Positions 1-64,000 of a DNA stretch of 64,000 bases are shown one piece after another. A program made the position numbers and the translations under genes. The DNA comes from Tenacibaculum todarodis. Lineage in GTDB: Bacteria; Bacteroidota; Bacteroidia; Flavobacteriales; Flavobacteriaceae. The notes under the pieces are model-generated. The model was not told the DNA's origin. It did not search any database and was given only the letters and a program-made list of their open reading frames with translations. The stretch covers positions 677,001-741,000 of the forward strand of contig NZ_CP018155.1 of NCBI RefSeq assembly GCF_001889045.1, read 5' to 3'. Numbering within the stretch: the stretch's first letter is position 1; each line of letters starts with the position of its first letter.

Positions 1-2
1 CC

Positions 3-1169
3 GATTGTGCAGATATTGATGATGTAATTATCTTTAGAAAAGATGGTAAAATGATGGTTACAAAAGTGGCCTCTAAAACCTTTGTTGGTAAAGATATAAT
101 TCACATTGCAGTCTTTAAAAAGAAAGACAAACGTACCGTTTACAATTTTATGTATAAAGATGGAGCCAAAGGCGCGTCTTATATGAAACGTTTTAATGTA
201 ACATCTGTAACGCGAGATAAAGAATACGATTTAACCAACGGAAGCAAAGGCTCTAAAGTGTTGTATTTTTCTGCAAATCCTAATGGAGAAGCAGAAGTAG
301 TTACTATTAATTTACGAGCAGTTGGAAGTGTTAAAAAACTAAAATGGGACATCGATTTTGCAGATTTAGCTGTAAAAGGTAGAGCGGTTCGTGGAAATAC
401 AATCACTAAATATAGTATAAAAAGTGTTGATTTTAAATCGGCAGGAGTTTCAACATTAAAACCACGTAAAATTTGGTTTGATGATACCGTTCAGCGTTTA
501 AACGTTGACGAAAGAGGTGAGTTGTTAGGCGAATTTAGAGCGGAAGATAAAATATTAATTGCTACCCAAAAAGGTAAAATTAAAGCGGTTACACCAGATT
601 TAGGTATGCATTTTGAAGATGATATGATCGTCTTAGAAAAATGGAAACCAAGCAAACCGATTTCCGCAATTTATTTCGATGGAGAAAAGCAACGTTACTA
701 CGTAAAACGTTTTGAAATTGAGCAAACCGATAAAGAAGAGGTTTTTATTTCAGAACATGAAAAAAGTCAGTTAGAAATAATTGCTACAGATTATCGTCCA
801 GTTGCAGAGGTTATTTTTTCAAAACGATCTTTAGATAAAATTGAAGTTAATTTTGAAGACTTTATAGCTGTAAAAGGTATTAAAGCGCAAGGAAATCAAT
901 TAACAACCGATAAAGTTAAGCAAGTAAATTTATTAGATTCTTTACCTTTTGAGGAGCCAGAAGAACCAAAAGTAGAAGAAGTTGAGGTTGTTGAAGAAGA
1001 AGAAATCACGGATGAGGTTTTATTAGAAGTTCCAAAAGTTGAGCCAACTATAAAAAACTCATCAACCAATGAAATGATTAGTAAGGAAGAAAAAGCAAAA
1101 CGTGCATTGCTAAAATCAATAAAAGAAAAGAAAAATACAGATGACGATAGTCAAATAACACTTTTTTAA
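3..1169 (+). CDS. parC: DNA topoisomerase IV subunit A, C-terminal part (5' cut by window)
   Basis: The reading frame is open from the first complete codon at base 3, so the gene enters from outside the window and only about 389 C-terminal residues are present. They form the beta-pinwheel DNA-binding part of a type II topoisomerase A subunit: blade motifs such as DDVIIFRKDGK at the left edge and RAEDKILIATQKGKIK near the middle recur. No canonical GyrA box (QRRGGKG) is visible, which favours ParC over GyrA. The last 70 residues are a charged tail, first rich in Glu and then in Lys. The subunit would cut and pass DNA together with a ParE-like ATPase, expected just upstream. A single base separates its stop from the racemase start, so the two are probably co-transcribed. 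Confidence 0.85.
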   Translation, partial: DCADIDDVIIFRKDGKMMVTKVASKTFVGKDIIHIAVFKKKDKRTVYNFMYKDGAKGASYMKRFNVTSVTRDKEYDLTNGSKGSKVLYFSANPNGEAEVVTINLRAVGSVKKLKWDIDFADLAVKGRAVRGNTITKYSIKSVDFKSAGVSTLKPRKIWFDDTVQRLNVDERGELLGEFRAEDKILIATQKGKIKAVTPDLGMHFEDDMIVLEKWKPSKPISAIYFDGEKQRYYVKRFEIEQTDKEEVFISEHEKSQLEIIATDYRPVAEVIFSKRSLDKIEVNFEDFIAVKGIKAQGNQLTTDKVKQVNLLDSLPFEEPEEPKVEEVEVVEEEEITDEVLLEVPKVEPTIKNSSTNEMISKEEKAKRALLKSIKEKKNTDDDSQITLF

Positions 1170-1170
1170 G

Positions 1171-1863
1171 ATGAAAACAATAGGATTAATTGGCGGAATT
1201 ACACCACAATCAACAATGCTGTATTATCAAGTGTTAAATGAGTTGGCTGCCGAAAAATATGGCGAACATCATTCTGCTAAAGTTGTAATTCACTCTGTAG
1301 ATTTTGGTGAAATCAAGAAACATCAATTAGCAGGTCGTTGGGATTTGTTAGATGAAATTATGGCTTCCGCAGGTAAAAGTTTAGAAAGAGCAGGAGCAAG
1401 CTGTATTTTAATTTGTGCAAACACCATGCATTTATGTATAGATGCAATTGAAAATGTAGTTTCAATTCCTGTTATTCATATTGCCGAAGCAACAGGAAAA
1501 CAAATTCAACAAAAGAACCTGAAAAAAGTTGCTTTATTAGGTACAAAATATACAATGGATAAAACATTTTATAAAGATGTTTTAGGTAACTTTAGTGTAG
1601 ATACTTTAATACCAAATAATGAAGATAAGGTTTTTATCAATGATATAATATATAGTGAGTTATCTAAAGGTATTGTAAGTGATTTTTCAAAAAACAAGTA
1701 CATAGATATTATTCAGAAATTAACAGAAGAAGGAGCAGAAGGTGTAATATTAGGATGTACAGAAATACCGTTATTGGTGCAACAAAATGATGTTACAATT
1801 CCGGTTTTTGATACGACAACAATACATGCAACAGAGGCATTTAATTTTACCACAAAGGAGTAA
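1171..1863 (+). CDS. Aspartate/glutamate racemase family protein
   Basis: A 230-residue cytoplasmic protein of the Asp/Glu/hydantoin racemase superfamily. The N-terminus KTIGLIGGITPQST is the typical phosphate or substrate-binding start. The two catalytic cysteines are in place: Cys82 in ICANTMH and Cys196 in GCTEIP. Family members interconvert L- and D-forms of aspartate, glutamate or other amino acids without cofactor. The TM motif after Cys82 is like the YgeA/aspartate racemase branch rather than MurI, so this is unlikely to be the essential glutamate racemase. It starts one base after the topoisomerase stop codon. The exact substrate cannot be read from the sequence. Confidence 0.85.
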   Translation: MKTIGLIGGITPQSTMLYYQVLNELAAEKYGEHHSAKVVIHSVDFGEIKKHQLAGRWDLLDEIMASAGKSLERAGASCILICANTMHLCIDAIENVVSIPVIHIAEATGKQIQQKNLKKVALLGTKYTMDKTFYKDVLGNFSVDTLIPNNEDKVFINDIIYSELSKGIVSDFSKNKYIDIIQKLTEEGAEGVILGCTEIPLLVQQNDVTIPVFDTTTIHATEAFNFTTKE

Positions 1864-1887
1864 TGATCATATAATTCTAATTGCTTA

Positions 1888-3222
1888 ATGAAATTTAAAC
1901 TACTTTTAATAACATTTTTCTTTACCTTTTTTTCCTATGCACAGTCTGAAATTTATTTTTATAAAGATGTTGAAAGTAATTTATCAATTGAAAACATAAA
2001 AGATAAAGAGTTTAAGGATCAAACTAAACTTGTCTTGGATAAGCACTCGAATGCTTCTTATTGGTTTAAGATTCCGAAAACCGATTCAAATGAAAGCTAT
2101 ATATTTAGAATTAAGAGTATTAGGGCTGGTAATGCAATAGCCTATAAAAACTCAAAAGAGTTTCCTGCCTTAAAAAACCAAAGGTATATATCCTTTAAGT
2201 TTAAAAGAGATGCTCCTTTTTATATAAAAGTAAGTTCTAAATTCAGTGCCTATTTTCCTGTAGAACTAAAAAAAGAAGAAGTTTCTATTTATAATGAAAA
2301 ACTACAGATTTTTATAAATGGACTATATTATGGAGCAGCTTTTTTGGTAATTATTTTTAGTATTAATTATTATTACTTTTTTAAAGACATAGCATTTTTA
2401 CATCACACATATTTGTTAATTTCCTTGGTTTTTACTTTAGTAATTTCTGATGGAATATTTTATTTTTTTAATGCAGAAGAGAAGAGTGTAGAATCCTTAA
2501 TTCTCATTAATTATATTCTTTTATCTTTTTGTACCTATAAGTTTACCAATAGCTTTTTACAATTAGATATTTATCTTCCTAGAATTAAAAAGGTTTTAAA
2601 AGGGTTGGTTGGACTAGTTTTTTTATTTGTATTGCTCTTTATCATCACAAAAAATATAGAATTGTACATATTTTTAAATGTATTAATTTTTATACTATTG
2701 TTTACATGTTGGTTTCTTAGTATATATCTTTTTAAGAGTAATCATCACACTAAATTATTTGCATTTGGCTATGCTATAATATTATTTAGTGGTTTAGATT
2801 TTTTCGTTTTAAGAAATTTAGGAATTTCTTTGTTTCAAAGTAATTCAATTAACCTAAAAATAGGAGGTTTTATTCAAATTTTAATTTTATCATTTGCAGT
2901 TTTATTTAGAGAAAAAAGTTTAAGAAAAGATAATTTTTATATGAAAAATGAAATATTAATTTTTTCAAAAGAAGTTAAAACTTTAACTGAGCAGAAGAGC
3001 AAAAAATCCCTAAATTTAAACATCGAAAATCTTAGTTTAAGAGAGAGAGAAGTTTTTAGTTTAATTGCGGTTGGAAAGTCTAATAAGCAAATTGCAAGTG
3101 AAGTAAATATTTCTATTAACACAGTAAAATTTCATGTGAAAAATATTTATGAAAAATTAAATATAAAAAGCAGAAAAGAGGTAAAAACTATAGAGGAAAC
3201 AATTAAAACAACATTTAATTAG
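1888..3222 (+). CDS. Membrane-bound LuxR-type transcriptional regulator (7TM-DISM-like)
   Basis: 444 residues. Residues 1-18 are a signal peptide ending at SYAQ; about residues 20-140 form an extracytoplasmic beta-rich sensor region; about 145-350 contain seven hydrophobic segments like the 7TMR-DISM module; then a short charged linker and a C-terminal LuxR/GerE helix-turn-helix (about 383-440) with LSLREREVFSLIAVGKSNKQ and INTVKFHVKNIYEKL. The architecture suggests a one-component sensor that binds DNA while anchored in the inner membrane. No kinase or receiver domain is present. Immediately downstream lie three 11-bp direct repeats and a promoter, possibly its target. The signal sensed is unknown. 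Confidence 0.8.
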   Translation: MKFKLLLITFFFTFFSYAQSEIYFYKDVESNLSIENIKDKEFKDQTKLVLDKHSNASYWFKIPKTDSNESYIFRIKSIRAGNAIAYKNSKEFPALKNQRYISFKFKRDAPFYIKVSSKFSAYFPVELKKEEVSIYNEKLQIFINGLYYGAAFLVIIFSINYYYFFKDIAFLHHTYLLISLVFTLVISDGIFYFFNAEEKSVESLILINYILLSFCTYKFTNSFLQLDIYLPRIKKVLKGLVGLVFLFVLLFIITKNIELYIFLNVLIFILLFTCWFLSIYLFKSNHHTKLFAFGYAIILFSGLDFFVLRNLGISLFQSNSINLKIGGFIQILILSFAVLFREKSLRKDNFYMKNEILIFSKEVKTLTEQKSKKSLNLNIENLSLREREVFSLIAVGKSNKQIASEVNISINTVKFHVKNIYEKLNIKSRKEVKTIEETIKTTFN

Positions 3223-3224
3223 GG

Positions 3225-3257
3225 TTTACTGCCCGTAAACTACCCATAAACTACCCA
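3225..3257 (+). promoter_or_regulatory. Three tandem 11-bp direct repeats (candidate LuxR operator)
   Basis: Three head-to-tail units follow each other with no spacer: TTTACTGCCCG, TAAACTACCCA and TAAACTACCCA. The last two are identical. An 11-bp period is about one helical turn, so all units face the same side of the DNA, as expected for cooperative activator binding. They lie about 45-77 bp before a candidate transcription start near 3302 and directly after the LuxR-type regulator gene. That the LuxR protein binds here is inference. Confidence 0.5.
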
Positions 3258-3288
3258 TTATTATTAGAGGCTAAATTTACTTTATTAT

Positions 3289-3296
3289 TACTTTTG
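3289..3296 (+). promoter_or_regulatory. Candidate -7 promoter element (TACTTTTG) without a downstream gene
   Basis: TACTTTTG fits the Bacteroidota -7 consensus TAnnTTTG exactly. Transcription would start near 3302 and meet the hairpin terminator at 3341-3373, giving an RNA of about 70 nt with no credible ORF (the only ATG is followed by one codon and a stop). It may make a small RNA or be the leftover promoter of a lost gene. Confidence 0.4.
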
Positions 3297-3340
3297 CTGC
3301 ATAATAAATGATTTAACATATTTTCCCCCAATTTTTTACT

Positions 3341-3373
3341 AAAGCCTTCATTAGAAATATTGAAGGCTTTTTT
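3341..3373 (+). terminator. Intrinsic terminator
   Basis: AAAGCCTTCA and TGAAGGCTTT form a 10-bp stem around a 10-nt loop, followed by a run of T. Confidence 0.8.
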
Positions 3374-3422
3374 ATGCCATATATCTAAAGAAAATATTAC
3401 TTTTTATTTTAAATTAAAGCCA

Positions 3423-3430
3423 TATATTTG
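3423..3430 (+). promoter_or_regulatory. Candidate -7 promoter element for the MscS gene
   Basis: TATATTTG matches TAnnTTTG perfectly and would start transcription near 3436, giving a leader of about 40 nt before the MscS start codon. Confidence 0.5.
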
Positions 3431-3473
3431 AATATATAAAGGAACATTTTCCTTTACATAAAAGATTAAGTTT

Positions 3474-4337
3474 ATGAGTGAAATTTGGCAAGAATTTTTA
3501 ATGCTAGACAATATTTTGAGTATCACTCTTTATTGTATTGTTGTTTTTTTTATTGCCTGGATTTTTTCAAGAATAATAAGATCTGTAGCTGTTCAAGTAT
3601 TAAAAAAGAAACAAAAAGATAAGTTTGGTAAAACTAGTTTACAGTTTTTTAAAAACTCAGTAAAATTTTTTCTAGGCCTTTTTGCAATTTTCTATTTAAT
3701 ATTTACAGTACCCGTTTTTAGAAGTAAAGCAGCCATTATATTTTCTGGAGCAGGTATTTTAGCAGCCATTATTGGTTTTGCAGCCCAAGCAGCACTTTCT
3801 AATTTAATTGCAGGTGCATTTATTGTAATCTTTAAACCCTTTAGAGTTGGAGATTATATAAAGTTAGACGATGCAAGAATTGGTATTGTAGAAGACATAA
3901 CACTTAGACATACTGTAATAAATAACTTCGAAAATAAAAGACTTATTATCCCAAACTCGGTAATTAGTACAGATTCTATTTTAAATCACACCATAGATGA
4001 TTCTTACATATTAAGTTTTAATAATTTTAAAATTGGCCTTAAAGCAAACGTAGATTTAGCCAAAAAAATTATTCAAGAAGAAGCCATAAAGTTGGAAAGT
4101 GTAATAGATAACCGAACTGCAGAACAAGTTTTAGAGCGAAGTATACAACCAGTAGAAGTTCGTTTTATAGATACATTTGAAAATCATATTCACCTAAGAG
4201 CTTACGTTTGGTTAAACGATCCGTTTCAAGAATTTAAAATGAAATGCGAGCTCAAAGAAGCCGTACACAAAAGGTTTATTAGTGAAAATGTAGATTTGCC
4301 AATTCCATTATTACGCTTAGTAAAAGAAGAAAATTAG
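3474..4337 (+). CDS. mscS: Small-conductance mechanosensitive channel (MscS family)
   Basis: 287 residues, the size of a minimal MscS. Hydrophobic segments lie at about residues 14-35, 62-83 and 90-125. The third is the pore-lining helix, with the Gly/Ala-rich stretch GAGILAAIIGFAAQAALSNL and then AGAFIVIFKPFRVGDYI, the family signature leading into the beta domain. The soluble C-terminal half forms the cytoplasmic vestibule. The channel opens under membrane tension to release osmolytes during hypo-osmotic shock in the inner membrane. It has its own promoter-like element upstream and is followed by repetitive intergenic DNA, so it is probably monocistronic. Confidence 0.92.
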   Translation: MSEIWQEFLMLDNILSITLYCIVVFFIAWIFSRIIRSVAVQVLKKKQKDKFGKTSLQFFKNSVKFFLGLFAIFYLIFTVPVFRSKAAIIFSGAGILAAIIGFAAQAALSNLIAGAFIVIFKPFRVGDYIKLDDARIGIVEDITLRHTVINNFENKRLIIPNSVISTDSILNHTIDDSYILSFNNFKIGLKANVDLAKKIIQEEAIKLESVIDNRTAEQVLERSIQPVEVRFIDTFENHIHLRAYVWLNDPFQEFKMKCELKEAVHKRFISENVDLPIPLLRLVKEEN

Positions 4338-4345
4338 TATTATTT

Positions 4346-4424
4346 GGGCGTTCGAGCGGGCTTTACGTTATATCTTTTTTGTGAAAAACAAAAAAGGATG
4401 CCACTTCAATCCCTAACGCGGGCG
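4346..4424 (+). repeat. Dispersed structured repeat, copy 1 (short form)
   Basis: The unit begins GGGCGTTCGAGCGGGCTT and ends AATCCCTAACGCGGGCG. It can fold into a long hairpin: GCGTT with AACGC, GGGcTT with AATCCC, and ATCTTTTTT with AAAAAAGGAT. A longer copy occurs at 27185-27353 with the same arrangement. The form is that of REP-like elements mobilised by RAYT transposases; no such transposase is in the window. Confidence 0.65.
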
Positions 4425-4460
4425 TATTTATAAACGTAACAGGATTATTCAGACTAATTG

Positions 4461-4492
4461 AAAAATCAGTGAAAATCAGTGAAATCCGTGTC
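4461..4492 (+). repeat. Tandem 10-bp repeat
   Basis: AAAAATCAGT, GAAAATCAGT and GAAATCCGTG follow one another directly before the AlkB gene. The units are imperfect copies of one decamer. No function is apparent. Confidence 0.5.
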
Positions 4493-4503
4493 TAATACAT
4501 AAT

Positions 4504-5109
4504 ATGGATTTATTCAACCAAACCAATCAACCACAAAATTTACTACCAAAAGACGGAACAGTAATTTACTACGGAACCATTTTATCAATAGCAAAAGCAA
4601 CACAATATTACAATACGTTATTAAACACAATAGATTTTAAAAACGACCAAGCCATTATTTTTGGAAAACTAATAACCACAAAACGAAAAGTTGCTTGGTA
4701 CGCAGAAAAACCATTTGAATACCATTATTCTAAAATTAAAAAAACTGCGTTAACATTTACAAAAGAACTCTTAGAGCTCAAAAAAATAGTTGAGGAACAA
4801 ACCCAGGAAACATACAACTCTTGCTTGTTAAACTTATATCACGATGGATCTGAAGGCATGGCTTGGCATAGCGACGGAGAAAAAGATTTAAAAGAAAATG
4901 GTGCAATTGCATCAGTAAGTTTTGGAGCAGAACGTAAATTTGGATTTAAACATAAAGCAACCAAACAAACAATTTACAAAGTATTAGAACATGGTTCTTT
5001 GTTGGTTATGAAAGATAACACGCAAACACATTGGTTACACCGTTTGCCGCCAACAAACAAAGTAAATAAACCAAGAATAAACTTAACATTTAGAACTATT
5101 GAAAGGTAG
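4504..5109 (+). CDS. alkB: AlkB-like 2-oxoglutarate/Fe(II)-dependent dioxygenase
   Basis: 201 residues, the size of the short AlkB/ALKBH2-like proteins. The iron ligands are visible as HSDGEKDL (H-x-D) and a later H in THWLHRLPP; the 2-oxoglutarate and substrate motif RINLTFR (RxNxTFR) closes the protein. NLYHDGSEGMAWHSD is the usual AlkB core. Such enzymes remove methyl groups from N1-methyladenine and N3-methylcytosine by oxidation, repairing alkylated DNA or RNA in the cytoplasm. The gene stands alone between repeat-rich spacers. Confidence 0.9.
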   Translation: MDLFNQTNQPQNLLPKDGTVIYYGTILSIAKATQYYNTLLNTIDFKNDQAIIFGKLITTKRKVAWYAEKPFEYHYSKIKKTALTFTKELLELKKIVEEQTQETYNSCLLNLYHDGSEGMAWHSDGEKDLKENGAIASVSFGAERKFGFKHKATKQTIYKVLEHGSLLVMKDNTQTHWLHRLPPTNKVNKPRINLTFRTIER

Positions 5110-5291
5110 TTTTTTTTAATTGGGTTGGTTAAAGTAAAGGAGTATTAACAGTATAAAATGTTACTATTAAAAGCTAACTAACATTACCTAAAAATAGGTT
5201 TAGAAACAAACTAAATGAATACTACAATTTTTAGTCTTTTAAATTAAAACCTAGTCATTTTTCCCTTTTTCAGTATTAAATAAAAAAAACA

Positions 5292-5299
5292 TATATTTG
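5292..5299 (+). promoter_or_regulatory. -7 promoter element of the alginate/gluconate operon
   Basis: TATATTTG is a perfect TAnnTTTG box. Its last four bases are shared with the palindrome at 5296-5309, so a bound repressor would block RNA polymerase. The expected start of transcription is near 5305. Confidence 0.65.
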
Positions 5300-5321
5300 G
5301 TGAACCAAATTGGGTGCCCAA
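5296..5321. promoter_or_regulatory. Tandem palindromic operator (probable GntR/FCD site)
   Basis: Two perfect hyphenated palindromes abut: TTTGGTGAACCAAA (5296-5309) and TTGGGTGCCCAA (5310-5321). Both have five-base arms TTGGT or TTGGG with a two-base centre, the geometry known for FadR-subfamily GntR operators such as the UxuR/ExuR box TTGGTATACCAA. The operator covers the end of the -7 box and the first transcribed bases. The GntR/FCD gene in the same operon (8538-9233) is the likely ligand-responsive repressor; that assignment is inference. Confidence 0.6.
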
Positions 5322-5326
5322 AAAAA

Positions 5327-7228
5327 ATGAATACAGAAAAAACAAATATTATTTTTATTATGGGAGTTTCAGGTGTTGGTAAAAGCACTATTGGAAACCT
5401 ATTATCAGAAGAGTTAAGTATTCCATTTTTTGATGGAGATGACTTTCATCCAGAAGAAAACATTTTAAAAATGTCTAAGGGTTTAGCATTAAATGATAAT
5501 GATAGATTAGGTTGGTTACAACAATTAAACAAATTAGCAATTGAGCAACAATCTAAAAATGGTGCTATAATAGCATGTTCTGCATTAAAGAAAATTTATA
5601 GAGATATATTATACAACAGTATTAAAGACAGTACAAGGTTTGTTTTTCTTGACGGTTCATTCAATCAAATTAAAGAAAGAATTAATGCAAGAAAAGGGCA
5701 TTTTATGAATTCTGAATTATTAAAATCACAATTTGATGCTTTAGAAATTCCCCAAAACGCAATAAAAATAGATATAAGTTTAACACCTCATAAAATAGTA
5801 AAATTAATTAGTAAAGAGATGGATAATAAGGCAGAGTTCGGGTTATTTGGTTTAGGAGTAATGGGTAAAAGCCTTAGTAGAAACTTAGCAAATAATGGAT
5901 TTAAAATAGCGTTGTTTAACAGACATGTTAAAGATGTAGAGGTAGATGTTGCTAAAAACTTTAAAAATGATTTTGAAGAATTATCAACAGCACTTCCATT
6001 TGATAATATAGAATCTTTTGTTGGTTCGCTTCAAAAGCCAAGAAAAATAATGTTAATGGTAAATGCAGGTAAAATTGTAGATTACGTTATTGAAGATTTA
6101 TTGCCATTTTTAGAAGCTGGAGATGTTTTAATTGATGGAGGAAACTCTAACTATCATAAAACAAAAGAACGTTTTGATTATTTAAAATCTAAAGGTATAA
6201 ACTTTGTTGGAACAGGTGTTTCTGGAGGAGAAGAAGGAGCATTAAAAGGTCCGTCTATTATGCCCGGAGGAAACAAAGCAACTTATAAAGAAGTAAAACC
6301 TTATTTAGAAGCTATTGCAGCAAAAGATGCAAATAATTTACCTTGTTGTACACATATTGGTACAGAAGGAAGTGGTCATTTTGTAAAAATGGTTCACAAT
6401 GGAATTGAGTATGTTGAAATGCAGTTATTAGCAGAAGTTTACACTATTTTAAAAGCGTTAGGTAATAATCCTGATGAAATTGCAAACATATTAGAAGGTT
6501 GGAAAGAAAGTACCAATAGTTATTTGTTAGAAATAACAATAGATATTTTAAGGAAGAAAGAAGGAGAAGGGTGGTTAGTAGATAAAATAATGGACAAAGC
6601 TGGTAATAAAGGTACAGGAAACTGGACAACTATTACAACTGCTCAACTTGGTGTACCAAGCACAATGATAACTTCAGCGTTATTTGCCCGTTATACGTCT
6701 TTTTATAAAGAGGAAAGAATAGCTGCAAGTAAAAATTTAGAGGTAAACAATACTTTGGATATTAATCTTACTGTTGAAGATGTTTTAAAGGCGTATCAAT
6801 TTGCAAGATTAATAAATCATTATCAAGGTTTCAAATTAATTGATGAAGCATCAAAAAGTTATAGTTGGAACTTAAATTTAAGCGAATTAGCTAGAATTTG
6901 GACTAACGGATGTATAATTAGATCGGATCTAATGGTGGAGTTGGTTACAACTTTTAAATCAACAGATAATATTTTAACTGATAAGAAAGTAATTGAACAG
7001 TTAAAAACCCTAAAACCGAGTATAAAGAAAGTAGTTTCGGAGTGTATTTTAAATGAGTTAGCTACACCAAATTTAAATGAATCTATTAGCTTCCTAAATA
7101 GTTTTGTAATAGAAAATTCATCAGCAAATTTAATACAAGCGCAAAGAGATTATTTTGGAGCGCATACATATCAACTAAAAAACGATAAAACAAATAAATT
7201 TTATCACACAGATTGGACAAAAAACTAA
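5327..7228 (+). CDS. Fused gluconokinase / 6-phosphogluconate dehydrogenase
   Basis: Two enzymes in one chain of 633 residues. Residues 1-155 are a thermoresistant-type gluconokinase: P-loop GVSGVGKST at 13-21, then FDGDDFHPEENILKMSKG and ACSALKKIYRD. Residues from about 165 to the end are a full 6-phosphogluconate dehydrogenase: Rossmann start FGLFGLGVMGKSLSRNLA, DGGNSNYHKT, GTGVSGGEEGALKGPSIMPGG, catalytic GHFVKMVHNGIEY and KGTGNWTTI. Together they would turn gluconate into 6-phosphogluconate and then ribulose 5-phosphate, CO2 and NAD(P)H. An in-frame TTG 30 bases upstream lies in the operator, so the ATG at 5327 is the likely start. First gene of a five-gene operon, with 17 bases to the next. 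Confidence 0.9.
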   Translation: MNTEKTNIIFIMGVSGVGKSTIGNLLSEELSIPFFDGDDFHPEENILKMSKGLALNDNDRLGWLQQLNKLAIEQQSKNGAIIACSALKKIYRDILYNSIKDSTRFVFLDGSFNQIKERINARKGHFMNSELLKSQFDALEIPQNAIKIDISLTPHKIVKLISKEMDNKAEFGLFGLGVMGKSLSRNLANNGFKIALFNRHVKDVEVDVAKNFKNDFEELSTALPFDNIESFVGSLQKPRKIMLMVNAGKIVDYVIEDLLPFLEAGDVLIDGGNSNYHKTKERFDYLKSKGINFVGTGVSGGEEGALKGPSIMPGGNKATYKEVKPYLEAIAAKDANNLPCCTHIGTEGSGHFVKMVHNGIEYVEMQLLAEVYTILKALGNNPDEIANILEGWKESTNSYLLEITIDILRKKEGEGWLVDKIMDKAGNKGTGNWTTITTAQLGVPSTMITSALFARYTSFYKEERIAASKNLEVNNTLDINLTVEDVLKAYQFARLINHYQGFKLIDEASKSYSWNLNLSELARIWTNGCIIRSDLMVELVTTFKSTDNILTDKKVIEQLKTLKPSIKKVVSECILNELATPNLNESISFLNSFVIENSSANLIQAQRDYFGAHTYQLKNDKTNKFYHTDWTKN

Positions 7229-7245
7229 ACTAAAACAAGAATAAC

Positions 7246-8526
7246 ATGGCAACATCAGAAGTTAAAAAGTCATTTTTAAAGAAATTAATTACAATTATTT
7301 TAGGCTTTGGTCCAGGGATTTTTGCAATTGGTTATACTATAGGTACAGGAAGTGTAACTTCCATGCTTGTAGCCGGAAGTACTTATGGTATGCAGTTGTT
7401 ATGGGTTTTACTTTTAAGCTGTCTGTTTTCTGGAGTTTTAATGTTTGCGTATGGTAATTATGCTTTAATTACTGGGGAAACTGCGCTTTATAGTTTTAAA
7501 AAACATATAAAAGGAGGTAAATTACTAGCCCTTTTAGTAATTGTGGGAGTTTCTGTTGGACAATGGGGTTCGCTTATGGGAATTTTAACAATTTCGTCCA
7601 ATATGCTTTATGAAATATTTGCTATTAATTTTGAAGGACTTCGAAGTTATGAGTATATAACCGTTTTAGCTATCGCAATTATTATTATAGCTGTTTTTTA
7701 CTCTGTAATGTTAGTTGGTAAATATAGTTTCTTTGAAAAAATACTAGTTGTTTTTGTTACTTTTATGGGGTTGTCTTTTATTGTATCCTTATTTTTTGTG
7801 CAACCATTACCAATGGAAGTTGTACAAGGATTAATACCTAGTATTCCAGATGTTCCAGGAGGAAAAATGATGGTAGCAGCATTTGTAGGAACTACAATGG
7901 CAGCAGCTACATTTTTGTCTAGACCTTTATTTGTAAAAGGTAAAGAATGGGGTATTAAAGATTTAAAAAGACAGCGTAAAGATGCTATTACAGCAGCAAT
8001 ATTAGTGTTTGTTATTAGTGGAGCAATTATGGCAGTTGCAAGTGGAGCTTTATTTCATCAAGGAACTCCAGTAGTAAAAGTTTTAGATATGGCAAAACCA
8101 CTAGAACCAATTGCTGGGAGTTTTGCAGTAGCAATCTTCTTTTTTGGAACACTTAGTGCTGGTTTGTCTTCTATTTTTCCATGTTTATTAATTGCACCTC
8201 TTTTGGTTGCAGATTACCAATCGGGTACTTTAGATACAAATTCTAAACAATTTAGAGTAATAACAGCAATAGCTTGTTTAGTTGCTTTAATTGGACCCGC
8301 TTTTTTTGGAGGAAAACCTATTGTAGTTCAAATTTTATCGCAGGTATTTAATGTATTTGTATTGCCAATAGTTGTTATGGGGATTATTCTTTTAGTGAAT
8401 AATAAAAAAATAATGAAAGGATATAAAACAAGTCTTTTTGTAAATATTGGTCTGTGTTCAGCTTTTTTGTTTTCATGCATTATATCATATACAGCTGTAA
8501 TAGGTTTAATAGATAAATATTTATAG
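7246..8526 (+). CDS. Nramp-like transporter lacking the metal-binding motifs
   Basis: 426 residues with about eleven hydrophobic segments and the Nramp start FGPGIFAIGY. In true Nramp metal carriers helix 1 continues with DPGN and helix 6 carries a MPH-type motif; here these read GTGS (in GYTIGTGSVTSM) and AAA (in GTTMAAATFLSRP). All metal ligands are therefore missing. The gene sits 17 bases after the kinase-dehydrogenase fusion and 11 bases before the GntR gene, inside a sugar-acid operon, so uptake of gluconate, an uronate or a keto-deoxy sugar acid across the inner membrane is the best guess. The fold relation is seen; the substrate is inference. Confidence 0.7.
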   Translation: MATSEVKKSFLKKLITIILGFGPGIFAIGYTIGTGSVTSMLVAGSTYGMQLLWVLLLSCLFSGVLMFAYGNYALITGETALYSFKKHIKGGKLLALLVIVGVSVGQWGSLMGILTISSNMLYEIFAINFEGLRSYEYITVLAIAIIIIAVFYSVMLVGKYSFFEKILVVFVTFMGLSFIVSLFFVQPLPMEVVQGLIPSIPDVPGGKMMVAAFVGTTMAAATFLSRPLFVKGKEWGIKDLKRQRKDAITAAILVFVISGAIMAVASGALFHQGTPVVKVLDMAKPLEPIAGSFAVAIFFFGTLSAGLSSIFPCLLIAPLLVADYQSGTLDTNSKQFRVITAIACLVALIGPAFFGGKPIVVQILSQVFNVFVLPIVVMGIILLVNNKKIMKGYKTSLFVNIGLCSAFLFSCIISYTAVIGLIDKYL

Positions 8527-8537
8527 TCTTTTTATAA

Positions 8538-9233
8538 ATGAAAATAAGTTTAATAGAAAATAATAGCAAGAAAGCAATACAGAACGATGTTATCTGTAAA
8601 ATTAGAGATTTAATAAACTCTAGAAAGTTAGAGCGTGGAGATAAACTACCTTCTGAGAGAATTATGTCTGAGAAATTTGATGTAAAGAGAAATCATATTA
8701 GAGAAGCAATACGTAAGTTAGAGTTTTATGGAGTATTAAAATCTATGTCTCAGAGTGGTACTGTTTTAGCAATTGGATTAACTGGTTTTAATGGTATCGT
8801 TGAAGAAATAATTTCACTAGATTCACCTTCTTTTAATGAACTTGTTGAAACAAGAATATCTTTAGAATTAAAAACAGTTTGGTTAGCTGCTCAAAGAAGA
8901 ACAGAAGAAGATTTAGAAAGAATAAAAGATGCGTTATATGCTTTTAAAGCTAAAATACTTAATGGAGAAGATTATTTAGAAGAAGATTTATTATTCCATT
9001 TAGCAATAGCAAAAGCTAGTAAAAATAGCACAATGATTACTTTAATGCTGTTGTTAACACCACCAATTCTTTCAACTTATGAAAGAGAAACAGTTTGTGA
9101 AGGAGATGTGGTAATTTCTGAAATAAAAAAACACGAAGATATTTATGATGCTATAGTGCTACAAGAACCTCAATTAGCAGTAGATATGATGAAAAAGCAC
9201 TTTTTTAAATTAACACAACACATAGAAAATTAA
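8538..9233 (+). CDS. GntR-family transcriptional regulator, FCD (FadR) subfamily
   Basis: 231 residues. Residues about 15-75 form the winged helix with KLERGDKLPSERIMSEKFDVKRNHIREAIRKLEFYGVL, the GntR signature. Residues about 90-220 are an all-helical FCD effector domain; DLLFHLAIAKAS, a mid-domain KKHEDIYDAI and MKKHFFKL place the acidic and His residues that commonly hold a metal and a carboxylate ligand. The regulator is encoded in the middle of the operon it probably controls, through the tandem palindrome at 5296-5321. FCD regulators usually release DNA when they bind a sugar acid or other organic acid. Confidence 0.88.
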   Translation: MKISLIENNSKKAIQNDVICKIRDLINSRKLERGDKLPSERIMSEKFDVKRNHIREAIRKLEFYGVLKSMSQSGTVLAIGLTGFNGIVEEIISLDSPSFNELVETRISLELKTVWLAAQRRTEEDLERIKDALYAFKAKILNGEDYLEEDLLFHLAIAKASKNSTMITLMLLLTPPILSTYERETVCEGDVVISEIKKHEDIYDAIVLQEPQLAVDMMKKHFFKLTQHIEN

Positions 9234-9267
9234 GATTAAATAAAATAGAAAATCAAATACGTAAAAC

Positions 9268-10362
9268 ATGAAAAAAAAAATCATTAAATCGATATCAACA
9301 TTCTTAATAGTAGGTTTAATACTATCATTAAATAGTTGTAAAAAAGAAGCAAAAAAAGTAGATGATAAAACAGCACAAAAAACTGTTTATGCAAGTGAAG
9401 TTATTCCATTTTTTGATCATTGGAAATTAGTTTTAGGAAATGGTGAAAATGCAGGAATTGCAAATAATTTTGAAAATAAAGAATTCTTTTACACTGAAAA
9501 TGATGCTGAAGGAAATTGGGTAGTTTTTAAAGCACCAAATGCAGGAAGTACACATGGAACTTCAAACAATACAAGAACAGAATTGGGGCAGATTAAAAAA
9601 TGGTACCCAAAAACGGCTAATGATAAATTATCAGCTACGCTTAAAGTAATGAATGTATCTGCAACAGGAGATGCTAGAGTTGCAGCTTCGCATGCTGTTG
9701 TTGTTGGACAAATTCATAGTGCAGATAAACATGAAAATGAGCCGTTAAAGATATTTTACAAGAAATTCCCAGGGCATACAAAAGGATCTGTTTTTTGGCA
9801 TTATGAAATAAATACAAAAGGTGAAGACAATTCTGGAAGATGGGATTTTTCAACAGCAGTTTGGGGAGATGATTTTTCTGTAGTTGGTGAAACTGAAGAT
9901 ACATATCCAGAGGAGCCTAAAGATGGTATTGCTTTAGGAGAAGAGTTTACTTATGAAATTGAAGTAAAAGATGGAATTATGAACTTGAAATTTACAAGTA
10001 AAGGTCATGAAACTAAAACATTTACTAAAAACTTAATAGCATCAGAATATACTACAAAAGCAGATATTCCTGAACAAACACAAAAATTGTTTGTACCAAT
10101 TGGTCAAGATGGTGTAGAACGTAAAGAGGCTTACACTGGTGAAGGTTGTTTCTTTAAATTAGGTGCTTACAATCAAACTAACGGAAAATCTCCAGAAGTA
10201 AATAGAAATTGGTGTTCAGGTGCAGAAACACATGGAGGAGACGTTCAAAAACAATATGCAGACGGAAATTATGCTGAGGTTTGGTTTAAAACGGCAAGTA
10301 TTAAAGTAAGTGATGCTTCTGTTTCAAATGAAGGGTATTTTAGTAAAAACGATCATAAATAA
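9268..10362 (+). CDS. PL7-family alginate lyase, lipoprotein
   Basis: 364 residues. A lipoprotein signal (ILSLNSC, Cys24) puts it on the outer or periplasmic membrane face. The PL7 hallmarks are in order: RTEL at 103-106, QIH at 148-150 and FFKLGAYNQ at 295-303, which hold the catalytic Gln, His and Tyr. Enzymes of this family cut alginate by beta-elimination, giving unsaturated oligouronates; QIH (rather than QVH) is linked to guluronate-containing substrates. The reading frame starts 34 bases after the GntR gene. No SusC/SusD pair and no PL17 exolyase are present, so this is not a complete alginate utilisation locus. Confidence 0.88.
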   Translation: MKKKIIKSISTFLIVGLILSLNSCKKEAKKVDDKTAQKTVYASEVIPFFDHWKLVLGNGENAGIANNFENKEFFYTENDAEGNWVVFKAPNAGSTHGTSNNTRTELGQIKKWYPKTANDKLSATLKVMNVSATGDARVAASHAVVVGQIHSADKHENEPLKIFYKKFPGHTKGSVFWHYEINTKGEDNSGRWDFSTAVWGDDFSVVGETEDTYPEEPKDGIALGEEFTYEIEVKDGIMNLKFTSKGHETKTFTKNLIASEYTTKADIPEQTQKLFVPIGQDGVERKEAYTGEGCFFKLGAYNQTNGKSPEVNRNWCSGAETHGGDVQKQYADGNYAEVWFKTASIKVSDASVSNEGYFSKNDHK

Positions 10363-10373
10363 TATAACACAAA

Positions 10374-11141
10374 ATGAATCAAAATAAATTAAACGGGAAA
10401 AATGTTCTTGTTACTGCTGGAGCACAGGGAATTGGAGAATCAATAACAAAGCATTTTATTGATAACGGTGCTAATGTTGCAATTCACTATTTTTCTAGTG
10501 CAGATACAGCAAATAAATTGGTAGAATATGCTGAAGGAAAAGGACAAAAAGCTGTAGCAATTAGTGGAGATTTAACTAAGGAAGCAGATGCAATTACAAT
10601 GGTTGATAAAACAATTGAAGCACTTGGTGGTTTAGATATACTAATTAACAATGCAGGTTCACTTGTTGCGCGTAAAATGCTAGGTGATATGGAAGCTGAA
10701 TTTTGGCACAAGGTTATGGATATTAACATGACTTCTATGATGTTTGTTACAAAAGCAGCAGTACCTTATTTAGTAAAAAATGAGAATAGTAGTATTGTAA
10801 ATTTGGCATCTTTAGCAGGGCGTAAAGGAGGTCATCCAGGATCTTTGGTCTATGCAACAAGTAAAGGAGCTATTTTAACATTTACAAGAGCTTTATCTAC
10901 AGAATTAGGTGGGCAAGGTGTTAGAGTTAATGCAGTTTCTCCAGGTCTTATCTTGGGAACTTCGTTTCATAACACACATACAACAAAAAAATCTGCTGCA
11001 GAAACTACTGCAGGTATTCCAATAAAACGAGCAGGTAATGCTGCAGATGTTGCAAGAGCAGTTTTATATCTTGCATCTGAGTATGATGGATTTATTACTG
11101 GCGCTACATTAGACATCAATGGTGGTGTTTACAATATGTAG
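10374..11141 (+). CDS. SDR oxidoreductase, probable 4-deoxy-5-keto-uronate (DEH) reductase
   Basis: 255 residues of the classical short-chain dehydrogenase type: nucleotide loop TAGAQGIG (first Gly of TGxxxGxG replaced by Ala), NNAG at 92-95, catalytic Ser146, Tyr160 and Lys164 (YATSK). It follows the alginate lyase by 11 bases and closes the operon. SDR enzymes reduce 4-deoxy-L-erythro-5-hexoseulose uronate, the monomer product of alginate lyases, to 2-keto-3-deoxygluconate, so this role fits the context. A gluconate 5-dehydrogenase-like activity would also fit the kinase and dehydrogenase of the operon. The choice between them is inference. Confidence 0.7.
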   Translation: MNQNKLNGKNVLVTAGAQGIGESITKHFIDNGANVAIHYFSSADTANKLVEYAEGKGQKAVAISGDLTKEADAITMVDKTIEALGGLDILINNAGSLVARKMLGDMEAEFWHKVMDINMTSMMFVTKAAVPYLVKNENSSIVNLASLAGRKGGHPGSLVYATSKGAILTFTRALSTELGGQGVRVNAVSPGLILGTSFHNTHTTKKSAAETTAGIPIKRAGNAADVARAVLYLASEYDGFITGATLDINGGVYNM

Positions 11142-11159
11142 TACTCAATCCATATTTTA

Positions 11160-11198
11160 AAAAAGCCTATGATTTAAAACTAAATCATGGGCTTTTTA
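11160..11198. terminator. Bidirectional intrinsic terminator
   Basis: A 16-bp stem (one G-T wobble) with a four-base AAAC loop, A-run on one side and T-run on the other, lies between the converging SDR and binding-protein genes. Confidence 0.85.
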
Positions 11199-11213
11199 TT
11201 TTTATAATAATTA

Positions 11214-12353
11214 CTATTTCATTCTTTCAAAGAAAGTAAACTCGTAATTTGGTAATAAACTTGGATGTGTAATTTTAATGATATCCTTTAAAACCAAATC
11301 TGGTCTAGTAGGAGCTAATTCAAAATAAATAACACCGCCAGTAGTTCCTTTTTTAAGGTTTGGAGTATATAAATTATCATTTTTAAAGGCATTAAAATTT
11401 GCATATTGTTTGTTGCTTTTTAATAATTGCTCTTTTGTTGAAAAATAACCAGGAGCAATCCAAAAATCTGCATTTTGAGCTTTATCTAAAACACTTTCAA
11501 AACTAATAGATAAACTTCCTTTTCCAGTAGTTTCTCTCCATAAATAATTAGTATTTGCATCCTGTAAATATTGGGCTACAAAACTATCACCAGCAGGTAA
11601 ATTCCAAATATCTTTACTCATAATTGCACCAGAAAGTATGCTGGGTTTTGTAGTTGCTTTTTTAGCAATTTCTTTGGCTTGTAAATATTCCTTTTCAATA
11701 TGATTAAAAATGCTGTCAGCTTCTTTTTCTTTGTTAAATAAAACCCCAAAAAACTTAATCCATTCTGCGCGTCCAAGCGGAGTTTCCTCTAGCCAATCAC
11801 CATTATAAATAACGCTAATACCAGCTTTATACAGTGTCATTAAAGATTTATCTGCGGAATTAACGCTATAACCAATAACTAATTCTGGTTCTAAATCTAA
11901 TAAGATTTCAGTGTTTAAGGAATTTTCTTTTCCAACTTCTTTTATTTTTCCTTCATTAATTAAAGCTCTTGTTTTGTTAGAAGAAATATATTTTGAATAT
12001 GGAAACCCAATAATAGATTCCTCTTCGTTTAACAACTCAATCATAGGAATATGAGTAGTTGAAGTAGCAACTATATTTTTAACCGGAACGTGAATATCAT
12101 TGCTATGAAATCCTTGAATTCTGCTTGTATCATTTTTTCTATCAATGATATCATGTATATATTCTCCGTCAGCATTTTTATAAGGAGATTTTATAACTAA
12201 CTTTCTAGAACCTCTTTCATCAATAATATCAAAACCTTTTGCATACTTAATTGTTGATTTGGTTTTAGGAATATCAATTTTAGATTTAACTTCTTTTTTA
12301 CAAGAAGCGAGCGAAAGTATACATCCGAAGAAAAGAATATAAAGTTGTTTCAT
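11214..12353 (-). CDS. Periplasmic substrate-binding lipoprotein, BtuF-like
   Basis: 379 residues with a lipoprotein signal (SLASC, Cys18). The body has the two-lobe type III binding-protein pattern: NIVATSTTHIPMIELLNEEESIIGFP, then NTEILLDLEPELVIGYSVNSADK and a C-terminal SFESVLDKAQNADFWIAPG. These proteins bring cobalamin, haem or ferric siderophores to an ABC importer. It is divergently transcribed from a TonB-dependent receptor that is under a cobalamin riboswitch, so B12 is the likely ligand. The riboswitch itself lies on the other strand and does not control this gene. No permease or ATPase gene is adjacent. Confidence 0.8.
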   Translation of the reverse strand: MKQLYILFFGCILSLASCKKEVKSKIDIPKTKSTIKYAKGFDIIDERGSRKLVIKSPYKNADGEYIHDIIDRKNDTSRIQGFHSNDIHVPVKNIVATSTTHIPMIELLNEEESIIGFPYSKYISSNKTRALINEGKIKEVGKENSLNTEILLDLEPELVIGYSVNSADKSLMTLYKAGISVIYNGDWLEETPLGRAEWIKFFGVLFNKEKEADSIFNHIEKEYLQAKEIAKKATTKPSILSGAIMSKDIWNLPAGDSFVAQYLQDANTNYLWRETTGKGSLSISFESVLDKAQNADFWIAPGYFSTKEQLLKSNKQYANFNAFKNDNLYTPNLKKGTTGGVIYFELAPTRPDLVLKDIIKITHPSLLPNYEFTFFERMK

Positions 12354-12393
12354 TATATAGATTAATTATTCAACAAGATTACAATTTTTAAAC

Positions 12394-12401
12394 TACATTT
12401 G
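12394..12401 (+). promoter_or_regulatory. -7 promoter element of the cobalamin riboswitch
   Basis: TACATTTG matches TAnnTTTG. The expected start, near 12406, is exactly where the closing stem of the riboswitch begins. Confidence 0.6.
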
Positions 12402-12405
12402 CGCC

Positions 12406-12578
12406 GATTTTGGTTTTGCATTCAATATTGTTTTGATGCAAATTAAAAGGGAAGTTGGTGTAAAACCAACGCTGTACCCGCAACTGTAAGCTATAAAGCT
12501 TGTAACTAATTCTTTAACCACTGTTTAAAACGGGAAGGTTTTGTTACAAGACGCAAGCCAGGAGACCTGCCAAAAATC
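12406..12578 (+). ncRNA. Cobalamin (vitamin B12) riboswitch
   Basis: The conserved core is clear: GGGAAGTTGGTGTAAAACC, then CGCTGTACCCGCAACTGTAA, and the B12 box GACGCAAGCCAGGAGACCTGCC at 12550-12571 (split here as GACGCAAGCC and AGGAGACCTGCC). GATTTTGG at 12406 and CCAAAAATC at 12570 make the closing P1 stem with one bulge. It lies in the 5' leader of the TonB-dependent receptor gene and should shut it off when adenosylcobalamin is plentiful. A weak hairpin (AAAACTTT with AAAGGTTTT) follows as possible expression platform. Confidence 0.95.
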
Positions 12579-12666
12579 AAACAAAAAGTAAAAAACTTTC
12601 GGGATAAAGGTTTTGGTACGTTGTACTTATTTTTTCCTGATTTTAATTAAATCAAATTTATTAAAA

Positions 12667-14598
12667 ATGAAAAAACAATTAGTAATTGTTGGTTTATTGG
12701 CATGTAGTTTTGCTAATAACAATGTTTTTGCTCAAGAGAAGCAAGAAAAATTAGATGAGGTTGTTGTAACTGCCACAAAGTTTAATTTGAAAAAAGAAAA
12801 TACAGGTAAGGTTATCCACAAAATTACTGCTGAAGAGTTAGAAAACAACGCAGGTAAAACAGTACTTGATGTATTAAATACTATTGTTGGTATTGATGTA
12901 AGAGGCGTAAATACAAATCCTACAGAACCTAAAAGTGTGTATGTAAGAGGAGGTAGAAATAGGCAAGTTTTAATTTTAATTGACGGTGTTCCTGTTTCAG
13001 ATGCTTCAGCAATTAGTCAAGAATATGATTTACGTTTATTGTCTTTAAATCAAATTGAAAGTATTGAGGTTTTAAAAGGAGCATCTTCTACATTATACGG
13101 AAGTGGTGCTGCAACTGGTGTTATTAATATCATCTTAAAAAAAGCATCTAAAGATAGAGTAACAGTTGGTTTAGAAAGTAGTTTAGAGACTAATAATACT
13201 GCTAATTCTAGTGGATTTAAAGCGGCTACTTATCAATACAGTGCTTCTGTAAATGGTACCGTTGGAGGTTTTAACTTTGTAACAATGTTAGGTGCTACAG
13301 AAACTTACGGAATGTCTTCTGCTAAAAGTAATACTGCTTCAGATTTTGAAAGCGATGCTTTTACAAGTGAAAACGGATTGTTAAAATTAGGATATAACTT
13401 TAATAAAAAAGTTGCTGTTGAAGCGTTTTTTAATTATGATAAATTCGATTATGATTTTGATGCAGGTGCTTTTAGTGATAGCGATGTAAATACTGGAGAT
13501 CAAGAACAATATCGTTATGGAATTCGTCCAAGTTTTAAATATAATAATGGAGAATTGTATGCATTAGTTTCATTAAATAAAATTACCAGAAACTTAAATC
13601 AGTTTAACTCTTTTGGAGGAACTTTAGATGCGTATGTTTTTGAAGGAAACAGTGTTAATTTAGATGTTGTAAATAAATACGATTTTAAGAACACTGGTAT
13701 TCAGTTAATTGCAGGTTTAAATTACCAAAACCATACAAATAACTCTGTAACTCCTTTTGCTACTATAGATAAAGATGTTGCAAAATTTAATACAATTGAT
13801 CCATATGTATCTGCGGTTTATATTTCTGATTCAGGTTTAAGTGTTAATGTTGGTGGTAGATTAAACATGCACAGTGTTTATGATAATCATTTTGTATACG
13901 ATGGAAACGTTGCTTATTCAGTTCTAAAAGATGAAAATAAATCTGTTAAGTTATTAACTTCTTATAGTACAGCTTTTATAGCGCCAAGTTTATATCAATT
14001 ATATGATGGTTTTTCTGGAAATTTAGATTTAAAACCAGAATCTAACAAAACATTTGAAATTGGTACAGAAGCTACTTTTAAAGACTTTTTAGAATTAAGT
14101 GTTGTATACTTTAATAGAAAAGAAGAGGATGCTATTATTTATGATAATACTACTTTCAAATATGGTAATGCTTCTTCTGATGCAAATGGAATTGAAGTTA
14201 GTACAAGTGTTAAGCCAATTAAAGATGTAAGAGTTAATGTAGGTTATACGTATGTTGATAAAGACACTACGGAAGATTTTGATGATTATATTCCTAAGAA
14301 TAAATTAGTTGCAAGTGTAGATGTTTCTTTGTTGAAAAACACATTCTTTAACCTTACCTATAAAAATGTAGGAGAGCGTTCTATTTATGATAGATACGGA
14401 AGTTTTGGAACTGCTGGAGACAATGTAATTTTAGATAATTATAATCTATTAGATTTTAATGTAAACTATAAAGCTTTTGATAATAAAATTATGTTTTTTG
14501 GTGCTGTAACTAACTTGCTAAATGAAGATTATAGCGATGTTTTAGGATACAATACTAAAGGTGTAAACTATAAATTAGGTTTTAGATTACAATTATAA
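12667..14598 (+). CDS. btuB: TonB-dependent outer-membrane receptor, cobalamin type (BtuB)
   Basis: 643 residues from the ATG at 12667; the extra 18 residues from an upstream TTG lie in the riboswitch leader and precede the signal peptide, so they are rejected. Residues 1-24 are a signal peptide ending NVFAQ. The TonB box region reads LDEVVVTATKF, followed by the plug domain (VLNTIVGIDVRG, SVYVRGGRNRQVLILIDGVP, IESIEVLKGASSTLYGSGAATGVINI) and a 22-strand barrel ending YKLGFRLQL with terminal aromatic/hydrophobic pattern. Control by a cobalamin riboswitch identifies the cargo as B12 or a related corrinoid. Single gene followed by a strong terminator. Confidence 0.93.
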   Translation: MKKQLVIVGLLACSFANNNVFAQEKQEKLDEVVVTATKFNLKKENTGKVIHKITAEELENNAGKTVLDVLNTIVGIDVRGVNTNPTEPKSVYVRGGRNRQVLILIDGVPVSDASAISQEYDLRLLSLNQIESIEVLKGASSTLYGSGAATGVINIILKKASKDRVTVGLESSLETNNTANSSGFKAATYQYSASVNGTVGGFNFVTMLGATETYGMSSAKSNTASDFESDAFTSENGLLKLGYNFNKKVAVEAFFNYDKFDYDFDAGAFSDSDVNTGDQEQYRYGIRPSFKYNNGELYALVSLNKITRNLNQFNSFGGTLDAYVFEGNSVNLDVVNKYDFKNTGIQLIAGLNYQNHTNNSVTPFATIDKDVAKFNTIDPYVSAVYISDSGLSVNVGGRLNMHSVYDNHFVYDGNVAYSVLKDENKSVKLLTSYSTAFIAPSLYQLYDGFSGNLDLKPESNKTFEIGTEATFKDFLELSVVYFNRKEEDAIIYDNTTFKYGNASSDANGIEVSTSVKPIKDVRVNVGYTYVDKDTTEDFDDYIPKNKLVASVDVSLLKNTFFNLTYKNVGERSIYDRYGSFGTAGDNVILDNYNLLDFNVNYKAFDNKIMFFGAVTNLLNEDYSDVLGYNTKGVNYKLGFRLQL

Positions 14599-14623
14599 GT
14601 TTAGGGAAAGTTAGTCTAGAGAA

Positions 14624-14668
14624 AGAAAAAAAGCAGTTAAGAAGAAATTCTTAACGGCTTTTTTTTAT
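14624..14668. terminator. Bidirectional intrinsic terminator
   Basis: GCAGTTAAGAA and TTCTTAACGGC pair around GAAA, with A-run before and T-run after. It serves both btuB and the converging gene whose stop codon it overlaps. Confidence 0.85.
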
Positions 14669-15177
14669 AATAATTTTTTAACTTCTCGTTTTATAAATTG
14701 AGCAGCAATAGCTGTAGCATCCTCATCTTTAAAAACATCAATTAGAACATTTTCTCTTAGCTCTTTAGCGTTTTTAGCTTTTTCTGCTGTATTTCTTATT
14801 TTATTGATAGTGATATTCTTAGCAGCTAATATAGCTTTCCAACTTTCATCAGAAATATAAAGCTGTTGTACCATATTGTGTTCATACTCTTGTTCAATAT
14901 TAGCAATTAAAAGATTAGCGTAAGCAGTTGCATCATCTCCAATAGGTGCTATTCTTAACAATAATTTACTAGGGTTTAATCGTTCACAAAACAATAATAA
15001 ACGCTCGTAAGCCTGTAATTTTAAAGGTAAACTTTCGCGTTTTTTTTCAATTAAAGCATTAAGTTTCTTTTCGTTATTATCTTGACTAATGAATTGACTT
15101 AATATCATATATGCTACAAAACCTGTAACTGCTGCTGGTAATGCATATGCCAATCCTTCTATAATTTTATCTTCCAT
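14665..15177 (-). CDS. Conserved flavobacterial membrane-anchored protein (possibly DUF7935)
   Basis: 170 residues. One N-terminal transmembrane segment (about 6-27, YALPAAVTGFVAYMIL), then a soluble helical domain with KRESLPLKLQAYERLLLFCERLNPSKLLLRI and IANIEQEYEHNMVQQLYIS. I recall this pattern from a conserved family of unknown function in Flavobacteriia, tentatively DUF7935. The cytoplasmic helical part may assist protein-protein contacts, but no function is known. It follows the DUF3307 gene by three bases and is the last gene of a three-gene operon with SatD. Confidence 0.7.
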   Translation of the reverse strand: MEDKIIEGLAYALPAAVTGFVAYMILSQFISQDNNEKKLNALIEKKRESLPLKLQAYERLLLFCERLNPSKLLLRIAPIGDDATAYANLLIANIEQEYEHNMVQQLYISDESWKAILAAKNITINKIRNTAEKAKNAKELRENVLIDVFKDEDATAIAAQFIKREVKKLL

Positions 15178-15180
15178 AAT

Positions 15181-15891
15181 TTAATTTACTAAGTGCGAAT
15201 ATAACATTCCTGTAAAAATTGCCAAGGCAAAACTTAAAAGTGTTCCAATTAAAATGTATTCGGTTAATTTTCTGTCTTTTGCTGAAGATAAATCTCCAAA
15301 TCTAAAAACCGATTTTGCTGCCAATAAAAATCCAACGCCTTCCCAATGATTTGCCATCACAAAAATAAAGACAAATAAACGTTCTAAAATACCAATATAC
15401 CTTCCTGCTTTTGCTAAAGACTCATCGTTATCTTCATTTGCTTCTGGATTCCATTGTGTAATAATTATTTTTATAATTACTGATGAAACGTAGGTTACAA
15501 ATACAATTGAAGCTAAAAGAAGTAGATTTTTCTCTGTAAAAAACTCACTTAAATCTGTTGAAAAAGGTTTGTAAATATACGTTGCAAGCGCAAGTATAAA
15601 TACATGCAAAGCTTGGTCTACAAAAAATAACCAACGTTTGTTTTTTTCATTTTGAAGATATATTTTTCCTACATCAAACAAGAAATGTGTTATTAATATT
15701 AAGAAAACTCCGCCAATAAATGCTGTGTTAAACTGTAAAATAACTAACAATAAAATTGCATGAATAGCAATGTGTAAGTATAATTTAGAGGATTTTATTT
15801 TGTTTTTTTCTTTGTGTTGCACCCAACTTTCAGGTTGTAAAACAAAATCACCTATTAAATGAGCAATTAAAAATTTAAGGAATAAAATCAT
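15181..15891 (-). CDS. DUF3307 domain membrane protein
   Basis: 236 residues with about six hydrophobic segments. The N-terminus FLIAHLIGDFVLQPESWVQHK is the DUF3307 signature (H-x-x-x-D and Q-P), followed by HIAIHAILL and THFLFDVGKIYLQ, where His and Asp recur in the membrane. Function unknown. In Bacteroidota the family is commonly paired with SatD, as here: the SatD stop is four bases before this start. The conserved acidic and His residues in membrane helices are reminiscent of metal-dependent membrane hydrolases, but this is only an impression. Confidence 0.82.
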   Translation of the reverse strand: MILFLKFLIAHLIGDFVLQPESWVQHKEKNKIKSSKLYLHIAIHAILLLVILQFNTAFIGGVFLILITHFLFDVGKIYLQNEKNKRWLFFVDQALHVFILALATYIYKPFSTDLSEFFTEKNLLLLASIVFVTYVSSVIIKIIITQWNPEANEDNDESLAKAGRYIGILERLFVFIFVMANHWEGVGFLLAAKSVFRFGDLSSAKDRKLTEYILIGTLLSFALAIFTGMLYSHLVN

Positions 15892-15895
15892 TTTT

Positions 15896-16510
15896 CTATA
15901 GATTATTTTTTTGATGTATTAATTTTTGAAAGCGTTTTTCTAACTTCATAATTGACTCAAAACCAGCTCTCTTTTGTCTTTCACTAACGCTGCCTTGTGT
16001 AATTCCTAAAACCTCTCCAATTTCTTTTTGAGTAAAGTTTTCTTGTTGCAAAGAAAGTTTAAAGACTTCGGCAGAATTTTTTGTCCAAGAATCCATAGTT
16101 AACAAAGCTAAATCAAAAGCTATATTTAGCTCTTCATCGATTTCTTTCCAAGGTGTTTTTATTGCAATTGTTTGCTTTTTTAAGTAATTATCAAAAGCAT
16201 AGCCGGAGTTAATAAAAGTCTCTCCGTTAGATTCTGTAATGCTATTTGTATTAAAATCTTTTTTACCGATTCCAATTCCAATTCTTACATCAATGTTTAC
16301 GGTAGCTTTTAGTTGTGCTTTTATTTTTAAGGCTGTATAAAACGCTTTTTCAGGATTTTCTACTTCCAATTGAAAGCTATCTCCTCTATAGATTTGCCAA
16401 TATTTTGGAGGATCTCCAAAAGTATTTAAGATTTCTTTTAAGCTATTTAGCCATAAAGAATCTTGACTTCTCCGTGATTTTATGATATCTCCTGTTAATA
16501 TACTGGTCAT
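15896..16510 (-). CDS. satD: SatD-family protein with helix-turn-helix
   Basis: 204 residues. The N-terminus ILTGDIIKSR is typical of SatD, and residues about 35-130 hold a nucleotidyl-cyclase-like core (YRGDSFQLEV, VDVRIGIGIG pattern). The C-terminus (about 145-200) is a sigma-70 region 4-like helix-turn-helix with FTQKEIGEVLGITQGSVSERQKRAG. The name comes from the streptococcal sat acid-tolerance locus; the biochemical role is unknown. The protein looks able to sense a small ligand and bind DNA. Its own promoter carries three regularly spaced palindromic sites, which supports autoregulation. First gene of the satD-DUF3307-DUF7935-like operon. Confidence 0.8.
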   Translation of the reverse strand: MTSILTGDIIKSRRSQDSLWLNSLKEILNTFGDPPKYWQIYRGDSFQLEVENPEKAFYTALKIKAQLKATVNIDVRIGIGIGKKDFNTNSITESNGETFINSGYAFDNYLKKQTIAIKTPWKEIDEELNIAFDLALLTMDSWTKNSAEVFKLSLQQENFTQKEIGEVLGITQGSVSERQKRAGFESIMKLEKRFQKLIHQKNNL

Positions 16511-16527
16511 TATTGTAATAATTTATT

Positions 16528-16560
16528 CAAATATATACTTTATTCTTTGAAAAAGCAAAA
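16528..16560 (-). promoter_or_regulatory. satD promoter (-7 TATATTTG, -33 TTTTG)
   Basis: On the minus strand TTTTG (16556-16560) and TATATTTG (16528-16535) are separated by 20 bases, a textbook Bacteroidota housekeeping promoter. Transcription should start near 16522, about 12 bases before the satD ATG. Confidence 0.7.
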
Positions 16561-16562
16561 TT

Positions 16563-16636
16563 ATCTACCCTAGAGCAGATATTTCAATTTATCTACCTGT
16601 AAGCAGATATTTAAATTTATCTGCTTTTAAATAGAT
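16563..16636. promoter_or_regulatory. Three 18-bp palindromic sites at exact 28-bp spacing (candidate SatD operator array)
   Basis: Sites: ATCTACCCTAGAGCAGAT (16563-16580), ATCTACCTGTAAGCAGAT (16591-16608), ATCTGCTTTTAAATAGAT (16619-16636). Each has arms ATCTRC and RYAGAT with a six-base centre. Starts are 28 bases apart in both intervals, and the spacer ATATTTCAAT-like sequence is also conserved. The nearest site ends two bases upstream of the -33 box of satD, the position of an activator. The uvrD-like gene begins on the other side and could share the array. Confidence 0.7.
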
Positions 16637-16708
16637 ATTAATTAGTAGCTTAAATTTTTAAAACTTGTGAATAACTATTAGTTAACTCACTTTATAAAGA
16701 CAGTTAAA

Positions 16709-19081
16709 ATGGTTAATTTTCCGTTTTTAACAGCGTATAAAATTTCTTCATTGAATAGTTATTTAGATCAACTTAACGAACCACAAAGAGCAGCAGTTTT
16801 ACAAAAAGACGGCCCAATGATTATTATTGCGGGTGCAGGTTCTGGTAAAACAAGAGTATTAACCTACAGAATTGCACATTTAATGAAGCAAGGCGTAGAT
16901 CCGTTTAATATTTTGTCGCTTACATTTACCAATAAAGCGGCTCGTGAAATGAAGGAAAGAATTGCTTCCGTTGTTGGTTATAGCGAAGCAAAAAGTCTTT
17001 GGATGGGAACTTTTCACTCAGTTTTTGCACGTATTTTGCGTTCAGAAGCAGATAAATTAGGGTATCCAACTAACTTTACAATTTACGATACACAAGATTC
17101 TGTAAGGTTAATTTCGGCAATCATTAAAGAACTACAACTTGACAAAGAAAGATACAAAGCAAAGCAAATTTTAAGTCGAATTTCATCCTTTAAAAACAGT
17201 CTAATTACAGTAAGAGCGTACTTTAATAATCCAGAATTAATTGAAGCAGATTTGCACGCAAGTCGTCCAAAAGTCGGAGATATTTACAAAGAATATGTAG
17301 ATCGATGTTTTAAAGCTGGTGCAATGGATTTTGATGATTTATTGTTGAGAACCAATGAGTTATTGGCGCGTTTTCCGGAGGTTTTAGCAAAATACCAAGA
17401 CCGTTTTAGGTACATAATGGTAGATGAGTATCAAGATACAAACCACTCACAATACATTGTGGTTCGTGCTTTGGCAGATAGATTTCAGAATATTTGTGTG
17501 GTAGGAGACGATTCTCAGAGTATTTATAGCTTCCGTGGAGCAAATATTCAAAATATATTAAGTTTTCAGAAGGATTATCCCGATGTAAAAACGTTTAAAC
17601 TTGAGCAAAATTATCGCTCAACTAAAAACATAGTAAACGCAGCAAACTCTGTAATTGCAAGAAATAAAACGCGATTAGATAAGGAAGTTTGGACCTCTAA
17701 TGTAGATGGAGAGCTTATAAAAGTAATGCGTACAATTTCTGATGGTGAAGAAGGACGTTTTGTAGCAAATTCAATCTTTGAAAACAAGATGAACTTGCAA
17801 TTAAAGAACGACCAATTTGCAGTTTTATACAGAACAAATGCACAATCCAGAGCAATGGAAGACGCTTTGCGAAAAAAAGATATTAAGTATAAAATTTACG
17901 GAGGAATCTCATTTTATCAACGTAAAGAAATAAAAGATTTACTCTCATACCTTAGAGTTTTAATCAATCCAAATGATGAGGAAGCTTTAAAACGAATCAT
18001 TAATTATCCTGCTCGTGGTATTGGCGCAACTACGTTAGACCGATTAACAATTGCGGCAAATCATTATAAAAAATCAATTTTTGAAATTATACAACATATA
18101 GATAAAGTTGATGTAAATATAAATGGCGGAACAAAAAATAAGCTTCAGAATTTTATAAATATGATGTTGCGTTTCCAAATAGATTCGCAAAAAATGAACG
18201 CTTTTGAAATTGCAGATTTAGTTGTAAAACAAACGCAATTAGTAAAAGATTTACAAAAAGATGGCACACCAGAAGGTGTAAGTAAGGTTGAAAACGTTCA
18301 AGAACTTTTAAACGGAATAAAAGATTTTATTACAGATAAAATTGAAGAAGGTGAAGACGCTTCATTAACTTCATTCTTAGAAGATGTTGCTTTGGCAACC
18401 GACTTCGATTCAGAAAAAGCAGACGAAGAGCCAAGAGTTTCTTTAATGAGTATTCATCAATCTAAAGGGTTGGAATATGGTTATGTGTATATAGTTGGTT
18501 TAGAAGAGAATTTATTTCCTTCAGCAATGAGTATGAACACACGTAGCGAGTTAGAAGAAGAACGCAGATTATTTTATGTAGCCTTAACCAGAGCAGAAAA
18601 AGTTGCCTATTTAAGTTATGCACAAACGCGTTACCGTTGGGGAAAATTAACTGATGCCGAGCCAAGTAGATTCTTAGAAGAAATAGACGATAAATTTTTA
18701 GAATACATTGCACCAAAGAGACAAGAAACTTCTAAAAGTAGCTTTTTAGACGCAAGTTTGTTTGAAGATGCTCCAAAGAAAATTAGATTTCAAAAACCAA
18801 TTCAGAAGAAAAGAAAAGAGTTTTTAGATAAGAAAAACAAAGGAGCTTTAATTCCGCCAAAGACGAAAATGAAAAAAGTATCTGAAGCAACTTCAAATGA
18901 TATTAACCTTTTTGATGGCGATATAACCGTTGGTAATATTGTAGAACACAATAGATTTGGCAGAGGAGAAGTACTAGCTTTGGAAGGTAAAGGTCCAAAT
19001 AAAAAAGCAGAAATTATGTTTGGAACCGCAGGAAGAAAGAAATTATTATTACAATTTGCAAAACTAAAAGTGATTGGGTAA
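16709..19081 (+). CDS. UvrD/PcrA-type ATP-dependent DNA helicase
   Basis: 790 residues, superfamily 1A helicase. Q-motif and Walker A: LNEPQRAAVLQKDGPMIIIAGAGSGKT; motif Ia LTFTNKAAREMKERI; motif II VDEYQDTNHSQY; motif III VGDDSQSIYSFRGA; motif IV QNYRSTKNI; motif V VSLMSIHQSKGLEY; motif VI RRLFYVALTRAE. The C-terminal tail has a PcrA-like Tudor fold (VGNIVEHNRFGRGEVLALEG). It unwinds 3'-5' in nucleotide excision and mismatch repair and clears RecA or RNA polymerase from DNA. The ATG at 16709 is used; a TTG at 16754 closer to the conserved start is a possible alternative. Confidence 0.93.
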   Translation: MVNFPFLTAYKISSLNSYLDQLNEPQRAAVLQKDGPMIIIAGAGSGKTRVLTYRIAHLMKQGVDPFNILSLTFTNKAAREMKERIASVVGYSEAKSLWMGTFHSVFARILRSEADKLGYPTNFTIYDTQDSVRLISAIIKELQLDKERYKAKQILSRISSFKNSLITVRAYFNNPELIEADLHASRPKVGDIYKEYVDRCFKAGAMDFDDLLLRTNELLARFPEVLAKYQDRFRYIMVDEYQDTNHSQYIVVRALADRFQNICVVGDDSQSIYSFRGANIQNILSFQKDYPDVKTFKLEQNYRSTKNIVNAANSVIARNKTRLDKEVWTSNVDGELIKVMRTISDGEEGRFVANSIFENKMNLQLKNDQFAVLYRTNAQSRAMEDALRKKDIKYKIYGGISFYQRKEIKDLLSYLRVLINPNDEEALKRIINYPARGIGATTLDRLTIAANHYKKSIFEIIQHIDKVDVNINGGTKNKLQNFINMMLRFQIDSQKMNAFEIADLVVKQTQLVKDLQKDGTPEGVSKVENVQELLNGIKDFITDKIEEGEDASLTSFLEDVALATDFDSEKADEEPRVSLMSIHQSKGLEYGYVYIVGLEENLFPSAMSMNTRSELEEERRLFYVALTRAEKVAYLSYAQTRYRWGKLTDAEPSRFLEEIDDKFLEYIAPKRQETSKSSFLDASLFEDAPKKIRFQKPIQKKRKEFLDKKNKGALIPPKTKMKKVSEATSNDINLFDGDITVGNIVEHNRFGRGEVLALEGKGPNKKAEIMFGTAGRKKLLLQFAKLKVIG

Positions 19082-19198
19082 TTACTCAAAATAAATACCT
19101 ATTTTGCAACGTTAAATAACTACAAATACAAGTTGAAGTTCCTTTTCCTTTCTTTAAAAGGAAATATAATAAGATCACTTCATATAAAAATATATAAA

Positions 19199-19861
19199 AT
19201 GACATTCGATTTAGAATATAATTCAGAAAGACCACATTTAATAATTCCAGAATATGGTCGTCATATGCAAAAAATGATTAATCATTGTGTTGCTTTAGAA
19301 ACCAAGGAAGAGCGTAACACAATGGCAAAAGCCATTATAAATGTAATGGGTAATTTACAACCTCATTTACGTGATGTACCAGATTTTAAACACAAATTGT
19401 GGGATCAGTTATATATAATGTCTGATTTTAAGTTGGATGCAGATTCGCCTTATGAAATTCCTTCGAAAGAAGAATTACAAGAAAAACCAGAAGGATTGCC
19501 TTATCCAAAATCGGCTTCAAAGTACCGTTATTACGGTAATAATATTCAAACAATGATAAGCGTAGCTTTAAGTTGGGACGAAGATGATAATGAAAAGCAA
19601 GAAGCATTGACTTTTGTAATAGCAAATCACATGAAAAAATGCTATTTAAACTGGAATAAAGATACCGTTGATGATGCAGTAATTTTTAAACATTTATTTG
19701 AATTATCTGAAGGAAAAATAGACTTACGTGAAAGCGGAGAAGAGTTAGCGTTAAGCAAAAACTTATTACGTAAACGTAGTTCTCAAGGAAGCAATAAAGG
19801 TAAAACCCATTCCAACAATAAAGGAAAATCTAATAATAACCATAAATACAGAAAAAGATAA
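19199..19861 (+). CDS. DUF4290 domain-containing protein
   Basis: 220 residues from the ATG at 19199; an upstream in-frame TTG adds 22 poorly structured residues and is not favoured. The start FDLEYNSERPHLIIPEYGRHMQKMI is the DUF4290 signature of Bacteroidota. The middle is helical and acidic (DEDDNEKQEALTFVIANHMKKCYL) and the last 40 residues are a basic, Asn/Lys/Ser-rich tail likely to bind nucleic acid. Function unknown. The stop codon directly abuts the start of murA, so the two are translated from one message, an association commonly seen for this family. Confidence 0.85.
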   Translation: MTFDLEYNSERPHLIIPEYGRHMQKMINHCVALETKEERNTMAKAIINVMGNLQPHLRDVPDFKHKLWDQLYIMSDFKLDADSPYEIPSKEELQEKPEGLPYPKSASKYRYYGNNIQTMISVALSWDEDDNEKQEALTFVIANHMKKCYLNWNKDTVDDAVIFKHLFELSEGKIDLRESGEELALSKNLLRKRSSQGSNKGKTHSNNKGKSNNNHKYRKR

Positions 19862-21175
19862 ATGGCATCTTTTAAAATTGAAGGCGGACATAAATTAAGC
19901 GGAGAAATACAACCACAAGGAGCAAAAAACGAAGTATTACAAATATTATGTGCGGTTTTATTAACGCCAGAAAAAGTAGTTGTAAACAATGTTCCAGACA
20001 TTATAGACGTAAATAAACTAATCTTTATTTTAGGTGAATTAGGCGTTAAAGTTGAAAAACTTAGCCGAAGTTCTTATTCATTTCAAGCAGATGAAGTAAA
20101 CCTTAAATACTTAGAATCAGCAGATTTTAAAAGAGATGGAAGTTCGTTACGTGGTTCAATTATGATTGTTGGGCCATTATTAGCACGTTTTGGAAAAGGA
20201 TATATTCCACGTCCAGGAGGCGATAAAATTGGTCGTAGAAGATTAGACACACACTTTGAAGGTTTTATAAACCTTGGTGCAAAATTCCGTTATAATAAAG
20301 AAGAATATTTCTACGGAGTAGAAACAGAAACGGGTTTAGTAGGTACAGATATGCTTTTAGATGAAGCTTCCGTAACCGGAACTGCCAATATTTTAATGGC
20401 TGCGGTTTTAGCAAAAGGAACAACAACAATATATAATGCAGCTTGTGAACCTTACATTCAACAATTATCTAAAATGTTGAATTCTATGGGAGCAAAAATT
20501 TCTGGAGTAGGTTCTAATTTATTAATAATTGAAGGAGTTGAATCTCTTGGAGGTTGCGAGCATACTGTGTTGCCAGACATGATTGAAATTGGTTCTTGGA
20601 TTGGTATGGCAGTAATGACAAGGTCTGAATTAACTATTAAAAATGTAAGCTGGGAAAATTTAGGACAAATACCAAATGTCTTTAGAAAACTCGGAATTAA
20701 ATTAGAGAAAAAAGGAGACGATATTTATATTCCTGCACAAGAATCTTACGAAATTCAGAATTACATCGATGGTTCTGTTTTAACAGTTGCAGATGCACCT
20801 TGGCCAGGATTTACACCAGATTTATTAAGCATCGTTTTGGTAATTGCAACACAAGCAAAAGGAACCGTTTTAATACACCAAAAAATGTTTGAAAGCCGTT
20901 TGTTTTTCGTAGATAAATTAATTGATATGGGAGCAAAAGTTATTTTGTGTGATCCGCACAGAGCAACCGTAATTGGGCATAATTTCCAATCTCAATTAAA
21001 AGCTACAAAAATGACTTCGCCAGATATTAGAGCAGGAATTTCATTATTAATTGCGGCACTTTCTGCAAAAGGAACTTCAATAATTAATAATATTGAACAA
21101 ATAGATAGAGGTTACGAAAACATCGAAGCACGTTTAAAAGCTATTGGAGCAAAAATTGAACGTATAGAAGGGTAA
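19862..21175 (+). CDS. murA: UDP-N-acetylglucosamine 1-carboxyvinyltransferase
   Basis: 437 residues, full length. Start GGHKLSGEIQPQGAKNEVLQILCAVLLTPE gives the conserved Lys-Asn pair for UDP-GlcNAc binding; RPGGDKIGRRRLDTHFEGF and the later PDLLSIVLVIATQAKGT and PDIRAGISLLIAALSAKGTS are EPT-fold signatures. The loop that normally holds the phosphoenolpyruvate-binding Cys is in GPLLARFGKGYIPRPGGDKIG, where the Cys is replaced by Lys-Gly-Tyr-Ile context, as I read it; a Cys-to-Asp or other change would give natural fosfomycin tolerance. The enzyme makes the first committed step of peptidoglycan synthesis in the cytoplasm. Follows DUF4290 with no gap. Confidence 0.92.
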   Translation: MASFKIEGGHKLSGEIQPQGAKNEVLQILCAVLLTPEKVVVNNVPDIIDVNKLIFILGELGVKVEKLSRSSYSFQADEVNLKYLESADFKRDGSSLRGSIMIVGPLLARFGKGYIPRPGGDKIGRRRLDTHFEGFINLGAKFRYNKEEYFYGVETETGLVGTDMLLDEASVTGTANILMAAVLAKGTTTIYNAACEPYIQQLSKMLNSMGAKISGVGSNLLIIEGVESLGGCEHTVLPDMIEIGSWIGMAVMTRSELTIKNVSWENLGQIPNVFRKLGIKLEKKGDDIYIPAQESYEIQNYIDGSVLTVADAPWPGFTPDLLSIVLVIATQAKGTVLIHQKMFESRLFFVDKLIDMGAKVILCDPHRATVIGHNFQSQLKATKMTSPDIRAGISLLIAALSAKGTSIINNIEQIDRGYENIEARLKAIGAKIERIEG

Positions 21176-21227
21176 ATAATTGCAAATTGAAAAAGAAAGT
21201 AATTTATAAATATAAAATTACTTTATT

Positions 21228-21776
21228 ATGATTAGAACTTTATTTAATGAAGAGTGGAAAATTATTGTTTTTGATGATAAGGTTTCCCAATAGGAAAAAT
21301 TTAAAGTTTCAAACTATGGTAGAATTATTAACTTTAAAAATGAAGCTAAACCTTATTTAAAAAAAGAAAGCTTTACAAACGGTTACGTTTCTATATCCGT
21401 AAGACAAGAAGTAAATGGAAAAACTACAGGTAGGTATGTACATAAACTAGTGGCACAACATTTTTTAGAAAGAATAAACGAAGAGCAAGTTTTTGTTATT
21501 CATTTAAATTTTGATAAGACGGATAATAGAATAAAAAATTTAAAATGGGCAACTAAAAGAGAAAAAGAGTTGCACCAATTTAAAAACCCAACATTTATAG
21601 AGTCTAGAAAGAATATAACCTACGGGAAACTCACCGAAGGAAAAGTAAAAATAATTAAAAGACAACTTAAAAATAATAGAACAAGAATAACCATGATTGC
21701 CAAACGATTTGGAGTTTCAGATATGCAAATTCATAGAATTAAATCTGGTGAGAATTGGAGTAAAGTAAAAATATAA
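21228..21776 (+). pseudogene. NUMOD4-HNH homing-type endonuclease with in-frame amber codon
   Basis: From the ATG at 21228 the frame encodes EEWKIIVFDD, a TAG at 21291-21293 (codon 22), then KFKVSNYGRIINF, the rest of a NUMOD4 motif, in the same frame. An HNH core follows: YVHKLVAQHFLE, VIHLNFDKTDNRIKNLKWAT. The C-terminus KLTEGKVKIIKRQLK ... IAKRFGVSDMQIHRIKSG is a DNA-binding helix-turn-helix typical of phage and homing HNH enzymes. Without the stop it would be a 182-residue intact protein. A GTG at 21450 could restart translation of the HNH and HTH parts only. It sits between murA and grpE, without partners, and looks like a recently silenced selfish gene. Confidence 0.75.
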
Positions 21777-21785
21777 AAAGTGAAA

Positions 21786-21813
21786 AATAGTGTCAATCTG
21801 ACACTATTTTTTT
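21786..21813 (+). terminator. Perfect 10-bp hairpin with T-run
   Basis: AATAGTGTCA and TGACACTATT pair around ATC, followed by Ts. It can end transcription of the HNH gene. The inner TGTCA-ATC-TGACA is also a perfect palindrome lying just upstream of the grpE promoter and may be an operator. Confidence 0.6.
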
Positions 21814-21814
21814 A

Positions 21815-21834
21815 TTGGCAATATTTTTGCCAAT
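21815..21834 (+). promoter_or_regulatory. grpE promoter region with sigma-54-like -24/-12 pattern
   Basis: TTGGCAATATTTTTGCCAAT places GG (21817) and GC (21829) exactly 12 bases apart, as in sigma-54 promoters (TGGCAC-N5-TTGC). The same bases also contain TATTTTTG, a perfect TAnnTTTG box, and form a palindrome TTGGCAA-TATT-TTGCCAA-like. Which sigma factor uses it cannot be decided from the sequence. Confidence 0.45.
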
Positions 21835-21866
21835 AAATTGTAGACAATTTAACGACAATAAGAGTA

Positions 21867-22430
21867 ATGAGTAAAGATCAATATACAAAAGAAGACGAAT
21901 TAAAAGATAATATCAAAAATGCTGAATTAGATGATATTATTGAGGAAAATAAAGAAGTTGAAGTAGAGGAAGCAAAGCCAGAACCAACTACAGAAGAACT
22001 TTTACAAGCTGAAAAAGACAAACATTTACGTTTGTTTGCAGAGTTTGAAAACTATAAAAAACGTACAACAAAAGAACGCATAGAGTTATTTAAAACAGCT
22101 GGACAAGAAGTTGTGACAGCTATTCTGCCAATTTTGGACGATTTTGAACGCGCTTTGACACATATTGAAGATGACAAAGAAGCAGAAGAATTACGTAAAG
22201 GAGTTTTATTAATTTATCAAAAATTATTAAACACATTAGAGCAAAAAGGTTTATCAGCAATAGACGTTAGAGCTGGAGATGTTTTTAATTCTGAACTACA
22301 CCAAGCAATTACACAAATTCCTGCACCAACAGACGATTTAAAAGGAAAAGTTATTGATTGTGTAGAAAAAGGATACAAATTAGGAGACAAAATTATTCGT
22401 CATCCAAAAGTAGTTGTAGGACAAGCATAA
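21867..22430 (+). CDS. grpE: Nucleotide exchange factor GrpE
   Basis: 187 residues. An acidic N-terminal stretch leads into a long coiled coil (about 45-90, RLFAEFENYKKRTTKERIELFKTAGQEVVTAILPILDDFERAL), then the C-terminal beta domain with VFNSELHQAITQIP and CVEKGYKLGDKIIRHPKVVVG. GrpE releases ADP from DnaK. It is followed by dnaJ after 78 bases, the usual Bacteroidota order, while dnaK is elsewhere. The unusual promoter region upstream suggests heat- or stress-linked control. Confidence 0.95.
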   Translation: MSKDQYTKEDELKDNIKNAELDDIIEENKEVEVEEAKPEPTTEELLQAEKDKHLRLFAEFENYKKRTTKERIELFKTAGQEVVTAILPILDDFERALTHIEDDKEAEELRKGVLLIYQKLLNTLEQKGLSAIDVRAGDVFNSELHQAITQIPAPTDDLKGKVIDCVEKGYKLGDKIIRHPKVVVGQA

Positions 22431-22436
22431 ATTAGT

Positions 22437-22501
22437 GTGCAGTTTGTAGTAGCAGTAACCAGTAAACTTGGACTGCCAACTGAAGACTGAAAACTGAAAA
22501 C
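22437..22501 (+). repeat. ACTG-rich degenerate spacer repeat
   Basis: The grpE-dnaJ spacer contains CTGCCAACTGAAGACTGAA followed by AACTGAAAACTT, a tandem series of roughly 8-bp units built on AACTGAA. A related spacer with CTGAGAACTGAATACTGCC lies at 43421-43447. No function is apparent. Confidence 0.45.
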
Positions 22502-22508
22502 TTAATAA

Positions 22509-23636
22509 ATGGCAAAACAAGATTATTACGAAGTATTAGGCGTATCTAAATCTGCATCAAAAGCAGAAATAAAAAAAGCCTACCGTAAAAAAGCAATAAA
22601 ATTTCATCCAGATAAAAATCCAGATGATACAACTGCTGAAGAAAACTTTAAAAAAGCAGCTGAAGCTTATGAAATATTAAGCGACGACAATAAAAAAGCA
22701 CGTTATGATCAATTTGGTCACCAAGCTTTTGAAGGTGGTCATGGCGGCGGCGGCGGTTTTGGCGGCGGCGGAATGAATATGGAAGACATATTCAGTCAAT
22801 TTGGTGACATCTTTGGTGGCGGTGGCTTTGGTGGTTTTGGTGGAGGCGGAGGCCGACAACAAGCCAGAGTTAAAGGAAGTAATTTACGTATTAGAGTTAA
22901 ATTAACTTTAGAAGACATCGCAAATGGTGTTGAGAAGAAAGTTAAAGTACGTCGTAAAATGCAAGCCGAAGGTGTTACGTATAAAACATGTTCTACCTGT
23001 AACGGTCAAGGACAAGTTATGCGTGTTACCAATACTATTTTAGGTAGAATGCAAACAGCTACAACATGCTCTACATGTCAAGGAGCTGGAGAGATGATAG
23101 ATAAAAAACCAAGCGGAGCAGATGCGCAAGGTTTAGTTGTAAAAGAAGAAACGGTTTCAATCAATATTCCAGAAGGAGTTACTGAAGGAGTACAATTAAA
23201 AGTTGGAGGAAAAGGAAACGATGCTCCAGGTAAAAATTCTATTGCAGGAGATTTATTAGTTTTAATTGAAGAAATACCTCACGAAACATTAAAAAGAGAA
23301 GGAAGCAATATACATTATGATATGTATATAAATTTTTCAGAAGCAGTTTTAGGAGTTTCCAAAGAAGTAGAAACTGTAACAGGTAAAGTAAAGATAAAAA
23401 TTGATGCTGGAACGCAGTCTGGGAAGATTTTAAGATTAAAAGGAAAGGGTTTACCAAGTATTGAACGTTATGGATCTGGAGATTTCTTAATTCATATAAA
23501 TGTTTGGACCCCTCAAGAATTAACTAAAGAGCAACGTAAATTCTTTGAGCAAATGCAAGAAGATGAGAATTTTAGCCCAAATCCTCAGCACTCAGATAAA
23601 TCATTTTTTGAGAAAGTAAAAGATATGTTTTCATAA
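22509..23636 (+). CDS. dnaJ: Chaperone DnaJ with half-size zinc domain
   Basis: 375 residues. J-domain 1-70 with HPD at 33-35; Gly/Phe-rich linker about 75-116; zinc domain; C-terminal substrate-binding domains up to 375. The zinc domain has only two CxxCxGxG motifs, CSTCNGQG (Cys161/164) and CSTCQGAG (Cys187/190), where Escherichia coli DnaJ has four. The intervening text reads smoothly, so this is a true short version and not a frameshift. It stimulates DnaK ATPase and delivers unfolded proteins. Operon with grpE; terminator follows at 23744. Confidence 0.93.
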   Translation: MAKQDYYEVLGVSKSASKAEIKKAYRKKAIKFHPDKNPDDTTAEENFKKAAEAYEILSDDNKKARYDQFGHQAFEGGHGGGGGFGGGGMNMEDIFSQFGDIFGGGGFGGFGGGGGRQQARVKGSNLRIRVKLTLEDIANGVEKKVKVRRKMQAEGVTYKTCSTCNGQGQVMRVTNTILGRMQTATTCSTCQGAGEMIDKKPSGADAQGLVVKEETVSINIPEGVTEGVQLKVGGKGNDAPGKNSIAGDLLVLIEEIPHETLKREGSNIHYDMYINFSEAVLGVSKEVETVTGKVKIKIDAGTQSGKILRLKGKGLPSIERYGSGDFLIHINVWTPQELTKEQRKFFEQMQEDENFSPNPQHSDKSFFEKVKDMFS

Positions 23637-23684
23637 AGTTTTGTGAAAAATCGAAAAAAGTTTTTTTTGAATGAAAAAAGAAAG

Positions 23685-23727
23685 TATATTTGTAGTGTTG
23701 ATGGAGATATCTATCAACACTTTTTCT
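23685..23727 (+). ncRNA. Promoter followed at once by a hairpin (possible tiny RNA or attenuator)
   Basis: TATATTTG (23685-23692) is a perfect -7 box, though a -33 TTTTG lies somewhat close (15 bases). The predicted start falls in AGTGTTGAT (23694-23702), which pairs with ATCAACACT (23713-23721), followed by TTTTTCTTTTT. Any transcript would end after about 30 nt or run on to the next hairpin at 23744 and perhaps to rnpB. No ORF fits. Confidence 0.35.
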
Positions 23728-23743
23728 TTTTCATAGCAATTTT

Positions 23744-23772
23744 CCCACTCAATTTATTGAGTGGGTTTTTTT
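23744..23772 (+). terminator. Intrinsic terminator of grpE-dnaJ
   Basis: CCCACTCAAT and ATTGAGTGGG form a 10-bp stem with a two-base loop centre, followed by seven Ts. Confidence 0.85.
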
Positions 23773-23795
23773 ATGAAAACGTTCTTTAAAATATT

Positions 23796-24090
23796 AGCAG
23801 ACTTATCTTATCGACTTAAATTTATTTTAAGTAGGAAAGTCCGAACACCAAAGAGTAGCATAGCGGATAACAACCGTCCAACGTAAGTTGAGGACCAGTG
23901 CAACAGAAAGAATGTACAGTTAGGCTGTAGTGAAACCAGGTAAACTCTATGCGGTGCAATGCCATGTATATTAGAAATTGAGAGCTACTCGCTCGATTCT
24001 AAAGGGTAGGCAGATTGAAGTTACGAGTAATTGTAACTCTAGATAAATGATAAGACTTAGACAGGATTCGGCTTATTAGTCTGCTTTTTT
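23796..24090 (+). ncRNA. rnpB: RNase P RNA component, class A
   Basis: The conserved P4 halves and core are present: AGGAAAGTCCGAACACCAAA, GCATAGCGGATAACAACCGT, GTGCAACAGAAAGAATGTAC, GCGGTGCAATGCCATG and the 3' ACAGGATTCGGCTTAT. AGCAGACT at the 5' end pairs with AGTCTGCT at the 3' end (P1), directly followed by TTTTTT. The RNA is the catalytic subunit that trims the 5' ends of tRNA precursors with protein RnpA. A second small palindrome, TTATCAACTTGATAA with a T-run, follows at 24093. Length about 290 nt is in the normal range for Bacteroidota. Confidence 0.93.
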
Positions 24091-24326
24091 ATTATCAACT
24101 TGATAATTTTTTTAAACTTTAATGTAATTTTATTACACTATTCTTTGTTTTTTATGATAAAATATAGAATAATTCATTAATTGAATAGCTTCATTGTTTA
24201 TCTTTTAAAATTCAGAGTAAAAACGTATTTTTGTTCAACAAAAATTAACATAAAATTTACTTTAACATTGCTTTTAAAAATTGTTATTAATTTAATGGGC
24301 ATTTACAGTAATAAAAGATTTCTTAC
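24091..24326 (+). promoter_or_regulatory. acnB leader region with candidate promoter
   Basis: AT-rich spacer without ORF. TATTTTTG at 24226-24233 matches TAnnTTTG and would give a leader of about 90 nt before acnB. No clear -33 element, riboswitch or terminator was seen. Confidence 0.4.
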
Positions 24327-27104
24327 ATGAGTATATATAAAGATTACCTTAAGCAGATAGAAGAACGTAAAACACAAGGACTTCATCCGCAGCCAATTGA
24401 TGGCGCTGAATTAACAAGCGCAATTATTGAGCAAATTAAAGATGTAGATAATGAGTACAGAGAGCAATCTCTAAACTTTTTTATCTATAACGTTTTACCA
24501 GGAACAACCAGTGCTGCTGTTGTAAAGGCAAAATTTTTAAAGGAAATTATCTTAGGTGAATCAGTAGTCAAAGAAATTACTCCTGCCTTCGCTTTTGAAC
24601 AATTATCACACATGAAGGGTGGACCTTCTGTAGAAGTTCTTTTAGATATTGCTTTAGGTAGTGATACTGCTTTAGCTAATGAAGCTGCTAAAGTATTAAA
24701 AACGCAAGTGTTCTTATACGAAGCAGATACAGAAAAATTAGAGAATGCTTATAAAGCAGGAAATGCTATAGCTAAAGAATTAATAGAGAGTTATGCGCAA
24801 GCAGAATTTTTTACAAAATTACCAGAAATTGACGAAGAAATAGAGATCGTTACTTTCGTAGCTGGTATTGGTGACATTTCTACAGATTTATTATCTCCTG
24901 GTGCAGATGCGCATTCAAGATCAGACCGTGAATTACATGGTCAGTCTATGTTTGAGCATAATAAAGACATGCAAAAAGAATTATTAGCATTAAAAGCAAA
25001 ACACCCTAATAAGCGTGTTATGCTAATTGCAGATAAAGGAACAATGGGAGTTGGGTCTTCAAGAATGTCAGGTGTAAACAACGTTGCATTATGGACAGGT
25101 ATTTCTTCTAGTCCATATGTACCATTTATTAATATTGCTCCAGTAATTGCTGGTACAAACGGTATTGCACCAATTTTTTTAACAACTGTAGGTGTAACTG
25201 GTGGTATTGGTATCGACTTAAAAAACTGGGTAAAGCAAAAAGATGCTAACGGAAATACAATTGTTGATGAAGAAGGAGATCCTATTTTAAAAGAAGAGTA
25301 TTCAGTAGCAACAGGTACTGTATTTACTATAAATACAAAAACAAAAGAATTAGTAAGAGATGGTAAAGTTGTAAAAGATATTTCTACAGCTTTAACGCCA
25401 CCAAAACAAGAATTTATCAAAGCAGGAGGTTCATATGCCGTTGTTTTTGGTAAGAAATTACAAACTTTTGCTTGTAAAGTTTTAGGAATTGCTGTTCCTC
25501 AAGTGTATGCAGTTGCAAAAGAAGTTTCTATTGAAGGACAGGGTTTAACTGCGGTTGAAAAAATATTCAACAAAAATGCAGTTGGAACAACTCCTGGTAA
25601 AATATTACATGCGGGTTCTAACGTAAGAGTAGAAGTTAATATCGTAGGTTCTCAAGATACTACAGGTTTAATGACCTCTCAAGAATTAGAGATGATGGCA
25701 GCAACAGTTATCTCTCCAATTGTGGATACAGGTTACCAATCTGGTTGTCATACCGCTTCAGTTTGGGATGATAAGTCTAAAGCTAACATTCCAAGGTTAA
25801 TGAAGTTCATGAATGACTTCGGATTAGTTACAGCACGTCATCCAGAAGGAAAATACCATGCCATGACAGATGTAATTCATAAAGTATTAAATGATATTGC
25901 AGTAGATGATTGGGATGTAATTATCGGTGGAGATTCTCATACACGTATGGCTAAAGGTGTTGCCTTTGGAGCAGATTCAGGAACTGTTGCCTTAGCATTA
26001 GCTACAGGTGAGGCTACGATGCCAATTCCAGAATCAGTAAAAGTTACTTTTAAAGGTGAAATGAAACCTTATATGGATTTCCGTGATGTGGTGCATGCTA
26101 CGCAATCTCAAATGTTAGATCAATTTGAAGGAGAAAATGTTTTCCAAGGGAAAATTATTGAAGTACATATTGGTACATTAACGTCAGATCAAGCCTTTAC
26201 ATTTACAGATTGGACCGCTGAGATGAAAGCAAAAGCGTCTATTTGTATTTCTGAAGACGAAACCTTAATTGAATCGTTAGAAATTTCAAGAGATCGTATT
26301 CAAATTATGATTGATAAAGGGATGGATAACCCTAAACAAGATCTTAAAGGGTTAGTTGATAAAGCAAACAACCGTATCACAGAGATTAAAACAGGAATTA
26401 AATCGGCATTAAGACCAGATGCAGACGCTAAATACTATCAGGAAGTTGTTATCGATTTAGATAAGATTGTTGAGCCAATGATTGCGGATCCTGATGTAAA
26501 TAATGAAGATGTTTCAAAGCGTTATACACACGATAATATTCAACCATTATCTTTTTACGGAGGAACTAAAAAAGTAGATTTAGGTTTCGTAGGATCTTGT
26601 ATGGTTCATAAAGGAGATATGAAAATATTAGCTCAAATGTTAAAAAACATTGAAGCTCAGCAAGGTAAAGTAGAATTTAAAGCGCCTTTAGTTGTTGCAC
26701 CACCAACATATAATATTGTTGATGAGTTAAAAGCAGAAGGAGATTGGGAAGTATTAGTAAGATATTCAGGTTTCGAATTTGACGATAATGCGCCAAAAGC
26801 AGCAGCTCGTGTTAAATATGAAAACATGTTATATTTAGAACGTCCAGGTTGTAGTTTATGTATGGGTAACCAAGAAAAAGCAGAAGCAGGAGATACTGTA
26901 ATGGCAACTTCAACACGTTTATTCCAAGGAAGAGTTGTTAGAGATACCGATGAGAAAAAAGGAGAATCTTTATTATCATCTACTCCAGTAGTTGTGTTAT
27001 CAACTATTTTAGGTAGAACACCAACTTTAGAGGAATATCAAGCAGCAGTAGAAGGTATTGTTTTAACAAAGTTCAAGCCTTCAACAAAGCAATTAGTAGG
27101 ATAA
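24327..27104 (+). CDS. acnB: Aconitate hydratase B / 2-methylisocitrate dehydratase
   Basis: 925 residues, the AcnB architecture: an N-terminal HEAT-like domain (1-155, KDYLKQIEERKTQGLHPQPI), then the swivelling domain 4 placed before the 4Fe-4S core. Cluster cysteines are in SCMVHKGDM and PGCSLCMGNQEKA near the C-terminus, and SGCHTASVW and GGDSHTRMAKGV belong to the active site. AcnB interconverts citrate and isocitrate in the TCA cycle. It lies 411 bases upstream of a second, AcnA-type aconitase, with a terminator in between. The gene is monocistronic. Confidence 0.95.
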   Translation: MSIYKDYLKQIEERKTQGLHPQPIDGAELTSAIIEQIKDVDNEYREQSLNFFIYNVLPGTTSAAVVKAKFLKEIILGESVVKEITPAFAFEQLSHMKGGPSVEVLLDIALGSDTALANEAAKVLKTQVFLYEADTEKLENAYKAGNAIAKELIESYAQAEFFTKLPEIDEEIEIVTFVAGIGDISTDLLSPGADAHSRSDRELHGQSMFEHNKDMQKELLALKAKHPNKRVMLIADKGTMGVGSSRMSGVNNVALWTGISSSPYVPFINIAPVIAGTNGIAPIFLTTVGVTGGIGIDLKNWVKQKDANGNTIVDEEGDPILKEEYSVATGTVFTINTKTKELVRDGKVVKDISTALTPPKQEFIKAGGSYAVVFGKKLQTFACKVLGIAVPQVYAVAKEVSIEGQGLTAVEKIFNKNAVGTTPGKILHAGSNVRVEVNIVGSQDTTGLMTSQELEMMAATVISPIVDTGYQSGCHTASVWDDKSKANIPRLMKFMNDFGLVTARHPEGKYHAMTDVIHKVLNDIAVDDWDVIIGGDSHTRMAKGVAFGADSGTVALALATGEATMPIPESVKVTFKGEMKPYMDFRDVVHATQSQMLDQFEGENVFQGKIIEVHIGTLTSDQAFTFTDWTAEMKAKASICISEDETLIESLEISRDRIQIMIDKGMDNPKQDLKGLVDKANNRITEIKTGIKSALRPDADAKYYQEVVIDLDKIVEPMIADPDVNNEDVSKRYTHDNIQPLSFYGGTKKVDLGFVGSCMVHKGDMKILAQMLKNIEAQQGKVEFKAPLVVAPPTYNIVDELKAEGDWEVLVRYSGFEFDDNAPKAAARVKYENMLYLERPGCSLCMGNQEKAEAGDTVMATSTRLFQGRVVRDTDEKKGESLLSSTPVVVLSTILGRTPTLEEYQAAVEGIVLTKFKPSTKQLVG

Positions 27105-27129
27105 TTATAATTTAATTATATATAAATTA

Positions 27130-27159
27130 AAGCCTGAATATTAGATTCAGGCTTTTTTT
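27130..27159 (+). terminator. Intrinsic terminator of acnB
   Basis: AAGCCTGAAT and ATTCAGGCTT pair around ATTAG-type loop, followed by TTTTT. Confidence 0.85.
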
Positions 27160-27184
27160 GTTTACCGTAAACTGATTATAATTT

Positions 27185-27353
27185 GGGGGTTACCACGCCA
27201 AAAAAGGCGCGGTCGGGCTTTATGCTCCAATCTTTTTTTATGCTGAATTTATTTCAGCATCTACTAAATTCATAAGATATTTTATTTTAATAAGAGGTAC
27301 AGAGATAAGTTTATTAAAAAAAAGGATTTCCACGTCAATCCCTAACCCAGGCG
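27185..27353 (+). repeat. Dispersed structured repeat, copy 2 (long form)
   Basis: Same plan as 4346-4424: GGGTT at the left pairs with AACCC at the right (GCGTT/AACGC in copy 1), CGGGCTT faces CAATCCC, and ATCTTTTTTT faces AAAAAAAAGGAT. Extra hairpins are inserted: CGCC-AAAAAA-GGCG at 27197 and TGCTGAAtttaTTTCAGCA at 27241. It fills most of the 411-base gap between the two aconitases. Confidence 0.65.
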
Positions 27354-27515
27354 ATAGTAATTATTGGAAACTAATCGTATTTATTTTTAGTTAAGTTCAA
27401 TCAAAATAACCTATAAAACTATCAATATTAAATATTTTACACTTAAAGAAATAAATAATATATTTTGTATCTTGGGAATTGGAAACAAGTCTAACCTAAA
27501 ATATATAAAATTCTT

Positions 27516-29783
27516 ATGGCATTTGATATTGACATGATTAAAAAAGTCTATTCTAAAGTAGTTGATAGAGTAGATGCTGCTCGTAAAATTACAGGGAAAC
27601 CTTTAACACTTGCAGAAAAAATACTGTATTCACATTTATGGGATGGAAATCCTAATAAAGCCTTTGTTAGAGGTAAAGATTATGTAGATTTTGCACCAGA
27701 CCGTATTGCATTACAAGATGCTACTGCACAAATGGCTTTATTACAGTTTATGCAAGCAGGTAAAGCTAAAGTTGCAGTTCCAACTACAACACATTGTGAT
27801 CACTTAATTCAAGCGAAAGATGGTGCTGCTGCCGATTTAAAAACGGCCAATAGTACAAGTAGTGAAGTTTTTGATTTCTTAGAATCTGTTTCTAACAAAT
27901 ATGGTTTAGGTTTCTGGAAACCTGGAGCAGGAATTATTCATCAAGTAGTATTAGAAAATTATGCATTTCCAGGTGGAATGATGATTGGTACAGATTCGCA
28001 CACCGTAAATGCTGGTGGATTAGGAATGGTAGCAATTGGTGTTGGTGGAGCAGATGCAGTAGATGTTATGGCAGGAATGGCTTGGGAGTTAAAATTTCCG
28101 AAGTTAATTGGAGTTAAACTAACTGGAAAAATTTCTGGTTGGGCTGCACCAAAAGATGTTATTTTAAAAGTAGCAGGAATTGTTTCTGCAAAAGGAGGTA
28201 CAGATGCAATTGTAGAATATTTTGGAGAAGGAGCAAGAAGTATGTCTTGTACTGGTAAAGGTACAATTTGTAACATGGGAGCAGAAATTGGAGCAACCAC
28301 TTCTACTTTTGGTTACGATGAATCTATGGAACGTTATTTACGAGCTACAGAAAGAGCTGATGTTGCTGATGCCGCAAACAAGGTTAAAGATTATTTAACA
28401 GGTGATGATGAAGTATATGCAAATCCAGAACAATATTTTGACCAAGTTATAGAGATAAATTTATCGGAATTAACACCATTATTAAACGGACCATTTACAC
28501 CAGATTTATCTACAAAAGCAGGTTCAGACATGACAGCTATTGCAAATAAAAACGATTGGCCTTTACAAGTTGAATGGGGTTTAATAGGTTCTTGTACTAA
28601 CTCTTCTTATGAAGATTTATCAAGAGCTTCATCTATAGCAAAACAAGCTTTAGATAAAGGATTAAAAATGAAATCGCAATTAGGTATTAATCCTGGTTCG
28701 GAAAAAGTACGTTACACAGCAGAAAGAGACGGTATTTTAGGGATTTTTGAACAATTAGACGCTAAGATTTTTACAAATGCTTGTGGTCCTTGTATTGGGC
28801 AATGGGCAAGATATAGCGATCCTAAAAATGCACCCAAAAACAGTATTGTCCACTCGTTTAATAGAAACTTTGCAAAACGTGCAGATGGTAACCCAAATAC
28901 ACACGCATTTGTTGCTTCACCAGAACTAACAGCGGCAATTGCAATTGCGGGTCGTTTAGATTTTAACCCGATGACGGATTCGTTAATTAACGAAAATGGT
29001 GAGCAAGTAATGTTTGATGAGCCAACAGGTTGGGAATTACCGCCAAAAGGTTTTGAGGTAAAAGATGACGGTTATTTAGCACCAGAAGAAGATGGAAGTG
29101 GTGTAGAAATTAAAGTAAATCCTACTTCAGAAAGATTAGAATTATTATCGCCTTTTACTCCTTTAGGAAATGAATTAAACGGTGTGAAATTATTAATAAA
29201 AGCATTCGGAAAATGTACAACAGATCATATTTCTATGGCAGGACCTTGGTTACGTTTCCGTGGTCATTTAGATAATATTTCTAACAATATGTTAATTGGA
29301 GCTGTAAATGCTTATAACATGAAAACGAACTTTGTAAAAAGTCAGTTAAATGGAGAATATGACGCAGTACCAAAAACAGCAAGAGCTTATAAAGCAGCAG
29401 GAATTAATACAATTGTAGTTGGAGATCATAATTACGGTGAAGGTTCTTCTAGAGAACATGCTGCAATGGAGCCAAGACATTTAGGTGTTGCTGCAGTTTT
29501 AGTTAAGTCTTTTGCTCGTATTCACGAAACAAACTTGAAGAAACAAGGAATGTTAGGTTTAACGTTTGCAAATGAAGCAGATTACGATTTAATTCAAGAA
29601 GATGATACGTTCAATTTTGTTGACTTAAATGAGTTTGCACCAGGCAAACCTTTAACGTTAGAAGTTGTGCATGCAGATGGTTCAAAAGACATAATTATAG
29701 CAAATCATACATATAATGATGGGCAAATTGAATGGTATAATGAGGGTTCTGCTTTAAATTTAATTAAAAAAGAAAACGCTTAG
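27516..29783 (+). CDS. Aconitate hydratase, mitochondrial/AcnA-like type
   Basis: 755 residues with the classical order of domains 1-3 then 4. [12 protein letters not shown] and [30 protein letters not shown] are the active-site signatures; the 4Fe-4S cysteines are in [11 protein letters not shown] and ACGPCIGQW; the swivelling domain has [21 protein letters not shown] with the catalytic Ser. The length and sequence style match the eukaryotic mitochondrial aconitase branch rather than bacterial AcnA (about 890 residues). It catalyses the same citrate-isocitrate step as AcnB upstream. Separate transcription is likely, given the terminator and repeat in between. Confidence 0.95.
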
Positions 29784-29802
29784 TATCAAGTTTTTATATG
29801 CG

Positions 29803-29840
29803 AAAAACTCCTTTTGTTTTAAAAAAGGAGTTTTTTTTTT
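29803..29840 (+). terminator. Intrinsic terminator
   Basis: AAAAACTCCTTTT and AAAAGGAGTTTTT form a long stem ending in a run of Ts. Confidence 0.85.
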
Positions 29841-29859
29841 GTAAGCAGTTTTTTTTTAC

Positions 29860-29875
29860 TTCGACTTAAGTTGAA
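29860..29875. promoter_or_regulatory. 16-bp near-palindrome before the lipoprotein gene
   Basis: TTCGACTTAAGTTGAA is symmetrical except for one position and lies 25 bases before the start codon at 29900. It may be an operator; no regulator is adjacent. Confidence 0.3.
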
Positions 29876-29899
29876 ATATTAACTATTAAAATTTACATT

Positions 29900-30802
29900 A
29901 TGAAAAAATTACTTTTAGGTGTTGCAGCTTTAGCAACATTAGCTTTTACTTCTTGTAGTGATGACGATGATACTCCTTCAACATCTAGTTTAACATTAGA
30001 TATTTCTGGTTTAGAGAATTTAGGAGACGAATATCGTTATGAAGGTTGGATTATTCTTGACGATGGACCAGTTTCTACAGGTACATTTTCTGTAGACGAT
30101 TCAGGAGCTTTATCTCAAATCTCATTCCCTACAAATACAGCGCAATTAGCAGCAGCAACAAATTTTGTGTTATCAATAGAACCAAATCCAGATAATGATC
30201 CTGCACCAGCAGCAACTAAAATATTAATGGGAGCTTTTAACGGTAATTCTGCTTCTGTAAATTCAGATAATATTGTTGTAGATGCAACAAGTTCTTTAGG
30301 AACTTTAGGAGCATCTTCAGGAAAATTTATTTTAGCTACACCAACAGATATGGATGATACAAATGAAGATAGTGGAGTTTGGTTTTTAGATAACTCTTCA
30401 GTAAGTGCAGCAGTTGGATTGCAATTACCAACATTATCTGCAGGTTGGAAATACGAAGGATGGGCTGTAATTAACGGAACACCAGTTTCTACAGGAACTT
30501 TTACAGATGCAAGTATGGCAGATGATAATGCAGCTACTTCTCCTTTTAAAGGAACAGACGGAAATGGTCCTGGTTATCCTGGAGAAGATTATTTAAACGG
30601 AAGTGCAGCAGGTGTTACTTTTCCTACAAGTTTAAAGGGAGCAACAATTGTAATTTCTGTAGAACCAAGTCCAGATAATAGCACTGCACCATTTACATTA
30701 AAACCATTAGCTCAGCCAGTTGCAGCAGATGCAGATGTGCATACAGCAATAACAATGGGCGCAGGACCAGTTGCAATTATTTCTGGATCTGTTAGTAGAT
30801 AA
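29900..30802 (+). CDS. Secreted lipoprotein with duplicated RskA-like (anti-sigma) domain
   Basis: 300 residues. A lipoprotein signal (LAFTSC, Cys19) is followed by an Asp run and two copies of one domain: YRYEGWIILDDGPVSTGTF with LSIEPNPDNDPAPAAT (about 45-115) and WKYEGWAVINGTPVSTGTF with ISVEPSPDNSTAP (about 180-270). The EGW-x-x-x-G-x-PVSTGTF and EP-x-PD patterns are those of the extracellular C-terminal domain of RskA-type anti-sigma factors. Here there is no cytoplasmic sigma-binding part and no membrane helix, so it cannot be a normal anti-sigma factor. Monocistronic between two terminators. Its role is unknown. Confidence 0.65.
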   Translation: MKKLLLGVAALATLAFTSCSDDDDTPSTSSLTLDISGLENLGDEYRYEGWIILDDGPVSTGTFSVDDSGALSQISFPTNTAQLAAATNFVLSIEPNPDNDPAPAATKILMGAFNGNSASVNSDNIVVDATSSLGTLGASSGKFILATPTDMDDTNEDSGVWFLDNSSVSAAVGLQLPTLSAGWKYEGWAVINGTPVSTGTFTDASMADDNAATSPFKGTDGNGPGYPGEDYLNGSAAGVTFPTSLKGATIVISVEPSPDNSTAPFTLKPLAQPVAADADVHTAITMGAGPVAIISGSVSR

Positions 30803-30845
30803 ATTAGTATATTTTTTAATTTCCCCTAGAATTTTTAGATATTTG

Positions 30846-30873
30846 AACCGCCTATTTAGTTGGCGGTTTTTTT
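30846..30873 (+). terminator. Intrinsic terminator abutting the next start codon
   Basis: AACCGCC and GGCGGTT with seven Ts. The last T is the base before the ATG of the M23 peptidase gene. Confidence 0.85.
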
Positions 30874-31557
30874 ATGGAAATAAATTCATTTTTAACAAAA
30901 TTATCAGCGAGTCCTTTACGGGTAATTGATGCTTCAATTTCGTTGAACGAATATGTTCCAATTTCAATTTCATCAAAAAATAAAGACTTAAATTTTGATG
31001 TTTCTTCTTCATCTGAATGGGAAACTTATCTTTCTAATTTTTTAAAGGAGAATACTGCAAAAGTTGCTTTTGGAGGTTATTTAGAAGAAAGAGACATTTA
31101 TAATAGAAGTGGTTACTTTAATTCCGAAGAAAATCAACGAAATATTCACTTAGGAATCGATTTATGGTGTAATGCCAAAACTAATGTTTTAGCAGTTTTA
31201 GATGGTGAAATACACAGTTTTAAAAATAATAATAATTTTGGAGATTATGGACCAACAATTATTCTAAAACATAAAGTTGAAGACGTTACTTTTTACTCTT
31301 TATACGGACATTTATCAACCGAATCTATTCAAAATATTAAAATTGGAAATAACGTAAAAGCAGGAGAAAAGATAGCAGCATTAGGAAATAGTACTGTTAA
31401 TGGAGATTATGCGCCGCATTTACATTTTCAATTAATTTTAAATATGGAAGATTATTCTGGAGATTATCCGGGAGTTTCTTCAAAAGAAAAACTACCTTTT
31501 TACAAACAAAATTGCCCAAACCCTAATAGTTTACTAAAATTACCAAATGAAATATAG
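30874..31557 (+). CDS. M23-family metallopeptidase (LytM-like), without signal peptide
   Basis: 227 residues. The zinc ligands are visible as HLGIDLW (HxxxD) and HLHFQL (HxH), with YGHLSTESIQNIKIGNNVKAGEKIAALGNS between them. Family enzymes cut peptide cross-links of peptidoglycan. No signal peptide or membrane helix is found, which is odd for a wall enzyme; I recall similar leaderless-secretion homologues in Flavobacteriia whose N-terminus matches this start. The ATG follows the T-run of a terminator without any gap, so the message must start inside the terminator or come by read-through. Overlaps the next gene by 11 bases. Confidence 0.82.
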   Translation: MEINSFLTKLSASPLRVIDASISLNEYVPISISSKNKDLNFDVSSSSEWETYLSNFLKENTAKVAFGGYLEERDIYNRSGYFNSEENQRNIHLGIDLWCNAKTNVLAVLDGEIHSFKNNNNFGDYGPTIILKHKVEDVTFYSLYGHLSTESIQNIKIGNNVKAGEKIAALGNSTVNGDYAPHLHFQLILNMEDYSGDYPGVSSKEKLPFYKQNCPNPNSLLKLPNEI

Positions 31558-32017
31558 ACAGCTTACCAAAGAACAGTTTGAAAGTTTACACGAAGAGTTT
31601 GCTCACTTTTTAGCATCACAAAGTATTGATGTAAAAGAATGGAAGCAATTAAAAGAAGAAAAACCACAAGTTGCAGAAGAAGAAATGAATGTTTTTTCTG
31701 ATGTTGTTTGGGATGATGTATTGACTAAAGTTGAATATTTAGAGCACTTTTCTGAAAAAACGGTCAACCTTTTTAAGTGTATTGATGAAGAAATTAGCAG
31801 AATTGTTGTGAAGGTCGATAAAGATATAAACTTGTTAGAAAAAGAAGGTTTTGAATGGTTGTTAACGAACGCTTTAGATGAAAAAGTGGAGTTTTTAAAC
31901 GGAGAAAAACCATACGGAAAAGAAAGAAATGTAGAAATTTTTGATTTAATTGAAAAAGGAAGTTCTATTTCTAAAGGAGAATTATACGAGTATTTTAATA
32001 GGATAATTACTTCGTAA
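31547..32017 (+). CDS. Conserved flavobacterial protein (possibly DUF6495)
   Basis: 156 residues, soluble, acidic. The start MKYRQLTKEQFESLHEEFAHFLASQSID is a conserved pattern I associate with DUF6495. No catalytic motif, membrane helix or signal peptide. It overlaps the M23 gene by 11 bases, so the two are translationally coupled. Function unknown. Confidence 0.7.
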   Translation: MKYRQLTKEQFESLHEEFAHFLASQSIDVKEWKQLKEEKPQVAEEEMNVFSDVVWDDVLTKVEYLEHFSEKTVNLFKCIDEEISRIVVKVDKDINLLEKEGFEWLLTNALDEKVEFLNGEKPYGKERNVEIFDLIEKGSSISKGELYEYFNRIITS

Positions 32018-32022
32018 AAACT

Positions 32023-32120
32023 GTCATTCCGAATAGCGCCTTTTTAAGCGATTCAGGAATCTCATAATATTAAAAATATTAGATTCCTCGTCGTTCATGC
32101 TTCACTCCATCGGAAAGACA
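32023..32120. repeat. Long imperfect palindrome (dispersed-repeat type)
   Basis: GTCATTCCGA at the left faces TCGGAAAGAC at the right; inside, GGAATCT faces AGATTCC and ATATT faces AATATT. It lies between converging genes. The type GTCATTCC...GGAATGAC recurs at 37427 and 41639, although the interior differs. Confidence 0.6.
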
Positions 32121-32129
32121 AAGTCTATA

Positions 32130-32813
32130 TTATTTAATCAATAATTCCAACAAAGTATCCGTTCCAGAACTCGCTACGTCTTTAATAATTGTTAAATTAT
32201 TAAAATCGTTTTTAGTTACGGATGGTTTTGGATCTATAAAATAAATTGGCGTATTCGGTTTAATATAATTTACCAAACCTGCTGCAGGATATACTTGCAT
32301 AGAAGTTCCTATAATTACCAAAATATCAGCTTTTTGCGTAATTTCTATTGCTTTATCTAGCATCGGAACCATTTCACCAAACCAAACTATATGTGGTCTT
32401 AATTGTTGGTTGTCTTCTGCTAAATCGCCCAAAACAATGTCTTTTTCTCTGTAGGTAACCAAGGTTTCATTGGCAACACTTCTTACTTTTAAAAGTTCTC
32501 CATGTAAATGTGTAACATTGGTGCTTTTTGCGCGTTCGTGTAAATCATCTACATTTTGAGTAACAATTTCAACATTGAAATAAGCTTCTAATTTTGCTAA
32601 GTTTTCGTGTCCTTTATTTGGTTTTACTGCTAACAATTGTCTTCTTCGTTGGTTATAAAAATCCAAAACCAATTCAGGATTTTTTGCAAAACCTTCTGGC
32701 GATGCAACTTCCATAACATCATGTCCTTCCCATAAACCGTCAGCATCTCTAAATGTTTGTATACCGCTTTCGGCAGAAATTCCCGCGCCCGTTAAAACAA
32801 CTAAATTTTTCAT
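32130..32813 (-). CDS. cobB: NAD-dependent protein deacylase, sirtuin (CobB-like) without zinc cysteines
   Basis: 227 residues. The NAD site is clear: VVLTGAGISAESGIQTFRDADGLW, TQNVDDLHERA and IIGTSMQVYPAAGLV; catalytic His104 is in HLHGEL. Tyr53 and Arg56 (FYNQRRRQL) form the YxxR pair of class III sirtuins that favour removal of succinyl and malonyl groups. The four zinc-binding cysteines normally found between HG and RPHIVWFGE are absent; indeed the protein has no cysteine at all. The small domain must be held by other contacts. Divergent from a TrmH gene. Confidence 0.9.
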   Translation of the reverse strand: MKNLVVLTGAGISAESGIQTFRDADGLWEGHDVMEVASPEGFAKNPELVLDFYNQRRRQLLAVKPNKGHENLAKLEAYFNVEIVTQNVDDLHERAKSTNVTHLHGELLKVRSVANETLVTYREKDIVLGDLAEDNQQLRPHIVWFGEMVPMLDKAIEITQKADILVIIGTSMQVYPAAGLVNYIKPNTPIYFIDPKPSVTKNDFNNLTIIKDVASSGTDTLLELLIK

Positions 32814-32873
32814 TTATTATAAATTATGAGTAAATTAAACGAATCTCTCTTAGAACGTAAAAATAATAATTTT

Positions 32874-32881
32874 TATGTTTG
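32874..32881 (+). promoter_or_regulatory. -7 element just before the TrmH start codon
   Basis: TATGTTTG matches TAnnTTTG and ends four bases before the ATG at 32886. Transcription would start at or next to the start codon, giving a leaderless message. Confidence 0.45.
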
Positions 32882-32885
32882 TACT

Positions 32886-33554
32886 ATGGCTAATAAAGAT
32901 TTAAGAGAATATTTAGAAGGATATTTAACGGATAGGAGGAAAGCACTTTTTAAAACTGTTTTAGCAGAAAGAACACGTCATTTTACAGTTGTTTTAGAAG
33001 ATATTTATCAAGCGCATAACTCAAGCGCAGTGGTAAGAACTTGCGATATTTTTGGAGTTCAAGATTTGTATACGGTAGAAAATAATTACATCAATAAAGT
33101 ATCACGTCATGTAGCAAAAGGAAGTCAGAAATGGTTAGATTTTCATCGTTTTAAAGAAGATGGAGATAATATAGAAAATTGTTTTAAAGACTTGCGTAGC
33201 AAAGGATATCAAATTGTTGGAACAACGCCACATACAGATAAAGTTTTATCTGATTTTGATGTTACTAAAAAAACTGCCTTTGTTTTTGGTGTTGAAAAAG
33301 AAGGAATTTCTGATTATGTAAAAGAAAATGCAGACGGATTTTTAAAAATTCCAATGGTTGGTTTTACCGAGAGTTTAAACATTTCTGTTGCCGCGGCAAT
33401 CATTTTACAAGACGTTACTACAAAGCTGAAAAAAACGGATATCGATTGGCAACTTTCCGAAGAAGAAAAGGAAACTATTTATGCAGATTGGGTAGAAAAA
33501 ACCATTAAAAACGTAGATAAAATCAAAGAACATTATTTAAATAAAAATAACTAA
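32886..33554 (+). CDS. trmH: tRNA (guanosine-2'-O)-methyltransferase, TrmH/SpoU family
   Basis: 222 residues from the ATG at 32886. Another in-frame ATG at 32826 adds 20 residues with no conserved look and overlaps the promoter, so the shorter start is preferred. SPOUT motifs: EDIYQAHNSSAVVRTCDIFGVQDLYTVE (motif 1), FVFGVEKEGISDYV (motif 2) and IPMVGFTESLNISVAAAIIL (motif 3), the deep trefoil knot that binds S-adenosylmethionine. TrmH methylates the ribose of G18 in tRNA. Divergent from the sirtuin gene. Confidence 0.88.
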   Translation: MANKDLREYLEGYLTDRRKALFKTVLAERTRHFTVVLEDIYQAHNSSAVVRTCDIFGVQDLYTVENNYINKVSRHVAKGSQKWLDFHRFKEDGDNIENCFKDLRSKGYQIVGTTPHTDKVLSDFDVTKKTAFVFGVEKEGISDYVKENADGFLKIPMVGFTESLNISVAAAIILQDVTTKLKKTDIDWQLSEEEKETIYADWVEKTIKNVDKIKEHYLNKNN

Positions 33555-33583
33555 CTTTAGAAAGAATTTTAAAAAGTTAGATT

Positions 33584-34000
33584 ATGAGAAGTGATGTTTA
33601 TTTATTTTTTGATGGAAATTGCGAAGAAGCAATGCTATATTATCAAGATATTTTTGATGGTAAATTTGAAATGATAATGCGTTATTCTGAAGGACCACCT
33701 GAATTTTCTTCACCAGAAATAGCCAATAAAATTATGCATGCAACTTTATCTTTTGGAACAAACAGTCAAATAAAACTTTCTGATAGTTTTGAGGAACCAT
33801 TAGTTAAAGGAAATAATAGTAATATTTCTATTACGGCGGATGATGAAGAAAGTGGTTATGCAATTTTTGATGGTTTGGCCGATGGCGGAAAAACAACAAT
33901 GCCTTATGCTGAAGTTTTTTGGGGTGGAAAATTTGGAAGCTGTATCGATAAATTTGGCATACAATGGATGATTAGTGCTCCTGCTAACGATAATTCTTAA
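33584..34000 (+). CDS. VOC-family (PhnB/glyoxalase-like) protein
   Basis: 138 residues. YLFFDGNCEEAMLYYQDIFDGKFEMIMRYSE is the start of a PhnB-like vicinal-oxygen-chelate domain; MHATLSFGTNSQIKLSD and a terminal FWGGKFGSCIDKFGIQWMIS complete the paired beta-alpha-beta-beta-beta units. The H and E ligands of true glyoxalases are only partly visible, so enzymatic function is uncertain. It is followed nine bases later by the DUF1801 gene, with which it is probably co-transcribed. Confidence 0.82.
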   Translation: MRSDVYLFFDGNCEEAMLYYQDIFDGKFEMIMRYSEGPPEFSSPEIANKIMHATLSFGTNSQIKLSDSFEEPLVKGNNSNISITADDEESGYAIFDGLADGGKTTMPYAEVFWGGKFGSCIDKFGIQWMISAPANDNS

Positions 34001-34008
34001 TAGATAAA

Positions 34009-34602
34009 ATGGATTCGAGAGTAACAGAATTTATTACATCTAAAGAAAAATGGACGCAAGAATTAATTCACATGCGTACTATTTTGATGCAACTTCCTTT
34101 GGAGGAAACTATAAAATGGGGTTCACCAACGTATTCTTACAAAGGGAAAAATGTGGTTAGTATTGCGGCATTTAAAAATCATTTTGGATTGTGGTTTTTT
34201 CAAGGTGGATTATTAAAAGACAAAGCAAAGGTTTTAAGAAACGCGCAAGAAGGTAAAACCCAAGCAATGCGACAAATGCGCTTAGTTGCTGCTTCTGAAA
34301 TTAAAGAAGACATTATTAAAGGATACATTTTAGAAGCAATTGATAATATAGAAGCAGGGAAGGAGATTAAACCCAAACGAACTACAAAACCGCTTTTAAT
34401 TCCTGATTTACTAAACGAAGTATTTACTAAAAACGAAGACATAAAAATTGCGTTTAACGAGTTTACAAAAAGTAAACAACGTGATTTTGCTGACCATATT
34501 TTTGGAGCAAAACGTGAAACCACAAAATTATCTCGCTTAGAAAAAATTATTCCAATGATTTTACGTGGCGAAGGTTTACACGATAAGTATAAGAATTGTT
34601 GA
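34009..34602 (+). CDS. DUF1801 / YdeI-OmpD-associated family protein
   Basis: 197 residues. The N-terminal half is a DUF1801 domain (MRTILMQLPLEETIKWGSPTYSYKGKNVVSIAAFKNHFGLWFF), the C-terminal half a YdeI/OmpD-associated helical segment (FNEFTKSKQRDFADHIFGAKRETTKLSRLEKIIPMI). Such proteins are soluble; no enzymatic activity is established. Linked to the VOC gene in one transcription unit, a pairing that is common for stress-related accessory genes, though that is only inference here. Confidence 0.82.
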   Translation: MDSRVTEFITSKEKWTQELIHMRTILMQLPLEETIKWGSPTYSYKGKNVVSIAAFKNHFGLWFFQGGLLKDKAKVLRNAQEGKTQAMRQMRLVAASEIKEDIIKGYILEAIDNIEAGKEIKPKRTTKPLLIPDLLNEVFTKNEDIKIAFNEFTKSKQRDFADHIFGAKRETTKLSRLEKIIPMILRGEGLHDKYKNC

Positions 34603-34645
34603 GTCTTTAAGTGATGTATGCTGAAGTATTTGTGTAATGACTTTA

Positions 34646-35995
34646 CTAATTTTTTATACGTTTTATCTTCAATTTATTATTTTCAAACCTTCTTTGTTTA
34701 TTAGAATCATAAAAACCTTTAACTCTTTCTCCAGTTTCAATAAGTAATTTTTTTACTAAACTTTCATTTATTCCTAGACTTCTGTAAACATTAATTTTAA
34801 TAATTATTTCAATATAAATTGATGCATATAACATATCAAAATTATTAAATATATTCTTTGTTGAACTTCTATGAACTAAATAATTACGTGATTTTACAAT
34901 TTTTCTTATATATTCCTCAACATCCCAATCATTAGGAAGTAAAGTAGAGAAATCAGATTCAAAATCAGATAACCTTTTTCTAAAATTTGGTTCATTAATG
35001 TGTGCCAAGTTATTTTCTATTAAATTTCTAATTGTATTATCTTCTATTGATTCTAATATCCCTTTTTTTATAGATTTAAATTTGGTCCTATCAAATAATT
35101 TATAATTCATAAAACGTCTATGATATGTCTCGATAGAGAAACAATTATTTAAAAAATAATTTTCACGGCTTAACTTGTTATTTATAGATTTTTCTAAGAT
35201 TAATTCTATACTTGTATGAAGGTCTTTTTTTTCAAACCAATTTTGAATAATTTCGTCTAAATTATGTTTAATGTCGTCAAATTTAATTCTTGGATTCAAT
35301 GGTGATGGTGAACCCAAAGAATTATTTCCTGTCCAATATAAAGAAACAGGCATTTCCTTTTTTTTATGGAAAGTTGTACTGTCAATCTCTGTTTTTTCGT
35401 TGCTAAGAATAAAAAATATTTTTTTTAACTCTTTTATTAAATTTAAAAACTTCCAAACATTTATATCTTCTTTGTTTGATTTTATTTTTAACCCAATATT
35501 TTCTTTAATGGTTATCTGATTGTTTTTTCTCTTAATATTTATGTTGTTAGAAGTGTATAATTCTACAGAAAAAACATCAGAATTATAAATTTCAATTAAA
35601 TCAAAATCTTCTATAATTAATTTTTTATCATTAATAAGATTGTTTTTAATTGCTGAAATATTAGTCCAATCTAATAAGCCTGTCATTTCTATATTTACAT
35701 TATCAAAGTAAAATAATTCGGGGTTGTTTATAAAATCTCCTTTAAACAGATATTCAGCAGAATATTTTTTTACATCTGCACCAGCTCCAATTGACATTCC
35801 AATGTATTTACAGTTTACTAATGTAGCTTTACCAAATCCATTAAATACTCCAATTATAGTTTTTATGCTGTTAAAACCTCGTTGGCTAGATGATAATTCA
35901 ATTTCTATAGTTTCATTAGACAATGAAAGTCTAACGAAATCAATAGATTCATTTTCATTAAAAGGTGAAACTATTTTTCCTATATAATTTTCCAT
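34646..35995 (-). CDS. ApeA-like HEPN protein, candidate antiphage defence effector
   Basis: 449 residues. The N-terminal 220 residues are beta-rich (ENYIGKIVSPFNENESIDFVRL, IGVFNGFGKATLVNC, MTGLLDWTNISAIK), resembling ApeA N-terminal domain 1. The C-terminal half is helical and ends in a HEPN domain with the RNase motif RNYLVH (R-x4-H, Arg370 and His375) in KIVKSRNYLVHRSST. ApeA is a single-gene antiphage protein with this domain order. The gene stands alone, very AT-rich, between the thr operon terminator and unrelated genes, as expected for an acquired defence gene. The family call is by pattern memory and needs a profile search. Confidence 0.6.
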   Translation of the reverse strand: MENYIGKIVSPFNENESIDFVRLSLSNETIEIELSSSQRGFNSIKTIIGVFNGFGKATLVNCKYIGMSIGAGADVKKYSAEYLFKGDFINNPELFYFDNVNIEMTGLLDWTNISAIKNNLINDKKLIIEDFDLIEIYNSDVFSVELYTSNNINIKRKNNQITIKENIGLKIKSNKEDINVWKFLNLIKELKKIFFILSNEKTEIDSTTFHKKKEMPVSLYWTGNNSLGSPSPLNPRIKFDDIKHNLDEIIQNWFEKKDLHTSIELILEKSINNKLSRENYFLNNCFSIETYHRRFMNYKLFDRTKFKSIKKGILESIEDNTIRNLIENNLAHINEPNFRKRLSDFESDFSTLLPNDWDVEEYIRKIVKSRNYLVHRSSTKNIFNNFDMLYASIYIEIIIKINVYRSLGINESLVKKLLIETGERVKGFYDSNKQRRFENNKLKIKRIKN

Positions 35996-36043
35996 CTAGT
36001 TTGTAAGTAGTTAAGTTATATTTTTAATAAGAAAATCAAGATA

Positions 36044-36078
36044 TAAAAAAAAACACTCGCTCCAAAATGGAAGCGAGG
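36044..36078 (-). terminator. Terminator of the thr operon
   Basis: On the minus strand CTCGCTTCC and GGAGCGAG pair (one bulge), followed by GTG and a run of nine Ts. It separates thrC from the ApeA-like gene. Confidence 0.75.
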
Positions 36079-36106
36079 TTTATAAATTTGAAATCGTTAT
36101 AACATC

Positions 36107-37390
36107 TTAAGAATTTAAAAACGCTTTTAATTCGGTATAATTACTAACTTTTGTAGCAACTTTTACTTTATCAATTACAGATTTAATCTGCTCAGGAATT
36201 TCAACAGTTACAGGCAATGTTTCCTCAACAATATCTAAAAACTTTACAGGATGTGCAGTTTCTAAAAATACACCAAAATCAGTATCGGCTAAATTGTATT
36301 TTTTTAAACCTAAATATCCAACAGCACCGTGTGGATCTGTAACATAACCAGAAGTTTTATAAATTTCTTTCATAGCTTTTTTAGTTGCTTCATCTGTAAA
36401 AGAATACGAGGCAAAAGCTTGTTTTAATTTTTCTGTATTGTTACCAAACAATTCTTGAATTCTGATAAAATTACTTGGATTACCAACATCCATAGCGTTA
36501 GAGATAGTAGCTTTAGATGGTTTTGGATCGTATTTTTCAGTTGCTAAAAAGTTAGGAACTGTATCGTTTATATTGGTTGAAGCAACAAAATGTTTTACTG
36601 GTAAACCTAATTTTTGAGCCATAATTCCGGCACAAATATTTCCAAAATTTCCACTTGGTACAGAAAAAACGATGTCTTTATGTTTTTTGTGCAATTGCTT
36701 ATACGCAAAGAAAAAATAGAACATTTGTGGCAACCAACGTGCAATATTTATTGAGTTAGCTGATGTTAACGTTTTAGAAATTTCAGTATCTAAAAAAGCA
36801 GTTTTTACCATTTCTTGACAATCATCAAAAACACCATCAACTTCTAATGCTTTAATATTTTGTCCTAAAGTAGTTAATTGCTTTTCTTGAATATCACTAA
36901 CTTTTCCGCTTGGATATAAAATAACAACTTCTACGCCTTTAACACCTAAAAATCCGCTTGCAACAGCACCTCCAGTATCTCCAGAAGTAGCAACTAAAAC
37001 AGTAACTTTATCTTCATTATTCTTATTAAAATACGCTAAACAACGCGCCATAAAACGTGCGCCAACATCTTTAAAAGCCATTGTTGGTCCGTGAAACAAC
37101 TCTAATGCACCAATGTTTTCTTCGACATTAACAATAGGAAAATCGAAAGTCAAGGTTTCATCAATAATATTTTTTAAAACTTCTGTAGGAATCTCATCTC
37201 CAACAAATTGTTTGATAGCTTCATACGCAATTTCTTCGTTAGAATAATTGGCAATATTTTTAATAAAATCACTAGCAATAGGAGTGATGCTCTCTGGGAA
37301 ATACAAACCTCTATCAGGCGCTAAACCGTTAACTACAGCACTTTTAAAGCTTACTTTTGGTGATTTATGATTAAGACTATAATACTTCAT
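36107..37390 (-). CDS. thrC: Threonine synthase
   Basis: 427 residues, PLP-dependent. The start YYSLNHKSPKVSFKSAVVNGLAPDRGLYFPE is the thrC type I signature; the cofactor Lys is in HGPTMAFKDVGARFMARC and the phosphate loop in ATSGDTGGAVASGFLG. It turns O-phosphohomoserine into threonine. Last gene of thrA-thrB-thrC; a 160-base spacer with a palindromic repeat separates it from thrB, so some independent control is possible. Confidence 0.95.
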   Translation of the reverse strand: MKYYSLNHKSPKVSFKSAVVNGLAPDRGLYFPESITPIASDFIKNIANYSNEEIAYEAIKQFVGDEIPTEVLKNIIDETLTFDFPIVNVEENIGALELFHGPTMAFKDVGARFMARCLAYFNKNNEDKVTVLVATSGDTGGAVASGFLGVKGVEVVILYPSGKVSDIQEKQLTTLGQNIKALEVDGVFDDCQEMVKTAFLDTEISKTLTSANSINIARWLPQMFYFFFAYKQLHKKHKDIVFSVPSGNFGNICAGIMAQKLGLPVKHFVASTNINDTVPNFLATEKYDPKPSKATISNAMDVGNPSNFIRIQELFGNNTEKLKQAFASYSFTDEATKKAMKEIYKTSGYVTDPHGAVGYLGLKKYNLADTDFGVFLETAHPVKFLDIVEETLPVTVEIPEQIKSVIDKVKVATKVSNYTELKAFLNS

Positions 37391-37426
37391 TTTTAATATT
37401 TAATTACGATTTTTTAAACTTCCATT

Positions 37427-37493
37427 GTCATTCCTGCGAAAGCAGGAATCCATACAAACTTAATTATAGATTCCTGCCTTCGCAGGAATGACA
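37427..37493. repeat. Palindromic repeat within the thr operon
   Basis: TGTCATTCCTGCGAAAGCAGGAATC is mirrored by GATTCCTGCCTTCGCAGGAATGACA (each written here across the two arms, each under 26 bases; the core is TTCCTGCGAAAGCAGGAA). Each arm is itself a small hairpin. A single arm recurs at 41639-41664. Confidence 0.7.
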
Positions 37494-37550
37494 AATAATT
37501 CTCAAAAAACACTTTTTATAGAAAACTATGGGTTTAAAATATTCGTTGAT

Positions 37551-38480
37551 TTATCTTTCTTCTAAAATTTTTATTCCTTCTGTATTAATTTTTGAACGAT
37601 GCATATTAAAATCGATTTTTATATTTTTATATGCATTTTCAATTGATGCAAACACATCGTTTGCAATAGTATCTCCTTTACACAACGCAAAAATTGTAGG
37701 TCCTGCGCCAGAAATTCCAGCACCCAAAGCACCTGCTTTTAAAGCTTCGCTTTTAACTACATCAAAATGCGGAATTAAATGTTTACGAGCAGGTTCTACT
37801 ATAATATCTGTTAACGAGTTAGATATTAGCTCGTAATTTTCAGTATGTAAACCGCTAATTAATCCGGCTAAATTAGCCCATTGTGTAATTGCACTTTTTA
37901 AAGGTACTTCTTTTGGTAAAACGTCTCTAGAATCTTTTGTTTTAACTTCCACTTGTGGGTGAATTGCAACAACTCTTAATTCTGTTGGAACAGGAATTTT
38001 AATAATATCCAAAGGTTCGTAACTTCTAACTAAAACAAAACCACCGTAAATAGCCGCAGAAACATTGTCTGCAATTGCACTTCCGCAAGCAGTTTCTTCG
38101 CCAATCATAGCAAATTTTGTTAACTCTAATTGAGAAAACGGATTTCCTAAAAACTGATTTACACCAAAAGCGGCACCAGCAGCACTTGCCGCGCTACTTC
38201 CTAAACCGCTTCCGGGAGAAAAACCTTTGTGCATTGTCATTTCTATTCCAAAATCTACAGGATGTTTTTCTAACATTGCTAAAGCAACAGCACCTGCAGC
38301 ATTTTCTTTTGCGTTTAAAGGTAAATTAGCGCCTGTTATTTCAGTAATTCTAACACCTTTTTCTTCGGTTTTAGTAAAAGTCATTTCGTCACCAACGGAG
38401 TCAATTGCTAAACCTAACGAATCAAATCCGCAGGAAACATTTGCTACAGTTGCAGGAGAAAATATTTTTAAATACTTCAT
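37551..38480 (-). CDS. thrB: Homoserine kinase
   Basis: 309 residues of the GHMP kinase family. The ATP loop is HKGFSPGSGLGSSAASAAG, the N-terminus IFSPATVANVSCGFDSLGLA binds homoserine, and the C-terminal AGALGAGISGAGPTIFALC is GHMP motif 3. It phosphorylates homoserine for ThrC. Three bases separate it from the thrA stop, so the two are co-translated. Confidence 0.95.
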   Translation of the reverse strand: MKYLKIFSPATVANVSCGFDSLGLAIDSVGDEMTFTKTEEKGVRITEITGANLPLNAKENAAGAVALAMLEKHPVDFGIEMTMHKGFSPGSGLGSSAASAAGAAFGVNQFLGNPFSQLELTKFAMIGEETACGSAIADNVSAAIYGGFVLVRSYEPLDIIKIPVPTELRVVAIHPQVEVKTKDSRDVLPKEVPLKSAITQWANLAGLISGLHTENYELISNSLTDIIVEPARKHLIPHFDVVKSEALKAGALGAGISGAGPTIFALCKGDTIANDVFASIENAYKNIKIDFNMHRSKINTEGIKILEER

Positions 38481-38483
38481 TTT

Positions 38484-40925
38484 TTAGTTCTTTCCAATTC
38501 TAATTACATCCGCAAAAATACCAGAAGCAGTAACTTCTGCACCAGCTCCAGCACCTTTTATTAATAATGGATTTACGGGATATCTTTCTGTGAAAAATAA
38601 CACAATATTATCACTTCCTTCTAAATTATAAAAAGGATGATCTGATGGAATATGTTGTAAACCAACTGATGCTTTACCGTTTTCAAAAGTTGCCACGTAT
38701 TTTAAACGACAATCTTTGTCATTCGCTTCTTTGTAGATATTCTGAAAATGAGCTTCAGATGCTGTTAAAGATGCGTAAAAATCGTCATTATTAGTTGTTT
38801 TAAGGCTTTTTTCTGGTAAAAATGAGTTGTTATCAATATCAGAAAGCTCTAATTCGTATCCGCTTTCACGCGCTAAGATTAAAATTTTTCTTGCAACGTC
38901 AATTCCACTTAAATCTATCTTTGGATCTGGTTCTGTGAAACCTTCTTTTTGAGCTTGTGCAACAACATCATGGAAAGTAGTATTTTCATTAAAATTATTG
39001 AAAACAAAATTTAAACTTCCCGATAAGACTGCTTGTATTTTATGGATTCTATCTCCAGAAGCAATTAAGTTTTTTAAGGTGTCAATTACAGGTAAACCTG
39101 CACCAACATTAGTTTCAAACAAGAAAGGAGCATTAAATTTACGCGATACTCTTTTAAGTGTCTTGTAATTATCTAAATTAGAGGCACAAGCAATTTTGTT
39201 ACAAGTTACTACGCCAATATTTTGTTCTAAATAATTTTGATAAACCTCCGAAACGTTTTTGTTAGCTGTGTTGTCTACAAATACTGAGTTACGTAAGTTT
39301 AATGCTTTAGTCTTATTAAAAAAGGCATCTAAAGATGTTTGTTCCCCATTTTCTAAGGCTTCTTTCCAATTTGTTAAATCTAGACCGTCTTCATTAAAAG
39401 TCATTTTTCTAGAATTAGAAATTCCAACTACTCTTATATTCAGTTTTAAATATTCTTTTAAATAGGTTGCTTGTTTATGAATTTGTGCTAAAAAACGCTC
39501 ACCAACATTACCAACACCCGTAACGAATAAGTTTAACTGTTTTATATTTTCTTCAAAAAATTGTTCGTGAAGCGTGTTTAAAGCTTTTTTTGCATCAACA
39601 CTATTAATTACAGCTGAGATATTTTTTTCAGAAGCTCCTTGGGCAATTGCTCTAACGTTTACGTTGTTTTTTCCTAAAGAACTAAACATTCTCCCACTTA
39701 AACCTTGGTGATTTTTCATGTTATCACCAACCAAAGCTATAATTGCTAAGTTTTGTTCAACAATAACAGGATTTACTTTATGCCTTTCAATTTCAAAAGC
39801 AAAAGTTTCATTGATGCTTTCTGCTGCTTTATTTGCATCTTTATCAAAAACACCAATACAGATTGAATGTTCTGAAGAAGCTTGTGTAATTAAAACTACG
39901 TTTATATTTTCAACAGATAATGTTTCAAAAACACGTTTAGAAACACCTGAAACACCAATCATTCCGCTTCCTTCTAAAGTAAGTAATGTTATGTTTTCAA
40001 TATGGCTAATCCCTTTAACACTGGTTTTGCTGTTGGTTTTATCAGTAATTAAAGTTCCATTTTGTTCAGGTTGAAAAGTATTCTTAATTAGAATCGGTAT
40101 TTTCTTTTCTAATGTTGGTTGAATTGTTGGTGGATAAATAACTTTTGCGCCAAAATGAGACAATTCCATTGCTTCTTGATATGAAATATGCGGAATTGGA
40201 AATGCTTGTTTTACAACAGATGGATTTGCAGTGTACATTCCACTAACGTCTGTCCAAATTTGTAATTCTTCAGCATTTAAAGAAGCCGCATAAATAGCCG
40301 CAGAATAATCTGAACCTCCACGACCTAACGTAGTTGATTGCCCATTTTCTGTATTTGCTATAAAACCAGGTAATAATGTTACTTGGTTATTGTTATTTTT
40401 AAAGAAATCTTGACAATTTTTCTCTGTTAATTTAAAATTAACTTGTGCATTTTCGAAACTGTTAGATGTTATAATTAACTCTCTACTATCTTTATAACCC
40501 GCATCTATTTCGTTTTTTGCAGCTTCAGAAATTATGTAAGAAGATAAAAGTTCACCAAAACCACTAATAGTTGCTAATGTTTTAGGTGTAATTTCTTCTA
40601 ATAAGAAACAACCTTGTAGTAAAATTTCTAGTTTAGAAAATAATTTTTCGACCTTGGTTTTAACCTCATCTTGTCTTTCAGTTGCAATTAAATCTGCAAT
40701 AACTTGAAGATGGTGTTGTTTAACCTCATTAAAAAGAGAAGTATAGTTAGTATCTTTTCTAGCTGCTTGTTCTGCAGCAGCAATTAACTTGTTTGTAGTT
40801 TTTCCGAAAGCGGAAACAACTACTAATACTTTATCTTTTTGTGCTGTTTGTTTAACAACTTGTAAAACTTGTTGTATTGTTTGAGAACTGGCTACGGATG
40901 AACCTCCGAATTTTAAAACTTTCAT
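38484..40925 (-). CDS. thrA: Bifunctional aspartokinase I / homoserine dehydrogenase
   Basis: 813 residues. Residues 1-290 are the aspartokinase (VLKFGGSSVASSQ, LGRGGSDYSAAIYAASLNAEELQIWTDVSGMYTANP); about 310-455 hold two ACT domains (GMIGVSGVSKRVFETLSVENINVVLITQASSE) for threonine feedback; the rest is homoserine dehydrogenase (NLFVTGVGNVGERFLAQI, NKIACASNLDNYKTL, GGVGAGLPVIDTL-like NVGAGLPVIDTLKNLIASGD, GFTEPDPKIDLSGIDVARKILILARESG). It catalyses the first and third steps from aspartate to threonine. A leader with a threonine-rich peptide precedes it. Confidence 0.95.
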   Translation of the reverse strand: MKVLKFGGSSVASSQTIQQVLQVVKQTAQKDKVLVVVSAFGKTTNKLIAAAEQAARKDTNYTSLFNEVKQHHLQVIADLIATERQDEVKTKVEKLFSKLEILLQGCFLLEEITPKTLATISGFGELLSSYIISEAAKNEIDAGYKDSRELIITSNSFENAQVNFKLTEKNCQDFFKNNNNQVTLLPGFIANTENGQSTTLGRGGSDYSAAIYAASLNAEELQIWTDVSGMYTANPSVVKQAFPIPHISYQEAMELSHFGAKVIYPPTIQPTLEKKIPILIKNTFQPEQNGTLITDKTNSKTSVKGISHIENITLLTLEGSGMIGVSGVSKRVFETLSVENINVVLITQASSEHSICIGVFDKDANKAAESINETFAFEIERHKVNPVIVEQNLAIIALVGDNMKNHQGLSGRMFSSLGKNNVNVRAIAQGASEKNISAVINSVDAKKALNTLHEQFFEENIKQLNLFVTGVGNVGERFLAQIHKQATYLKEYLKLNIRVVGISNSRKMTFNEDGLDLTNWKEALENGEQTSLDAFFNKTKALNLRNSVFVDNTANKNVSEVYQNYLEQNIGVVTCNKIACASNLDNYKTLKRVSRKFNAPFLFETNVGAGLPVIDTLKNLIASGDRIHKIQAVLSGSLNFVFNNFNENTTFHDVVAQAQKEGFTEPDPKIDLSGIDVARKILILARESGYELELSDIDNNSFLPEKSLKTTNNDDFYASLTASEAHFQNIYKEANDKDCRLKYVATFENGKASVGLQHIPSDHPFYNLEGSDNIVLFFTERYPVNPLLIKGAGAGAEVTASGIFADVIRIGKN

Positions 40926-41035
40926 TTTAAATATTTATTGATAATTGTTATTGTTTTTTTTACTAGCCTATGGTTATTTGCCTTCGTTTGAAAGTATAAT
41001 GTTGACCTAAAGTTTATATGAAATTAATTACACCC
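40926..41035 (-). promoter_or_regulatory. thrA leader downstream of the leader peptide
   Basis: Untranslated RNA of about 110 nt between the leader-peptide stop and thrA. A stem AATTACCCTT / AAGGGTGTAATT (one bulged G) spans the leader stop codon. No hairpin with a U-run was found, so a classical Rho-independent attenuator is not evident; a Rho-dependent or translational mechanism would have to be assumed. Confidence 0.45.
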
Positions 41036-41083
41036 TTAAAGGGTAATTGTAGAAATTGTGATAATAGTAATACGCCCAATCAT
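41036..41083 (-). CDS. thrL: thr operon leader peptide (15 residues)
   Basis: Minus-strand ORF too short for gene finders: MIGRITIITISTITL followed by TAA. Four of 15 residues are Thr and six are Ile, in a nearly unbroken run. It lies about 110 bases before thrA and some 40 bases after a good promoter. This is the composition of thr operon attenuators in Enterobacteria (thrL, also Thr plus Ile), where scarcity of charged tRNA-Thr or tRNA-Ile stalls the ribosome and raises operon expression. Nothing else in the spacer codes. The terminating structure is unclear. Confidence 0.8.
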   Translation of the reverse strand: MIGRITIITISTITL

Positions 41084-41129
41084 TATGATTGAGTTAGAAG
41101 TGTTTGTATTTTTATTAACGTTCACGCTT

Positions 41130-41137
41130 CAAATGTA
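41130..41137 (-). promoter_or_regulatory. -7 promoter element of the thr operon
   Basis: Minus-strand TACATTTG is a perfect TAnnTTTG. The start would be near 41124, giving a leader of about 200 nt with the leader peptide starting 40 nt in. Confidence 0.6.
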
Positions 41138-41212
41138 AATTATATTTAACAAAAAGACTATTCTTTTGAAAAATAATTTACGAAAACGTTTTAGATGATA
41201 AGAATTAGCAAT

Positions 41213-41572
41213 TTAATTGCTCTTTATTGTAATATTTTTTATTGTTGAAGTACTATCGCAGCGAATAATGTATAAGTCTAACTTTTTTCCAGTAACATAA
41301 TATTCTGGACAAGGTTTTATACGTGCTTTACTTTTACCAAAATTAACATCGCCATTTTCTAAAACTGTAGCTATTTGAAGACTGTCAATATTATGTTTTG
41401 CCATTGTTAACTTAGCTTCGTCAGAATATAAACGTTCTCTTATACGTATTGTTTTTAGCGTACGCGCATCCATTCCGTAATTAAAAGTAACATCTTTTTT
41501 TGTCCAAAAGAAGTAAACAATTAAAGAACCAAGTGATAAACCAATTAAGTAATAAAAAAACCTTTTAAGCAT
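41213..41572 (-). CDS. DUF4258-type small membrane-anchored protein
   Basis: 119 residues: one N-terminal membrane segment (5-22, FFYYLIGLSLGSLIVYFFW), then a small domain with YGMDARTLKTIRIRERLYSDEAKLTM and ENGDVNFGKSKARIKPCPEYYV. I associate the DAR-x-LK-x-IR pattern with DUF4258-annotated flavobacterial proteins. Two Cys (CPEYY, RCDS) may form a disulfide outside the cytoplasm. Function unknown. Its stop is about 75 bases upstream of the thr promoter box, and it may be the last gene of an ald-linked group, though a palindromic repeat separates it from ald. Confidence 0.6.
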   Translation of the reverse strand: MLKRFFYYLIGLSLGSLIVYFFWTKKDVTFNYGMDARTLKTIRIRERLYSDEAKLTMAKHNIDSLQIATVLENGDVNFGKSKARIKPCPEYYVTGKKLDLYIIRCDSTSTIKNITIKSN

Positions 41573-41638
41573 GTTTTAAATTTGAACTGCAAATTTAATG
41601 TAAAAAATCAGTTTATAATTAAAATATTTCTAACTTTA

Positions 41639-41664
41639 GATTCCTGCCTACGCAGGAATGACAA
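41639..41664. repeat. Single arm of the 37427 palindromic repeat
   Basis: GATTCCTGCCTACGCAGGAA followed by TGACAA, the same as the right arm at 37470-37493 with one base changed. Confidence 0.65.
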
Positions 41665-41710
41665 TTTCAACGGAAACTCAACGCAAAGCGTTGTGTAAAC
41701 TTTTTTTCAA

Positions 41711-42907
41711 TTAAATAATCAATAAATTGATATCTCTAAATGGTAAGCTAAACCAATCTGCAACCGTTTTATTTGTTAAAATTCCGTGGTAAAAATACAT
41801 TCCGTTTCGTAAACTTTTATCGTAACGCATTGCATTTTCAAATCCGCCTTCTTCAGCAATACTTAATAAATACGGCGTTAAAATATTACTTATTGATACA
41901 GAGGCAGTTCTAGAATATCTAGAAGGTATATTTGGAACGCAATAATGTATAACACCGTGTTCTGTAAAAGTTGGTTTGCTATGCGTTGTAATGTTTGAAG
42001 TTTCAAAACAACCTCCACGATCTATACTAACATCAACAATTACTGCTCCGTCTTTCATTTTTTCAATCATACTTTCAGTAACAACAACAGGAGAGCGATC
42101 TTTACCACGAATTGCACCAACAGCAACATCGCAACGCATTAATGCTTTTGCCAATGTTTTTGGTTGTATTGTAGAAGTGTAAATAGGTGACGGTAAGCGA
42201 TGCTGTAATGTTCTAAGTTTTGTTAGCGAGTTATCGAATACTTTTACTCGCGCACCTAGACCAATTGCAGAACGCGCTGCAAATTCACCAACAGTTCCTG
42301 CGCCTAAAATTACCACAGATGTTGGCGGAACTCCACCAATATTTCCTAATAATAAACCGTTTCCTTCATTTATGCTGTTCATTAATTCTGAAGCAATTAA
42401 AATTGAAGCGGTTCCTGCAATTTCACTAAGTGATTTTACTATTGGATACACACCGTGTTCGTCTTTTATATAATCGAATGCTACAGCAGTAATTCTTTTT
42501 TTAGCTAAAGCTTCAAAGTATTTTTTGTTCTGAGTCTTTAATTGTAATGCTGAAATTAAGATGGTTTGTGGATTCATCATTTCAATTTCATTAATAGAAG
42601 GCGGTTCTACTTTTAAAATAATGTTACAACCAAATACTTCTTTAACATCGTACGATATTTTTGCACCAGCTTCTGAGTATTCTTTATCGGCATAATTTGA
42701 GTTTTCTCCTGCACCAGTTTCTACAACAATTCTGTGTCCATGCGCAACTAAAGCAGAAACAGCATCTGGTGTTAAACTTATTCGTTTTTCTTCGAAATGT
42801 GTTTCTTTTGGTAAGCCGATAAATAATTCACCTTTTTGCTTTTGAATTTCAAGCATTTCTGGCTGAGGCATTAAATCTTCCTTACTAAATGGCGAGTATA
42901 AACTCAT
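41711..42907 (-). CDS. ald: Alanine dehydrogenase
   Basis: 398 residues of the alanine dehydrogenase/PNT family. N-terminal GLPKETHFEEKRISLTPDAVSALVAHGHRIVVETGAGENSNY holds the pyruvate-binding Lys and Arg; the NAD loop is VVILGAGTVGEFAARSAIGLGARVKVFDN; DVSIDRGGCFETSNITTHSKPTFTEHGVIHYCVPNIPS closes the site. It interconverts alanine and pyruvate plus ammonia. The N-terminal extension of about 30 residues is usual in flavobacteria. Its ATG overlaps the tsaE stop by four bases. Confidence 0.92.
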   Translation of the reverse strand: MSLYSPFSKEDLMPQPEMLEIQKQKGELFIGLPKETHFEEKRISLTPDAVSALVAHGHRIVVETGAGENSNYADKEYSEAGAKISYDVKEVFGCNIILKVEPPSINEIEMMNPQTILISALQLKTQNKKYFEALAKKRITAVAFDYIKDEHGVYPIVKSLSEIAGTASILIASELMNSINEGNGLLLGNIGGVPPTSVVILGAGTVGEFAARSAIGLGARVKVFDNSLTKLRTLQHRLPSPIYTSTIQPKTLAKALMRCDVAVGAIRGKDRSPVVVTESMIEKMKDGAVIVDVSIDRGGCFETSNITTHSKPTFTEHGVIHYCVPNIPSRYSRTASVSISNILTPYLLSIAEEGGFENAMRYDKSLRNGMYFYHGILTNKTVADWFSLPFRDINLLII

Positions 42908-43320
42908 GAGTTGGTTTTTAGTTGAATGTTGCGTTGTCCGTTTTCTAAAAGCGAAATATTAATTTCCACAGTTTCTAAAGGTAGTAAATTTTCTACATTG
43001 TTTGGCCACTCAATTAAATACCAATTATTTGTATATAAATAATCTTCAATTCCCATATCGTAAGCCTCTTCTTCGTGCTCAATTCTATAAAAATCGAAAT
43101 GATAAACTGTTTCTCCTTTTGTAGTTAAATATTCATTTACTAAAGAAAAAGTAGGTGAGTGGGCAACATCTTCTACACCTAGTTGTTTACAGATTTCTTT
43201 TATAAGTGTAGTTTTACCAACACCCATTTCTCCATTAAACAACAATGTTTTATGTACTGCGGAAGTAATAATTTCTTGTGCAATTTCAGATAACTGCGCT
43301 ATAGAATAATCTTTGTTCAT
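42904..43320 (-). CDS. tsaE: tRNA threonylcarbamoyladenosine biosynthesis ATPase TsaE
   Basis: 138 residues. Walker A GEMGVGKTTLIKEICKQLG and VAHSPTFSLVNEY, then VYHFDFYRIEHEEEAYDMGIEDYL and the catalytic WPNNVENLLP (W-P/E) identify TsaE. It cycles the TsaBD complex that makes t6A37 in ANN-decoding tRNAs and is normally essential. Overlaps ald by four bases (ATGA), so coupled translation is expected; the link between the two is positional only. Confidence 0.95.
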   Translation of the reverse strand: MNKDYSIAQLSEIAQEIITSAVHKTLLFNGEMGVGKTTLIKEICKQLGVEDVAHSPTFSLVNEYLTTKGETVYHFDFYRIEHEEEAYDMGIEDYLYTNNWYLIEWPNNVENLLPLETVEINISLLENGQRNIQLKTNS

Positions 43321-43374
43321 TAATGCAAAAATAATGAAAACAACGATTAGTTTTTATAAAAAATATAAAACTCT

Positions 43375-43449
43375 GAAAACTGACCACATAGTAACATCCA
43401 AAACATAGTTTTATTGCAACTGTTTACTGAGAACTGAATACTGCCAACT
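43375..43449. repeat. ACTG-rich spacer between porX and tsaE
   Basis: Contains AACTGTTTACTGAGAACTGA then ATACTGCCAACTT, units related to the grpE-dnaJ spacer at 22437. No ORF or terminator was seen. Confidence 0.4.
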
Positions 43450-44997
43450 TTATTTAGGTTCATAAATAGCACAAGGAATTATCATTTCTTCCAAAGATAT
43501 TCCACCATGTTGATACGTATTTTTATAATATTTCACAAAGTGATTGTAATTATTTGGATAGGCGAAAAACATATCTTCTTTTGCAAAAATAAACGGACTA
43601 TTAATTGCTATACTTGGTAAGAAAATGTCTTTCGGATTTTTTACTGCAAAGACATCTTTTTCTTCATATGAAAGACTTCTACCTGTTTTGTAACGTAAAT
43701 TTGAACTGATGTTTTTATTACCAATTACCTTAGTAGGATGCTTACAATTTATGGTTCCGTGATCGGTTGTTATTATAAGTTTTTGACCTAATAATTTTGC
43801 TTTTTGAATTATCTCGAACAAAGGAGAATTCTTAAACCAACTTACTGTAAGTGAGCGATATGCTTTATCATCTCCAGCCAACTCTTTAATTACTTCCATT
43901 TCGGTTTTAGCATGCGAAAGCATATCAACAAAATTATACACTACAACTGTTAAGTCGTTCTGTTTTGTTCCGTTGTAATTATCGGCAAGTTCTTTTCCGC
44001 TTCGTAAATTGGTTATTTTATAATATTCGTGCTTAATATCTAGGTTTAAACGTTTTATTTGTGCTTCTAAAAATTCATTTTCATATAAATTTTTCCCACC
44101 TTCATCGAGGTCATTTTTCCAATAATTTGGATGTTTTTTCTCCATTTCCGAAGGCATTAATCCAGAAAAAATAGCGTTTCTGGCATATTGTGTTGCCGTT
44201 GGTAAAATGCTTAAATAAGAGTGTTCTTCTTCCTTTTTATAAAAATTATTAAGTAAAGGTTCTAAGGTTCTGTATTGGTCAAAACGTAAATTATCAATAA
44301 CAATTAATAAAGTTCCTTGGTCTTTGCTTAAATGTGGAACTACAAAATCTTTAAATAAAGTATGTGAAAAAGTAGGTCTATCGCCAGCTGTTAACCAATC
44401 TTGGTAATTCTTTTTTACGAATTTAAAGAACTGTGTATTAGCTTCTTGCTTCTGGCTTTCTAAAATACCTAACATTCCTGCATCAGAAATTGTTTCTAGT
44501 TCTAATTCCCAGTGAATTAGCTTTTTATATAACGTAAACCATTCTTCATAAGAATTTACCATTGCTAAATCCATCGATATTTTTCTGAATTCCTGTTGAT
44601 AATTAGAAGTTGTTTTTTCAGAAATTAAACGAGAATGATCTAAGCTCTTTTTTAAACTCAATAAAATCTGATTTGGATTTACTGGTTTTATTAAATAATC
44701 TGCAATTTTAGAACCAATTGCATCTTCCATAATATATTCTTCTTCACTTTTAGTAATCATTACTATAGGAAGATTGGGTTGTTTTTGTTTTATTTCAGCA
44801 AGTGTTTCTAAACCTGTTAAACCAGGCATATTTTCATCTAAAAAAACAATATCGAAACGTTTTTCATCTATTAAATCTATAGCATCTGTTCCGTTTGTAC
44901 TTGTTGTAACTTTATATCCTTTTTTTTCTAAAAATAGTTGATGTGGTTTTAATAAATCAATTTCATCATCTACCCAAAGTATATCTATTTGTTTCAT
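43450..44997 (-). CDS. porX: PorX, type IX secretion system response regulator with PglZ domain
   Basis: 515 residues. Residues 1-120 are a receiver domain (ILWVDDEIDLLKPHQLFLEKKGY, phospho-acceptor Asp54 in IVFLDENMPG, Lys in VMITKSEE and DYLIKPVNP). A helical linker leads to a PglZ/alkaline-phosphatase-like domain from about 200 to the end, with LLIVIDNLRFDQYR, ATQYARNAIFSGLMP, LTVVVYNFVDMLSHAKTEME and LIITTDHGTINC holding the metal ligands. PorX is phosphorylated by PorY and controls type IX secretion genes with SigP in Bacteroidota. Single gene. Confidence 0.95.
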   Translation of the reverse strand: MKQIDILWVDDEIDLLKPHQLFLEKKGYKVTTSTNGTDAIDLIDEKRFDIVFLDENMPGLTGLETLAEIKQKQPNLPIVMITKSEEEYIMEDAIGSKIADYLIKPVNPNQILLSLKKSLDHSRLISEKTTSNYQQEFRKISMDLAMVNSYEEWFTLYKKLIHWELELETISDAGMLGILESQKQEANTQFFKFVKKNYQDWLTAGDRPTFSHTLFKDFVVPHLSKDQGTLLIVIDNLRFDQYRTLEPLLNNFYKKEEEHSYLSILPTATQYARNAIFSGLMPSEMEKKHPNYWKNDLDEGGKNLYENEFLEAQIKRLNLDIKHEYYKITNLRSGKELADNYNGTKQNDLTVVVYNFVDMLSHAKTEMEVIKELAGDDKAYRSLTVSWFKNSPLFEIIQKAKLLGQKLIITTDHGTINCKHPTKVIGNKNISSNLRYKTGRSLSYEEKDVFAVKNPKDIFLPSIAINSPFIFAKEDMFFAYPNNYNHFVKYYKNTYQHGGISLEEMIIPCAIYEPK

Positions 44998-45110
44998 AGT
45001 GTTTTATATGTAAAATACAAGCCAAAGACCTGATTTGTAATAATTATTTTTAAAAGTTTTTGCTAATTAATTTTTAAAGAAATAAGCGTCTACTAATTAA
45101 CGCCAAAAAA

Positions 45111-45118
45111 TAAATTTG
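45111..45118 (+). promoter_or_regulatory. Candidate distal -7 element for the HD gene
   Basis: TAAATTTG matches TAnnTTTG in the divergent spacer between porX and the HD gene. Confidence 0.35.
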
Positions 45119-45162
45119 TTGCGTTTTAAAAGCTTAAAATTACGTTAATAAAACGATTTTGT

Positions 45163-45170
45163 TAGATTTG
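45163..45170 (+). promoter_or_regulatory. Candidate proximal -7 element for the HD gene
   Basis: TAGATTTG matches TAnnTTTG and lies inside the upstream extension of the reading frame, which argues for a start codon further downstream (TTG at 45186). Confidence 0.45.
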
Positions 45171-45185
45171 CTAAAAATTATTGAT

Positions 45186-46412
45186 TTGGCTAAACCGAAA
45201 AAAAATAAATTAAAAATATTAAACGATCCTATTTATGGATTTGTAACGATACCTAATTCGCTCATTTTTGATATTATTGAGCATCGATATTTTCAACGAT
45301 TGAGAAGAGTTTCTCAAATGGGAATGTCTAACTTAGTGTATCCAGGAGCAAACCATACTCGTTTTCATCACGCAATTGGTTGTATGCATCTAATGCATAA
45401 GGCAATACGTGTTTTACGTTCTAAGAATGTAGTAATTTCGGATGATGAAGCAAAAGCACTTTTAATTGCAATTCTCTTACACGATATTGGTCATGGAGCT
45501 TTTTCACATGCTTTAGAACATAGTATTGTTAGCGGAATTTCTCATGAAGAGATTTCTCTAAAATTTATGAAAAAATTGAATGAAGAGTTCAATGGAAAAC
45601 TAGACTTAGCAATTCAAATTTTTGAAGGAAGATACAATAGAAAGTTTCTAAACCAATTAATATCGAGTCAATTAGATGTTGATCGATTAGATTACTTAAA
45701 ACGAGATTCATTTTATACTGGTGTTACAGAAGGGGATATTTCTTCAGACCGATTAATTGCAATGATGCATGTTAAAAATGATGAACTGGTAATTGAACAA
45801 AAAGGAATTTATTCTGTAGAAAACTTTATAATTTCTCGACGTTTAATGTATTGGCAAGTATATCTGCATAAAACAGGTTTAGTGGCTGAAAATATGTTAG
45901 TTAAAGTATTGCAAAGAGCAAAGGAGTTGGCAAAGAGTGGAGTAGAAGTTCCTGCTACAAAAGCTTTTAAATACTTTTTAAATACGGAAATTTCTGCTGA
46001 AAACTTTTCAGAAAAAACATTAGAACTTTTTTCTACATTAGATGATTATGATGTGTTGGCTTCCATAAAACAATGGATGTTTAGCGAGGATAAAGTGTTA
46101 TCTAGCTTAGCAACAATGTTAATTAATAGAAAATTGTTGAAAATTGAAATGCAAGATAAACCCTTTTCAAAAGAATATATTTCTAAAAAAGAAGCAAAAT
46201 ATAGCGAAAAACTAGCGCTTTCAGATTCAGAAATTTCTTATTTTGTTTTTAATGATTTTACTTCTAATCAGGCTTATAACACAGAAAAACCTATAAAAAT
46301 CTTAAGTAAGAAAGGGAAATTAAAAGATATTGCATCTGCATCTGATCAATTAAACCTTCAAGCACTAACAAAACCAGTGGTTAAGTATTTTTTATGTTAT
46401 CCAAAGAAGTAA
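45186..46412 (+). CDS. HD-domain phosphohydrolase (dGTPase/SAMHD1-like)
   Basis: 408 residues from TTG at 45186; the frame is open to a TTG at 45159, but a promoter box lies there and no ATG is available before the conserved start KLKILNDPIYGFVTIPNSLIFDIIEHRYFQRLRRVSQMG. The metal ligands are HTRFHHAIG, ILLHDIGHGAFSHALEH and SSQLDVDRLDYLKRD, i.e. the H...HD...D set. Homologues hydrolyse dNTPs or other nucleotides. It is followed after 39 bases by lpxD, a conserved arrangement in flavobacteria. Substrate not defined. Confidence 0.88.
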   Translation: MAKPKKNKLKILNDPIYGFVTIPNSLIFDIIEHRYFQRLRRVSQMGMSNLVYPGANHTRFHHAIGCMHLMHKAIRVLRSKNVVISDDEAKALLIAILLHDIGHGAFSHALEHSIVSGISHEEISLKFMKKLNEEFNGKLDLAIQIFEGRYNRKFLNQLISSQLDVDRLDYLKRDSFYTGVTEGDISSDRLIAMMHVKNDELVIEQKGIYSVENFIISRRLMYWQVYLHKTGLVAENMLVKVLQRAKELAKSGVEVPATKAFKYFLNTEISAENFSEKTLELFSTLDDYDVLASIKQWMFSEDKVLSSLATMLINRKLLKIEMQDKPFSKEYISKKEAKYSEKLALSDSEISYFVFNDFTSNQAYNTEKPIKILSKKGKLKDIASASDQLNLQALTKPVVKYFLCYPKK

Positions 46413-46437
46413 TTTTAGATAAATGGTAGCTTTTTTA

Positions 46438-46445
46438 TACATTTG
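46438..46445 (+). promoter_or_regulatory. -7 element directly before lpxD
   Basis: TACATTTG matches TAnnTTTG and ends six bases before the lpxD ATG at 46452, so the message would have almost no leader. Confidence 0.45.
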
Positions 46446-46451
46446 CATTTG

Positions 46452-47492
46452 ATGAAATTTACAGCCAAACAAATAGCAGATATATTAGAAGGAGAAATAG
46501 TTGGTAATCCTAATCAAGAGGTTTCTACAATTTCTAAAATTGAAGAAGGAGAAAAAGGTTCTTTAACCTTTCTATCTAACCCTAAATATAACCCTTTCAT
46601 TTACACTACAAATGCATCTGCAGTTATTGTAAACAAAAGCTTTATACCAGAAAAGGAAGTTACAGCAACACTTATAAAAGTTAAGAATGCTTATAAATCT
46701 TTTTCAAAATTATTAGAGTTTTATAACGAAGCAAAAAATAATAAATCGGGTAGAGAAGAACCTCACTTTATAGCAAAATCAGCTAAAATAGGCAAAGAAG
46801 AATATATTGGAGCATTTGCTTACATCGGTGAAAATGTATCTATTGGTAAAAATGTTAAGATTTATCCTAACTCTTATATTGGAGATAATGTAACTATTGG
46901 AGATAATTGTACATTTTTTTCTGGCGTTAAAATATATTCAGATACTATAATTGGAAATAACTGTAAATTCCATTCAGGAGTAATAGTTGGTTCAGATGGT
47001 TTTGGATTTGCACCGGATGATAAAGGAGAATATAAAGCAATACCGCATATTGGTAATGTTATTATTGAAGACAATGTAGATATTGGTGCTGCAACCACAA
47101 TAGATAGAGCAACTTTTGGCGCTACAATTATAAGAAAGGGCGTAAAATTAGATAACCAAATTCAAATTGCTCATAATGTTGTAATAGGAAAGAATACTGT
47201 AATTGCTTCTCAAACAGGAGTTGCAGGTTCTACTAAAATTGGAGAAAATTGTATGATTGGTGGTCAAGTAGGTATTGTTGGGCACTTAACTTTAGGTAAC
47301 AACTTAAAGATACAAGCACAATCAGGAATTTCTAAGAACTTAAAAGATGGTGAAAAAGTGCAAGGTAGTCCAGCAATGAGTTATTCTGATTACTTTAAAA
47401 GTTATGCGCTTTTTAAAAATTTACCTAAAATAGCAAAAGTAGTTAATAACATAGAAAAAGAGTTGAAGACTCAAAATATAAGCAATGAGTAA
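46452..47492 (+). CDS. lpxD: UDP-3-O-(3-hydroxyacyl)glucosamine N-acyltransferase
   Basis: 346 residues from ATG 46452; the TTG three codons earlier is less likely. N-terminal uridine-binding domain (TAKQIADILEGEIVGNP) and a left-handed beta-helix of hexapeptide repeats (IGENVSIGKNVKIYPNSYIGDNV); the catalytic region is GSDGFGFAPDDKGEYKAIPHIGNV and DNQIQIAHNVVIG with the active His. It adds the second acyl chain in lipid A synthesis. Overlaps lpxC-fabZ by eight bases in an lpxD-lpxC/fabZ-lpxA operon. Confidence 0.95.
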   Translation: MKFTAKQIADILEGEIVGNPNQEVSTISKIEEGEKGSLTFLSNPKYNPFIYTTNASAVIVNKSFIPEKEVTATLIKVKNAYKSFSKLLEFYNEAKNNKSGREEPHFIAKSAKIGKEEYIGAFAYIGENVSIGKNVKIYPNSYIGDNVTIGDNCTFFSGVKIYSDTIIGNNCKFHSGVIVGSDGFGFAPDDKGEYKAIPHIGNVIIEDNVDIGAATTIDRATFGATIIRKGVKLDNQIQIAHNVVIGKNTVIASQTGVAGSTKIGENCMIGGQVGIVGHLTLGNNLKIQAQSGISKNLKDGEKVQGSPAMSYSDYFKSYALFKNLPKIAKVVNNIEKELKTQNISNE

Positions 47493-48876
47493 GAAGCAAA
47501 AAACAATACAAAACGAAATAACGTTATCTGGAGTAGGATTACATACAGGTAACAACGTAACAATGACCCTTAAACCTGCGCCTGCAAACTATGGTTATGC
47601 ATTTATGCGTGTAGATTTAGAAGGACAACCAACAATTGAAGCTAAAGCAGAGTATGTTACTAACACACAACGTGGAACAAACTTAGAAAAAAACGGAGTT
47701 CAAATACAAACTTCAGAACACGTTTTAGCTGCAGCAGTTGGTTTAGAAATAGACAATCTATTAATTGAAATAAATGCTTCAGAACCACCAATTATGGATG
47801 GTTCTTCTAAGTTTTTTGTTGAAGCTCTTGAAAAAGCAGGAATAAAAGAATTAGAAGCTTCTGTAGAAGAATATGTTGTAAAAGAAATAATATCTTACAA
47901 AGATGAAGAATCTGGAAGTGAAATAATTTTAATGCCTTCAGATGAGTATCAAGTTACAACTATGGTAGATTTTGGTACTAAAATTTTAGGTACTCAAAAT
48001 GCTACTTTAGATCATATTTCAGATTTTAAAGAAGAAATTTCTGCGGCAAGAACTTTTAGTTTTTTACATGAAATAGAAATGCTTTTAGAAAACGACCTTA
48101 TTAAAGGAGGTGATTTAAATAACGCAATTGTATATGTTGATAAAGAATTATCTGAATCTACAATGCAACGACTTAAAAAAGCATTTAATAAAGAAGATAT
48201 TAAAGTTAAGTCTAACGGAATATTAGATAACTTAGATTTACATTGGGCAAATGAAGCTGCAAGACACAAATTATTAGATGTAATAGGAGATTTAGCTTTA
48301 GTAGGAACTCGTATTAAAGGTAAAGTTATAGCAAATAAACCAGGGCATTTAGTAAATACCATGTTTGCTAAAAAATTAGCGAAACTAATAAAACAGGAAA
48401 AACGTAATAACGTACCAAAGTTCGATTTACATCAACCGCCTTTATTAGATATCCATCAAATTATGGATATTCTTCCACACAGACCACCATTTTTATTAAT
48501 TGATAGGATTATAGAATTAACAGATACTCACGTGGTTGGTATGAAAAATGTTACAATGAATGAAAATTTCTTTGTTGGACATTTTCCAGGAGCACCAGTA
48601 ATGCCAGGAGTTTTACAAGTTGAAGCAATGGCACAATGTGGTGGAGTTTTAGTGTTGAATACTGTACCAGATCCAGAAAATTATTTAACATTCTTCATGA
48701 AAATGGACAATGTTAAATTCAAGCAAAAAGTACTTCCAGGAGATACTTTAATTTTTAAATGTGAGTTAATTACACCTATTAGAAGAGGAATTTGTCACAT
48801 GCAAGCCTATGCTTATGCCAACGGAAAAATAGTTGCAGAAGCAGAATTAATGGCGCAAATAGCAAAAAAGAAATAA
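47485..48876 (+). CDS. lpxC: Bifunctional LpxC deacetylase / FabZ dehydratase
   Basis: 463 residues, a fusion typical of Bacteroidota. Residues 1-300 are the zinc deacetylase LpxC: KTIQNEITLSGVGLHTGNNVTMTLKPA, SEHVLAAAVGLEIDNLLIEI with its zinc His, ARTFSFLHEIE and LDNLDLHWANEAARHKLLDVIGDLAL. Residues about 315-463 are FabZ: IMDILPHRPPFLLIDRI and NFFVGHFPGAPVMPGVLQVEAMAQ with catalytic His and Glu. It commits UDP-acyl-GlcNAc to lipid A and dehydrates 3-hydroxyacyl-ACP, two competing uses of one pool. Confidence 0.95.
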   Translation: MSKKQKTIQNEITLSGVGLHTGNNVTMTLKPAPANYGYAFMRVDLEGQPTIEAKAEYVTNTQRGTNLEKNGVQIQTSEHVLAAAVGLEIDNLLIEINASEPPIMDGSSKFFVEALEKAGIKELEASVEEYVVKEIISYKDEESGSEIILMPSDEYQVTTMVDFGTKILGTQNATLDHISDFKEEISAARTFSFLHEIEMLLENDLIKGGDLNNAIVYVDKELSESTMQRLKKAFNKEDIKVKSNGILDNLDLHWANEAARHKLLDVIGDLALVGTRIKGKVIANKPGHLVNTMFAKKLAKLIKQEKRNNVPKFDLHQPPLLDIHQIMDILPHRPPFLLIDRIIELTDTHVVGMKNVTMNENFFVGHFPGAPVMPGVLQVEAMAQCGGVLVLNTVPDPENYLTFFMKMDNVKFKQKVLPGDTLIFKCELITPIRRGICHMQAYAYANGKIVAEAELMAQIAKKK

Positions 48877-48877
48877 T

Positions 48878-49663
48878 ATGAATCAACCATTAGCATACGT
48901 TCATCCACAAGCAAAAATAGCTAGAAACGTTGTAATAGAACCATTTACAACAATACACGCAAACGTTACTATTGGTTCAGGAACATGGATTGGTTCTAAT
49001 GTTACCATAATGGAAGGTGCAAGGATTGGTAAAAATTGTAGAATTTTTCCAGGAGCTGTAATTTCTGCTATTCCTCAAGATTTAAAGTTTGACGACGAAG
49101 ACACAACGGTAGAAATTGGAGACAATGTAACTATCCGTGAATGTGTAACGATAAATAGGGGAACTGCTGATAGAATGAAAACCAAAATTGGTGATAATTG
49201 TTTAATTATGGCATATTGCCATATTGCTCATGATTGTATTGTTGGTGATAATTGTATTTTTTCTAACAATTCAACTTTAGCAGGTCACGTAACAATTGGA
49301 GATAACGTTGTTTTAGCTGGTATGGTTGCTGTGCATCAATTTGCATCAGTTGGCCAACACGCATTTGTAACTGGAGGTTCTTTGGTAAGAAAAGACGTTC
49401 CACCATTTGTAAAATCGGCAAGAGAACCATTATCTTATGTTGGTATTAATTCCGTTGGATTAAGAAGACGCGGATTTACAACAGAAAAAATTAGAGAAAT
49501 TCAGAATATATATAGAATTTTATTTCAACAAAACTATAACTATACCCAAGCTATAGATATTATTGAAGCAGAAATGGAGGCAACTCCAGAACGTGACGAA
49601 ATTATTCATTTCATAAAAAACTCACATAGAGGAATTATGAAAGGATACTTTAAAGCAAATTAA
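48878..49663 (+). CDS. lpxA: Acyl-ACP--UDP-N-acetylglucosamine O-acyltransferase
   Basis: 261 residues. Hexapeptide beta-helix (IGSGTWIGSNVTIMEGARIGKNCRIFPGAVISAIPQDLKF), the catalytic His in CLIMAYCHIAHDCIVGDNCIFSNNSTLAGHV, and a helical C-terminus (NSVGLRRRGFTTEKIREIQNIYRILFQ). It transfers the first 3-hydroxyacyl chain onto UDP-GlcNAc. One base after lpxC-fabZ. Confidence 0.95.
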   Translation: MNQPLAYVHPQAKIARNVVIEPFTTIHANVTIGSGTWIGSNVTIMEGARIGKNCRIFPGAVISAIPQDLKFDDEDTTVEIGDNVTIRECVTINRGTADRMKTKIGDNCLIMAYCHIAHDCIVGDNCIFSNNSTLAGHVTIGDNVVLAGMVAVHQFASVGQHAFVTGGSLVRKDVPPFVKSAREPLSYVGINSVGLRRRGFTTEKIREIQNIYRILFQQNYNYTQAIDIIEAEMEATPERDEIIHFIKNSHRGIMKGYFKAN

Positions 49664-49710
49664 AAAATAGAATAATAAATAATTGCATTAAAAGCAAAAA
49701 GCAGAATAAT

Positions 49711-50277
49711 ATGGCAAGTACTTCAGATATTAAGAACGGATTATGTATGAGATATAACAACGATATTTATAAAGTTGTTGAGTTTTTACACGTAAAACCA
49801 GGAAAAGGACCAGCATTTGTAAGAACTAAATTAAAAAGTGTTACAAATGGTAAAGTAATAGATAATACATTTCCTTCAGGAAGAAAGATAGATGATGTTC
49901 GAGTAGAAACTCATAAATTTCAATATTTATATAATGAAGGTGAAACTTTTCACTTTATGAATCAACAAGATTATTCTCAAATTTCATTAGAAAAAGCAGC
50001 TTTAGACTCGCCAGAATTAATGAAGGAAGGAGAAATTGTAACTATTATTATTAATGCTGAAGACGAAATGCCTTTATCAGTAGAAATGCCAGCAAGTGTA
50101 ATTTTAGAAGTTACAGCAACTGAGCCAGGTGTTAAAGGAAATACAGCAACAAATGCTACAAAACCAGCAACTGTAGAAACAGGAGCATCTGTAAATGTAC
50201 CTTTATTTATCAATGAAGGAGATAAGATTAAGGTAGAAACAACAAAAGGAACTTACCAAGAACGTATTAAAGAATAA
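49711..50277 (+). CDS. efp: Translation elongation factor P
   Basis: 188 residues with the three-domain OB-fold pattern. The tip of domain I is [16 protein letters not shown] with Lys32, the residue modified or left bare in EF-P. Domain II/III has [44 protein letters not shown]. It relieves ribosome stalling at proline runs. Located between lpxA and an lpxD-like gene; the modification enzymes EpmA/EpmB are not in the window. Confidence 0.95.
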   Translation: [188 protein letters not shown]

Positions 50278-50296
50278 TTCAGAAAACAATAATCAA

Positions 50297-50334
50297 TAAA
50301 CAATTATCAGTTCTGTTTAATTGATAATTGTTTA
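50297..50334 (+). repeat. Perfect 13-bp inverted repeat after efp
   Basis: TAAACAATTATCA and TGATAATTGTTTA enclose 12 bases. No U-run follows directly, so it may act as an RNA processing or 3'-end stabilising stem rather than a terminator. Confidence 0.55.
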
Positions 50335-50355
50335 CTTATAATTGATAATTGAAGA

Positions 50356-51282
50356 ATGAAATTCAACCAACCACAAACATTGCAACAAATTGCTTCTTTA
50401 ATTGAAGCTGAATTTGTTGGTGCATCAAATTTTTCTATAACTGGAATTAATGAAATTCATGTTGTTGAAAATGGGGATATTGTTTTTGTAGATCATCCAA
50501 AGTATTATGATAAAGCGTTAGCATCTAATGCTACCACAATACTTATCAATAAAGAAGTAGCTTGCCCAGAAGGTAAAAGTTTACTAATTTCTGATGATCC
50601 TTTTCGTGATTTTAATAAAATAACAAAACATTTCAATCCATTTATAGCTTCAAAAAGTACAATTTCTGAAACTGCAATTATTGGAGAAGGAACAATAATT
50701 CAGCCAAATGTTTTTATTGGAGATAATGTTTCCATAGGAAAAAACTGTGTTATTCATCCAAACGTAACTATTTACAGTGGTTCTATAATTGGAAATAATG
50801 TAACTATACATGCAAATACGGTTTTAGGAGCTGATGCTTTTTATTATAAAAATAGACCAGAAGGTTATGATAAATTGCTTTCAGGCGGACGAGTTGTACT
50901 TAAAAATAATGTAGATTTAGGAGCTTCTTGTACAATTGATAGAGGCGTAACTGGAAATACAACTATCGGAGAAGGAACCAAAATAGATAATCAAGTTCAT
51001 ATTGGGCATGATACCGTTATTGGTAAAAAATGTTTAATAGCGTCGCAAACAGGTATTGCTGGTTGTGTTGTAATTGAAGATGAAGTTACTATGTGGGGAC
51101 AAGTTGGTATGGCAAGCGGAATTACAATTGGTAAAGGCGCGGTTATACAAGCACAGTCTGGAATTAGTAAGTCTTTAGAAGGCGGAAAATCTTATTTTGG
51201 TTATCCTGCAGAAGAAGTTAGAACAAAATTAAGAGAGCTTGCAACAATTAAAAGAATTGTAAAAGATTTCAATAAAAAATAA
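50356..51282 (+). CDS. LpxD-like hexapeptide acyltransferase (second lpxD paralogue)
   Basis: 308 residues. N-terminal uridine-domain-like start (PQTLQQIASLIEAEFVGASNFSITGINEIHVVENGDIVFVDHPKYYD), then beta-helix repeats. The catalytic region differs from lpxD at 46452: GADAFYYKNRPEGYDKLLSGGRV in place of GSDGFGFAP, with DNQVHIGHDTVIGKK retaining the central His. It is shorter by about 38 residues at the C-terminus. It may accept another acyl chain or sugar. Such a paralogue next to sucD is a familiar flavobacterial arrangement. Function inferred only. Confidence 0.85.
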   Translation: MKFNQPQTLQQIASLIEAEFVGASNFSITGINEIHVVENGDIVFVDHPKYYDKALASNATTILINKEVACPEGKSLLISDDPFRDFNKITKHFNPFIASKSTISETAIIGEGTIIQPNVFIGDNVSIGKNCVIHPNVTIYSGSIIGNNVTIHANTVLGADAFYYKNRPEGYDKLLSGGRVVLKNNVDLGASCTIDRGVTGNTTIGEGTKIDNQVHIGHDTVIGKKCLIASQTGIAGCVVIEDEVTMWGQVGMASGITIGKGAVIQAQSGISKSLEGGKSYFGYPAEEVRTKLRELATIKRIVKDFNKK

Positions 51283-51319
51283 AAGTAACAAATCATTTTT
51301 TAGATAGACTTCAAAAAAC

Positions 51320-51327
51320 TATTTTTG
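51320..51327 (+). promoter_or_regulatory. -7 promoter element of sucD
   Basis: TATTTTTG matches TAnnTTTG; a start near 51333 gives a leader of about 26 nt, A-rich as usual in this phylum. Confidence 0.5.
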
Positions 51328-51358
51328 CTTGTCTTATAAAAATAAAAAAAACAAACCA

Positions 51359-52234
51359 ATGAGTGTTTTAGTAAATAAAGATTCAAAAATTATAGTACAA
51401 GGTTTTACTGGTAGTGAAGGAACTTTTCACGCAGGTCAAATGATAGATTACGGTACCAATGTTGTTGGTGGTGTAACTCCAGGTAAAGGAGGGCAAGAAC
51501 ACTTAGGTAAACCAGTTTTTAACACTGTAGATAATGCAGTTAAAGAAGTTGGAGCAGATACTTCAATTATTTTTGTACCACCAGCTTTTGCTGCTGATGC
51601 AATTATGGAATCTGCAGAAGCAGGTATCAAAGTAATTATTTGTATTACAGAAGGAATTCCTACTGCTGATATGGTAAAGGTAAAAGCCTATATCGATAGT
51701 TTAGAAGACTGTAGATTAGTTGGACCTAACTGTCCAGGAGTTATTACTCCAGATGAAGCTAAAGTTGGTATTATGCCAGGTTTTATCTTTAAGAAAGGTA
51801 AAGTTGGTATTGTTTCTAAATCTGGTACTTTAACGTATGAAGCTGCAGACCAAGTTGTAAAACAAGGTTTTGGAATTACTACTGCGATTGGTATTGGTGG
51901 AGATCCAATTATTGGAACAACTACAAAAGAAGCTGTAGAGTTATTAATGAATGATGAAGACACTGAAGCAATTGTTATGATTGGTGAAATTGGTGGAAAT
52001 CTTGAAGCAGAAGCTGCACAATGGATTAAAGCTGATGGAAACAGAAAACCAGTTGTAGGTTTTATCGCAGGACAAACTGCACCAGCAGGAAGAACAATGG
52101 GTCATGCCGGAGCAATTGTTGGTGGAGCTGATGATACAGCACAAGCAAAAATGAAAATATTAGCTGAAAACGGAGTACACGTTGTAAGCTCTCCAGCTAA
52201 AATTGGAGAAATGGTTGCTAAAGTATTAGCGTAA
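51359..52234 (+). CDS. sucD: Succinyl-CoA synthetase subunit alpha
   Basis: 291 residues from ATG 51359; the longer frame starting at TTG 51329 adds ten Lys/Asn-rich residues from the leader and is rejected. CoA-binding fold: [54 protein letters not shown]; phospho-His in [13 protein letters not shown]. It makes ATP or GTP from succinyl-CoA in the TCA cycle with SucC, which is not adjacent. Single gene ended by a terminator. Confidence 0.95.
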
Positions 52235-52266
52235 CTGTTAAAATATATATAAAAAACTAACGTTTT

Positions 52267-52301
52267 AAATCCGAAGCTATATCTTTAGCCTCGGATTTTT
52301 T
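52267..52301 (+). terminator. Intrinsic terminator of sucD
   Basis: ATCCGAAGCT and AGCCTCGGAT pair with one mismatch, followed by seven Ts. Confidence 0.8.
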
Positions 52302-52333
52302 TATTAATCAAAATCAAAAATCAATCAACATCT

Positions 52334-55300
52334 ATGAAGAACATCAAACTAATTATGTGGATGAGTTTTGCTTTTATCGCTTTTTTAAGCTGTAAAACCA
52401 ATAATTCTACAGAAGCAAAAACCGAAAGTCATACAGACGCAAGCGGTTACAATTACGAAACAGTTACAAACGACCCAACTGGTTTACGTTTGTACACATT
52501 AGACAACGGTTTAAAAGTATATTTAAGTAAAAATACGGATGAACCTAAAATTCAGACTTATATTGCAGTTAGAGCAGGTTCTAACTACGATCCTAAAGAA
52601 TCTACAGGTTTAGCACATTACTTAGAGCACATGGTGTTTAAAGGAACGCATAAAATTGGTACTGTAGATTGGGAAAAAGAAAAAGTATATTTAGATAAGA
52701 TTTCTGAATTATATGAGCAACACAGAGCTGAAAAAGATGTAACTAAAAAATTAGCATTGTATAAAGAAATTGACAAAGTTTCTTTAGAAGCATCTAACTA
52801 TTCTGTTGCAAATGAATATGATAAGATGATTAGTTCACTTGGAGCAACAGGTACAAATGCACATACTTGGTTTGAAGAAACTGTTTATAAAAACAAGATT
52901 CCAGCAAATGAATTAGATAAGTGGATTGATGTAGAAGCAGAACGTTTTAGTACGTTAGTATTACGTTTATTCCATACGGAATTAGAAGCTGTTTTTGAAG
53001 AATTTAATAGAGGTCAAGATAATGATGGAAGAAAACGTTACGCTTCTATGTTAGAAGGTTTATTTCCAAATCATCCTTATGGTCAACAAAAAACTATTGG
53101 AACTGCAGAACACCTGAAGAATCCTTCATTAATTGATATTAATAACTATTTCGATAAATATTACGTGCCAAATAATATGGCAGTTGTTTTAGTAGGTGAT
53201 TTAGATTTTGATACAACCATTAAAAAAGTAGCTAATACTTTCGGGAAATTTGAAAAGAAAGAATTAACACATCCAGTGTTACCGAAAGAAGAGCCAATAA
53301 CAGCTCCAATTGTTGCTGAAGTTTTTGGACCAACTTCTGAAAGTATTTCGATTGCATACCGTTCTGGTGGTGTAAATACAAATGATGAAAAAATGGTAAC
53401 CTTAGCTGATATGATTATGGCTAATGGTAATGCAGGTTTAATTGATTTAAATTTAAATCAAAAACAATTAGTACAAAGAGCAGGTTGTTCTCCAACTTTT
53501 TTAAATGATTATGGTTATCACTCATTTACAGGAAGTCCAAAATCGGGTCAAACTTTAGACGAAGTTAAAGGTTTGCTTTTAGGTGAAATTGAAAAATTAA
53601 AGAACGGAGAATTTGATGAATGGATGATTGAAGCTGTTGTAAACGATTTAAAATTATCTCAAACTCGTCAATATGAAAACAATACAGCATTAGCTTCTGC
53701 ATACTTTAATGCGTTTATTCATCATGAAAACTGGAACGATAAAGTCAATTTCTTAAATGATTTAAAGAAAATTTCTAAACAAGAATTGGTAGATTTTGCG
53801 AATACTTTTTACAAAGATAATTATGTAGTTACTTATAAGAGAAAAGGTGAAGACAAGAACATTGTAAAAGTTTCTAATCCAGGAATTACACCAGTTAACT
53901 TAAATAGAGGAAAAAGCTCAGAATATATTACTGCATTTAACAAAAAGCAATCTGAACCATTACAACCTCAATATGTAGATTATAAAACTGCTATTAAAGA
54001 AATTACAACTGATAACGGAATTAAAGTTTCTTACGTAGAGAATGAAAAAAATGATTTATTCGATATGAATATCATTTTTGACATGGGAAGCGATAATGAT
54101 AAAAAATTATCTCTTGCAGCAGGTTATTTAGAGTACTTAGGAACAGATAAATATTCAGCAGAAGAATTAAAGAAGGAATTCTATAAATTAGGTATTTCTT
54201 ACTACGTAAGTGCTGGGAGCGATAAAACGTATGTTGGTTTAAACGGATTAAAAGAAAACTTAAATAAAGGTTTAGAATTATTAGAACACTTATGGGACAA
54301 TGCAAAAGCAGATCCAGAAGCGTATGGTAAATATGTAGAGAAAATTTACAAAGGACGTCAAGATGGTAAAACTCAAAAAGGAAATATCTTATTCAACGGT
54401 TTAATGAACTACGGTAAATATGGTGAAAACTCTCGTCTAAGAGACATTATGCAAATTGATGAGTTAAACGCTATCAATCCAGAAGAGCTGGTTTCTATTG
54501 TAAAAGACATGAAAAACTACAAACAACGTGTTTTCTATTACGGAAAAGATGTTGATGCAGCAGTTGCTTCATTAAATACAAATCACAAAATATTTGGAGA
54601 TTTAAAAGAATATCCAGTTGCAAAAGAATATAAAGAAACTGAAACTGGTGGAAACGTATTCTTTACAAATTATGATATGGTGCAAACTGAAATGATGTTT
54701 TTAGCAAAAGGTGAGCCATTTAAAGCAGAAAATTTAGCAGCATCAACATTGTTTAATACTTATTTTGGAAGTGGATTATCTTCAATTGTTTTCCAAGAAA
54801 TTAGAGAATCTAAATCGTTAGCGTATTCTGCATTTGCTTCTTATAGCAACGCATCTAAAAAAGGAGATTCAAACTACGTTATGGCGTATGTTGGTACACA
54901 GGCTAATAAATTAGAGCAAGCTGTAGACGCAATGATGGATTTAATGAACAATATGCCAGAAGCTGAAAAGCAATTTAATGCAGCAAAAGCATCAACATTA
55001 AAGAAAATTGCAGCGCAGCGTATTACAAAATCTAATATTTTCTGGACGTATGAATCATTAAAGAAAAGAGGTATTGACAATGATCATAGAGAAGCTATGT
55101 ATAACACTATTAAAGACATGACAATTGAAGACTTAAAAGCATTTTTTGATAAAAATGTAAAAGGAGAATCTTACAATGTAATGGTAGTTGGTAACAAAAA
55201 AGATTTAAATGTAAAATCGCTTCAAAAATTAGGAAAAATTAAAGAGTTAGAAGTAGATGAGCTATTTAATTATGTAGATAAGAAAGAGATTAAATCATAA
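52334..55300 (+). CDS. M16-family zinc metalloprotease, lipoprotein
   Basis: 988 residues. A lipoprotein signal (IAFLSC, Cys20) is followed by two M16 halves. The first is active: HYLEHMVFKG supplies the inverted zinc motif HxxEH (His95, Glu98, His99), with the distal Glu in ELEAVFEEFNRGQDNDG. The second half (from about 540) lacks the motif and forms the other wall of the chamber. Pitrilysin-type enzymes degrade peptides; membrane-anchored versions in Bacteroidota probably work in the periplasm. Monocistronic between two terminators. Confidence 0.92.
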   Translation: MKNIKLIMWMSFAFIAFLSCKTNNSTEAKTESHTDASGYNYETVTNDPTGLRLYTLDNGLKVYLSKNTDEPKIQTYIAVRAGSNYDPKESTGLAHYLEHMVFKGTHKIGTVDWEKEKVYLDKISELYEQHRAEKDVTKKLALYKEIDKVSLEASNYSVANEYDKMISSLGATGTNAHTWFEETVYKNKIPANELDKWIDVEAERFSTLVLRLFHTELEAVFEEFNRGQDNDGRKRYASMLEGLFPNHPYGQQKTIGTAEHLKNPSLIDINNYFDKYYVPNNMAVVLVGDLDFDTTIKKVANTFGKFEKKELTHPVLPKEEPITAPIVAEVFGPTSESISIAYRSGGVNTNDEKMVTLADMIMANGNAGLIDLNLNQKQLVQRAGCSPTFLNDYGYHSFTGSPKSGQTLDEVKGLLLGEIEKLKNGEFDEWMIEAVVNDLKLSQTRQYENNTALASAYFNAFIHHENWNDKVNFLNDLKKISKQELVDFANTFYKDNYVVTYKRKGEDKNIVKVSNPGITPVNLNRGKSSEYITAFNKKQSEPLQPQYVDYKTAIKEITTDNGIKVSYVENEKNDLFDMNIIFDMGSDNDKKLSLAAGYLEYLGTDKYSAEELKKEFYKLGISYYVSAGSDKTYVGLNGLKENLNKGLELLEHLWDNAKADPEAYGKYVEKIYKGRQDGKTQKGNILFNGLMNYGKYGENSRLRDIMQIDELNAINPEELVSIVKDMKNYKQRVFYYGKDVDAAVASLNTNHKIFGDLKEYPVAKEYKETETGGNVFFTNYDMVQTEMMFLAKGEPFKAENLAASTLFNTYFGSGLSSIVFQEIRESKSLAYSAFASYSNASKKGDSNYVMAYVGTQANKLEQAVDAMMDLMNNMPEAEKQFNAAKASTLKKIAAQRITKSNIFWTYESLKKRGIDNDHREAMYNTIKDMTIEDLKAFFDKNVKGESYNVMVVGNKKDLNVKSLQKLGKIKELEVDELFNYVDKKEIKS

Positions 55301-55326
55301 TTATTTCTTTTTTTTCCTTCGGAAGA

Positions 55327-55361
55327 AACTCGCAATGTTTAAATACGTTGCGAGTTTTTTT
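55327..55361 (+). terminator. Intrinsic terminator
   Basis: AAACTCGCAA and TTGCGAGTTT pair around a 11-base loop, followed by Ts. Confidence 0.85.
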
Positions 55362-55368
55362 GTTTTAC

Positions 55369-55376
55369 TATATTTG
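55369..55376 (+). promoter_or_regulatory. -7 promoter element of fabG
   Basis: TATATTTG with a TTG 18 bases upstream (55348-55350) fits the Bacteroidota promoter. It overlaps the tail of the preceding terminator stem region. Confidence 0.5.
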
Positions 55377-55405
55377 TCTCACAAAACAACTAACAAAATT
55401 TAAGC

Positions 55406-56152
55406 ATGAAATTACTAGAAAATAAAACTGCAATTATTACAGGAGCCTCAAGAGGTATTGGAAGAGGAATTGCAGTAGAATTTGCAAAACAAGGCTGTAA
55501 TGTAGCATTTACCTTCAGCTCTTCTGTAGACGCAGCAACAGCATTAGAAACAGAATTAAAAGCATTAGGAGTAAACGCGAAAGGATATCAATCTAACGCA
55601 GCAGATTTTGATGCAGCACAAGAATTGGCTAAAAACGTATTAGAAGAATTTGGATCTATAGATGTGTTAATTAACAATGCAGGTATTACCAAAGACAATT
55701 TATTAATGCGTATTTCTGAAGACGATTTTGATAAAGTTATAGAAGTAAACTTAAAATCGGTTTTTAACTTAACAAAAGCAGTTATTAGACCTATGATGAA
55801 ACAACGCAAAGGTTCAATTATAAATATGAGTTCTGTAGTTGGTTTAAAAGGGAATGCAGGTCAATCTAATTATGCAGCTTCAAAAGCAGGTATTTTAGGT
55901 TTTTCTAAATCGGTAGCATTAGAATTAGGTTCAAGAAATATTAGATCTAACGTAGTTGCTCCAGGTTTTATTGAAACAGAAATGACAGCAAAGTTAGACG
56001 AAAAAGTAGTAGAAGGTTGGCGTAATGATATTCCATTGAAACGTGGTGGAACACCAGAAGACATTGCAAATGCGTGTGTGTTTTTAGCTTCGGATATGTC
56101 TTCGTATATTACAGGACAAACTTTATCTGTTGATGGAGGAATGTTAACCTAA
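55406..56152 (+). CDS. fabG: 3-oxoacyl-[acyl-carrier-protein] reductase
   Basis: 248 residues, classical SDR. TGASRGIG at 12-19, NNAGITKDNLLMRISEDDFD, INMSSVVGLKGNAGQSNYAASKAG with Ser, Tyr and Lys, and the C-terminal SSYITGQTLSVDGGM. The NLLMR and GNAGQSNYAASK stretches mark FabG proper. It reduces 3-oxoacyl-ACP in fatty acid elongation using NADPH. Nine bases before the next gene. Confidence 0.93.
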   Translation: MKLLENKTAIITGASRGIGRGIAVEFAKQGCNVAFTFSSSVDAATALETELKALGVNAKGYQSNAADFDAAQELAKNVLEEFGSIDVLINNAGITKDNLLMRISEDDFDKVIEVNLKSVFNLTKAVIRPMMKQRKGSIINMSSVVGLKGNAGQSNYAASKAGILGFSKSVALELGSRNIRSNVVAPGFIETEMTAKLDEKVVEGWRNDIPLKRGGTPEDIANACVFLASDMSSYITGQTLSVDGGMLT

Positions 56153-56161
56153 AAATATATT

Positions 56162-56698
56162 ATGAAAAATAAATTATTAATTATTGTTTTATTTTTGAAC
56201 GTAACTGTTTTAATGAGTCAAGAATGGGAAAAGTATAAAAATGAAGAATTAAATTTAGTTGCTTATTTTCCTGAAACACCTAAAAAATCCATCCAAAAAG
56301 TAGAAACTGCAGTTGGTACTTTAGACATGCATATGATAATGCATTCACCAACATCTGGTGATGATAATGCAGTATACAGTCTTATAAGGTCTGATTACCC
56401 AAAAGAACAATTTGAGAGCGCTACAAGTGTAACTAATAGTAAAGTATTAGATGGTGCAGTTAATGGTGCAGTTAATAATGTAAAAGGAAAATTAGTTTTT
56501 GATAATAAAATTAATTTTAATGGTTATCCAGGTAGAAATATTAAAATTTTAATAGATGGCGGTTTTATTTATATAAAAGCTATTTTGGTTGAAAACTCTA
56601 TGTATATAGTGCAAGTTATTTGTTTAACGGCTAATGATGAAAATAAGAGTATCAATCGTTTTATGGATTCTTTTGATATTATTAAAACGAAGCAATAA
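56162..56698 (+). CDS. Small secreted protein of unknown function
   Basis: 178 residues. Signal peptide 1-19 (LLIIVLFLNVTVLMSQ). The mature part begins EWEKYKNEELNLVAYFPETPKKSIQKVETAVGTLDMHMIMH and looks like a single alpha/beta domain of the type often annotated as a PsbP-like or lipid-facing periplasmic fold. A short in-frame duplication gives GAVNGAVNN. Co-transcribed with fabG, with a terminator after it. I do not recognise the family. Confidence 0.65.
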   Translation: MKNKLLIIVLFLNVTVLMSQEWEKYKNEELNLVAYFPETPKKSIQKVETAVGTLDMHMIMHSPTSGDDNAVYSLIRSDYPKEQFESATSVTNSKVLDGAVNGAVNNVKGKLVFDNKINFNGYPGRNIKILIDGGFIYIKAILVENSMYIVQVICLTANDENKSINRFMDSFDIIKTKQ

Positions 56699-56719
56699 AT
56701 TAAATTTACTTTTTATTTT

Positions 56720-56753
56720 AAACCTGTAATCTATAATTGTTACAGGTTTTTAT
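56720..56753 (+). terminator. Intrinsic terminator
   Basis: AAACCTGTAA and TTACAGGTTT pair, followed by a T-rich tail. Confidence 0.8.
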
Positions 56754-56819
56754 TTTTTAGATAGGTTTGTTTTAGCTTTAACGTATCAGTTCGTATATTC
56801 GGCTAAAATTTAAATTAGA

Positions 56820-58838
56820 TTGCAAACAACCACACTTTTATACATTATAGTAGCGCTTTTGCTAAGCGTTGCAGTAGCATTTTTTCAATATTTTTATAAA
56901 GAAAAGAAAACGCCAAAAATTACAATTCTACTGTTTGCTTTAAAAGCATTTAGTTTATTTGTGTTGAGTTTACTTTTTATAAATCCGAAGATAAAATCCG
57001 AAGTAACTACAATAGTAAAGCCAGTTTTATCGGTTTTAGTTGATAATTCTTTGTCTACAAAATATTTTAAGCAAGAGGAAAATGTAAACACGTTAATTTC
57101 TACACTAAAAGAGAATAAAGGTTTAAATGATAAGTTTGATGTTTCTTTATTCTCAATTGGAGAACACACACAAGTTTTAGATAGTTTGTCTTTTAATGAA
57201 TCTAAAACCAATATAGAAGACGGTTTACAAGCTGTTAATAGTTTATATAAAGACAATATTGCTACAACTGTATTAATTTCTGATGGAAACCAAACCATTG
57301 GAAACGATTATGAGTTTACGAGTACAAAACAAGCTGTTTTTCCAATTGTTATTGGAGATACTACACAGTATAAAGACGTGCGAATTTCTCAATTAAATGT
57401 AAATAAATACAGTTATATAAAGAATAAATTTCCTGTAGAAACTTTATTGTATTACGAAGGAAATGAATCGGTAACTACACAGTTTTCTATTTATAGCAAA
57501 GGAAAAACAGTTTTTACACAAAAAGTTTCTTTTTCTCCGGATAAAAAAACGCAAACAATAACTGCAAATTTAACTTCTTCAACAGAGGGACAGCAATATT
57601 ATACAGCTTCGGTTAAAAAGTTAAAAAACGAAAAAAACACCAAAAACAACAGTAAAAGTTTCTCGGTAGAAGTTATAGATGAACAAACTAAAGTATTGAT
57701 TTTAACGTCAGTTTTACATCCAGATATTGGTGCGTTTAAAAAAGCAATAGAAAGCAATAAACAACGCAAAGTAGATGTTCAGTTGATTGATAATTATAAA
57801 AATCAAATTAATGATTATCAATTGGTTATTTTGTACCAACCAAACAATAAGTTTAATAGTGTTTTTTTTCAAAACACTTCTAATTTCATGGTTGTTTCTG
57901 GTTCAAAAACCGATTGGAATTTTATCAATTCGCAACAATTAGGATTTAGTAAAAAAGCTATAAATCAGCCAGAAGATTATACCGCAATTTATAACAATGC
58001 CTTTTTAACTTTTTTACAGAAAGATATAGGTTTTGCAAATTTTCCACCGTTAGAAGATAAGTTTGGAGAAGTAACCATTACTAAACCGCATCAAACTTTA
58101 GTATATCAAAAAATTGCAGGAATAGCTACTGAGCAACCTTTAATTGCCACTTTTGAAGAAACTGATAAAAAATATGCCGTAATTTTTGGAGAAAACCTCT
58201 GGAAATGGCGTTCAGCAAGTTTTAGGCAAGACAATTCTTTTGAGTATTTTGATGCTTTTATGGGTAATTTAGTTCAATATGTAGCTTCAACTAAAAAGAG
58301 AAATCGATTAGAAGTAAATACAGAAAGTTTATATCCTGCTAATTCAACAATCAATATATCAGCTTTTTATGTAGATAAAAATTATCAGTTTGATAATAGA
58401 GCTTCTTTGCAGTTAACATTTACAAATACCGATTCTAAAGAAAGTAAAGTAGTGCCTTTTTCATTGGTAAATAATTCTTATCAAGTTGAATTAGAAAACG
58501 TATCAACTGGAAATTATACCTATAAAGTAACTGTAACTGGAGAAAATATTACAAAATACGGAAGATTTAAAGTTACCGATTATCAAGTTGAAGAGCAGTT
58601 TACAAACTCAAATCATAAAAAACTACAAAAATTAGCGAATAAAACAGGAGGGAAGTTGTTTTATGGAAATCAGGCTAATAACTTTATTCAAGAACTCATC
58701 AACAATAAAAACTATTATAGCACATTAAAATCTGTACCAAAAGAACAGAATTTAATAGATTGGAAGTGGATTTTAGCTCTAGCTGCGCTATTATTGTCGC
58801 TAGAATGGTTTATTAGAAAATACTATGGTAAAATCTAA
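56820..58838 (+). CDS. Large membrane protein with VWA-like fold
   Basis: 672 residues from a TTG start (no ATG is available before the first membrane helix). Two membrane helices at about 5-20 and 33-52, a VWA-like domain from about 65 with VLSVLVDNSLSTKY (DxSxS metal site) and TTVLISDGNQTIGND, a beta-rich region of about 350 residues, and a last membrane helix near 650-665 (WILALAALLLSLEWFIRKYY). The layout resembles BatA/BatB-related or chloride-channel-like VWA proteins of Bacteroidota with a large periplasmic part. Possibly in envelope or adhesion quality control; function unproven. Confidence 0.7.
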   Translation: MQTTTLLYIIVALLLSVAVAFFQYFYKEKKTPKITILLFALKAFSLFVLSLLFINPKIKSEVTTIVKPVLSVLVDNSLSTKYFKQEENVNTLISTLKENKGLNDKFDVSLFSIGEHTQVLDSLSFNESKTNIEDGLQAVNSLYKDNIATTVLISDGNQTIGNDYEFTSTKQAVFPIVIGDTTQYKDVRISQLNVNKYSYIKNKFPVETLLYYEGNESVTTQFSIYSKGKTVFTQKVSFSPDKKTQTITANLTSSTEGQQYYTASVKKLKNEKNTKNNSKSFSVEVIDEQTKVLILTSVLHPDIGAFKKAIESNKQRKVDVQLIDNYKNQINDYQLVILYQPNNKFNSVFFQNTSNFMVVSGSKTDWNFINSQQLGFSKKAINQPEDYTAIYNNAFLTFLQKDIGFANFPPLEDKFGEVTITKPHQTLVYQKIAGIATEQPLIATFEETDKKYAVIFGENLWKWRSASFRQDNSFEYFDAFMGNLVQYVASTKKRNRLEVNTESLYPANSTINISAFYVDKNYQFDNRASLQLTFTNTDSKESKVVPFSLVNNSYQVELENVSTGNYTYKVTVTGENITKYGRFKVTDYQVEEQFTNSNHKKLQKLANKTGGKLFYGNQANNFIQELINNKNYYSTLKSVPKEQNLIDWKWILALAALLLSLEWFIRKYYGKI

Positions 58839-58911
58839 AAAAGCAATTAGTATTACTTGTTTTAGGCCTTAGAATATTAGAAATTTGCTGTAGAATTTAA
58901 AGAGAATATTT

Positions 58912-59304
58912 ATGAAATTTCATACAAGAAAATGGGTAAAACCACAAGATTTAAATCCAAACGGAACCTTATTTGGAGGTCGATTATTAGAGTGGATTGA
59001 TGAAGAGCTGGGTATTTATGCAATTATTCAATTGGAAATACCAAGAACAGTAACAAAGTATATGTCTGAAATAGACTTTGTAAGTTCTGCCAAACAAGGA
59101 GATATCATTGAAATAGGAATGGAAGTTTTAGCTTTTGGTAACTCTTCAATTACTTTAAAGTGTGAAGTGAGAAATAAGCTTACACATAAAATTATAATCA
59201 TTTTAGATAAAATTGTGATGGTTTCTTTAGATGAAGAAGGAAATCCTAAAAAACATGGTAAAACTAAAGTAGAATATGTTTCTGATAGATTAAAAGATAA
59301 GTAA
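58912..59304 (+). CDS. Acyl-CoA thioesterase, hotdog fold (YciA-like)
   Basis: 130 residues. VKPQDLNPNGTLFGGRLLEWIDEELGIYAIIQ is the hotdog signature of the YciA/ACOT branch, with the catalytic Asp in the WIDEE helix; DFVSSAKQGDIIEIGMEV follows. It hydrolyses acyl-CoA to free acid and CoA in the cytoplasm. It lies 37 bases before the prohibitin gene and may share its transcript. Confidence 0.88.
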   Translation: MKFHTRKWVKPQDLNPNGTLFGGRLLEWIDEELGIYAIIQLEIPRTVTKYMSEIDFVSSAKQGDIIEIGMEVLAFGNSSITLKCEVRNKLTHKIIIILDKIVMVSLDEEGNPKKHGKTKVEYVSDRLKDK

Positions 59305-59341
59305 TTAATTGTATTTTTGAACAAATAAAATAAAACAAACA

Positions 59342-60163
59342 ATGGCACAAAGACAATTTGAATTCCCGAAAGTGGGATTATTAATTCCGGTAGTAGTGGT
59401 ACTTTTAATATTATTCGCTAAATCTACGGTAACTGTAGGACCAGGTGAAGGTGGAGTTATTTTTGAAACTCTTGGAGAAGGTATTAATACAGAAAAAACG
59501 TATGGAGAAGGTTTTCATATTGTTGCTCCTTGGAACAAAATGATTGTTAGAAAGGTTCGTCAGCAATCTATTTCAGACGAAATGAATGTACTTTCTGTAA
59601 ACGGACTAGAAGTTAAAGTAAACGGAACAATTTGGTACGAGCCAGAATTTGAAAATTTAGGTAGCCTAATAAAAACTAAAGGTGAAGATTATGAGCGCGA
59701 ATTGTTAGATCCTGCAATTAATGCAGCAGCAAGAAGTGTTGTTGGTCGTTACACGCCTGAACAATTGTATTCTAGTAAAAGAGATGTAATTGAGCAAGAA
59801 ATTTTAGATGAAGTAACAAAATTATTAGAAGGTCAGTTTTTAACAGTAAAAAGAGTTTTGGTAGAAGATGTTAAATTACCTCCTACAATTAAACAAGCTA
59901 TTGAGCGTAAGTTAAAGCAAGAGCAAGAATCTTTAGAATATGAGTTTAGATTAGTAACTGCGCAAAAAGAAGCAGAAAAAGTAATTATTGATGCAAAAGG
60001 TAAAGCGGAATCTAACCGTATTTTAAGTGCGTCTTTAACAGATAAAATTTTACAAGATAAAGGTATTGAAGCAACGGTTAAATTATCGGAATCTCCAAAT
60101 AGTAAAATAATTGTTATTGGTTCTGGAGACAGTGGAATGCCTATTATTTTAGGAAATCAGTAA
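59342..60163 (+). CDS. Prohibitin-family SPFH protein
   Basis: 273 residues. One N-terminal membrane helix (about 12-28, LLIPVVVVLLILFAKS), then the SPFH/Band 7 domain (VGPGEGGVIFETLGEGINTEKTYGEGFHIVAPWNKMIVRKVRQQSI) and a coiled coil (KRKLKQEQESLEYEFRLVTAQKEAEKVIIDAKGKAES). These proteins form large rings on the membrane and often shield or control FtsH-like proteases. The C-terminus IIVIGSGDSGMPIILGNQ is short and glycine-rich. Terminator directly after. Confidence 0.92.
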   Translation: MAQRQFEFPKVGLLIPVVVVLLILFAKSTVTVGPGEGGVIFETLGEGINTEKTYGEGFHIVAPWNKMIVRKVRQQSISDEMNVLSVNGLEVKVNGTIWYEPEFENLGSLIKTKGEDYERELLDPAINAAARSVVGRYTPEQLYSSKRDVIEQEILDEVTKLLEGQFLTVKRVLVEDVKLPPTIKQAIERKLKQEQESLEYEFRLVTAQKEAEKVIIDAKGKAESNRILSASLTDKILQDKGIEATVKLSESPNSKIIVIGSGDSGMPIILGNQ

Positions 60164-60188
60164 GGAATTATAAAACTTTTATATATTG

Positions 60189-60218
60189 AAAATCCAGCTT
60201 AACGGCTGGATTTTTTTT
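60189..60218 (+). terminator. Intrinsic terminator
   Basis: AAAATCCAGC and GCTGGATTTT pair around six bases, then Ts. Confidence 0.85.
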
Positions 60219-60226
60219 GATGTAAT

Positions 60227-61054
60227 TTATTTTTGAAACAACTCTTTATTTAGATTATTATCAAATTTTATATCTGACCAATTTACTAATATCCAAGGTT
60301 TATCTGTTACATCTGCATTCCAGTTAGAATTTTTATACCTACGTTTAGTTGGTATTAAAAGACCGTCTATGTTTTCATATGTAAGTTCCATTAAAAGAGG
60401 CTCCGTTTTTTTAAAATCCATAACAGTAAAAAGAAACTGATCTACCAAGTTGGTTTCTTTATTAATATATAGCTGATAGATGTCTTTTGCAGCGTTATCT
60501 TTAGACTCAAAAGTAACTTTAACAATATCGTATTTGAAGTTATTAATAGTTTTTTCACCTAAATGCTCATAATTTAAACCTGGATCTAATAGCTTTTGCA
60601 TCATAGTAAACCAATAGTAATTTGTTGGTCTGTTAAAAGCAACTCTTTTTAAGGCAGTAGTATCGGTAATTAATTGGCCATTATTTTTCAACCAAAACTC
60701 GCTTCCATCATAGCCTTGTTCTATAATTCCCTCTAAGTTTGCTAGAGTTCTTTGGTGTTTATTGTAGTTTCCGTAAGATAATTCTCCATTAAAAATGTAT
60801 TTTTCTGTTGAAACATCAGATTTTCCGTCTGGAGTTTGATAAGTATACGTGTAAACAACATCTTTTTTGTTACTAAGTTTAGTATAATCACCAACTTTTT
60901 GAGTCATTTTATAAACTAATTCATGACCTTTATTTAGGAATGATATTGTGTTTTCTTTTCCTAGATTAGTGGAAGGTTTGTCTATCTGTTTTTCATTTTT
61001 ACATGATGTTAAGGCAAAAAACAAACTTAGAATAAGTATTAAACGATATTTCAT
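60227..61054 (-). CDS. Lipoprotein with LolA-like fold (possibly DUF6503)
   Basis: 275 residues. Lipoprotein signal FALTSC (Cys18). The mature part (YTKLSNKKDVVYTYTYQTPDGKSDVSTEKYIFNGELSYGNY, ... YDIVKVTFES, ... ETNLVDQFLFTVMDFKKTEPLLMELTYENIDGLLIPTKRRYKNSNWNADV) alternates beta strands in the way of LolA/LolB-type lipid-binding barrels. I associate it loosely with DUF6503. Function unknown; probably faces the periplasm. It follows the SpoU gene by 43 bases on the same strand. Confidence 0.6.
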   Translation of the reverse strand: MKYRLILILSLFFALTSCKNEKQIDKPSTNLGKENTISFLNKGHELVYKMTQKVGDYTKLSNKKDVVYTYTYQTPDGKSDVSTEKYIFNGELSYGNYNKHQRTLANLEGIIEQGYDGSEFWLKNNGQLITDTTALKRVAFNRPTNYYWFTMMQKLLDPGLNYEHLGEKTINNFKYDIVKVTFESKDNAAKDIYQLYINKETNLVDQFLFTVMDFKKTEPLLMELTYENIDGLLIPTKRRYKNSNWNADVTDKPWILVNWSDIKFDNNLNKELFQK

Positions 61055-61097
61055 TTTTATTTTAGATTAAAAGGGTTTTATTTTAAAGTTGATTGTT

Positions 61098-61895
61098 TTA
61101 GATGGAAAAATTACGTTGTCTTTTAGCTTCAAACAAAACAATAGCAGCGGCAACAGAAACATTCATAGAATCTATTTGACCTTGCATTGGTATGTTTATA
61201 TTTTGTGTTGCTTTTTCTCTCCAGATTTCAGATAAACCTGTAGCTTCTGTACCAACAACAATTGCGCTTGCTTTGCTATAGTTCTCTTTATGATATTCGT
61301 TAGAGTTTTGCAGTGTAGCACTGTAAATAGCTATATTTTTTTCCTGTAGGAAATTAATAATTTCTTCGGAAGAACCAACCGCAATTTGATTGGTGAATAA
61401 ACACCCAACACTAGAGCGTATTATATTTGGGTTATACATATCCGTTTTAGAATTTGCGATAAACACAGCATCAATATTTGCAGCATCTGCAGTTCTAAGC
61501 ATTGCGCCAATATTACCAGGTTTTTCAATTCCTTCTAAAACTAAAACTAACGGATTTTCGTTTTTAAAAACAATATTGTTTAATGCTAATTCTTTGATTT
61601 TTACAACAGCTAAAACGCCTTCGGTTGTTTCTCTGTATGCTAGTTTTTGATACACTTCTTTAGAAATTTCAATAAACTCTACAGTTGTATTAATGTTGTT
61701 TTTTAATTCTAAAGGAGAAAATAAATCAGCAACAAACAAAAGTGTTTCTATTTCATAATTTCCTTGCATTGCTATAGAGATTTCTCTTTTTCCTTCAACT
61801 AGAAATAACCCCTTTTTCTTACGTTCTCTAGACTTTTCTTGAAGCTTAGTTAAGTCTTTGATGTATGAGTTTTGTATGCTTGTTAGTTTTTTCAT
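61098..61895 (-). CDS. TrmH/SpoU-family RNA methyltransferase (rRNA type)
   Basis: 265 residues. An N-terminal substrate-binding domain (residues 1-95, NSYIKDLTKLQEKSRERKKKGLFLVEGKREI) precedes the SPOUT knot: GIEKPGNIGAMLRTADAANIDAVFIANS, IVVGTEATGLSEIW and IPMQGQIDSMNVSVAAAIVLFEA. The L30e-like N-terminal domain marks the RlmB/TsnR side of the family, so it likely 2'-O-methylates rRNA. The exact nucleotide is not evident. Confidence 0.88.
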   Translation of the reverse strand: MKKLTSIQNSYIKDLTKLQEKSRERKKKGLFLVEGKREISIAMQGNYEIETLLFVADLFSPLELKNNINTTVEFIEISKEVYQKLAYRETTEGVLAVVKIKELALNNIVFKNENPLVLVLEGIEKPGNIGAMLRTADAANIDAVFIANSKTDMYNPNIIRSSVGCLFTNQIAVGSSEEIINFLQEKNIAIYSATLQNSNEYHKENYSKASAIVVGTEATGLSEIWREKATQNINIPMQGQIDSMNVSVAAAIVLFEAKRQRNFSI

Positions 61896-62048
61896 TAGTA
61901 CAAAAATACCTAATTATAGGTAGTTATTAATGTTAATTATTGCTAATATTTGTAATGTCTTTTATAAGTAATTGCTTGTTAAAGAGAGGGAAGAAAATCA
62001 ACTTATTAATAATTGTTTTAGGGGTATGATTATTGATTTTGTTGAATA

Positions 62049-62079
62049 AAAAAAGCTCGGTTTAGTTACCGAGCTTTTT
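62049..62079. terminator. Bidirectional intrinsic terminator
   Basis: AAAAAGCTCGG and CCGAGCTTTTT pair around TTTAGTTA. It ends the amidohydrolase operon on the minus strand. Confidence 0.85.
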
Positions 62080-62082
62080 ATG

Positions 62083-63381
62083 TTATTGATTTTTATATTT
62101 ATCGGAGTAACGTTTCCAAAGTTTAGTTTGGTGTGTTTCTAAACTTAATTTTCTACCGTTAATAAAAGAGTTTGAAACTTTATTAGTTCTCATATCTAAA
62201 GCATCTCCTTCAGAAACAAACAGGGTAGCGTCTTTACCAACTTCTAGAGTTCCGACTTTGTCATCTATTCCTAAAATTTTAGCAGCGTTAGAAGTAATCA
62301 ACTTTAAAGCTTCTTCTTTACCTAAACCATAAGCAGCATATGTTCCGGCATAAAAAGGTGCATTACGTGTACTCATTCGTTCCATGTCGCCTTCCATACC
62401 AATACTAACTGTTATACCTTTGTCAACTAATATTTTAGCAGTTCTATAAGGTAAATCGTAATCTTGATCTTCTGCATTTGGTAATCTATGAGCACGTTCT
62501 AAAACTACAGGAATATTGTTTTTAACTAATAAATCCGCAACTTTATCTGCGTTTCCACCATGTACAATTACAATGTTATTAATACCTGCTTCTTTAGAAA
62601 GTGTTATAGCATCGGTAATTTCTCTTTCCCCACTAACGTGAATAAATAATTTCTGATTTCCGTTAAATAATCCTTTCATAGCTTCAAAAGGTAAGTTCTT
62701 TTCAGATTTATTTCCTTTTAAATATGTTTTAGCTTGTTGTAAATAAGAAGAAAATTTATTTAAGTTTTCCGTATAATTCTTACTTTCTTTTACAACTCTT
62801 GGTTCGCCTGCCCACCATCTTCCAGAATAAGATACGCTACTTGGCCAATTCATATGAATAGCATCATTTTCTTTAACGATTGCGTCTTCCCAGTTCCATG
62901 CGTCTAATTGAACGATAGAAGAAGTTCCAGAAATTGTGCCTCCACGTGGTGTAGTTTGTACAATTAAAACGCCATTTGGACGCATAGATTCTACAACTTT
63001 ACTTTCTGTATTATAGGCAATTATGCTTCTTATGTGTGGATTGTAAGTTCCAATTTCTCGCTCATCAATTGATGCTTTAACGGCATCAACTTCACCTAAA
63101 CCTAAAGTAGTATTTGCTACTATAAATCCAGGATATACATGTTTTCCTTTGGCATCAATTACAGTTCCACGTCTTGCAATTTTTGTAAGTGCATTACCAA
63201 CGTGTGTAATTTTCCCATTAGAAAACATTATTAATGAGTTTTCTATTACTTGTCCATTTCCTAAATGTGCAGTTGCACCTTCAATTGTATAATCTAAAGT
63301 TTGTTTAGGAGCAGGTGTTTGTTGTGCAAATAAACTTCCGATTGAAAGTAAAAAAGCTATTGTATATATATAATTTTTCAT
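62083..63381 (-). CDS. Secreted amidohydrolase-family protein
   Basis: 432 residues. Signal peptide 1-19 (FLLSIGSLFAQQ). The amidohydrolase frame is seen at the start (LGNGQVIENSLIMFSNGKITHVGNA, GKHVYPGFIVANTTLGLGEVDA) and at the end (LGKEEALKLITSNAAKILGIDDKVGTLEVGKDATLFVSEGD). The usual HxH of the PGxIDxHxH motif is replaced by VANTT, so metal binding differs from ordinary amidohydrolases. It probably forms a pair with the upstream amidohydrolase, whose stop is seven bases before this start. Possibly a periplasmic peptidase-like or imidazolonepropionase-like enzyme. Confidence 0.82.
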   Translation of the reverse strand: MKNYIYTIAFLLSIGSLFAQQTPAPKQTLDYTIEGATAHLGNGQVIENSLIMFSNGKITHVGNALTKIARRGTVIDAKGKHVYPGFIVANTTLGLGEVDAVKASIDEREIGTYNPHIRSIIAYNTESKVVESMRPNGVLIVQTTPRGGTISGTSSIVQLDAWNWEDAIVKENDAIHMNWPSSVSYSGRWWAGEPRVVKESKNYTENLNKFSSYLQQAKTYLKGNKSEKNLPFEAMKGLFNGNQKLFIHVSGEREITDAITLSKEAGINNIVIVHGGNADKVADLLVKNNIPVVLERAHRLPNAEDQDYDLPYRTAKILVDKGITVSIGMEGDMERMSTRNAPFYAGTYAAYGLGKEEALKLITSNAAKILGIDDKVGTLEVGKDATLFVSEGDALDMRTNKVSNSFINGRKLSLETHQTKLWKRYSDKYKNQ

Positions 63382-63388
63382 CTTCTGT

Positions 63389-64000
63389 CTATTTTAAAGT
63401 TTCACAATGGAATAATTCTTTCACCTTTTTAGATGGAGGTTGCACTTTACCACCATTAATTTTTTCATGAAGCATCATGTTTTGTAATTTGCTTCTTTCA
63501 GCTTTAATAGCGGCTCTTTTATCTAAATCTGCATCAATATCAAAATAGGTTCTTCCTTCAATAATAGTTTTTAAAGGTTTTGCATATACTGATAAAGGAT
63601 TTGTATTCCATAAAACAACATCGGCATCTTTACCAACTTTTATGCTTCCTACTTTTTTGTCTATATGCAATAATTTCGCAGGGTTAATTGTTACCATTTT
63701 CCATGCTTCCTCTTCAGACATACCACCATATTTAACTGTTTTAGCAGCTTCTTGGTTTAGTCTTCTAGACATTTCTGCATCATCAGAGTTTATTGCAACT
63801 GTTACACCTTGGTTGTGCATAATTGCTGCATTATAAGGTATTGCGTCATTTACTTCGTATTTATAAGCCCACCAATCTGAGAAAGTTGAACCTCCAACAC
63901 CGTGTTCTTTCATTTTATCAGCTACTTTATAGCCTTCTAAAATGTGTGTAAATGTGTTAATGTTAAAGTCGAATTTCTCAGCAACTTTCATTAACATATT
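63389..64000 (-). CDS. Amidohydrolase-family protein (5' part outside window)
   Basis: The frame is open through the right edge, so only about 204 C-terminal residues are visible. They contain HILEGYKVADKMKEHGVGGSTFSDWWAYKYEV, VTVAINSDDAEMSRRLNQEAAKT with the catalytic Asp, and EEEAWKMVTINPAKLLHIDKKVGSIKVGKDADVVLW, the closing signature of metal-dependent amidohydrolases of the imidazolonepropionase type. In operon with the smaller homologue that follows after seven bases. This copy retains the catalytic Asp and is likely the active partner. Confidence 0.85.
   Translation of the reverse strand, partial: NMLMKVAEKFDFNINTFTHILEGYKVADKMKEHGVGGSTFSDWWAYKYEVNDAIPYNAAIMHNQGVTVAINSDDAEMSRRLNQEAAKTVKYGGMSEEEAWKMVTINPAKLLHIDKKVGSIKVGKDADVVLWNTNPLSVYAKPLKTIIEGRTYFDIDADLDKRAAIKAERSKLQNMMLHEKINGGKVQPPSKKVKELFHCETLK

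Follow-up and report, generated by a model that had tools for sequence, protein, structure and literature searches.

The window, a 64,000-nucleotide (nt) stretch of Tenacibaculum todarodis DNA, carries on its minus strand the threonine operon thrA-thrB-thrC (names from NCBIfam), which lies downstream of a short leader open reading frame (ORF). The leader, whose transcription is predicted, thereby stands in front of the biosynthesis operon for the very amino acid specified by its own codon run. Of 363 loci encoding a relative, 80 were kept; the nearest thrA genes in this set belong to Tenacibaculum, at 79% identity or less, followed by those of Polaribacter. The same genome also holds an aspartokinase locus, L003, at which the neighboring ORF extends up to the gene itself, and a paralogue, L002, which sits within a longer, 1133-aa open frame. 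The features of the leader and operon, in the order in which a polymerase would meet them, are as follows.

41130..41137, minus strand: −7 box TACATTTG, of TAnnTTTG consensus, from which transcription is predicted to start at 41125; the spacing is common to relatives
41036..41125, minus strand: leader ORF of 29 codons, MNVNKNTNTSNSIIMIGRITIITISTITL, with a GTG start and a TAA stop; the 15-codon ORF described earlier is its 3′ half
41058..41125, minus strand: stem I, in which parts of 41125-41106 pair with parts of 41073-41058 (MFE fold)
41075..41093, minus strand: hairpin A (CTCAATCA-TAA-TGATTGGG), within stem I and holding ATG 41083 (MFE fold)
41039..41074, minus strand: Thr/Ile codon run (RITIITISTITL), Thr or Ile in 9 of the last 12 codons
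41032..41044, minus strand: hairpin B (ACCCT-TTA-AGGGT) around the leader stop, with the whole TAA in the loop in the MFE fold register
41006..41020, minus strand: motif M (CATATAAACTTTAGG), conserved, family consensus ATATnCTCCG
40974..40999, minus strand: hairpin C, AU-rich (MFE fold, partner swaps, pair counts)
38484..40925, minus strand: thrA, bifunctional aspartate kinase/homoserine dehydrogenase I (NCBIfam)
37551..38480, minus strand: thrB, homoserine kinase (NCBIfam)
36107..37390, minus strand: thrC, threonine synthase (NCBIfam)

The original prediction, made from the window alone, had placed a 15-codon ORF encoding MIGRITIITISTITL at 41083-41036 of the minus strand, with a promoter-like box upstream and a hairpin over its stop codon. 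All three are present in the sequence: the box is TACATTTG at 41137-41130, 46 nt before ATG 41083, and the hairpin spans 41044-41032, its loop and first pair taking up the stop codon TAA (41038-41036). The extent given to the ORF, on the other hand, is probably wrong, as the same frame is open from GTG 41125 and comprises 29 codons. Two sequence features indicate that the leader ORF most likely begins at this GTG and not at ATG 41083: the GTG has the spacing to the TAnnTTTG box that is seen for the start in many relatives, and the ATG falls within a predicted hairpin, partly in its loop and partly in its first pairs. The window's group comprises 70 leaders whose peptides end in L, TR or TP and whose stop codon lies mostly in the hairpin loop. 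A box together with an in-frame ATG or GTG occurs in 63 of these 70, the start being 4 or 5 nt past the box in 49 of the 63; 27 leaders of the group, the window's included, have a GTG at spacing 4. The start-to-box spacing in the other leader groups peaks at 16 to 22 nt. When ATG and GTG are counted in any frame over the 173 family leaders with a box, spacings of 4-5 nt are found 53 times, 16-22 nt 107 times, and 2 nt 16 times. According to the available part of the F. psychrophilum study, the TAnnTTTG box of that species occupies −12 to −5 (PMC9723704), a position which, applied to TACATTTG, makes 41125, where the GTG begins, the +1 site. The leader ORF of the window is therefore predicted to be leaderless, its transcript starting on the GTG itself. 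Such mRNAs are a minority where they have been counted: they make up 5.5% of those examined in F. psychrophilum, as far as the accessible text of that study goes (PMC9723704), while in F. johnsoniae leaders longer than 10 nt are reported on 87% of predicted transcripts in the accessible portion of PMC6847099.

Whether a Thr/Ile-rich peptide is a general property of such leaders was surveyed in 244 non-redundant thrA upstream regions, 205 from Flavobacteriaceae and 39 from other Bacteroidia. These derive from the window, 80 named loci, 42 loci from a class search (197 genomes, 46 with a match), and 128 loci from a family search (219 genomes, at least 182 with a match), minus 7 duplicates. The finder combined into one score an ORF with at least four Thr/Ile in 12 codons near its stop and a GC hairpin at that stop; its threshold was picked on the same data, so that the controls bear the weight. 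A leader was found in 196 of the 244 regions, namely 186 of 205 in the Flavobacteriaceae (window included) and 10 of 39 in the other Bacteroidia; as controls, 9 of the 244 reverse strands and 2 of 732 dinucleotide shuffles scored. The 19 family regions without a finder match include L031, whose upstream sequence covers only 94 nt, and the sub-threshold L163, L176, and L248, in which a hairpin is visible. Over the 12 codons preceding the hairpin, the 186 family leaders average 7.03 Thr plus Ile in the reading frame, as against 0.55 and 0.32 in the two alternative frames, with Thr about twice as frequent as Ile (867 vs 440). The region shows the general hallmark of attenuators, a small ORF in which codons for the regulated amino acid are gathered in a run, and conservation of both the run and its reading frame argues for sensing by the ribosome. 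This conservation, which the original prediction had put forward as its own check, strongly supports its claim of a Thr/Ile-rich leader peptide before thrABC. The shared layout is a Thr/Ile run, then hairpin B at the stop codon, then motif M, to which the window's group adds hairpin C.

The 5′ arm of hairpin B is made of the last Thr codons. The usual form of the two arms in the Flavobacteriaceae is ACCC(C)/(G)GGGT; certain other Bacteroidia families have them exchanged, as in L106 (CGGG-GTAA-CCCG) and L089 (CCCGG-TAA-CCGGG). The stop codon overlaps the loop in 73 of the 196 leaders and lies in or past the 3′ arm in 123; among leaders outside the family inspected by eye, it is in the loop in L088, L089, L106, L111, and L114 and past the arm in L095, L100, L120, and L123. 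From the exchanged arms and the position of the stop across families, B seems to be kept as a structure and not as sequence alone. RNAalifold, run on the alignments A1 and A2, returned hairpin B alone.

Stem I is predicted to tie the start codon to the first Thr/Ile codons. When pairing partners were swapped among the 70 leaders of the group, a procedure that leaves shared ancestry in place, stem I stood out at 14.3 sd, hairpin A at 6.6 sd, and hairpin C at 13.1 sd. The ..WGC* group, with 46 leaders, lends support to stem I and C as well. Among the 51 leaders of ..PLG/LWG*, stem I is unsupported by partner swaps (z +3.5), and C gives no signal at the offset it has in the window's group (z −0.1); at a different offset there is a weaker one, of 3.6 sd. 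In hairpin C, five of seven pairs have changes on both sides. B and C together have a covariation score of 0.257 versus 0.012-0.047 for slid structures (36 sequences); their pair types are no more numerous than in shuffles (14 vs 12.8, with 111 of 500 shuffles reaching 14), and the fold of the window's own leader is not clearly better than that of its shuffles (z −0.97). Motif M has five columns above 1 bit and no covarying partner, and no pairing partner was found for it in the window's group. Pairing between the 5′ leader and M is retained as no more than a lead: swaps across all 186 leaders give z −5.1, yet the value inside the window's group is 0.3, with −2.5 in ..PLG/LWG*, −2.6 in ..WGC*, and −0.1 in ..FGV*. 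One pair of segments in ..PLG/LWG* reaches 4.0 sd, and the complementarity ACGGAC:GUCCGU visible in part of these 51 leaders may be shared by descent. Nor is M supported as a general module in its form TATATATTCTTCRGG, of which 100 genomes contain six exact matches, five of them directly before thrA. That same location, along with the conservation of M in the absence of a covarying partner, would fit a protein bound by M and hairpin C, with the leader peptide merely modulating the outcome. No candidate protein is at hand, and conservation of the Thr/Ile run and its frame points to the ribosome as the sensor, which makes a bound protein very unlikely as the primary device.

The link between these elements and thrA extends to whole genomes. 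A covariance model covering the Thr run together with B, M, and C was built from 36 sequences, with the window and its close relatives in training, and matched exactly once per genome in 21 of 39 genomes searched. All 21 are within the 24 genomes of the window's own genus, window included. Twelve of the 21 matches were fetched, and all lie directly before thrA, with B 107-129 nt from the gene. The three congeneric genomes without a match comprise two incomplete ones (67% and 71%) and the complete G131, in which this thrA itself was not found (a 38% relative only), nor a leader match.

With some confidence, though short of a firm assignment, we favor the reading of this region as a leader-peptide attenuator of thrABC that is read by the ribosome. 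Comparison of the leaders supports the ORF, its frame, the Thr/Ile run, B, and M as parts of such a putative device, as well as stem I and C in the window's group. Transcription would start on or beside the GTG of the 29-codon ORF, with a ribosome trailing the polymerase. When charged Thr- or Ile-tRNA is scarce, this ribosome would stall in the Thr/Ile run, and its footprint, covering stem I on its 3′ arm and B on its 5′ arm, would hold both open, so that thrABC would be expressed. When both tRNAs are plentiful, the ribosome would reach the stop inside B, covering the hairpin, and then depart; upon release, stem I and B would close and most transcripts would end before thrA. We infer this stall-and-release logic from the geometry of the leader and from other attenuators, and it would be the same as in the known cases.

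What would end those transcripts is a separate matter; at this locus a U-run hairpin is probably not the terminator. In agreement with the original prediction, which had noted no U-run terminator, none scored between B and thrA in 168 of the 186 family leaders, window included. The other 18 comprise 17 with a T-rich stretch directly after B and one, L189, with a separate hairpin. When all 420 nt upstream are taken in, the count comes to 26 of 186 thr leaders, as against 19 of 30 family ilvD regions, among them that of the window's own genome (44 genomes had an ilvD match, of which 30 were fetched in addition to the window's own, and one was dropped for want of a usable start). The ilvD result indicates that the U-run finder, which can miss bulged or very short stems, works in these genomes. 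Classical intrinsic attenuation, with B or another hairpin as a weak terminator followed by an imperfect U-rich tract, is suggested by the 18 scoring leaders and, outside the family, by U-run hairpins that the script finds in L120, the only one of 10 B-type leaders to score, and in L108, which is built differently, as well as by those in L089 and L114, seen by eye only. Against the 168 leaders that score nothing and the far higher yield among ilvD regions, we regard it as unlikely; moreover, a ribosome on the stop codon would melt B just when termination is needed. Folding the leader for alternative stems, as the original prediction had proposed, gave stem I, A, B, and C as predicted structures, while a mutually exclusive antiterminator pairing was not found in the window's group. 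One specific candidate, the 3′ G strand of B pairing with M, was rejected, the real pairs being 0.29 to 1.19 kcal/mol weaker than those with shuffled M in the four main groups.

For the attenuator read by the ribosome, our best guess, and a weakly supported one, is that Rho acts on the RNA downstream of B, which is poor in G and biased toward C, and that M serves as the place of pausing or loading. The spacer after B in the 186 leaders contains 16.7% C and 7.2% G, as against 13.0% and 11.5% in 99 other upstream regions from the 80 loci, 7% of which reach the leaders' mean C-over-G bias. This purely compositional bias is compatible with the Rho-dependent route that the original prediction had raised as a possibility. 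A ribosome stalled upstream would give the spacer no obvious protection from Rho. A broader proposal, that a thr attenuator is widespread in the class and that a stop in an obligate hairpin plus a single-stranded M, as pause or Rho site, replace the terminator, is one we entertain only tentatively. M, some 15-25 nt further on, would there turn ribosome release into termination, and the sensing ORF would be leaderless in the window's group. The original prediction had also raised translational control, in which leader RNA would mask the thrA start and stalling would unmask it. Two published observations lend this some plausibility: low structure near the start codon accompanies efficient initiation in F. 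johnsoniae, according to the accessible portion of PMC6847099, and mycobacterial Cys genes are said to be so controlled in the available part of PMC13236596. At the present locus, masking is unsupported, as the 36-nt stretch whose end is the thrA start codon exhibits no pairing with leader segments beyond that of swapped partners in three groups (z −1.8 to +3.8), and the end of the hairpin loop is a median 93 nt from the thrA ATG. Control of this kind is accordingly quite improbable, and the ribosome-read attenuator acting on transcription remains the preferred reading.

The closest known counterpart is thrL, the leader of the enterobacterial thr operon (Rfam Thr_leader, RF00506), a Thr/Ile-rich peptide before thrABC whose stop lies beside structure. 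The flavobacterial leader is alike in its Thr/Ile-rich peptide before the same genes, its stop beside structure, and its expected logic. It differs in that no U-run terminator or antiterminator was found, that the stop is inside a conserved hairpin, and that the start is predicted to be leaderless. RF00506 gave no match at the gathering threshold in the whole window, nor any up to E 10 in 40900-41200. Since leaderless and terminator-less attenuator peptides both have precedents elsewhere, this is not a new kind of system. Leaderless ORFs are reportedly named in the very title of a 2020 study of Cys leader peptides by Canestrari, which PMC13236596 cites. Actinobacterial Cys leader peptides, as described in the available part of PMC1262725, likewise have a codon run near the stop and no terminator hairpin, and Rho was proposed for them; they concern another phylum and amino acid, and their possible Rho motifs are not conserved, whereas M is conserved here. 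The transcript of Sinorhizobium trpL starts at the leader start codon, as predicted here (PMC7298713, accessible text), and Corynebacterium ilvBNC is also discussed as leaderless, albeit with a three-hairpin model that includes a terminator hairpin, in contrast to a thr leader in which no U-run terminator was found (PMC11857589, accessible text).

Closer to the host, leader-peptide attenuation of flavobacterial amino-acid operons is already published in general terms. The available part of the F. psychrophilum study, on the same family, reports strong clues for it before amino-acid operons, with structured elements before pheA and hisG, and proposes it from transcriptome and structure data (PMC9723704). 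Its main text contains neither thrA nor threonine, and the part available makes no mention of a leaderless leader ORF, a hairpin like B, or a missing terminator. In B. thetaiotaomicron, of the same phylum, small ORFs in long 5′ UTRs are described in the accessible text, which takes them no further, as reminiscent of attenuation leader peptides; thrA and threonine have 0 occurrences in that main text (PMC7366714). The accessible portion of PMC2864571 yielded attenuators in one reference title and nothing further. For Bacteroidota, we found no thr leader peptide reported in the openly accessible text that the search covered.

Attenuation belongs to the textbook mechanisms and has been worked out best in a handful of model species. 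With a thr leader that runs through the family and mostly lacks a U-run terminator, nature provides a test of how release of the ribosome can be coupled to termination, in a host phylum without Shine-Dalgarno sequences and with a leaderless start predicted in one group. A small gene absent from the annotation comes with it, as does a conserved RNA element without an Rfam match. A classical comparison is built into the same genome in the form of its ilvD leader (L126), which resembles the thr leader in being GTG-started (by eye) and in encoding a peptide rich in amino acids of the pathway, here Ile/Val, before a biosynthesis gene. Unlike the thr leader, it bears a GGCTTCCT-loop-AGGAAGCC hairpin followed by a U-run, as well as an alternative pairing, TAGGAAG:CTTCCTA, discernible by eye.

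In L108, a locus from another Bacteroidia family, the thr leader (the predicted Thr/Ile-rich ORF upstream of thrA) reads STIIITIIITTG..., with a U-run terminator of the classical kind after it. In this it differs from the B-type leaders, which carry a hairpin, B, at the leader stop codon and mostly do without such a terminator. L089, likewise from Bacteroidia outside Flavobacteriaceae, is itself B-type. The 3′ strand of its hairpin B, CGGGCTGC, is complementary to GCAGCCCG, the beginning of a terminator-like hairpin downstream of B. This complementarity could represent a trp-like antiterminator.

A leader of classical appearance is also encountered in the window's own genome, at ilvD (L126):

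Upstream of ilvD at 2532603, G000:C1: Ile/Val leader peptide MRKQIINIISIIVIVIFLQG, starting at GTG (by-eye reading)

A U-run terminator is present in this leader by the scripted terminator criterion, and inspection by eye revealed an alternative pairing at the stop codon of the peptide.

In the complete, 2.6 Mb congeneric genome G131, the thrA of the window was not found, its nearest relative there having 38% identity; a covariance-model search of that genome likewise did not find the thr leader. Within the window, an NCBIfam search returned no match for the 119-aa ORF beside the leader, and the Rfam search gave matches to structured RNAs elsewhere.

41213-41572, minus strand: 119-aa ORF, a short distance upstream of the thr leader
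4350-4428, minus strand: Flavo-1 RNA, score above gathering
27207-27357, minus strand: second Flavo-1 RNA match, score above gathering
12394-12588, plus strand: cobalamin riboswitch
23794-24091, plus strand: RNase P RNA, class A
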